Below are positions 1 to 29,109 of a DNA stretch of 29,109 nucleotides, one piece after another (positions within the stretch are counted from its first letter, which is position 1; each line of letters starts with the position of its first letter). Source of the stretch: a virus. The position numbers were made by a program, and so were the translations under genes. The stretch lies in the IMG/VR virus record IMGVR_UViG_3300015366_000308, positions 1 through 29,109 of that record; one strand, given 5' to 3'. The notes under the pieces were generated by a model. It did no database searches, had not been told where the DNA came from, and saw nothing but the letters and a program-made list of their open reading frames with translations.

Positions 1-533
1 GGCAACCGGTATTCAATTTTGTAGTAGATATCCAGCGCATCTTCGTCTTCCGGAACAAACCCTGTAGCAATCTTGATACCGCCTGCTTGTTCCAGTGCTC
101 TGATCTTCTCTTGCTCCTCCATGTACATCTGGGAGATGGCTTTCTCTCTTTTCTTTGTTTTTTGGGCTAGGGCATCGGTAGCTTTTACTGAAGGTATTTC
201 ATCGCGGGAAAGAAAGCTTCCTAATATATTTTGAACATATCTTGGTATTACTTTGATCAACTGCCAATCGATATTAATTAACGATTGGTTACCTTCTACA
301 CCCATCAGCGGCTTAAATTCCTTGTTACTGGTGGTACCCTTGGCGTATTGTTCATTTAAGTTCCACTGCTCGTATCGTTGTTGATAATACCCATTGTTGC
401 CAAAAGAAACAAAATTCCACATCTGTTCTGACACCCTCAACCCGTATTCGGGTTTTCTTTTTTCGCTAGGAACATCAAACTGCATGCTCAGTAAAGCGTC
501 AAAATCCGGTGTGGTAAATGGTCTGTTGCTCAC
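1..533 (-). CDS. Portal protein, N-terminal part (runs off left edge)
   Basis: An open frame on the minus strand starts at GTG 533-531 and continues to base 1 without a stop, giving 177 residues (MSNRPFTTPDFDALL...). An in-frame TAA at 569-567 bounds it upstream; TTG 554-552 is an alternative start, and the nearby ATG at 550 is out of frame and stops after six codons. The segment around QSLINIDWQLIKVIPRYVQN, followed by a charged helix, matches my memory of the N-terminal region of portal proteins in crAss-like and related Bacteroidota phages, where a 'fixed position, ring clamp' helix pair follows. A portal would form the dodecameric DNA gate at the capsid vertex. It lies just downstream of the lysis genes and is separated from them by a strong terminator, so it probably starts a new transcript. 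Assignment is by pattern only; the diagnostic wing and stem regions are outside the window. Confidence 0.6.
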   Translation of the reverse strand, partial: MSNRPFTTPDFDALLSMQFDVPSEKRKPEYGLRVSEQMWNFVSFGNNGYYQQRYEQWNLNEQYAKGTTSNKEFKPLMGVEGNQSLINIDWQLIKVIPRYVQNILGSFLSRDEIPSVKATDALAQKTKKREKAISQMYMEEQEKIRALEQAGGIKIATGFVPEDEDALDIYYKIEYRL

Positions 534-587
534 TTTGATATTATTTTCATACAAAATAACGAAACTTTACGGATTAGGACTTTAATA

Positions 588-623
588 AAAGAAGACCCCT
601 TAACCAACAAAGGGGTCTTCTTT
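588..623. terminator. Strong bidirectional hairpin terminator
   Basis: A perfect 14-bp stem, AAAGAAGACCCCTT (588-601) with AAGGGGTCTTCTTT (610-623), closes an 8-base loop. Read on the minus strand, the stem runs into TTCTTTTATT, so it can end the late/lysis transcript just after the endolysin gene. On the plus strand it is followed only by the T's of the stem itself. It separates the endolysin (stop at 677) from the portal start at 533. Confidence 0.85.
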
Positions 624-676
624 AAAACCATAGCTGTATAACTGCTGGATAAAAGTATACTTTTCATTTGTAACAA

Positions 677-1123
677 TCATCTTGGGTAACGTATATACTT
701 AACAGACTTTGGGTTTGTGGATATTGAATGCTCAAATGTGCCGGTCCCGTTCGAACTATTCCCGTCCTCGCTTGTGTTACCGGCTATACCAATTTTACCG
801 CCATCTTCTGTCACTATCCCTATGTGGTGAGCATGGTCATTAGCATCCACATAAACGAACAGGTCATTTTTAACTGGCTTGGCGGTGATCCAGTTATTTT
901 TCTTTGCCAAATCATATACATCCTGACATGCGCCAAGTCTTGGTATTATAGACTTCCCTTCAAAGCATATATCAAGTACCATTGTAACAAAATAGCAGCA
1001 CCATGACTCTCCTTTCAACCCGCCACACCACTTTTGGATAGCCTCTACCCTGTTTCCAGAATTCGGGCTAGCTTCCCTAACGAATAAATATTGCCTTGCT
1101 ATATCAACTGGAGAGTATTTCAT
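677..1123 (-). CDS. CHAP-domain endolysin
   Basis: This 148-residue protein is a cysteine-histidine amidohydrolase/peptidase that should cut host peptidoglycan. The active site is visible: Cys42 in GESWCCYFV, His100 in HHIGIV, and Asn116 in AGNTSEDG, followed by the NGTGTF segment typical of the CHAP amidases that end phage lysis cassettes. There is no signal peptide, so release needs a holin. I chose ATG 1123-1121 because it follows the upstream stop with one base between (TAA-T-ATG). A longer frame to 1165 would add 14 residues and overlap the spanin-like gene. The protein is a bare catalytic domain without an obvious cell-wall binding module. It is the last gene before the terminator. Confidence 0.85.
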   Translation of the reverse strand: MKYSPVDIARQYLFVREASPNSGNRVEAIQKWCGGLKGESWCCYFVTMVLDICFEGKSIIPRLGACQDVYDLAKKNNWITAKPVKNDLFVYVDANDHAHHIGIVTEDGGKIGIAGNTSEDGNSSNGTGTFEHSISTNPKSVKYIRYPR

Positions 1124-1124
1124 A

Positions 1125-1811
1125 TTAAGCCTTTTTAAATAAATTTTTAACTGATAAGATTGCACTCCACATATAACTTCTAGCTACGTGGGACAAAATA
1201 AGAATAGCGACACTTGCGATAAGAAACCACATCAGCCGGTTTATCTCTTTCTTACCGTCTGCTACGTTTGTATGTAATGTTTGGATAACGCCATCCTTTG
1301 TTGCACCTTCTTTATCTTTTAAATGAAAGCTATCCTGCCATCGCCTTGTCTCACTGGTCATGAATGACAACTTAGTGGTATCCGGAGGGCACTTAGCTTT
1401 TATTTTATTAGCCAGGTATTGTTTCTCGCATTCGTCCCAACCTAGGTCGTACGCATCTGCAGCGGCCTGCCCACAGTTTAACTCGTTCTCGTGTGCTTTC
1501 TTTACAGAATCGATCAGTTGTTGCCGTCCAGATGTATCCTTAACAATCTTGGTCTGGTGGACTATAATTTCCTTTCCAGGGGACAGTATGATCTTGGTAG
1601 CGGTATCTATAGGATGACCTTGCAGATAAGCATTAACAACTGGTATTTGAAGGGGGGCTTTTGCATTTACCCTATCCACAGATTTCTGGTCATCCCTGGC
1701 TATTTTCTTTTCCGTATTGCATGCACAAAGTAATGCGATTACTAACGCTGATAGCAATGTAAAAAGTATGATCTTTTGCCATGGTGGAGACACGTCCTTC
1801 CATGTTTTCAT
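1125..1811 (-). CDS. Candidate unimolecular spanin (lipoprotein plus C-terminal TM)
   Basis: This 228-residue protein has a hydrophobic N-terminus (residues 14-30) ending in LLCAC, which can be read as a lipobox with Cys31 as the lipidated residue (Leu at -3, Ala at -1; Cys at -2 is unusual). A long hydrophilic, Cys-containing middle follows, then a second membrane segment at about 194-210 (MWFLIASVAILILSHVA) and a basic tail. A lipidated N-terminus plus an inner-membrane C-terminus is the topology of unimolecular spanins such as T1 gp11, which bridge the two membranes and fuse them in the last step of lysis. It sits between holin-like genes and the endolysin, as expected. It is longer than T1 gp11 (about 130 residues, from memory). 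An alternative reading is a two-TM holin accessory protein. Confidence 0.6.
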   Translation of the reverse strand: MKTWKDVSPPWQKIILFTLLSALVIALLCACNTEKKIARDDQKSVDRVNAKAPLQIPVVNAYLQGHPIDTATKIILSPGKEIIVHQTKIVKDTSGRQQLIDSVKKAHENELNCGQAAADAYDLGWDECEKQYLANKIKAKCPPDTTKLSFMTSETRRWQDSFHLKDKEGATKDGVIQTLHTNVADGKKEINRLMWFLIASVAILILSHVARSYMWSAILSVKNLFKKA

Positions 1812-1816
1812 AGGTA

Positions 1817-2050
1817 TTATTTTGTGTTACCGTCAGCAGCCTGGGAATCTGTTTTTTTAGTAGCGTTAGGTGCCTTCCCAGTAAGGTACCCAATCACTCC
1901 AACAGATACAGCGGCCAATACACCGCAGATGGCTTGCACCGATGCTGGTATATGTAAACCGCTAGATGCCGCTGTTAAAATGCTGCCTGATACCGCTGCC
2001 GCCACACCAAATATGGTCGTGAGCGTGTCTTTAATGTTTGAAGTATCCAT
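1817..2050 (-). CDS. Two-TM holin candidate
   Basis: This 77-residue protein has two hydrophobic helices, about residues 12-32 (TIFGVAAAVSGSILTAASSG) and 38-58 (VQAICGVLAAVSVGVIGYL). They are separated by a short turn containing HIPAS and followed by a polar, basic C-terminal tail (about 60-77). Small size, two TM segments, a charged tail and a place just before the spanin-like and endolysin genes fit a class II holin, which forms lesions in the inner membrane and sets lysis timing. ATG 2050 follows an A-rich leader (AAATAAAACACATATAA) with no Shine-Dalgarno. Holins are too diverse for a firmer family call. Confidence 0.65.
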   Translation of the reverse strand: MDTSNIKDTLTTIFGVAAAVSGSILTAASSGLHIPASVQAICGVLAAVSVGVIGYLTGKAPNATKKTDSQAADGNTK

Positions 2051-2061
2051 TTATATGTGTT

Positions 2062-2361
2062 TTATTTGTGTGAATTATATGACCAAACAATTGAAATTAC
2101 TGTGTTCAAAAAGCCTACCATCCCGGCATATAGTGCCCATCTTTTTTCACGCTGGTCTCTGGCAATAAGGCGGTCTTTTTCGCTTCTGATATATTTATCA
2201 GTTTCTTCTGCTTTCCCCTCTAGCTTCTTAACCCTATGAACAAATCCATCTTCGTTATACTCCGTTCCTATCAATGCATCTTTTATCATAGTTAAGTCCT
2301 GCCTCATCTGAGAGAAATCATCTTGAAGATTTTTAACCACCTGTTCCATGTTGAATTCCAT
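2062..2361 (-). CDS. Coiled-coil, single-TM lysis-region protein (XhlA-like layout)
   Basis: This 99-residue protein has a long charged, heptad-rich N-terminal part (about residues 1-70, e.g. MRQDLTMIKDALIGTEYN and VKKLEGKAEETDKYIR). It ends with one membrane helix near the C-terminus (about 76-95, WALYAGMVGFLNTVISIVW). That layout is like the XhlA/hemolysin-type membrane proteins that accompany holins in some phages, but I see no sequence signature that proves homology. Its position immediately upstream of the two-TM protein suggests a holin partner or antiholin. ATG 2361 is the first start; Met5 is an alternative. Confidence 0.5.
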   Translation of the reverse strand: MEFNMEQVVKNLQDDFSQMRQDLTMIKDALIGTEYNEDGFVHRVKKLEGKAEETDKYIRSEKDRLIARDQREKRWALYAGMVGFLNTVISIVWSYNSHK

Positions 2362-2407
2362 TGCTTATTAAATTTTACGAAGGTAATAGTGCTTGGTTTG
2401 GGTTATA

Positions 2408-2435
2408 CACCGAAAAATTACTGAAAATTTCGGTG
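2408..2435. repeat. 8-bp inverted repeat between fibre and lysis genes
   Basis: CACCGAAA (2408-2415) and TTTCGGTG (2428-2435) form an 8-bp stem around a 12-base A/T-rich loop. On the plus strand it is followed by a T-rich stretch; on the minus (transcribed) strand there is no T-run. A real terminator for the late transcript is therefore doubtful, and an mRNA processing or protein-binding site is equally possible. The rest of 2362-2466 shows no gene or other clear signal. Confidence 0.35.
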
Positions 2436-2466
2436 ATTTTACATTTTGTTAATTTGATTTTATTAC

Positions 2467-2571
2467 CTATTTATCTGCATAAATCTTAATAAGAGAAGCT
2501 ATCACATATAAGAAGGCAGTTACTATAATAAAAGCTACCACAATGATCATTACCTTTTGATACCTGGTCAC
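2467..2571 (-). CDS. 34-residue single-TM peptide, translationally coupled to the fibre gene
   Basis: A short frame starts with GTG at 2571, overlapping the fibre stop by four bases (GTGA), and ends at TAG 2469-2467. It encodes a 34-residue peptide: a basic start (MTRYQKV), about 20 hydrophobic residues (IIVVAFIIVTAFLYVIASLI) and a KIYADK tail. ATG 2550 inside the frame would give 27 residues. The 4-base overlap, the clean N-in-basic membrane helix and the location at the head of the lysis cassette support a real small membrane protein, perhaps a holin or holin regulator. Against it, the frame is short and the start is GTG. Function is unknown. Confidence 0.5.
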   Translation of the reverse strand: MTRYQKVMIIVVAFIIVTAFLYVIASLIKIYADK

Positions 2572-5500
2572 TTATTTTCTAATTTAATAATTCTTTGTAA
2601 TAATGCTTTATTCATGGCTTTCAATTCATCCATTTTTTTTTGTTGTTTCTGAACTATGTCAACTAATACGGGTATCATGTCAATTTCATTGTAACCCATT
2701 TTACCTGTGGATGGTGTAGTGAATGTACTGTTAGGTAATACCTCTTTTACTTCTTGTGCAATAAATCCTATCTGATTCCCTGTCCCGTAATTCTGCCACC
2801 CTTTTTTATAAGTGAATGATACAGGTCGCAACTTCATAAAATCGTTAGTGCTAAATGAAAGTGGTTTAATATTTTCTTTTACACTTCTATCTGATACAGG
2901 GGCAGATAATACCCCACTAGCATCGGCTAATACAGCCCTACTTCCGCTACCCGCTAAACTAGAAAATGTTGCAGTACCTGTTGATGATAATATAAGGGGG
3001 TAAGCCCCTAAAGCATAATCATAAAAAGCAAATGAATTACCGCCTGTGGTACTTCTAATTAATGCTTTATTAGTCCCATTCTCTGTAAATAATATATCTC
3101 CCTCCCTTGTTCCAGAAGTATTTGTATGATTAATTACTAGCTGTCCATTAGTTGATGTGGTGAATGTTCCTGTATTTGCTGATAATGCCCCTGATGAATT
3201 AATACTACTCAATATCCCCACACTTGTAATGTTTGGTTGTGCTGCTGTTGATAAAGTACCGCCTAATGTAGTAGCGTTGATTATATTACCTGTGATTATA
3301 CCATTGAATAATGATGTGTCATGCGCTCCCTTTTGATTTATAGCGTATAGGTTTTGAAACTTACTTTGGATACTTGAACTATCTCTAAAATTATCTATTA
3401 CTATACCTCCGTATGTTGTTGTCTTACCTGTTACTGTCGTACCGCCTACTGTTTGGTTTGGTGTTTTTACATGAACTCCTGCTGCGTTTGCTATGTTACC
3501 TGTATTAGCAAATAAGCCCCATGCTGTTGCTGAACTAACTGGAACCGAACCACCTATATTCCCTGCGTTATTATAGTAAGTAATACCTGCGTTAGCTGTG
3601 TAAATACCGTTGTAATATGGGTTGTATGTAGCTGCTGAATTAACCGATAGTGAACCGTAGTTACCTGCATACAAAAGTTGGGTATTATCATCTGCTGTTA
3701 CCCCCCATAAATTCAATTCACCATTCTGCCCAAATTTGCTTGAATTGTTTATTTTTTTGGTGTTAGTAAATAACATTGAGAATGTGCTATCCGTTATGGT
3801 TGTGTTTTCAGTAAGCAACCCTCCTAATTTTACCTTTTTACTTGATTTGGTTAGACCATTGTAAGCATCGTTTAAATAAGGAGATAGCATTGTTAGTGTG
3901 TCGCTTATTTTAAGTCTGTTACTTAGCATCGAAGCCGTATCGGATAGATTTAATTTAGGCAATAAAGATGCTGTAACATTTGCTTTTGTAGATAATACAG
4001 TTGTATCTGCATTAACAGAACCACTTCCCGTAATAGTAGTAAAACTCATTCCTATTCCTGCTGCAACACTTGTTACAGTACCACTTCCAAATGTTTGTGC
4101 AATCTTTTTTAATTCTCCATTAACCACAGTAACAACACTATCTGAACTACTGCCATTTGACATATTTCTCAAATAAGATTTACCAGATATATCCAATGCA
4201 CCAAGTGTCTGTATTCTTCCCCCATTCGGATTTGTACTATATAACAGAAAGTTTCTATCAGTAGGAACGGATGCGAAGTGTGTTGTGTCCTCATAAACAG
4301 TAGCGAAGAAATTAGTAATTACGGCATCAGTCATATTATGCGTTCCCGAATATAAACCTGTTAATCTTCCTATATAAACAGGTGTACCAAGTGTTGACGG
4401 GGCAAACTGAAACCCGTTATAGTGTTCGTGAGGCGAACCCGAACCGCCATGATAGTAAAATCTCAATGCAGCGTCATAGCTTGCGTAAGGCGCATTTGGT
4501 ACATCAAATTGCGATGCATCACTAAATGCGTGTGCCGAATTTGACGGAAAATTTGATACGTTTAGTAACCTTGAAACCTGAACGGCTGTATTGGTTGAAT
4601 AATAACCCGATGAACCGATATATATTCTGCCACTATCGGGCATGAACGTAGTATCTGTAAATCTTTGGTTTCCTCTGTATGAATAGAAAGAATAATTATA
4701 TCTACCGCCATATACCGAAGAATAAATACCATAATTTGTTCCCGTAGTAGTACCTCCCACCCCTAATGATATACCTCTATTTTCAGAAGTAGTTGGGTTT
4801 ATATTCAAATCAAATCCCCTTGAATATCCCGTACTTCCACCGCTTGCGTTTATTAAAGTTGCATCTGATAAAGAAGCTGAAGCAAAAGCAAGTTTACCAC
4901 CTATTACACCGTTGCCGCTAATGTTGAAGTCTGCTGTTTGTTGAGAATTACCATTTACTATATAAGAACCCGAAAGGTCGGGTAAATCTGCTGCTACCAA
5001 TGACCTAAAAGTAGGCTGTTCAGGTGAACCGCTTGTAGCTGATGCAAATACTCTATTAGCGGTTTGGGTTGCAAGTGTACCTACTATTGTTCCTGAACTT
5101 GTAATAGGAGAACTTGATACTGTTATAAAGGATGGTAAAGAAAGCCCTACGGATGTTACTGTACCTGCACCCTTAGTATTTATTAATGCTCTTAAAACAG
5201 ATATACTATCTTTTGAACGGTTAGCCAACCATCCCCTTGCAAGCATATTAGCTGTATCTGAAATAAGCAAGTGATTACTCATCATAAATGCAGTATCACT
5301 TTTCCTTAAATAAGGTAATAACATTGATGAAGTATCAGTATATTTAACTACTGATGATGATAAAGGATAAGAAGAAGCAGCTATCTTTTTCACTACACCA
5401 CCACTTGTTACCAATAAGGAGTCTGTTCCTGCCGACCCAAAAGGTAATGAACCGAAATAAACATTACCCGTTTCAGTCCATAAAGCATAGTTATTTGCAG

Positions 5501-6530
5501 AAGAATTTTCTGCACGTAAATAAGCACCATAATTTACCCCTGTTGCAGCACCAACTGATGCCCCTATATAAGCATAATTAGCGTCTGAACTTGTGCCTGA
5601 TATTTGCACATCTACACCTCTACCTAATGTACCACTAACACTATTCATATTTAACCCAGTAGTTGGAATAATAGTAGCACCACCTAAAGCCATAGTATTA
5701 CCTGCTAATATAGTCCCACTTGAATATAAAGTAGCAGATGATATTCCACCGCTTGCTGATACTGATGTTGGTGTAATAGCCCCTAAACTTAATGTAAGAT
5801 TTGGGGTTGATGTTGGGTTAGTTACTATACCTGAAATACCGTTTGCATTAGTAAATCCAAATGAACTTACTCCGCTTGTCGCTGCGGTTATATTGGCTTG
5901 CAAACTATCCCTTACTTTATTTAAAGAACCACCCGTAACTAATTCTGCTACTGCCCTACCTGTATCTGCTGATACAGTAATATTAGGGTAAGTACCTGAC
6001 TTAACTATTGGTGCATTTACTGATAAATTAAATTGTGCAGGTACATTACCTGTCTTTGCATAACCACTTAGCATTGCTGCCGTGTCTGTGTAATTAACCT
6101 TACGCATAGCAACGCTATCAACATGAAGTCTTGTTGATAATACAAGCGTATCAGCTTTTACCTGACCAGACGATGTTATGGTTGAGAAGTTCATGCCAGT
6201 TCCTGCTATAACAGCTGTAACCGTACCTGTGCCTGGGGAATAACTTCCGCTTACGATCACAACCTTATCCCATCTCTTCCCGGTAGCCTTCCCGTTAAAT
6301 ACCCAGAAGGCAGAGTCAACGCCTGGATTCTGCCAGTAAACCCAAGATCCTGTATACTTTGGACTCCAAGATGTATCTCTTTTAGCAGCGATTCCAGCAC
6401 TATCGGTAAGTAGGTACCCATACTCAGCAAAGCCAGACGGTGATTTAGGAGATGCCGCTCCTGCCGGCACCTGAGATTTTGCCAAAAAGGAAATGCAGAT
6501 GCACGTAAGGATCAGTAAAAACTTTTTCAT
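2568..6530 (-). CDS. Tail fibre with signal-peptide-like N-terminus and S74 self-cleaving chaperone
   Basis: This 1320-residue protein is probably the host-recognition fibre. The last 108 residues are a Peptidase S74 intramolecular chaperone (endosialidase type). SDRSVKENIK starts at Ser1213, with Lys1218 five residues later as in the Ser-Lys self-cleavage dyad, then GFIAQEVKEVLP and a C-terminal coiled coil. The body is Gly/Ser/Thr-rich with repeated segments: GTVTSV blocks and at least six copies of an '(S/T)DTxxM' element (e.g. SDTASMLSNRLKISDTLTML). The N-terminus, MKKFLLILTCICISFLAKSQ, reads as a Sec signal peptide with likely cleavage at AKS/Q, which is unexpected for a virion protein. 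Hand counts show about 47% G+C in 6241-6420 but about 34% in sampled body lines (3241, 5341, 5641), a shift near 6060. The start overlaps the upstream stop by four bases (ATGA). Confidence 0.85.
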   Translation of the reverse strand: MKKFLLILTCICISFLAKSQVPAGAASPKSPSGFAEYGYLLTDSAGIAAKRDTSWSPKYTGSWVYWQNPGVDSAFWVFNGKATGKRWDKVVIVSGSYSPGTGTVTAVIAGTGMNFSTITSSGQVKADTLVLSTRLHVDSVAMRKVNYTDTAAMLSGYAKTGNVPAQFNLSVNAPIVKSGTYPNITVSADTGRAVAELVTGGSLNKVRDSLQANITAATSGVSSFGFTNANGISGIVTNPTSTPNLTLSLGAITPTSVSASGGISSATLYSSGTILAGNTMALGGATIIPTTGLNMNSVSGTLGRGVDVQISGTSSDANYAYIGASVGAATGVNYGAYLRAENSSANNYALWTETGNVYFGSLPFGSAGTDSLLVTSGGVVKKIAASSYPLSSSVVKYTDTSSMLLPYLRKSDTAFMMSNHLLISDTANMLARGWLANRSKDSISVLRALINTKGAGTVTSVGLSLPSFITVSSSPITSSGTIVGTLATQTANRVFASATSGSPEQPTFRSLVAADLPDLSGSYIVNGNSQQTADFNISGNGVIGGKLAFASASLSDATLINASGGSTGYSRGFDLNINPTTSENRGISLGVGGTTTGTNYGIYSSVYGGRYNYSFYSYRGNQRFTDTTFMPDSGRIYIGSSGYYSTNTAVQVSRLLNVSNFPSNSAHAFSDASQFDVPNAPYASYDAALRFYYHGGSGSPHEHYNGFQFAPSTLGTPVYIGRLTGLYSGTHNMTDAVITNFFATVYEDTTHFASVPTDRNFLLYSTNPNGGRIQTLGALDISGKSYLRNMSNGSSSDSVVTVVNGELKKIAQTFGSGTVTSVAAGIGMSFTTITGSGSVNADTTVLSTKANVTASLLPKLNLSDTASMLSNRLKISDTLTMLSPYLNDAYNGLTKSSKKVKLGGLLTENTTITDSTFSMLFTNTKKINNSSKFGQNGELNLWGVTADDNTQLLYAGNYGSLSVNSAATYNPYYNGIYTANAGITYYNNAGNIGGSVPVSSATAWGLFANTGNIANAAGVHVKTPNQTVGGTTVTGKTTTYGGIVIDNFRDSSSIQSKFQNLYAINQKGAHDTSLFNGIITGNIINATTLGGTLSTAAQPNITSVGILSSINSSGALSANTGTFTTSTNGQLVINHTNTSGTREGDILFTENGTNKALIRSTTGGNSFAFYDYALGAYPLILSSTGTATFSSLAGSGSRAVLADASGVLSAPVSDRSVKENIKPLSFSTNDFMKLRPVSFTYKKGWQNYGTGNQIGFIAQEVKEVLPNSTFTTPSTGKMGYNEIDMIPVLVDIVQKQQKKMDELKAMNKALLQRIIKLENK

Positions 6531-7126
6531 GATAAAATGACTAGGTAATTAAATGCTATGATGTAAAGTTGTGAATTTTGCACAGCCTCGGTGAATGTAA
6601 TGGTGACTAAACCAGATACGGTATCGTATATGGCACTATAGCTTACGTACCCAGGCTTATCCTGAGGAAGAATAGCCTGATCTCGGCTAACGGTAACACT
6701 CTGGTTACTCCATACCCTGTTCTTACCAATGTTAATGGTGAACGATGTGTCTCCTGCGGCTATAGGAGCACCGACATCCCCAACAACGAAATCGCTTTGA
6801 TAGTTGACAAAGGACGATACGTTCGTACCGGGGTTCACCACAATAACGCCTGTCTGGCCACTTACAATCTCAACTGCTCTCGGGATATATTCGCCACAAA
6901 GAGAATATGCATATAACGCAATCTGGCTAAGTGCTGCAGATCCTGGAAGAACAGCAGCAGCAAAGTCAATCATGTCTGAGTAAAAATTAAGCAGGAACAC
7001 AGTGCGAATATCAGCCTCACCCGGGCCATCAGAAAGCATAGCCTTCACCTTATTATCGGCACCGGATAAACCTCCGCTGATCTTGGCTAGTTCGCCCGAC
7101 AGAGTTATGGTAGTTGATGGTATCAT
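6527..7126 (-). CDS. Unknown tail-end structural protein, 199 residues
   Basis: I do not recognise this family. The protein opens with MIPSTTITLSGELAKISGG, has a helical, Ala-rich stretch (about 45-85), and ends in a Thr/Ser/Val-rich half that looks all-beta (about 95-199). Its stop overlaps the fibre start by four bases (ATGA), and its own start overlaps the stop of the preceding small protein the same way. The three genes are therefore coupled and likely made together. A fibre-attachment or baseplate-type role is an inference from position only. Confidence 0.5.
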   Translation of the reverse strand: MIPSTTITLSGELAKISGGLSGADNKVKAMLSDGPGEADIRTVFLLNFYSDMIDFAAAVLPGSAALSQIALYAYSLCGEYIPRAVEIVSGQTGVIVVNPGTNVSSFVNYQSDFVVGDVGAPIAAGDTSFTINIGKNRVWSNQSVTVSRDQAILPQDKPGYVSYSAIYDTVSGLVTITFTEAVQNSQLYIIAFNYLVILS

Positions 7127-7632
7127 CCGAAAAAGGTTGTTTTATTTTGGTACAGGTAGTAAATATCATCCAGAAAGGTTTGGGCAAGCTGTTGTTGGGA
7201 GTAGCTACCCATATTAACCGCATTCTTCAGGTCAGTCCAGAATCTAGACATAGCGTCCTGATATCCAACTTGGTTAACGATAGATGGGTTGGCTGCAATA
7301 TTCTGTGCGATTGCCACGCCAAACAAGTATGATAAAACAGTGAGCACTGCTATGCCTGTCTTCGTGTATACACTACCAGTAACAGGAGCGCTGGAAACTA
7401 GTTTTAATTCTATTCTAAGTGATAAATCCCATGGGGTAACTGCAAATGGGTATGTATCTCCATCAGTAAATGGCCACAACCCTGGCCCTAGGTTGTTCCC
7501 ATAAACATCGTAAATATTCAATGTTCTGGAAACAAATGTATTGTGCGGCTCAGAAGTATAATCGCTTGTATCGGTAACATAACCAGTTGTGCCGGTTGCT
7601 GATTGAGATACAGAGTAGTTTGCAGTGAACAT
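7123..7632 (-). CDS. Unknown tail-end structural protein, 169 residues
   Basis: I do not recognise this family. I chose ATG 7632-7630 (MFTANYSVSQSATG), preceded by an A-rich leader (CTCTACTAAA), over the TTG at 7650. The first half is polar and beta-like (YDVYGNNLGPGLWPFTDGDT). A hydrophobic helix follows at about 100-118 (IAVLTVLSYLFGVAIAQNIA), then an amphipathic helical tail. The helix may be membrane-active or a buried packing helix. Its stop overlaps the start of the 199-residue protein by four bases, linking it to the fibre operon. Confidence 0.5.
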   Translation of the reverse strand: MFTANYSVSQSATGTTGYVTDTSDYTSEPHNTFVSRTLNIYDVYGNNLGPGLWPFTDGDTYPFAVTPWDLSLRIELKLVSSAPVTGSVYTKTGIAVLTVLSYLFGVAIAQNIAANPSIVNQVGYQDAMSRFWTDLKNAVNMGSYSQQQLAQTFLDDIYYLYQNKTTFFG

Positions 7633-7675
7633 TTTAGTAGAGTTTACCAAAAATACCTATTTTATCGGAAAATGT

Positions 7676-10600
7676 TTATTTCTCCTTAGGAAGGTCATGA
7701 TGAGTGATTTCCTTATAAGCATCCTTGAGTTCTGGGGTATCAAAGAACTCCGGCTTTGTCCTAGCCAGGTTTATGAACGATGATACCCTGTTGATGTATT
7801 GTTTATATTCTTTTTTATCCTCAGGCTTCATCTCTGTCCACACCTTCAGCTGTTGCTCGGAAGGAAGATCGCGGAAGATTCTATGGTAAGGGTTCAGCTT
7901 GGCATCCCTGATGTATGCCTGCTGCCCATTGCTCGTAAGCCTGGCTTTATCTCTAACCTCCTTAGGTATGTCATTCCACTTTGTTCCGGCAAATAAGTCA
8001 TTCCTGAGTTCTCTACGAGCAGATATACGTTCGGCATCAGCTTTTGTTTTAACCTCATCCTTAAATGATTTCTGTGCCGCCACGGATATTTTATTTTGTA
8101 TTGGGGTTTGTTGGAATTCCTTTTTAGCCGGCATAATACCGAACTTCTGTTCAACCTTCTGTCTGAGTGATGGCTCCTTTTCGGAAGAACTCTGTGGTTT
8201 GAAGGAGAATGGAATAAATGATTCCCCCTCGTATTTTAAAATATCAACTCCTTTTTCAATCAAATTCCCAGAGTATATCTCAGTGCCATAAAAATCTTTA
8301 TTCTCAAACAGGCTGATCACTTCGTTGATAATTGGTGATGTTTTATCAGCCAATGTCTTACCAGGATCTTTGGCATATGAGAATGCATCTTTCATGTAGG
8401 AGGGAAGAGAAACCCTGTGATCAGTTCCGTCAGCATTCTTTGTACCGTCCTTAGGAAAGAAGTAATCACGCCATTCTTCTGGCTTCTTCCCAGTCATTAT
8501 GTATTGGTACATTGCCCCGTAAGTTCCTACCATGGCAGGTAGGGTAAGTAACCAGGCTGTGTTTGAAGTAAGTCCTTGCCCTTTCAGTAATCGTTTAGCT
8601 GACTCAGGGGCTTCTAGTGTTCCTTTACCGAAGGCCCGGATAGTACCGCCTGTCCAACCGAACGAACGGATGGTAAGAAATGCCATGTCCTTCATAGTTT
8701 TATCCCAGAACAGGTTATCATAAACCATCTGTCCTAAACGATCGTCCATGGAATCACCGGCTTTCTGGTATATTCTGGCAATCTCTTTTGGAGAAAGTTC
8801 ACCGCGACCACCTTTCATGATAATTTCGTTCTCTGCGGTACGGATCATACCTCCCACTTTAAGACGGGGAACATACCATTCCATCAATGGTTTGGCGGCA
8901 ATCTCAGGGATGGTGAGCACAAGGTTCTTAACGACTCCCGGCAGTTGTGAAAAATCTTTATCTGCTCTGAGTTTACCAATCCCTTTCTTCAGGTTGTAAT
9001 ATGAATCAAGAGTGTATATTTTGCTTAAACCGGTTCTTGCGTTCGCATCGATCATCCCACGCACAGATTCATCCATTATCCCCTTTTGCCTGTACGATTT
9101 GATGCCTTTATCGCCAACATACAGAGTTTTGCCTATGTTAGGAAGAACAGCCAACGAACTCAGTAACTGTCCAAATCCGCTTGGCTTGCCTGCAGTAAGT
9201 AACCTAACCCCCTCAGCGGCACCGGTTACGGTAGCATCCATGGTTGTGGTAGTTAAGTGGAACATCCCAAACCCTAACTGGAACAAGTTCTTAACGTTGT
9301 TGTATGCTCTTGCTGATTGGAAGGCATTCTTCATGATCACGCCTTTACCTGCGAATCCACGACTCAGGTAGTTATTAACCACATAAGCTACAGGCTCTGG
9401 CATATAGTACCCACCAGAACTTGATTTAGCGGTGCCTTCTTCCGTAACAAAGCTGCTCATACGTTTAAACAAAGGATCTTCCACCAACTGCCATCCTTCC
9501 GGCTGACCACCGGTCTTGAAAAATTTCAACAGGCCGTCCCTCTTCATTTCCTTAAACACCTTATGAGCAGCCTCGAACTTCCAGGCGTTGGTCTCAGCCA
9601 AACGTACCATTTCTTCTGGGTTGTCAGTTGCCAACTTATAACCAGCTTCTAATCCGGAAAGGATATCAGCAAAGAACCTCTGCTTCAAGAATGATTTATT
9701 ACCCTCTAATGGTGCTTTCGCATGCACTGCTGCAAAGTGAGCACCTGCTTTATCTGGTTTCTCCCAGAAGTGAGGGAAGTAATCTTCGGTGTATGGAACA
9801 TCCTTGATCTTGCTTAAAATATCGAATACATCATCCATACGCTGGCGGTACATATCAGCCATGGCTTTATATTCAGGAGTAGCATCTCCATACATCTTCG
9901 GGTTCTCAATGCTAAGGATGAAGTTTACTTTATCTTGATGAGGGATGCTATTCCAATCATTCATTAATTTATGGTGCTCTGCATCTGCCTGCTCATTCTT
10001 TCTGTTCTCTTCTCCTTTAATACCCCTGATAGCAGCCATGGTATCTCTAGCCATTTCTCTTCCTTCAAACGATGCCGCATGGAACATTTTAACACCGGCT
10101 TTGATCATATCTTTCGGCTTGGATACGAAATCTTTTATTTTCTGCCATACAGATTTGCCCTTGTCTAGGTTACCGATAGCAGTTGCAACTCTGTACTGGG
10201 TAAGTTCTTTTTTCTGCTGATCATCAAGATGACCAGAATCAACCAACTCTTTATGCAGAGCAGCAACGATATCTTTATCTGTTACCGGGTCACCAGTATG
10301 ATTATCCTTAATATGCTGCACTCCTTGTTTAACGGCATCTACGATCGATTCTCCGAGTTCAATAGCTGTGGCGATAGTTTCTATTGCACCATCCCAGATA
10401 GCGACAGGAACACCTAAGCCTGCGTCATACAGCTTACCTTTCTTGGATTTAAGTTCACGAACCTGGTCTGCTAATTTTTTGGCAGCTGGTCGAACCACTT
10501 CGGCTTTACCGAGTTTATCATTTCCTCGTCCGGTTCCTCGGTCGCTCCCCACAGAGCCTGGTTCAGATACGTCTCCTGATTTATTGGAGTCTTTTCCCTC

Positions 10601-12853
10601 AACAGCATTTTTATTACTTGATCTTGACCAGCTTGGGGTCTCAATTCCTCCGGCAGCATCATTAACCCGTTGTCTTGCTTCATGGATATTTATTTTATGG
10701 TTAGCGTAATCTTTCCATATTTGAGATACAGCTTCTTTGTTTTTTGCATCACTTTTAAACGTGTCTTTAAATAACCCCCTTACAGCTTCCCAGGTTATCG
10801 ACTGCATCTGGCGAGCAAGTATTCCTCTTTCTTTTGCAGCCATATCGTAAGCCTCAGATAATGCAGCATACGTACCGGATATACCCGTTTCAGCAGATCC
10901 TTTGCCGGATAAGTTATCCTTCACTTTTTGATCACTGCCTGCCAATGGCTCCAGAAATGCAGCAGCTACTGCATGTGTGTCAATAGTAACATGCGGTGTT
11001 TTTGAATTAGGATCAGAGATGTTGTTATTAAAGCTTCGAACCTTATGTTCTTCTCCCAACTGTTTTGATATATTTTCAGGGGAGCCGTCCTGTGCTAACG
11101 ATATTGCTTTATCAATAGTACTATACCCTTGCCACCCCACCTTTGAATAGGCAGCAACTCCTTTTTTATCTGGTTTGTTTTTTGCAACGCCTATAATGTC
11201 ACCATTTGGAGAGTATACGTTGTATGATTTTGAATTGTATGCCTCATCATAAGATCGTAACATTTGAGGGAAATAGTCGCGGTCTTCGGATAGTTTTTTG
11301 CCAAGTAACCCGGCTGCACTCTTCTTTGCATCTTCTGTTTGTTTCTGCATCCTGGCATCGAATGCTTCTTTTGATTCACCTTTCATTACCTGACCTCTGC
11401 CAGAAAGTTCTACGTATTTATCAATGATCTTTTGATCAATAATGAAATCTGATTTTGTTTTAACAATATCAATAACACGTTCAGCTAGACTGATATTTTT
11501 ATACCAATCCATCTGTGGGCTTAAAGATGCTAGTACTGCTGATGCCTGTTCATTTGACATCTTATATTTTTTGGCAAGATTCTGAGCCAATACATTAGCC
11601 CCGTCATACCACCTCTCGGAAACCTTGCGAACATCATCCGGAACGCTATCGTGCAGCCACAATAGGTTATCTGCTACTTTACGCACAAAATCCTTATACA
11701 CACGATCGGCAGCTTCCATTCCTTTTGCCTGCAGTTCTGGGCTACCACCTTTTGATTTTGGAAGGAGACCCTTCTCTATCGCTTTTACATCTTTAGGATC
11801 AGTAAATCTTCTCATAAGGTCGTAGCTGGCAATCGTCTGGGCGATGGTCATGTAATTACTAGGAGATTTACGTGCTTCTTTCAGATTAGCTACGTTGTCA
11901 CCTGTTTTATGTACCGCAGACTGATCAGTGCCGGCAGATGTTGGGACTCTGGTGGAAACTGTTTTACCAGAGATGACTTTATTTTCTACATCGTCCTTTT
12001 TTAACTCAGCAACGTGTTTCGCATCTTCTTTGGCTATATCAAATTTTGCAGGCTTGGATAATGATTGATCCTGATCTTCCATATGCTTTCTAAACATCGC
12101 TTCGCCCCACTTCTTTCCGGACATATTTTCATTTACCCAGTTAACGGTAGCTTCAATAGCTTTACCGAATTCTGTATTTTTTTCTACCTGGCTAGCTAAG
12201 AATTCAAGTGCTCCATCATAAATAGCTTTGGTAAGACCTAGGTCTGGTAATACGTTCAATGTTCCTTTATCGCTTTTTAGGCTGCGGATACGATCGGCTA
12301 ATTGCTTTGGTGATTGTTTTACTTCTGTTGGGGTTGTTTCATTTTTAATTGGTTCTCGGTACATTGTTTCTTTGGTAGTAAAGTCTTTATTACTTCCCTT
12401 ATTTTCAACGAACCCGAATTGTTTATAAAAGTCTTTAAGTCTATTAACGGAGGTTGCACCAAAATCGGTTGATGGTGTTAATACAATACGCTTACCATTT
12501 TCGTCTGCATACTTTACAATATCTTCCATTGCTTTACTACCGATACCACTTCCTTGTTTATCTTTTGGCACTTCTATTCTCGATAGCGTTAAATCACCTA
12601 ATGCACCTTTTTTATTCAAATCACCCATTAAGTCCAAAGTAATACCATGCTTTTCTTCCATTTGTTTTGAAAAATCAGATGGGGTTACTCCTTTTGCATC
12701 CCCTACACTACCACTACCTTCTTCTATTGGTTTAGGGGGTTTTAAATCATTCTCAGCCAAATGCTGCTTAAACGCTTCTTCCCCTTTGAATTCTTTTTTT
12801 GATCCATCCGGTAGCGTAAGAGTGAATATGCAGTCTGGAGAGTATGATGGCAT
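7676..12853 (-). CDS. Giant polyvalent-type virion protein with GNAT-like and HhH-GPD-like regions
   Basis: This 1725-residue protein is probably carried in the virion and ejected with the DNA. From the N-terminus: a short 'LTLPDGSKKEF' strand motif (11-21); a GNAT-like acetyltransferase segment (about 70-165) with QGSGIG at 100-105 as the acetyl-CoA loop and DFYKQFGFVE near its end; a 60-residue helical repeat (183-244); a region at about 410-670 with SPQMDWYKN (445-453) and HVTIDTHAVAAA (621-632); a second copy of the helical repeat (792-852); then a long helical part with DYFPHFWEKP (1024-1033) of the kind seen in phage large polyvalent proteins. The TIDTHA segment resembles the VDTHVxR catalytic loop of HhH-GPD DNA glycosylases. 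Sampled G+C is about 39% across 10741-11520 but about 50% in sampled lines of the C-terminal half. The start follows the ATP-grasp stop after three bases. Confidence 0.6.
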   Translation of the reverse strand: MPSYSPDCIFTLTLPDGSKKEFKGEEAFKQHLAENDLKPPKPIEEGSGSVGDAKGVTPSDFSKQMEEKHGITLDLMGDLNKKGALGDLTLSRIEVPKDKQGSGIGSKAMEDIVKYADENGKRIVLTPSTDFGATSVNRLKDFYKQFGFVENKGSNKDFTTKETMYREPIKNETTPTEVKQSPKQLADRIRSLKSDKGTLNVLPDLGLTKAIYDGALEFLASQVEKNTEFGKAIEATVNWVNENMSGKKWGEAMFRKHMEDQDQSLSKPAKFDIAKEDAKHVAELKKDDVENKVISGKTVSTRVPTSAGTDQSAVHKTGDNVANLKEARKSPSNYMTIAQTIASYDLMRRFTDPKDVKAIEKGLLPKSKGGSPELQAKGMEAADRVYKDFVRKVADNLLWLHDSVPDDVRKVSERWYDGANVLAQNLAKKYKMSNEQASAVLASLSPQMDWYKNISLAERVIDIVKTKSDFIIDQKIIDKYVELSGRGQVMKGESKEAFDARMQKQTEDAKKSAAGLLGKKLSEDRDYFPQMLRSYDEAYNSKSYNVYSPNGDIIGVAKNKPDKKGVAAYSKVGWQGYSTIDKAISLAQDGSPENISKQLGEEHKVRSFNNNISDPNSKTPHVTIDTHAVAAAFLEPLAGSDQKVKDNLSGKGSAETGISGTYAALSEAYDMAAKERGILARQMQSITWEAVRGLFKDTFKSDAKNKEAVSQIWKDYANHKINIHEARQRVNDAAGGIETPSWSRSSNKNAVEGKDSNKSGDVSEPGSVGSDRGTGRGNDKLGKAEVVRPAAKKLADQVRELKSKKGKLYDAGLGVPVAIWDGAIETIATAIELGESIVDAVKQGVQHIKDNHTGDPVTDKDIVAALHKELVDSGHLDDQQKKELTQYRVATAIGNLDKGKSVWQKIKDFVSKPKDMIKAGVKMFHAASFEGREMARDTMAAIRGIKGEENRKNEQADAEHHKLMNDWNSIPHQDKVNFILSIENPKMYGDATPEYKAMADMYRQRMDDVFDILSKIKDVPYTEDYFPHFWEKPDKAGAHFAAVHAKAPLEGNKSFLKQRFFADILSGLEAGYKLATDNPEEMVRLAETNAWKFEAAHKVFKEMKRDGLLKFFKTGGQPEGWQLVEDPLFKRMSSFVTEEGTAKSSSGGYYMPEPVAYVVNNYLSRGFAGKGVIMKNAFQSARAYNNVKNLFQLGFGMFHLTTTTMDATVTGAAEGVRLLTAGKPSGFGQLLSSLAVLPNIGKTLYVGDKGIKSYRQKGIMDESVRGMIDANARTGLSKIYTLDSYYNLKKGIGKLRADKDFSQLPGVVKNLVLTIPEIAAKPLMEWYVPRLKVGGMIRTAENEIIMKGGRGELSPKEIARIYQKAGDSMDDRLGQMVYDNLFWDKTMKDMAFLTIRSFGWTGGTIRAFGKGTLEAPESAKRLLKGQGLTSNTAWLLTLPAMVGTYGAMYQYIMTGKKPEEWRDYFFPKDGTKNADGTDHRVSLPSYMKDAFSYAKDPGKTLADKTSPIINEVISLFENKDFYGTEIYSGNLIEKGVDILKYEGESFIPFSFKPQSSSEKEPSLRQKVEQKFGIMPAKKEFQQTPIQNKISVAAQKSFKDEVKTKADAERISARRELRNDLFAGTKWNDIPKEVRDKARLTSNGQQAYIRDAKLNPYHRIFRDLPSEQQLKVWTEMKPEDKKEYKQYINRVSSFINLARTKPEFFDTPELKDAYKEITHHDLPKEK
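10298..10480 (-). repeat. Helical repeat copy 2 in the 1725-residue protein
   Basis: Encodes residues 792-852, starting KKLADQVRELKSKKGKLYDA and including VAIWDGAIETIATAIE. It is a diverged copy of residues 183-244 (KQLADRIRSLKSDKGTLN, KAIYDGALEFLASQVE). The two copies flank the HhH-GPD-like region. Confidence 0.7.
12122..12307 (-). repeat. Helical repeat copy 1 in the 1725-residue protein
   Basis: Encodes residues 183-244, sharing the pattern K-x-LAD-x-(V/I)R-x-LKS-x-KG ... A-I-(Y/W)-DGA-(L/I)-E with the second copy at residues 792-852. From memory, the same helical element recurs in many phage polyvalent proteins, often between domains. Confidence 0.7.
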
Positions 12854-12856
12854 TGG

Positions 12857-14125
12857 TTATTTTTTAAAGAGTTCTATTCCGTATTCAGCAGCTTTCTCGA
12901 TTTGGCCTTTAGCCTTCACCAAGTCATCGCAATTTATGGAAATACTGTCACCTTCCACCATCTCGGCTATCCTTTTCGCATCTTCGATAGCTTCTTCCAT
13001 GGTATCACCAAGCCCGATCACACTTCCAATACCCACCTCTTCATGATCTTCAGTAAGCGGTATGTAATACAAAACGCCATCCTTGATCATTGGGCACTGG
13101 ATTTTAACCCGATCTTTCACCTTGGAAGGGAAATACACAGCCTGTGGGGAATGTGCCGCCATTGAGGATTTAATGATCACCTGAGCACCAAACTTGGCAG
13201 CAGGCTTAATAACCGGTACTTCCCCATTAGCGATCTCCCACAAAACCTGAGAGAAATTATCTATGATCTCACACATCAGAAACCCGGGAGGATTTGGAGC
13301 ACGGTTGGTGGAATCAATAAGGTATCCTGTCTTCTTATCCCATCTGATCTCAGAAGAGAAGAAACACCGGTAATTGGTTTTTTTAAACGCCTTGGATAGT
13401 TTTTCATTCACCTCGGTAACGCATTCCGGCAACGATTCATACGGTACCAGACCGCCAACATATCCGCAATCTTTCACCTCAATACCGCACATCGCGATCT
13501 CAGGGAACTGTCCTTCTATAGAAAATCCATCATATCCTACCTCAACGGCATCAGGTATTGGTTTCTCCACCACAAACACAGCTTCTTCCTTAAACGCTCC
13601 AAGGATCTCCTGCATGCGGTCAAGGCGGCTTTCAGATAGCCTATGGCTGATATAATGGAATGTTTCTCCAGACCCACGGATAAGGTTGGTCTTTATATAC
13701 AGGTCTTCTTTGTTTTTAAGGTATTTTTTAAGTGCTGAGAACCCTTCGATAACGTTGTAATCGTTTACTGGTAATCCTACTTTCTCCATCAGTTCTTTGA
13801 GATCATCTCGGTAAATTTCCATATCCTCACCATAACGAGCACCGAATACAACCTTACCTATGGATACCAGATATTCCTGCAGCCCTGCCTGATACAGATC
13901 GGGGAACACAAACCAATCACACTCGTCAATCACATCCCAAATGCTATCCACACGTTCAACATTATCCATCCCCATTCCGATGGCATACTTATTCCATTTG
14001 GGCATTGAATCCTGCCACATAGTAGTAACGTATACTTTATCGCAGTCCCTGGCTAGCCTCTCCGCAATGGGGAAAAAGTATCCATAATCCACTACGCACA
14101 CCGTTGTATTTTTTACTGACTTCAT
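12857..14125 (-). CDS. ATP-grasp ligase (PurD-like)
   Basis: This 422-residue protein is predicted to join a carboxylate to an amine using ATP through an acyl-phosphate. It has an N-terminal Rossmann-like part (TVCVVDYGYFFPIAERLA, 8-25). A PurD-style helix segment (about 106-136, KELMEKVGLPVNDYNV) follows, then the candidate ATP-binding Lys145 (YIKTN) with the glycine loop RGSGETF (150-156). The metal-binding end is SSEIRWD (Glu259) and DSTNRAPNPPG (Asp271, Asn274). The C-terminal 'VIGLGDTMEEAIEDA' (369-383) resembles the last domain of PurD/biotin-carboxylase-type enzymes. A purine role is unlikely: the gene sits between two giant virion-type genes and overlaps the HExxE gene by four bases. 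The substrate, perhaps a peptide or a surface or virion component, is unknown. Confidence 0.7.
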   Translation of the reverse strand: MKSVKNTTVCVVDYGYFFPIAERLARDCDKVYVTTMWQDSMPKWNKYAIGMGMDNVERVDSIWDVIDECDWFVFPDLYQAGLQEYLVSIGKVVFGARYGEDMEIYRDDLKELMEKVGLPVNDYNVIEGFSALKKYLKNKEDLYIKTNLIRGSGETFHYISHRLSESRLDRMQEILGAFKEEAVFVVEKPIPDAVEVGYDGFSIEGQFPEIAMCGIEVKDCGYVGGLVPYESLPECVTEVNEKLSKAFKKTNYRCFFSSEIRWDKKTGYLIDSTNRAPNPPGFLMCEIIDNFSQVLWEIANGEVPVIKPAAKFGAQVIIKSSMAAHSPQAVYFPSKVKDRVKIQCPMIKDGVLYYIPLTEDHEEVGIGSVIGLGDTMEEAIEDAKRIAEMVEGDSISINCDDLVKAKGQIEKAAEYGIELFKK

Positions 14126-14511
14126 AACGAGTCTATTTTTTGTTCATAATCAGCCCAAGACAGACCAGCCATAGCGAACATCTGCATTTCAACTGCTTGT
14201 GCTGCAATATGCTCTTTCATATACGGGGCCTCATTAGAAAAGCCTGGTTCAGAGTTTTCTGGGACTAATCCCAATTCCCTTCTCTTCTCATAATACAGAT
14301 CGAAATCCATGATCTCTTGTTCAGATAGTCCACGAAATTTTGTTAATACCTCTTCAAACATTTCGTGGATTGCTACTGCGGTCTCGTAGAATGAGTTACC
14401 CATCTCTGTAACTCTGATTTGTAATACACCATCAGCATCATAAAAATAGTCACCACATGTTTCATATCTGTGCTGGCTTTTAGGTATTGACTTGATGTGT
14501 ATTTCTATCAT
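14122..14511 (-). CDS. Small conserved-looking protein with HExxE motif
   Basis: This is a 129-residue protein of unknown function. The visible core is AIHEMFEEVL (His49, Glu50, Glu53, Glu54), then EIMDFDLYYE (Asp71), then EPGFSNEAPYMKEHIAAQ (His101), with Glu108 after it and a Trp-Asp-Tyr ending (SWADYEQKIDSL). Clustered His/Glu residues on helices suggest a metal site; the HExxE core is reminiscent of zincins but lacks the second His of HExxH. I recall similar short phage proteins annotated only as hypothetical. It overlaps the genes on both sides by four bases (upstream 1130-residue protein, downstream ATP-grasp), so the three are tightly coupled. Confidence 0.5.
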   Translation of the reverse strand: MIEIHIKSIPKSQHRYETCGDYFYDADGVLQIRVTEMGNSFYETAVAIHEMFEEVLTKFRGLSEQEIMDFDLYYEKRRELGLVPENSEPGFSNEAPYMKEHIAAQAVEMQMFAMAGLSWADYEQKIDSL

Positions 14512-17500
14512 GATTTAACGATTTCTCTGAGTGGCATTTTTCTTTTTGATCCTGGAGGGCATTTGATTTTAAGAGAACCTTCTTCCTTCATTTGTTTAAT
14601 AATTTCTTCTGGTGTGCGGCCATGCTTCTCCTGAATCTTATCATCGATGGTTTTCTCTACCTCAACTTTTTCTGGCGAGAATTTCTTCCCATCCTTGTAC
14701 GGGGTGGCATTCTCAAAATCTTTATCCTTCAAAAACTCAGCCTTTGCTTTCTCATTCCACTCCCCATTGTTATGATCAAGAGCGTCCATCATTTTAAGAA
14801 CCTTACCGTGGGTAACCACAGCAGTTTCTTTATTCAAACCCGATATCTCATCTCTGGCCGACTGCACCCTTCCTTTGAACTGGTTAAAACTTTCACCACC
14901 GGGAGGTGCTTCATCTGGATGGTTAACCCAATATTTGGTATCGAATTCAGAGATTGGTGTTTTATCTGCACCAGTATTCCACTCGGCAAGCTTATCATTA
15001 GTAACCACCTCGCCACCTGTCTTCCCAACAATCGCTTCAGCTGTTTCCTGTGCCCGGGTCATTGGTGACGTAACAACGTTCTTAATCCCACTTGCCGCCA
15101 ATTCTTCGCCAAGCTTTTCAGCCTGCACTTTGCCCTTCTCATTCAATGGATCATCAGCTGCACCGGTAAGGCCTAGCTTGTTTGAATCAGTTTCGCCATG
15201 GCGAATCAATACAGGGGCCGACTCCGACTTGGCCACAGCTGCTTCTTTTTTTGATTGGTCTTCAGCTTTCTTCTCTTCCTTCTTAGATGGAACATCAAAG
15301 TAGCCTTCTGATTCAAGTTTTTTATATAATGGGTCGGATACCTCATCCAAATGTTTTTGTGCCGATTCTGGTTTGTCGGCTACCTCTTTTATTTTATCAT
15401 CAATTGCCTTAATCTTCTGCTCAAATGATCCTTTAAATTCAGAGCCTACCGTTGATTGCTCCTGTTGTAGTTCTTCTTTTTTCTTGATCAGGTCGAACGT
15501 TGCTATTCTTTGTTCCTTGGTAAAGCTTTCCGGGTAACTCATCTGTATAGCCTCAGACACATCCTTTTTCATTCGCTGCAGTGCGGTCTCGTTATAAGAT
15601 GCATCTGTTTTTGAAATGGTAATTGCGTCATCTATGGCCCGGAGAGTGGTAAGCGGATGATCTTCTGCCATCTTTAGCACCATAGATCGTGCTGCAGACT
15701 TGTCTCCAAATGAGGAGACCCCATTCATAATCGATCCCATCACACCAAACATCAGTGCAGACTCAGAAATCTTGCCTGGCTCAAGCTGGTCGGCAGGAAG
15801 CTTCGTCCCTTTCTGCATATTGATGTAGCTATTCATAGCCCAATCAGCCATGCCGTTAGCGGTAGTGATGGCAGCGCCGGCACCAGTTGCGTGGATACCA
15901 GGAGATATGAACTTTGAATAAAAACTTTCAAGTGCTGATTTATCAACCACACCCTTCTTGATCACCTCTTCAATTTCCTTATTGATAACGCCATGGTCAA
16001 GTAGTTTTCCTTTTGGAAGAATACTTTGGCTGAGTACTAACGCAGAACCGCCAAGAATTCCTTTTAAGTGGGCGGTTACATTATCCAACCCGTTGGCTCT
16101 AGCCTCACGGTAATAATCGTTCTGCCCTTGTAGAAAGAATGGGACACCTTCCCGTAGAATAAAAGGTATGGTGCCGCTAATAGAACCGCCTCCGACAGCC
16201 ATGGTCATAGCCATCACCGGGGCTAACCCACCAGCCATTTCACCCAAGCCGTCTGAGAAATTTGCTAACTTCTCCCATGCGGTATTACCTGCACGTATAG
16301 GAGTTCTTAAATCAAGTTCTGACTTTTTTTCACCAGAAATTTCTTTCCCAATCTGGTCTTCAGTAAACCCGATATCACGCATGATTCCTGACCTGATTGA
16401 CTCGGTAGAATTACGCACTCCTCTCAGGAATGTTTTTATAGAAGAAAAGTAATCCCCTTTCTCATCGATAGCTTTCTGCTCTTTTTCTGCCTGTTTCATA
16501 CCCGGGAAGTAATCTGGCAGCCTTTGCGACATCTCATATCCTTTTGCCTGTTTGGATAACAGGGAGAGTGCAGCCTGGCCATCGGGTGTGCCGAGTAATT
16601 CAATATCTTTTAAATGCTGATCATTCTTCACCTTGTATTCAGCAGCCTTCATTTTAAACGCAGCAGACAGAGGAGAATCCTTCATGGTTTCCAGAGTGTG
16701 TTTGGTCAGCTCAAGCTTGATGGCGTTGTACTGTTTCTGGTCTGCCGGGGATACACTTTTAGGATCACGCATCATCTGTGCTTCGATCTCGTGCAACCTG
16801 TCGAAAGCCTCCGGCATTTTTTGGTAAAGCGAAGGCTCTCCTGCTAACCGAAGTTTTGCTGATATATTATCCTGATCCTGATTATATTTATCGGTGTATT
16901 CTGCGAACTGGTTATGCTTATCAATAGCATCCATGATTGCCCATGGAGCATAATGAGGTGCTACCTTGGATAATGGCGTATCCATCTCAAATGTCTTCAT
17001 GATAGCATTGTCGGCAGCCTGCATAGCACCACCTTCATTTAGATCCTGCCCAGTTAAAAAACCTGTCTCTGCCTTGAAGTTCTTCCATAACTCAGGGTTG
17101 GATGCCATCATTTTACTCACACGGTAGTTGCCTGATGCCTCCATGTTACGCAATAAATTCGTTGCTCTGGTAGCTTCTTCACTGTAATCTTTATCGGTAG
17201 CCTGCTTATCCCAAAACGCCTGCACTTCTTTGGTGGGCACTTTGCTTTTAAGCCCTGTCTTATCATCAACCTGCTCAGTAAATCCTTCGTCCTTAAACCT
17301 GGTACTGAACATAGTAATATCACTCTCTCCTCTGATTACAGAAGGCTTGTTGTACCCCTGCCAGGATAATTTACCGGTATCTGGGTCTTTACGCAATTGA
17401 ACATATTCTCTAGTCCAAGCAGGATTCTTCATGCCTAGGTGATCAACGTAATCACTACGCATGCCTTTTGGCATCTTAACGATAGATCCTTCATGACGCT

Positions 17501-17900
17501 GATCTTCTGGGATACTATAATCTGCATACAGGTCTCTCTCGAATTCAGCCTGGCGTTTAGCTAAATCCTTTGCTGCCTTATCATCTTCGATGGGTACCTG
17601 TTGAGTATTTACTTTGTTTAGTTTGTCGGCCGACTGAGCAATCATCCTATTAGAAACCTGCTCATTATTCTTAATTCCTTGGTAGTTTTTCTTCTGATCA
17701 AGCATGTATTGTGACATGCCAATGACGGCAGCCTCGCCAACAGTCTTTGGTTTTTGCTTCTTTAAAAGTTCTGCGAAGTCCTGATCGGACATTTTGTTAT
17801 CAAACATACCTTCAGGCACATCGCCCACAGGCTTAAACTTAGTACCTGCGATAGGTTTATCTAGTGTAACCTCGTCTATTTGTGTTTGTGGATCGGTCAT
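14508..17900 (-). CDS. Large ejection-type virion protein with C-terminal histidine phosphatase
   Basis: This is a 1130-residue protein. Residues 1-550 are charged and helical. About 552-592, 612-628, 667-690 and 712-730 are hydrophobic or glycine-rich and could insert in a membrane, as in internal ejection proteins of podoviruses. A Lys/Glu-rich linker (about 800-892) leads to a histidine phosphatase (phosphoglycerate mutase-like) domain at about 895-1040. It has LIRHGET with nucleophile His901, LNEKGKVQAEKLG, SPMTRAQETA (Arg949), LAEW (Glu973, candidate acid), PPGGES (Glu1003) and VVTHGK (His1031). All core residues are present, so it should be active on some phosphate ester or phosphoprotein. 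A tail with KCPPGSKRKM follows. The stop overlaps the HExxE gene by four bases. Confidence 0.7.
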   Translation of the reverse strand: MTDPQTQIDEVTLDKPIAGTKFKPVGDVPEGMFDNKMSDQDFAELLKKQKPKTVGEAAVIGMSQYMLDQKKNYQGIKNNEQVSNRMIAQSADKLNKVNTQQVPIEDDKAAKDLAKRQAEFERDLYADYSIPEDQRHEGSIVKMPKGMRSDYVDHLGMKNPAWTREYVQLRKDPDTGKLSWQGYNKPSVIRGESDITMFSTRFKDEGFTEQVDDKTGLKSKVPTKEVQAFWDKQATDKDYSEEATRATNLLRNMEASGNYRVSKMMASNPELWKNFKAETGFLTGQDLNEGGAMQAADNAIMKTFEMDTPLSKVAPHYAPWAIMDAIDKHNQFAEYTDKYNQDQDNISAKLRLAGEPSLYQKMPEAFDRLHEIEAQMMRDPKSVSPADQKQYNAIKLELTKHTLETMKDSPLSAAFKMKAAEYKVKNDQHLKDIELLGTPDGQAALSLLSKQAKGYEMSQRLPDYFPGMKQAEKEQKAIDEKGDYFSSIKTFLRGVRNSTESIRSGIMRDIGFTEDQIGKEISGEKKSELDLRTPIRAGNTAWEKLANFSDGLGEMAGGLAPVMAMTMAVGGGSISGTIPFILREGVPFFLQGQNDYYREARANGLDNVTAHLKGILGGSALVLSQSILPKGKLLDHGVINKEIEEVIKKGVVDKSALESFYSKFISPGIHATGAGAAITTANGMADWAMNSYINMQKGTKLPADQLEPGKISESALMFGVMGSIMNGVSSFGDKSAARSMVLKMAEDHPLTTLRAIDDAITISKTDASYNETALQRMKKDVSEAIQMSYPESFTKEQRIATFDLIKKKEELQQEQSTVGSEFKGSFEQKIKAIDDKIKEVADKPESAQKHLDEVSDPLYKKLESEGYFDVPSKKEEKKAEDQSKKEAAVAKSESAPVLIRHGETDSNKLGLTGAADDPLNEKGKVQAEKLGEELAASGIKNVVTSPMTRAQETAEAIVGKTGGEVVTNDKLAEWNTGADKTPISEFDTKYWVNHPDEAPPGGESFNQFKGRVQSARDEISGLNKETAVVTHGKVLKMMDALDHNNGEWNEKAKAEFLKDKDFENATPYKDGKKFSPEKVEVEKTIDDKIQEKHGRTPEEIIKQMKEEGSLKIKCPPGSKRKMPLREIVKS

Positions 17901-17933
17901 GGGTAGAATGAATCTCCCATAAAAATAAGATTA

Positions 17934-19589
17934 TTATTGCTCGTCATCATCATTTCCTGCATTCTGTTGCAGGAAACTGATAAAATTCGGGTTCTCAGTA
18001 CTCATCTGATTCTTCTTTTTGGTGTTAACCTGATTTGAAATAGCACTATGGAATTGACCAAAATCATTGGTAGCCGGGTTGATAAATGTAGGGGTAAGTA
18101 CTAACATTTTTTGACCGCTATTAATCGGGTCTGGAACATACTTCTTGGTGATAAAAACAGGTATCGCATACTTGTTGATATCATCCATCTTAATATTCTG
18201 TTTGTACTTGGAGTTTACCTGATCTAAAATAGCCTGGATTGTCTCGTTGTGGTTGTTTGGATTCCCTTTCGCAAGCTGATCAATTGTTACTCCTTTAGTG
18301 TCATCAAGTTCTGGAAGTAACTTCTCCAGAATTCTCCTCCTGCCATCCTCGGTAACCAGTGTCCACCTGTCCAGCTGAACTCCGTCAACATTCTTAGGAT
18401 TATCCCCGGCTATGGCTTGGATAGCATTATTAATGATCTGAGTCCCCTTCATGTAGATTGGGTTACCGCTAGCTGTTTTACCCACCACAATATCTTTGGT
18501 TGGATTCCTAGCCGCATCGTACATGAATTGAGTGTTGACAGACTGAGGAGCATCTGTTTTTTTAGCCAGTGACGCATGTAAATAAACAAGGCTCTTAGCC
18601 TTTGCTGCATTTTTGTCAGCCATCTTCATCTTAAATGCTTCATCCTGCTCACGTTTATAACCAGGATCTTCTGCGTATGCTGAGGTGCCAACCACCTTTG
18701 GCTTTCCTTGGATAATATTTTTTGCGGTGGCGTACCCAACATAATCTACAGGTAACTTCATTCCCTTCGAGTCAGGATCAGCCTCAACAATCTTCTGTGC
18801 ATCATCCATAGTTTGTTTAATGACAGCAGGGTCTGCTTTTTCAAATTCAGCCTTAGCTGCTTGACGAACATCCCTTACACCATTAATAACCTGCGCCGTC
18901 TTACTTGCGATAGTCGGGGTATTGTGTGCGTACGATTGTATCTGCTTTGTTTCCCTAGCGATAGTGCGGCCAGAAGGGTCTTTTACTTCCTGCATATCCG
19001 GTTTAGTAACTACGTCACCGAAAATATGCTTATCATAATCTTGTTTAGGGAATGTATCTGCAGGGATTACCCATTTTGTTGGAGTATTTAATTGAGCCTT
19101 TGTGATTTGATCAGAATCCATATCATCGTACTGCTTATACATTTCATCCAGTTCTTCTGGTGACCTCCAGCCAACACCCTTATCTTTTAAGACGGCACTA
19201 GGTATTGTTTTGCTACGGAATTCGCCAATCTGTTTTGATGTACTCGCCCATGCCATAGCACCGGTGTAGGCATCGTTCTTTTTCTTTGTCCACTCGGCAA
19301 GTTGGTGTGGGTCTTTCTGGACATCCTTACTTGCCGCCATTAAAGCAGCTTCAGTAAACTTATCAGTATATTGTTTAAACTTAGGTATATCTTTTGGGCG
19401 TAATCCTTTAGCTAATTCGCCCATCTCAAGATTACCCTTATTAGCTGCATCAACAATAGCTTTTTGGTGAGCTAGATCACGTTGTTGTATTTGGCCAATA
19501 GTGTTGTAGAAGTTCTCCCAATGGTTGATATGAGCAGCACCTTCGCCCTGCCCTGTTGAAACGTTTAATCCTGAGAAATTATCAGCCAT
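17934..19589 (-). CDS. Probable internal virion protein, 551 residues
   Basis: I do not recognise a specific family. The protein is hydrophilic, Lys/Asp/Gln/Ala-rich and largely helical (e.g. RDLAHQKAIVDAANKGNLEM near the start, FEKADPAVIKQTMDDAQKIV in the middle), with no membrane segment and an acidic end (NAGNDDDEQ). Length, composition and place between a small Ala-rich internal-type protein and the 1130-residue ejection-type protein suggest a cargo or ejection protein stored in the capsid or tail lumen. ATG 19589 follows an A-rich leader (TATAAAAAACAATAACA). Confidence 0.5.
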   Translation of the reverse strand: MADNFSGLNVSTGQGEGAAHINHWENFYNTIGQIQQRDLAHQKAIVDAANKGNLEMGELAKGLRPKDIPKFKQYTDKFTEAALMAASKDVQKDPHQLAEWTKKKNDAYTGAMAWASTSKQIGEFRSKTIPSAVLKDKGVGWRSPEELDEMYKQYDDMDSDQITKAQLNTPTKWVIPADTFPKQDYDKHIFGDVVTKPDMQEVKDPSGRTIARETKQIQSYAHNTPTIASKTAQVINGVRDVRQAAKAEFEKADPAVIKQTMDDAQKIVEADPDSKGMKLPVDYVGYATAKNIIQGKPKVVGTSAYAEDPGYKREQDEAFKMKMADKNAAKAKSLVYLHASLAKKTDAPQSVNTQFMYDAARNPTKDIVVGKTASGNPIYMKGTQIINNAIQAIAGDNPKNVDGVQLDRWTLVTEDGRRRILEKLLPELDDTKGVTIDQLAKGNPNNHNETIQAILDQVNSKYKQNIKMDDINKYAIPVFITKKYVPDPINSGQKMLVLTPTFINPATNDFGQFHSAISNQVNTKKKNQMSTENPNFISFLQQNAGNDDDEQ

Positions 19590-19601
19590 TGTTATTGTTT
19601 T

Positions 19602-20288
19602 TTATAACCCTAAAAGAGGTAGTAGTTTAGCTATCGTAGCAGGGTCTAATTTTGATAAGATATCTTGTGAACTGCCGCCACCACCACCCGATGCTGATTT
19701 TTTACCACCAAGTATACTCATAGCCCCATCTGAACTTCCTTTCCCTCCAAAAGACTCCAGTGCCATAGCAGCAGTGCTAGCGCCCATCTCTAAGCCAGTA
19801 TTAGTATCAGCAGCAGCAGCACCCCTTAAACCACGTATTGCAGCAGCATTCTCTTCGTATTTTTGACGTTCGTTGTAATCCCACACTTTATCTTTCCATT
19901 GGGCGGTGACATCGTTACGTGACATCATGTTCTTTATATTCCCCACCCTAGCAGCAGCGTCCTGAGCCACTAGATTACTCTTAGCTGCGTCAGTATTAGC
20001 TTGGATAGTACTTACAGTAGCTAGACCGCCCTTCCTTTCGGTAGCAGCACCGGTAGCTGCTGCAGCACTTTTTTCAATCTCTTGTTGAGCCTTTGCGTAT
20101 TGGGCTGCAGGAAGACCTTCCTGAGCCATATCTCTTGATATCTGCTGATTTATTTTTACCTCATCAGGTATAACAGCTGTAGGGCGTTTATTTTCTTTTG
20201 CAAGCTTATTAGCCTTCCCTTTCTTTACAGCCCCAGAGATCAGGTTGTAAGCTGCCATTGCAGCTGGGATTAATAATGGGAGTGGCAT
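19602..20288 (-). CDS. Small internal virion protein (gp14-like style)
   Basis: This is a 228-residue protein. I chose ATG 20288-20286 (MPLPLLIPAAMAAYNLISG) rather than the longer frame to 20402, which overlaps the preceding gene by 71 bases. The N-terminus has a hydrophobic helix (about 3-18), followed by Ala/Lys/Glu-rich helices (EIEKSAAAATGAATERKG) and a Gly/Ser-rich linker (SASGGGGGSSQD) before a short hydrophobic end (IAKLLPLLGL). A hydrophobic N-terminal helix plus an Ala-rich coiled body is typical of the smallest of the podovirus internal/ejection proteins (T7 gp14-type). No homology is claimed. Confidence 0.5.
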   Translation of the reverse strand: MPLPLLIPAAMAAYNLISGAVKKGKANKLAKENKRPTAVIPDEVKINQQISRDMAQEGLPAAQYAKAQQEIEKSAAAATGAATERKGGLATVSTIQANTDAAKSNLVAQDAAARVGNIKNMMSRNDVTAQWKDKVWDYNERQKYEENAAAIRGLRGAAAADTNTGLEMGASTAAMALESFGGKGSSDGAMSILGGKKSASGGGGGSSQDILSKLDPATIAKLLPLLGL

Positions 20289-20331
20289 AATGAATGATTT
20301 ATATAGTAAAGTAACGAAATCTCTCTCATTG

Positions 20332-23300
20332 TTAAAGGACTTTTGGTGATACCAGGTAATTGACGAACGGTGAGAAGATATGAGTTGCTCCATATGTTCC
20401 ACATCTCAGGTGCATTTGCAACCACAATCCTTTCAGGTAATCTCCAGACCAGACATCATAAACATTGTACACATTGCTGTACACGGCCGCTCTCCAGAAC
20501 GCTGCGTAATACATATTTTCCCTCGCCTCAAAGTCACCATATATCAAATTGCTTTGTTGGTTCAATGCAGTGTATATATCACCGATAACCGGTGCATCCC
20601 ACAGCGGCACACTAGGCTCAGATAAGTCCTGGCTTTGTATTGGTGAAGCATACCCGACAGTAGTGAATTCTTTTTTAACATTTGGGTTATCATTGAACAC
20701 AAGATCAATGGATGGGAAGAACCCAGAACCATAGAATCTTCTGTTTGTTCCGACATCATCATGCACATACGGGATACCTGCCTGCCAGGTGATCAACTTG
20801 TTTCCGGCACAAACGATGTTATCCGACTGAATTGCTTCTGATTGGAAATCATAAAAAGAACTAAACGCATTCTCTTTTTCATCAAATGATAATGCGTACG
20901 GAACTTTACTGCCGCCACCCTGAAGAGAGAATATAACCTCCCCATGGCGATCTTTCAAGTAATTAAACGTACCCCATATGCGAGCAATGCCACCGTACTG
21001 GTAAGCCGTATCTGTATTATAAGCAGGTAAAACATTCCCTGCCCATGTCTGCATATGATATATCTCAGAGATAGGTGTCATACCGTCTTGGCTTAACCTA
21101 ACCCACACTCCTTTATTAATTGCTGGGAAGTAGTCTACATTGCCATTGCTAACCAAAGAACTAGGTATCGATAAACCGAAGTCCCCAATATAGTACTCAA
21201 TATTATTTGGCGTGATGATAGTATCAGAAGTGATCAATGTTGTATCACCTGCGTTGTTCTTGATGAACCTAGCATATATACCAACTCTTCCAACCCGAAC
21301 CTTCTGGAATACCCTCAATTCATTTTGATTGATCCTGGTACGGATAACAGGGCCAAATGAATCATCAAAGCGATCATAGTTGAGCGGGTAAAACATACTC
21401 ATCCCGTTAAAATTTGTTCCGAAATCATACGGTCGACTGTACCGGAACAAAACACCATCAGTAACCTGCTTTGCGTTAGGGTCATATACAGATGGACGGC
21501 CATTGCTATTGATCATCATATTGTATACGTCACTGAAGCTGGTTTCTATGATTGGTATAGTAACATTCAATATCACATCAACAGTCAGACTGTACGATCC
21601 TATGTTCATGTTCACGACATTGGCACTGTTTACCAAAAGCATGTTAAGATAACCGCTTGGAGGAACGGTAACATATGAATCAACCTCTACCGTATAGCCA
21701 ACAGATGGACTCATAGCGATCGGATTCACAAGTGTGATCACTTTCTCAACAGGGCCAGGCGTACTGATGGTAGCCAGAACAGATGCATTTAAAGCAAGGT
21801 CAACTGTTATTGGAATGCTAGCCCTCAACCTTACAGTTATAGGGTTGACTGAATTATTAAGGAAGAAATTAGCAGCAGGGTCATAGCTAGGCACCAGTGG
21901 GGGGTTTGCCTGTGCACCGGTAGCAGCTTGCAGAGTGTACACTGCGTTAGTGATTGTCGTAGGTATAGTAAGTTCAGGACGCACATAGTAAAATCCATTC
22001 CCGATCGGAACAGCACTAAGTACTGCGGAACGACCTATAAAAACGACCCTCTGGCGAGCGAACATATCTCCATTGGCAAGAGTAACCTTAGCCGGTGTGA
22101 CAAGATCAGCGCTCTGCGTTTGTTCCAACCCAATATGATATGCCTGGTCAGTGCCTGGGTTACCTATACCAAATGCCTTACCACACTCAAAGTATATCTG
22201 GTTGGTGGCATTTTGGTGTTTAGCCAAAGAATATAAAAGAATCTGGTAGTTCTGGAAATTACCAGCGCCGTCAAACTTAAAGTTGGCATCTATATCGGCA
22301 GTAGGGTAATATATTTGGACAAACGTCCCAATCTTAGTGATACCATCTACCACGAAACTATTCACAACACCCAACACTTCATAGTCGTAAGTAGCATTCA
22401 ATGTAGCAGGAGCACCGGTAGCTGCAAACCTACCTGATATGCGTACACGATCTCCAGGAGTGAACCCGTATGAAACAACCCCTTCGGTAGCATGAATCAA
22501 TTCATTATACTGACGGATATTATCAATCTCTAGATAAGCGTATCTAACCCCAAGAATATTAGCCTGAGCATCAGAGTAAGCACCATTGGTCACCCAGTTC
22601 AGGCGTTTGGAATAAGTAAGGTTCGGAGTTCTTACGGGCACCCATGATCTAGCCCATTTAGGTGGACGTTGATTGATCACTAACTGAGGTGACATATTCT
22701 GTGACCCGTTATCTAAAGCAGTCTGGAATGTACCGCCTGCAGCTATTACAGCACCGTTTGTCCTACCCGCTTCGTCAAAATACATCTGACCAAATGTGTA
22801 GGCAGATTGGAATGCGTATGAAAATTTGGTTGTGGCGGCATTAACAGGTGATGCGAACCCTGTACCGGTTGTGCTAGTTCCAGAAGAATAAAGTGTAATC
22901 GCTGTTGGATAGCTTACGATCAATACATTATCCACTAAAGATACCTGAGTAAACCCTTCTGCTACTAACAACCCAGACACAGCAGCAAGAACGGCATTCA
23001 CTGTTTGAACCGATGCCGACTCTAGGTAGCTGATACTTTTATCAGCACCTGCCCCATCAACCATATTTATTTTATAGTAGGCTGCACTATTATTGAATAC
23101 ACTTACGGTACCACTAACATTCGTACCGGTGCCTGCTACGTAAATTTTAATCCTTGTGCCTGCTACACCGCTATCGACACCTGATATTGTTGCAAAGAAC
23201 AGTAATCCATTGTAATCAAAGAAGTAAGTATTCCCACTTTCAGTAGGCGAGTTAACAGATGTATTGGCATTTACAATGTTGTAGCCTTCTTTTATGTTGG

Positions 23301-24297
23301 TGTAAGCTAAGACATTCCCGTTGATCAGGGACTGAGCAGCAGCTTCCTGAGGAACCATTGACTGCAATTCTCTTTGCTCCAAAGGATCTACAGGTATGTA
23401 ATTGTCGCTATTATAGAACTTATACCAGAATACATCGTTACTAGTAAGACCCAAGGCTGCCTTATCAAAGCTTGATATCAGATACCATGGGCTTAAAATT
23501 CCATCTTTCACATACCGGAACGATACCTCAATCTTTTTCACGTTAGACGGTCCAGTGCTCATAAACAATGAGATCCTGGAGTTTAAGTGATAATCATCCT
23601 GCGTAAGTGTGGTATACGGCTGAAAAGGTAATGGCACGATGGAATATTGACTCCATACAGACTTCTCGTTGTCATCATAGACAAAACGGTAGCTGAATTG
23701 GAATAAAATATTCCTCAATTGATTGGATGTAACATCAGCATCATTCTCATACACAGGTTTGATAGGCATCTGTGGAGGTGCTTTAGCTACATCAATATAA
23801 GATCGGATAATAGGATTGTACGTTCCAGCCAAGAAACTTTTGATATTGATCTTAGTCGGACGTTTCAAGCTATCAAGGAAATATAAAATATCACCAGTGT
23901 TATCATCGCCATAAAAAATATCTACGCTAGTAATTACCCCGTCTGCTGTAAAAGAAAGTGGGATACCGGTAGTATTTGTACCGTCTTGTATCAGCGTGAC
24001 AATACTCTCGTCATCATTGATGATGTATACTCCAGAATTACCATTGCTATTATAGTTAAAGAAAAAGACCCTCTTCTGAACGGGGTCCCAAAATCTTCCG
24101 ATGTTCACATTATTACCTGCAGGTGGAGTAAAGTTAAGCTTGCGATTCCCGGGTATTTTTTCTCCTCGAAGGTTGCCTGGCTCACCCTTGAATATAATAT
24201 TTCTCGCAACCTTATGGCGGCCAGGTACCCACACCTCGTTTGGGGTGTCGTAATCCATCATTCCTAGTAGCCGTAAAGATTGAGTCTGTGGTCCCAT
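20332..24297 (-). CDS. Large tail tube / muzzle-type protein
   Basis: This 1321-residue protein is mainly beta and rich in Asn, Tyr, Val and Thr. It has no membrane segments and no enzymatic motif that I can see. The N-terminus carries a GRHKVARNIIFKGEPGNLRG segment and repeated beta-propeller-like strands (GRFWDPVQKRVFFFNYNSNG, YIINDDESIVTL). Further on come aromatic-rich strands and a QRELQSMVPQEAAAQSLING stretch followed by an 'AYTNIKEGYN' strand. This pattern recalls the large 'stabilisation/muzzle' tail protein of crAss-like phages. Its place after the small adaptor genes and before the ejection-type genes agrees. It likely forms the distal tail tube. Family assignment is from memory. 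Confidence 0.55.
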   Translation of the reverse strand: MGPQTQSLRLLGMMDYDTPNEVWVPGRHKVARNIIFKGEPGNLRGEKIPGNRKLNFTPPAGNNVNIGRFWDPVQKRVFFFNYNSNGNSGVYIINDDESIVTLIQDGTNTTGIPLSFTADGVITSVDIFYGDDNTGDILYFLDSLKRPTKINIKSFLAGTYNPIIRSYIDVAKAPPQMPIKPVYENDADVTSNQLRNILFQFSYRFVYDDNEKSVWSQYSIVPLPFQPYTTLTQDDYHLNSRISLFMSTGPSNVKKIEVSFRYVKDGILSPWYLISSFDKAALGLTSNDVFWYKFYNSDNYIPVDPLEQRELQSMVPQEAAAQSLINGNVLAYTNIKEGYNIVNANTSVNSPTESGNTYFFDYNGLLFFATISGVDSGVAGTRIKIYVAGTGTNVSGTVSVFNNSAAYYKINMVDGAGADKSISYLESASVQTVNAVLAAVSGLLVAEGFTQVSLVDNVLIVSYPTAITLYSSGTSTTGTGFASPVNAATTKFSYAFQSAYTFGQMYFDEAGRTNGAVIAAGGTFQTALDNGSQNMSPQLVINQRPPKWARSWVPVRTPNLTYSKRLNWVTNGAYSDAQANILGVRYAYLEIDNIRQYNELIHATEGVVSYGFTPGDRVRISGRFAATGAPATLNATYDYEVLGVVNSFVVDGITKIGTFVQIYYPTADIDANFKFDGAGNFQNYQILLYSLAKHQNATNQIYFECGKAFGIGNPGTDQAYHIGLEQTQSADLVTPAKVTLANGDMFARQRVVFIGRSAVLSAVPIGNGFYYVRPELTIPTTITNAVYTLQAATGAQANPPLVPSYDPAANFFLNNSVNPITVRLRASIPITVDLALNASVLATISTPGPVEKVITLVNPIAMSPSVGYTVEVDSYVTVPPSGYLNMLLVNSANVVNMNIGSYSLTVDVILNVTIPIIETSFSDVYNMMINSNGRPSVYDPNAKQVTDGVLFRYSRPYDFGTNFNGMSMFYPLNYDRFDDSFGPVIRTRINQNELRVFQKVRVGRVGIYARFIKNNAGDTTLITSDTIITPNNIEYYIGDFGLSIPSSLVSNGNVDYFPAINKGVWVRLSQDGMTPISEIYHMQTWAGNVLPAYNTDTAYQYGGIARIWGTFNYLKDRHGEVIFSLQGGGSKVPYALSFDEKENAFSSFYDFQSEAIQSDNIVCAGNKLITWQAGIPYVHDDVGTNRRFYGSGFFPSIDLVFNDNPNVKKEFTTVGYASPIQSQDLSEPSVPLWDAPVIGDIYTALNQQSNLIYGDFEARENMYYAAFWRAAVYSNVYNVYDVWSGDYLKGLWLQMHLRCGTYGATHIFSPFVNYLVSPKVL

Positions 24298-24298
24298 A

Positions 24299-24760
24299 TT
24301 AATTATATACTCTTATTTCAATGAATGTATCGCTAAAATTAGGTGTGCCTGTACTTGTTCCATCGTAAAGAGTGAATTTTAATATAAATAAAGAATCTCC
24401 TACGGGAACTCCTGTTACAAAATATGGTTGTCCACTATTATTATATGAACCACAAACTAATGCTGTTTTGTTAGCTGTAAAAATAGCCGTTGACGGGACT
24501 ATATTGATAGTTCCGTTTGATGGATTAGTAAAAGCAAAAGTAGTAGCCCCGAAATCAGAATTTAATACTTTAGGTGCGTTCAATGTACTAAGGCTTATTA
24601 GGGCTGCATAAGTTTTATAAGGTCTAAAATTTTCTTTTAACGCTAATAAAGTATTACATACAGGGTCAACATCGCCAGATGGTGCCTCAAATGGAAACTT
24701 GTAGCTAAGGTCAATAGCTGCAACTATTAACTGGTTTATACGAGCGTCTTCTCCTGCCAT
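24299..24760 (-). CDS. Unknown small structural protein, 153 residues
   Basis: I do not recognise this protein. The N-terminal third is helical (ARINQLIVAAIDLSYKF, LLALKENFRPYKTYAALISL); the rest looks all-beta (FAFTNPSNGTINIVP, LFILKFTLYDGTS, TFIEIRVYN). It may be a head- or tail-decorating or trimeric fibre-like protein. Hand counts of 24361-24600 give 80 G+C in 240 bases (33%), against about 46% in sampled lines of the neighbouring adaptor gene, which suggests recent replacement. Its ATG shares one base with the stop of the upstream gene (TAATG), and its stop is one base before the muzzle-type gene. Confidence 0.5.
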   Translation of the reverse strand: MAGEDARINQLIVAAIDLSYKFPFEAPSGDVDPVCNTLLALKENFRPYKTYAALISLSTLNAPKVLNSDFGATTFAFTNPSNGTINIVPSTAIFTANKTALVCGSYNNSGQPYFVTGVPVGDSLFILKFTLYDGTSTGTPNFSDTFIEIRVYN

Positions 24761-25065
24761 TACAGTATAAATTTGCCGGAACCGCTCGTTAATAAACGAC
24801 CGCTACCGCTTGTTAATAAATATCGAACCGTCCGTACAGGTGTAGGTACCACGAGTACTATGTCTGTCACCTTGAACTTATACAACCTATCAAACATACC
24901 CTTGGCCGTGTAGTTATTCCCTGAAGGATCAACACCAGTACAATTGTAGATAACATTTGTCTGGGCGGCATCGAAATAAGATGTACCCAAAGTAAATGTG
25001 ATCATCCTTTGTTGGTCCGGACCAGGATATCCGACAATAAGCGTTATGTTTTGTTGTCCCGTCAT
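24760..25065 (-). CDS. Small beta-rich protein with C-terminal tandem repeat, 101 residues
   Basis: Function is unknown. The protein is mostly beta (NITLIVGYPGPDQQRMITFT, VTDIVLVVPTPVRTVRYL). It ends with two consecutive copies of LLTSGSG(R/K), which are encoded by a 24-bp tandem repeat. The start overlaps the adaptor stop by four bases and the stop shares one base with the next gene, so it is part of the coupled tail-adaptor operon. It may be a minor structural protein. Confidence 0.5.
   Translation of the reverse strand: MTGQQNITLIVGYPGPDQQRMITFTLGTSYFDAAQTNVIYNCTGVDPSGNNYTAKGMFDRLYKFKVTDIVLVVPTPVRTVRYLLTSGSGRLLTSGSGKFIL
24776..24823 (-). repeat. Two-copy 24-bp tandem repeat encoding LLTSGSG(R/K)
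   Basis: Units 24776-24799 and 24800-24823 are near-identical in the core (CGTTAATAAAC versus TGTTAATAAAT; CCGGAACCGCT versus CCGCTACCGCT). They keep the reading frame, so copy number can change without breaking the gene. Confidence 0.75.
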
Positions 25066-25847
25066 CCTTTAACCCCCCATAGGAATGATTCTCTGTAATA
25101 CTGCTCTGCCTCAGCCAGATTAAATGGTTTGTACATCTTCTTAGAAAGACTCACTGCGCGAGCAAAATCTCTTGCCCTCATCTGCTTATCATTACCTGCC
25201 ATATGACTGTTTGCAGGCATAAACTGCGTATCCTTCCAAGCTAGCCAGGCGATCATAGCTTCCTCAAACTGCATAGGAATCTCGTAGTCCATATTCTGAA
25301 TCGGTGCAGACAGATACATCAGCCACACGTTTGGATACGGGTAGTTGGTATTCAGTATAATTACACGATTTGTCTCATCAATCTTAAACTCCCCAGGCTG
25401 AATCAAGTGGCTGCCCAAACCGAAGTTCTGTTGGTTGCCTGCCCACTCGCCATCGGTCGGTCCATAGAAACCGGTACCGGTCATCCAGTAAGGTCCTAGC
25501 AATGCCTGCTGAATCTCTGGTGTGATATCAGCTAATCGGTTAGGCCCGTTATCGCGGTAAGTAGTCAGGTTGTTATTGACGGCAAGCGTCTGGAATTCCC
25601 CAGCTGCATTTAACTGCCCAACCTTGCACCATTTGATGTAATCTGCGGGGAATGTGGCTGTTTTGTTTGCATTGACAACCAATTCAACTGTCTGTGGCTC
25701 CCAGAATCCATTCAATCCCATGAATTTAAACCCACGGAACGCAAGTCTCCACAGCCTCAGAAACTCTGCTTCATTACCCTTTGCCTGCTCCTGATAAGAG
25801 TAAACAGCATCTCTGAGTTTAATATTTGTCTGTATAGGTGCTGACAT
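25062..25847 (-). CDS. Tail adaptor / tubular-type protein (T7 gp11-like style), 261 residues
   Basis: This is probably a head-to-tail ring protein below the portal. It starts with helices (KLRDAVYSYQEQAKGNEAEF), then RGFKFMGLNGFW and FPADYIKWCKVGQLN, a segment style I associate with tail tubular protein A (gp11-like) adaptors, where a 'P-x-D-Y' precedes a conserved strand. Next come beta strands (RVIILNTNYPYPNVWLMYLS) and a C-terminal helix bundle ending ARDFARAVSLSKKMYKPF. It follows two other small proteins of similar size, and the stop overlaps the next start by four bases. The exact position in the neck is not resolvable from sequence. Confidence 0.55.
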   Translation of the reverse strand: MSAPIQTNIKLRDAVYSYQEQAKGNEAEFLRLWRLAFRGFKFMGLNGFWEPQTVELVVNANKTATFPADYIKWCKVGQLNAAGEFQTLAVNNNLTTYRDNGPNRLADITPEIQQALLGPYWMTGTGFYGPTDGEWAGNQQNFGLGSHLIQPGEFKIDETNRVIILNTNYPYPNVWLMYLSAPIQNMDYEIPMQFEEAMIAWLAWKDTQFMPANSHMAGNDKQMRARDFARAVSLSKKMYKPFNLAEAEQYYRESFLWGVKG

Positions 25848-25853
25848 GGGTTA

Positions 25854-26519
25854 TTATTTTGCTGTTGGGACTGTATTACCGGCATTGGTGAGAGTTTTTG
25901 GTCTGTCAACTCGTCCTGTAATATTATCAATAACTATTTTAAATGCCATCTCAATATCATCATCCGGTGCATTGATTACATCGGTATCTGATCCTGTAGC
26001 GCCTCTAGCTGTCAACATAGGCACATTAAGTGTCTGGGGAAGAGCCATTAAATTTTGACCATTAGCATATAAAAACAATGTTCTATTCTCTGGCCAACAG
26101 TAAATACCAAAGTTTGGCGTTGGCATCTTCAGTGCATTAGCACGGTTAAACGATTGCAGGAAGATCAAAGGGTAACTCTCTGCTCCATCGCCAACAAAAG
26201 TGGGTGCCTTTATGGAATAACCTAGTGGCAACCCGACAGGTGGTGCAGGAAGTGTAACCTTGAAGTAACCGGTCTTAGCGTCCCGGGTAAATGCACTTGC
26301 AGCAAATGAAAATGTTGTAATAAATCCTTCGTACGTAGAATATATCCCATCAACCTTGTAAGATTCCTTTGCACTCGTAGTAATAGCGGTTGCTAAAGCC
26401 TCATATACGTAAAGGAGGATCTCGTTGCTGGTATAGTTGTCGGCAATATCTGGCCATCCGTTAGAAAGATAACGCTTGATTCGCTCTACAAAAACACCAA
26501 AAGTTACTTGAGTGATCAT
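25854..26519 (-). CDS. Ring/adaptor-type structural protein, 221 residues
   Basis: I do not recognise a named family. The N-terminal part is helical (GVFVERIKRYLSNGWPDIAD, NEILLYVYEALATAI) and is followed by a beta-rich middle (GYFKVTLPAPPVGLPLGYSI, FGIYCWPENRTLFLYANGQ) and an acidic helical end (DDDIEMAFKIVIDNITGRV). The layout, helical start with beta sandwich, matches small neck/ring proteins. Start ATG 26519 is one base after the preceding stop, so it is co-translated with it. Confidence 0.5.
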   Translation of the reverse strand: MITQVTFGVFVERIKRYLSNGWPDIADNYTSNEILLYVYEALATAITTSAKESYKVDGIYSTYEGFITTFSFAASAFTRDAKTGYFKVTLPAPPVGLPLGYSIKAPTFVGDGAESYPLIFLQSFNRANALKMPTPNFGIYCWPENRTLFLYANGQNLMALPQTLNVPMLTARGATGSDTDVINAPDDDIEMAFKIVIDNITGRVDRPKTLTNAGNTVPTAK

Positions 26520-26520
26520 A

Positions 26521-27192
26521 TTATTCTCCTTTGTTTATAACCTCCATACCAAACTGTACGAGATTTTCTGATTGGAAAGAGAGGCCAAGTATCTTACACG
26601 CCCTTCCGAGCACTTCTGTCATAGCTGAATCATTGAACTGCGGGTTTACACTTTTCGCCTGATTGTAAACAGGTCTGCCGCCTACAATATCGTAACCCCA
26701 AACAACATCATCAGGCTTTACATAATAGTTAACAATAACTGAACTTATTTGACCATTTGGGTACACATGCCAACCGGTTGCCGCTTCGTTGTACCAGCAC
26801 TTGCCGGTATCAGTAGGAGGATCGATCACTGAATTCATCCTTCCAGGAAGCTTGTTATCACTTATCCAGTCCACTTTTTTTCCTGACGGGTCAGTCATAA
26901 GGGCTAAATACCTGAATTTATCTGGGTATGGGGCAATGTTTGATGCTATATTTATCGTCTTCTCCTCTACTTTAAATGGGGACAAATCGGTAGATATTTT
27001 GTTGTTCATACCTAAACCAACTACCGGCACAGGTCTACCTGGTTGGAACTGCTGAACAAATCCTAGTAAATATTCTTGATACCCTTTCTGTCCAGCGGTC
27101 ATGGCGTATCCAAATTCATCAGGAGTGATCTGAGCGATTTGGTTCTTACGGGCCATAAAGTTTATGAATTGATATGCGTAATTGGCTGTCAT
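26521..27192 (-). CDS. Ring/adaptor-type structural protein, 223 residues
   Basis: The start, YQFINFMARKNQIAQITPDEF, resembles the first helices of a structural protein found after the capsid gene in many Bacteroidota phages ('FIN...K..G.I..DEF'). The middle is beta-rich with a Pro-Asp pattern (IAPYPDKFRYLALMTDPSGK, GWHVYPNGQISSVIVNYYV), and the end is a helix (EVLGRACKILGLSFQSENLV). It is likely a head-completion or neck ring protein. It is the first minus-strand gene after the HNH cassette, so the terminator at 27805-27828 implies it needs its own promoter or read-through. Confidence 0.5.
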   Translation of the reverse strand: MTANYAYQFINFMARKNQIAQITPDEFGYAMTAGQKGYQEYLLGFVQQFQPGRPVPVVGLGMNNKISTDLSPFKVEEKTINIASNIAPYPDKFRYLALMTDPSGKKVDWISDNKLPGRMNSVIDPPTDTGKCWYNEAATGWHVYPNGQISSVIVNYYVKPDDVVWGYDIVGGRPVYNQAKSVNPQFNDSAMTEVLGRACKILGLSFQSENLVQFGMEVINKGE

Positions 27193-27208
27193 GATGGTAG
27201 TGTCTTCC

Positions 27209-27216
27209 CAAAATTA
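27209..27216 (-). promoter_or_regulatory. Possible -7 element for the adaptor operon
   Basis: On the minus strand 27216-27209 reads TAATTTTG, an exact match to the Bacteroidota -7 consensus TAnnTTTG, about 17 bases before the ATG at 27192. No good -33 TTTG lies at the usual distance, so this is weak. It is proposed because the upstream terminator would otherwise leave the tail genes unexpressed. Confidence 0.25.
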
Positions 27217-27225
27217 ATGAATTGG

Positions 27226-27258
27226 TTGGGTTGATTTGAGAAAAAGTTTTTAGATTTG
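27226..27258 (+). promoter_or_regulatory. Putative Bacteroidota-type promoter of the HNH cassette
   Basis: TAGATTTG at 27251-27258 matches TAnnTTTG exactly. TTG at 27226-27228 lies 22 bases upstream, near the usual 19-21 spacing for the -33 element. The expected transcript start, about 27263, falls after the ATG at 27261 and about 115 bases before the ATG at 27381. This favours the latter as the real start and leaves a structured leader. Confidence 0.4.
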
Positions 27259-27300
27259 TGATGTCTGAAGTAGAACCCAGATTAATTATCACAGAAACTG

Positions 27301-27368
27301 CCCCAGAGGGCGGTTGGGCGAAGAGAGAGAAAGTCTCAATTCGGTTCTACCCCAATCATCCTCTGGGG
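27301..27368 (+). promoter_or_regulatory. Structured RNA element in the HNH gene leader
   Basis: The 68 bases fold into one long interrupted hairpin: CCCCAGAGG (27301-27309) with CCTCTGGGG (27360-27368), 9 bp; GGTTGGG (27312-27318) with CCCAATC (27351-27357), 7 bp including one G-U; CGAA (27319-27322) with TTCG (27340-27343); GAGA (27327-27330) with TCTC (27334-27337). It is followed by TATTTTTATTTT and then the ATG at 27381. It can therefore act as an intrinsic terminator/attenuator on the plus strand or as a regulatory leader. It does not fit a tRNA cloverleaf. Confidence 0.5.
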
Positions 27369-27380
27369 TATTTTTATTTT

Positions 27381-27818
27381 ATGAAAGAACGTAAAAAACA
27401 GCACAAACTAAGAAGCCATAAACTATACGGAATTTGGTCTGACATGAAAGATCGGTGCTACAATACTACCAGAGTCAGGTACCATAGATATGGTGGTCGC
27501 GGAATAACCGTTTGCCAAAGATGGTTGGACGATTTCAAAAATTTCTATGATGATGTTATAGAAGGATACAAGGAAGGATTAGAACTAGATCGGGTAGATA
27601 ATGACGGCAACTACGGCCCAGATAATTTTAGATGGGCCACCCATTTACAGAATACAAGAAATAGCACTGTTGCAAAGCTAACGGAAGAGTCTGCTGAATA
27701 CATACGGACTTGCGGTAAGTCAACAAAAGAACTGATGGTTCAGTTCGGCATGTGCAAGTCTGCAATCAATAGAGTAAAAAACGGGAAGACATGGAAGAAA
27801 ACAGATACGCCCCAATAA
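27381..27818 (+). CDS. HNH homing-type endonuclease with C-terminal HTH
   Basis: This 145-residue protein is the only plus-strand gene. Residues 13-50 (HKLYGIWSDMKDRCYN, YGGRGITVCQRW) are typical of free-standing phage HNH nucleases. The catalytic core is ELDRVDNDGNYGP (68-80), with Asp70 and Asn74 and then RWAT and QNTRN. A helix-turn-helix-like tail (about 99-140, TEESAEYIRTCGKSTKELMV) should add DNA recognition. ATG 27381 follows TTTTATTTT. The frame stays open to ATG 27261, but those 40 extra residues span the hairpin and lack family features. Such genes spread by cutting cognate alleles. The stop codon lies in the loop of the shared terminator. It sits between the capsid gene and the ring-protein genes. 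Confidence 0.85.
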   Translation: MKERKKQHKLRSHKLYGIWSDMKDRCYNTTRVRYHRYGGRGITVCQRWLDDFKNFYDDVIEGYKEGLELDRVDNDGNYGPDNFRWATHLQNTRNSTVAKLTEESAEYIRTCGKSTKELMVQFGMCKSAINRVKNGKTWKKTDTPQ

Positions 27819-27836
27819 AGGGGCGTATTGTTTAAA
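27805..27836. terminator. Bidirectional terminator between HNH and capsid genes
   Basis: ATACGCCCC (27805-27813) and GGGGCGTAT (27820-27828) form a perfect 9-bp G/C-rich stem with a 6-base loop that contains the HNH stop codon. On the plus strand it is followed by TGTTTAAATT, and on the minus strand by CTGTTTTCTT. It can end both the HNH transcript and the capsid transcript coming from the right. Confidence 0.8.
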
Positions 27837-27853
27837 TTAATATTCCTAACTCA

Positions 27854-29061
27854 CTAAGAACCAAGGAATAACGCATACTGCACAGGGGCAATAGTACGCA
27901 CCCCGAAATAACTCATCATAGAGATATTACGCTCCATAACGGTTGTTTTGTTCGCAGGGGCGGCACCGCCAGTTTCCCATGTTTGGATACGTGTTCCGTC
28001 GGGGCTTTTCTGCCAAACGATCTGGAAAGATGGGTAAGACATCGCGTTACCGCTTCCGTCTCTCATCTTAGGATCTTGGTTGATACGCTGAGGAATACAG
28101 ATCGCATACCCACGGTAGATAGAACCGGTAGAGGCCTGAGGCACTCTCTTGTACACCATCTCCGTGTTATACATTGCATTGCAATACATATGGAAGGTGA
28201 TGTTGTCCATCTTGAAGGTATCGAAACCGTAAGCTGCAGCGCTTTCTTTGCTACCACCCACTGATTCGTAGGTGCATGCATTGAAAGTTCCTTTGAACAG
28301 ATCAAACAACATGTTGTCGATGGCCTGTTTTGCGTAGAACTCATTCAGCATATGGTATTCACCAGGCGCACCGAAGAAGTTCAAGGCTCTTGTCAGAGTC
28401 TGGAAATCGTAGCGCATTGGGTTACCGGCAGTATACTGAACCTGAGAACCGTTGGCAGCAACCCTTTGCTGAACACCGATAGTACCATAGGTACCGTTGT
28501 TCAGGTTGTTTACGGTATTACCTTCCATTACTTTGAAGAACATGTTGTTCATGTACCTCTTATTCATATCATCCTGAGCCAGGTTGTAGTAGTACTGCTG
28601 GCCATCAGCGAGGATAACCTCCTGCTTCTCAATCAAGGCGAAGTCAGAGATATCAAAATCATCACGATGTTCTGTGGTGTAGTTGAATATCTTGTCATAC
28701 ACCGGAGCGAGACCAGCGGTTTTGTTTGATCCCTCACCTGCGTCCATGTTACCACGGAAAAGGAAGGCATCACCTGCAAGAATGGATGAAGAATTTGCGG
28801 AAGCGATATTATCTGTGGTCAGGTTTGGAACAACGGTCACAGTCCACGCATTAGTAGCCGTAGAAGGGATGGCTGTTACCTTCACCTGAATACCTGATGA
28901 ATCCAGGATCATGGTCTCACCTACACGAACAGGACACAGGGTTCCGTTCTGGTAGTAAGAATCCGTTCCTACCTGGAAGGTCACGGCATTACCGGCACCG
29001 GTAGATGCTACTGTTGTCTGTACGGATACAGAAGGGTGCAGCTGACGCTTCTCATAATGGT
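27854..29061 (-). CDS. Major capsid protein, 5' truncated
   Basis: A 401-residue C-terminal portion is visible; the frame is still open where it meets adapter sequence at 29062, so the true start is missing. GTG 28984 is an internal codon, not the start. Features consistent with an HK97-fold capsid protein of Bacteroidota podoviruses: a KRQLHPSVSVQT stretch, a beta-rich first third (PVRVGETMILDSSGIQVKV), a spine-helix-like region (AKQAIDNMLFDLFKGTFNA), and a final domain ending with ISMMSYFGVRTIAPVQYALF, a C-terminal strand style common in major capsid proteins. It is immediately upstream of the neck genes, as expected. No scaffold or protease gene is visible because the contig ends here. Family assignment is by pattern only. 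Confidence 0.65.
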
Positions 29062-29109
29062 CTGTCTCTTATACACATCTCCGAGCCCACGAGACGCTAC
29101 GCTATCTCG
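29062..29109. other. Nextera adapter, index and P7 start (non-biological)
   Basis: The 19-base transposon mosaic end CTGTCTCTTATACACATCT (29062-29080) is followed by the read-2 adapter piece CCGAGCCCACGAGAC (29081-29095). Then come an 8-base index GCTACGCT (29096-29103), which I recall as i7 index N709, and ATCTCG, the start of the P7 sequence. This is read-through library adapter left on the contig end, not phage DNA. Confidence 0.97.

Follow-up and report, generated by a model that had tools for sequence, protein, structure and literature searches.

What do four tightly packed genes in the virion module of an uncultured phage have to do with one another? The question is raised by a 29,109-nucleotide stretch of DNA (hereafter the window), a fragment of the IMG/VR virus record IMGVR_UViG_3300015366_000308, in which P0001 (14508..17900, 1130 aa), P0002 (14122..14511, 129 aa), P0003 (12857..14125, 422 aa) and P0004 (7676..12853, 1725 aa) all lie on the minus strand. 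As a sequence-only reading had described, they are joined by a 4-base overlap, a second 4-base overlap and a 3-base gap. That reading took the four genes for one coupled unit, an injected or virion-modifying system made of two giant ejection-type proteins with enzyme domains, an HExxE protein and an ATP-grasp ligase. The analysis reported here shows instead that the inner pair, P0002 and P0003, is the conserved unit, a portable two-gene cassette that many unrelated viruses carry in a similar position.

The window has a near-identical copy on a 64-kb twin contig, IMGVR_UViG_3300014933_000403 (locus L089; P0001 99.9%, other compared genes 100%), on which scaffold-like, capsid-like, portal-like, terminase and replication genes are additionally present. 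Upstream of the four-gene block lies P0007 (20332..24297, minus strand), a muzzle-like virion protein that matches phrog_14478 (E 2e-46), is homologous to gp097 of phage phi38:1, and matches crAss_MUZ_C below the cut-off (E 4e-4). Two further minus-strand genes of the backbone virion module are assigned by position only: P0006 (19602..20402, 266 aa) occupies the place of phi38:1 gp099, and P0005 (17934..19589, 551 aa) has the place and size of the structural protein gp100, to which a direct comparison found no sequence match. Because the muzzle and the terminase (TerL) are nearest, at 25-29% identity, to those of Cellulophaga phi38:1 and phi40:1, Tenacibaculum Gundel_1 and the Flavobacterium elemo phages, which places them closest to Elemovirus, Pervagoviridae and Pachyviridae phages (Pervagoviridae being the family assigned to phi38:1), we classify the virus, judging from these proteins, as a distant relative of the flavobacterial podoviruses with some crAss-like traits. 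The window also encodes a tail-fibre-like protein with an S74 endosialidase-chaperone end (2568-6530) and, on the plus strand among minus-strand virion genes, an HNH endonuclease (27258-27818). On the twin contig, a cytosine-methylase-looking gene (6117-8243) and a run of glycosyltransferase- and methyltransferase-looking genes (10993-16390) were recognized by eye.

The two giants carry most of the enzyme domains that had been noticed. P0001 ends in a histidine phosphatase (residues 897-1038; PF00300, E 2e-33) that keeps the RHGE and THG motifs and has PDB relatives at 5e-10, and P0004 has a GNAT-like domain at about residues 54-173, for which the Pfam match is weak and identity to the GNAT stretches of phage proteins of the DarB/PLxRFG type is 40-52%. 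Both domains had been called correctly. An HhH-GPD-like fold had also been proposed for P0004 and is rejected: residues 374-744 correspond to DUF7178 (PF23802, E 5e-27), and the PDB search returned no glycosylase. The C-terminal helical part (residues 900-1690) is homologous to giant proteins of three other ligase loci (L061, L055 and L065). Calling the giants ejection-type finds support only in position, given that the giants of named relatives are annotated as structural there, and in a weak LPD38 match in a relative of the P0004 C-terminus; P0004 itself gives no confident LPD domain match. GNAT belongs to the phage polyvalent-protein repertoire (PMC5512222), and P0004 resembles polyvalent proteins (DarB, PLxRFG, LPD38) in its N-terminal GNAT and large multidomain build, but it differs from them in the missing LPD match, and the likeness concerns the flank and not the cassette.

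Conservation of the block was the check that had been suggested for the four-gene unit. Among the 79 other listed ligase loci, relatives of P0001 are found only on the twin contig, and the enzyme half of P0004 has no relative. Conversely, phi38:1, Gundel_1 and elemoF lack the ligase but have giant structural proteins following the muzzle-like one. Because the HExxE-ligase pair recurs elsewhere without P0001 and P0004 and the named relatives have giants without the ligase, the four genes do not form one unit; this is the outcome that the sequence-only reading had itself named as refuting the block. We also considered whether P0001 and P0004 together represent a single phi38:1/elemo giant that has been split, and rejected this, as the correspondence is one of position only and clear homology is limited to the GNAT stretch, which Gundel gp074 matches at E 3e-6. 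The two giants are thus backbone virion-module proteins with enzyme domains of their own, flanking the conserved cassette. By analogy with the muzzle-bearing phage crAss001, which packages large cargo proteins that are thought to be ejected (PMC10172136), they may well be packaged in the virion, which is a separate matter from the pair.

P0003 is an ATP-grasp ligase with a predicted PurD-like fold, as distinct from PurD itself. A profile built from 40 relatives matches PDB structures of PurD (GAR synthetase) with an HMM E-value of 1.2e-7, and the AF2 model (pLDDT 95.4) superposes on GAR synthetase over the whole chain (Foldseek E 8e-20, TM 0.75), which upholds the earlier ATP-grasp call. K145, R150, E259, D271, R275 and N290 are invariant in the 40 relatives, so that the lysine (K145) and acidic metal ligands (E259, D271) that, with the fold, mark the ATP-grasp superfamily are present. 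Despite the shared fold and residues, identity to PurD in structural alignments is 12-17%, the PurD signature R-x-G-D-P-E-x-[EQ]-[EQS] occurs in none of the 80 listed relatives, and P0003 sits in virion modules. None of the 40 family members has a Pfam ATP-grasp or GARS match at E 0.1, and P0003 has no convincing PHROG match. The C-terminal domain of L-amino acid ligases (LAL_C2), enzymes that likewise carry out ATP-grasp amide ligation, is weakly matched in 7 of the 40 (best E 0.0069), but this match is sub-threshold and the genomic context of those ligases is different. Given the complete GAR-synthetase-type fold and the retained lysine, arginine and acidic metal-ligand residues, P0003 should activate a carboxylate and couple it to an amine; ATP-driven ligation of this kind is well supported by the alignments and the model. 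In a group of T7-like phages (L010-L013 and L037), the ligase bears an N-terminal extension of about 100 aa.

Its partner P0002 carries the HExxE motif that had been reported. Across the 42 members of its family, H49, E53, D71, H101 and A104 are invariant, while E108 is kept in 41 and E50 in 39; no stretch of the family is conserved strongly enough for profile scanning of viral contigs. The AF2 model (pLDDT 96.7) is compact, with the invariant histidine, glutamate and aspartate residues on three helices. Searches with the model gave no confident structural match and no PDB match; in BFVD, weak SprT/IrrE-like matches were obtained (TM ~0.4, E > 0.02). A canonical zincin has HExxH and a third ligand, whereas P0002 has HExxE, and the expected zincin base E50 is lost in 3 of the 42 members. 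P0002 is therefore not a canonical HExxH zincin, and we think it probably binds a metal as a zincin-like hydrolase that would prepare the substrate of the ligase or reverse its reaction. In several loci (L029:4890-5585, L028:2690-3385, also L038 and L039), the HExxE protein is fused to an Erv1/Alr thiol-oxidase-like domain; both fusions tested, L029 and L028, score above the cut-off for PF04777 (Erv1/Alr).

In order to see how widely the pair occurs, we scanned IMG/VR for the ligase family and found it at at least 80 viral loci (85 candidates confirmed), of which 80 listed loci, many of them fragments, were used for counts. In 42 of the 80, an HExxE gene is found no more than 1 kb from the ligase gene, and in 26 of these 42 it is directly upstream, overlapping the ligase gene or separated from it by at most 20 bp. 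Among 30 contigs on which the ligase has no HExxE neighbor, only one carries HExxE elsewhere. Between the two families, ligase and HExxE, the correlation of distances is weak (r 0.15, p 0.02). Other genes can occupy the partner position: a SpeD/AdoMetDC-like gene (PF02675, E 2.5e-6) is upstream of the ligase in 9 of the 80 listed loci, 2 of which also have HExxE, an M28-like gene is present in 3, and 28 have none of the three partners. In L003 (3354-3935) and L071 (9424-9984), the M28-like peptidase gene, recognized by a weak Pfam match and by motifs seen by eye, is upstream of the ligase and replaces HExxE. No ligase was found in 50,697 named phage records with three ligase queries, and no HExxE protein was found in named phage records with one HExxE query. 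In bacterial genomes, the ligase family was detected on four contigs only, three of which are MAG pieces of less than 8 kb and one of which is already an IMG/VR virus. Both a ligase and a SpeD-like gene are present on NZ_AKIY01000059.1, a contig of Bradyrhizobium sp. YR681 that could be an inducible prophage.

In 57 of the 80 listed loci, the ligase lies no more than two genes from a protein of at least 900 aa or no more than three genes from a portal or presumed portal, whereas genes drawn at random from the same loci do so in 21 on average and in 34 at most (2000 draws). PHROGs confirm a single portal family and a single capsid family, along with the tail protein of the T7-like group. In addition, the ligase tree and the backbone are partly uncoupled, with 15 changes of backbone where the minimum would be 4. 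The description virion-modifying, which fails for the four genes as a unit, therefore remains live for the ligase pair, which is found again and again, across unrelated phages, near portal or giant proteins of the virion module.

Gain and loss can be followed in backbone 1, the largest backbone, with 80 loci, 69 of which had enough sequence to be scored; its portal, capsid and terminase are named from gene order and size only, the databases giving no support for these names. In 41 of the 69 loci, the ligase separates the presumed portal gene from c7, the backbone gene that follows; it is absent in 28, in which the presumed portal gene often runs straight into c7. On the tree, this amounts to at least 11 changes of ligase presence or absence at one fixed site. 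HExxE accompanies the ligase in 18 of the 41 positive loci and occurs in none of the 28 negative ones (Fisher 1.3e-5, in a test that ignores relatedness); independent pairs show a trend in the same direction, in a comparison that cannot reach significance.

Backbone 1, alone among the backbones, also encodes small Lys/Arg-rich peptides immediately behind the ligase, which they often overlap by 4 bases. By a charge criterion, such peptides are found in all 39 ligase-positive loci in which c7 was also found and in 4 of the 28 negative loci, although the interval searched is longer where the ligase is present. One of those four, L157, is nested in a ligase-positive clade and has neither ligase nor HExxE, and yet retains between the presumed portal and c7 an intact type I peptide and the decayed relic of a type II peptide, as expected after a recent loss of the cassette. 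An aromatic residue occupies one of the last three positions in 43 of 68 peptide tails, compared with 50 of 319 other proteins. The motif QxLVDQTPVYD is common to type I peptides and to the presumed capsid protein, where it is N-terminal; an example is the 52-aa basic peptide at L058:11281-11439, which is similar to that protein in its N-terminal motif and has counterparts in other backbone 1 loci. Type I peptides were considered as a ligase-specific feature and rejected, since their N-terminal motif is also in the presumed capsid protein and a plain count shows no link.

Taken together, we think that the cassette probably acts late in infection and attaches something to a virus protein, a peptide or a small molecule. 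For the more specific reading, that it is a portable, late-expressed ligation cassette that modifies a virion-associated polypeptide or small peptide, we see about an even chance. Inserted in the late (virion) transcription unit, P0002 and P0003 would be made together with virion proteins; P0003 would use ATP to convert a carboxylate to an acyl phosphate and couple it to an amine, P0002 would serve as a metal-dependent helper or hydrolase, either preparing the substrate or undoing the reaction, and the target would be a polypeptide or small peptide produced along with the virion. In backbone 1, the best candidate substrates would be the small lysine/arginine-rich peptides whose genes come right behind the ligase. 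Because no dedicated small basic peptide adjoins P0003 in the window, this idea is not directly transferable to it.

The main rival, which we hold to be possible but less probable, is that the cassette makes, late in infection, a small molecule such as an amino-acid or polyamine conjugate. A SpeD-like pyruvoyl decarboxylase or the metal hydrolase would provide the amine for the ligase to couple, and the product could neutralize packaged DNA or alter the host envelope. It is the main rival because some phage SpeD homologs decarboxylate ornithine or arginine (PMC9992855, PMC10407285). The SpeD-like gene is prominent in backbone 2, which has a confirmed P22-type portal and carries the ligase in 28 of 53 loci: it is present in 20 of the 28 ligase-positive and none of the 25 negative loci (Fisher 1.6e-8, a test that again ignores relatedness). 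Ligase presence here follows clades, with two changes only, and HExxE, seen in 3 of the 28 positive and none of the 25 negative loci, was found without the ligase in neither of the backbones tested, 1 and 2. Basic proteins with an RGxISxKA motif were considered as ligase-linked genes of backbone 2 and rejected as backbone genes, because they are present with and without the ligase. That the nearest fold to P0003 is a small-molecule ligase also favors a metabolite. Against it, the pair in the window lacks a neighboring SpeD-like gene, and a metabolite pathway would not need a link to virion genes and basic peptides. Moreover, the SpeD-like protein (L024:9631-9993 and 23 further distinct copies) keeps the E-S cleavage pair, but its activity is unsure because each of the 19 readable copies has Asp where the second His would be.

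A further reading is a previously unrecognized modification system in which the ligase, with its metal-site partner or the SpeD-like decarboxylase, might covalently tailor small Lys/Arg-rich virion peptides, one type of which copies the presumed capsid N-terminal motif, into a packaged protamine-like cation for DNA condensation or ejection; we regard this as speculative and rather doubtful. An injected payload of all four genes acting at the start of infection is improbable: the tight gene overlaps, the polyvalent-type GNAT of P0004 and the cargo proteins of crAss001 speak for it, but the pair occurs without P0001 and P0004, backbone relatives fill the place of the giants without the pair, and the stand-alone P0002 and P0003 bear no sign of packaging. 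Equally hard to favor is an accessory, moron-like gene that is expressed late from the virion operon, is directed at a host protein, translation or the envelope and has no tie to the virion, for although frequent gain and loss at a fixed site would suit it, and the rare phage ATP-grasp peptide ligases of the R2K family have been discussed as host-protein modifiers (PMC7824862), several unrelated backbones have the ligase next to genes for portal or giant virion-module proteins, and it is gained together with small basic peptides, one type of which resembles the presumed capsid N-terminus.

Known systems offer partial parallels to the cassette. Graspetide (RiPP) clusters resemble backbone 1 in that an ATP-grasp gene adjoins a small peptide gene, but the backbone 1 peptides are Lys/Arg-rich, and the window lacks such a peptide. 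The cassette ligase is one that we take to be PurD-type rather than graspetide-type. LUZ24-like phages also encode an ATP-grasp protein with partner enzymes, in their case Amidoligase_2 and a glutamine amidotransferase in an early gene module (PMC3890496), whereas the cassette lies in a late module and combines a PurD-type fold with an HExxE partner. The ligase family may overlap with a family named in a published amidoligase survey.

The ligase family is thus unmatched in Pfam, in PHROGs and in the named phage records that were searched, yet many uncultured phages that are unrelated to one another have it, repeatedly at a similar position among the virion genes. The natural pairs of loci with and without it make the virion-target and small-molecule ideas directly testable. 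If a small molecule is made, the cassette would represent a new late-stage phage pathway; if virion peptides or proteins are modified, it would point to a general, so far unseen layer of phage particle chemistry.

Follow-up and report, generated by a model that had tools for sequence, protein, structure and literature searches.

An untrimmed Nextera adapter at the end of a virus contig interrupts a virion structural protein gene

In Nextera chemistry, there is a standard route by which library adapters reach the ends of assembled sequences, consisting of tagmentation, a short insert, read-through into the i7 adapter, absence of trimming, and a dead-end branch in the assembly. Passages of Moeller et al. 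(2024; PMC11536531) describe adapters that are concentrated at contig extremities in MGnify microbial genomes, with forward adapters at contig ends and their reverse complement at starts, and propose that adapters break contigs. A 34-base adapter string is used as a trimming target in a passage of PMC6460022. Here, we compare with these cases the right end of the window, which is the whole stretch of DNA that was analyzed and the full 29,109-base virus record.

The last 48 bases of the window are, with near certainty, an untrimmed man-made Illumina Nextera adapter. Both strands of the window were searched with a pattern in which the mosaic end and read-2 adapter were followed by 8 free bases and then ATCTCG. 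The pattern was found on the plus strand at 29062-29109 with 0 mismatches, and no second match was found on either strand with up to 3 mismatches. The pattern had 0 matches in 100 dinucleotide-preserving shuffles of the window, and the 19-base mosaic end alone occurs a single time in the window. The mosaic end and read-2 adapter make up 34 fixed bases with 0 mismatches, and over its entire length the stretch is identical to the Nextera i7 read-through construct (48/48). The match reaches the final base of the record, which places the adapter at the contig end in the outward orientation. The components are listed in Table 1. We take the 8-base index, GCTACGCT, to be N709. A primer named Ad2.9_GCTACGCT is tabulated in the primer listing of PMC7814285, and its reverse complement has the same order as the window, with the tail of the mosaic end followed by the read-2 adapter, GCTACGCT, and P7. 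Primer2.9_GCTACGCT, which has the same index, appears in the primer listing of PMC7156688. A sequence-only reading of the window had named a mosaic end, a read-2 adapter, an 8-base index, and the first bases of P7 at this location, and all of these were identified correctly.

Table 1. Features at the right end of the window
Feature	Position	Strand	Details
5'-truncated virion structural protein gene (capsid-like)	27854..29061	-	residues 69-469 and two bases of codon 68
Synthetic Tn5 mosaic end of 19 bases, pointing outward	29062..29080	+	CTGTCTCTTATACACATCT; exact match
Nextera read-2 (i7 side) adapter, 15 bases	29081..29095	+	CCGAGCCCACGAGAC; exact match
8-base i7 library index GCTACGCT (Ad2.9)	29096..29103	+	primer listings in PMC7814285 and PMC7156688
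P7 flow-cell adapter, first 6 bases ATCTCG, rest lost at contig end	29104..29109	+	

The true continuation of the phage sequence was observed in an independent record of the same phage, IMGVR_UViG_3300014933_000403 (G001), which is linear, has 63,981 bases, and was found by using what remains of the interrupted protein as a query. This remnant is 100% identical in G001. Window 1-2000 corresponds to G001 58161-56162 and window 27000-29061 to G001 31162-29101, giving a total span of exactly 29,061 bases. When window 1-29061 was compared with G001 base by base, 29,050 of the 29,061 bases agreed, with 11 mismatches and no indels, and the final 9,205 phage bases were identical. Divergence starts exactly at 29062, from where 13 of 48 bases in G001 agree with the adapter. 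Across the junction, coding sequence in G001 continues normally for 202 bases until an ATG is reached. No mosaic end was found in G001 or in a 72-kb relative (G002) with up to 2 mismatches. Since G001 crosses the junction without an adapter, the right boundary of the window is artificial, as the sequence-only reading had claimed, the N-terminus of the interrupted protein is missing, and the GTG at 28984 is internal. G001 extends 29,100 bases past the right end of the window and 5,820 bases past the left end; therefore, both ends are contig breaks. The adapter is at the right end only, and the left end, where an ORF (3-554, minus strand) is open, has no adapter. GenBank phage records gave no DNA match to window 4500-29061.

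Nine of the 11 differences from G001 cluster in 51 bases of the window (2088-2138), within a 99-aa ORF (2361-2062, minus strand). Four of them, at 2105, 2112, 2119, and 2126, are spaced exactly 7 bases apart, and in G001 the ORF acquires an in-frame TGA. Inversion of the segment was considered and rejected. Either G001 has a sequence error at this site or the two records truly diverge here.

The intact gene in G001 encodes 469 aa (positions 7797-9206 of L120, a part of G001). The window begins at L120 position 7999, and comparison with G001 thus gives a loss of 202 bases, equal to the first 67 codons plus the initial base of codon 68, in agreement with the claim that the N-terminus of a capsid gene was missing. 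The frame in the window reads '...CV*ETDHYEKRQLHP...', where the TAA is supplied by the mosaic end and stands in frame ahead of the surviving part, and the D is an artifact of the join that replaces Y68. Because this adapter-borne stop is in frame before the remaining gene, gene callers must use an internal start. The first remaining start, GTG 28984, is residue 94 and leaves 376 of 469 aa; the warning that an automatic call at this internal codon would be wrong was therefore justified. The N-terminal part is present in all five relatives, G001 among them, that were recovered by using peptides of the remaining protein. Residues 5-67 are covered by 13 of 13 relatives in an alignment that includes these five, although the 13 were found by peptide patterns located within the missing N-terminus or adjoining it and the presence of the N-terminus is thus partly selected.

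The truncated gene product is likely a capsid protein, as judged from a PHROG match. Residues 34-466 of the full-length form matched phrog_13704 (virion structural protein, head and packaging) with an E value of 3.4e-16, and the truncated form matched the same family with an E value of 1.1e-14. A Pfam search with the truncated form gave no match, and neither did a sequence search of solved structures or a protein search of GenBank phage records with the full-length form. AlphaFold2 models had a mean pLDDT of 33.8 with 5 sequences and 42.6 with 13 sequences, which was too low for a fold search directed at the HK97-type fold. The term capsid in the sequence-only reading is supported as far as a virion structural protein of head and packaging (PHROG 13704); a putative role as the major capsid protein would go beyond this match.

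An ORF on the opposite strand (27258-27818, plus strand) separates the capsid-like gene of the window from its neighboring virion gene and resembles an HNH endonuclease (phrog_374, E 1.1e-38). This ORF is also present in G001 and was not found in the stretches fetched from four other loci (L121, L133, L134, and L137). In L121, a gap of about 65 bases lies between these two virion genes. From these sequences, the ORF looks like an insertion of a mobile homing-type endonuclease. Elsewhere in the window, a 1725-aa protein (7676-12853, minus strand) matched DUF7178 (PF23802, E 4.8e-27) and had weak acetyltransferase matches under the curated cut-off.

The tail would have arisen during library preparation, when Tn5 transposase cleaved the phage DNA at the site corresponding to window base 29061 and joined the mosaic end to it, with the index and P7 being added by PCR. 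We infer that the read length exceeded that of the insert, in which case read 1 would have continued beyond the phage DNA and into the i7 adapter. If the reads were then left without adapter trimming, the assembler may have taken the branch from phage to adapter, and the contig would have stopped where no more adapter sequence was available. The join interrupts the virion protein gene after codon 67.

Two other explanations were weighed against this one. The 19-base mosaic end was derived from the ends of Tn5, and a match to it alone could mean that a transposon is present, in which case the junction would be a natural or experimental Tn5 insertion with a real transposon end in the phage genome. 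We regard this as vanishingly unlikely. A real insertion is ruled out by the read-2 adapter, the listed index, and P7, which come after the mosaic end and which no transposon carries, and G001 represents the same phage without the mosaic end. It could also be argued that the adapter was joined to a real end of phage DNA near 29061, either a natural terminus or that of a deletion variant, since an adapter would mark a true DNA cut in at least one molecule. However, tagmentation makes internal cuts by design, and the cut lies within coding sequence, after codon 67. A natural phage terminus is ruled out because the gene is not interrupted after codon 67 in G001, which runs unbroken for 29,100 bases farther, and we consider a real end of either kind highly improbable. 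The adapter tail is an ordinary artifact and not a real feature of the phage.

IMG/VR was then scanned for the exact construct, and at least 119 other stretches were found to carry it, with 124 copies in the matches listed. Among these, 122 of 124 copies are within 60 bases of a stretch end and point outward. Of the two that are farther from an end, one is at 72 bases and the other is internal, at L076:6346-6393 (IMGVR_UViG_3300028837_000933, 121,820 bases). In this contig, a complete Nextera adapter with index TAGGCATG is followed by P7, a poly-A run, and then other sequence, and it probably represents a chimeric join made via the adapter. The 20 bases that precede the adapter are distinct in 124 of 124 copies among the matches listed, and the bases after the index agree with P7 in all 124 over the length available, for up to 24 bases, with P7 complete in the longer copies.

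The distribution of the indices was also examined. Among the matches listed, there are 12 different indices, including GCTACGCT in 14 of the 124 copies and GCTCATGA, which we take to be N714. The copies come from 32 assemblies in these matches, 17 of which have at least two copies, and a single index was seen in 14 of these 17. When the labels were shuffled in 2000 control trials, the number of single-index multi-copy assemblies averaged 0.89 and never exceeded 5. Two indices each were found in the other three multi-copy assemblies among the listed matches (3300008516, 3300008517, and 3300028837), which would fit pooled libraries. This pattern of index by assembly is the behavior of a library tag and is unlike that of phage sequence. 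The GCTACGCT copies from 3300015366, 3300015367, and 3300015368 among the matches listed all end 0-2 bases past ATCTCG (7/7), and this common stop point, which is also seen in the window, hints at a shared library or pipeline. Eleven of the 12 indices are present in the primer table of PMC7814285, and GCTCATGA is absent from that passage.

These data suggest that Nextera read-through probably often underlies contig breaks in IMG/VR without being noticed, with tails that cut viral genes, add adapter-coded peptides and stops, and carry an index that reveals the library. No account of adapter tails specific to IMG/VR was found among the titles in a literature search. Searches of the literature for the adapter-frame peptides LSLIHISEPTR, CLLYTSPSPRD, and VSYTHLRAHET as contaminants also found none, and the adapter-frame peptide VYKRQ does occur in literature search matches. 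The relevance of the finding is limited to curation. The 48 bases should be trimmed off the right end of the window, the gene at its junction (Table 1) should be marked as 5'-incomplete, and no inference should rest on the 376-aa form of its protein. The same tail is at the ends of many viral records and can bring false peptides and stops into predicted proteins.

This kind of artifact has already been published for microbial genome databases (PMC11536531, in the passages cited above), whereas the present case concerns a different adapter and a virus database. The text of PMC11536531 contains neither 'Nextera' nor 'viral' (0 occurrences of each). As in the cases described there, the adapter in the window is at a contig extremity; the counts there were made in microbial assemblies of MGnify and concern the 12-base TruSeq universal adapter, while the window has a Nextera adapter in an IMG/VR record of an uncultivated virus. 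Compared with Nextera/Tn5 i7 adapter read-through itself (trimming target CTGTCTCTTATACACATCTCCGAGCCCACGAGAC), the tail of the window has in common all 34 fixed bases, the listed index Ad2.9, and the start of P7. Their order and orientation agree as well, and only the P7 side is shorter, where the contig ends.
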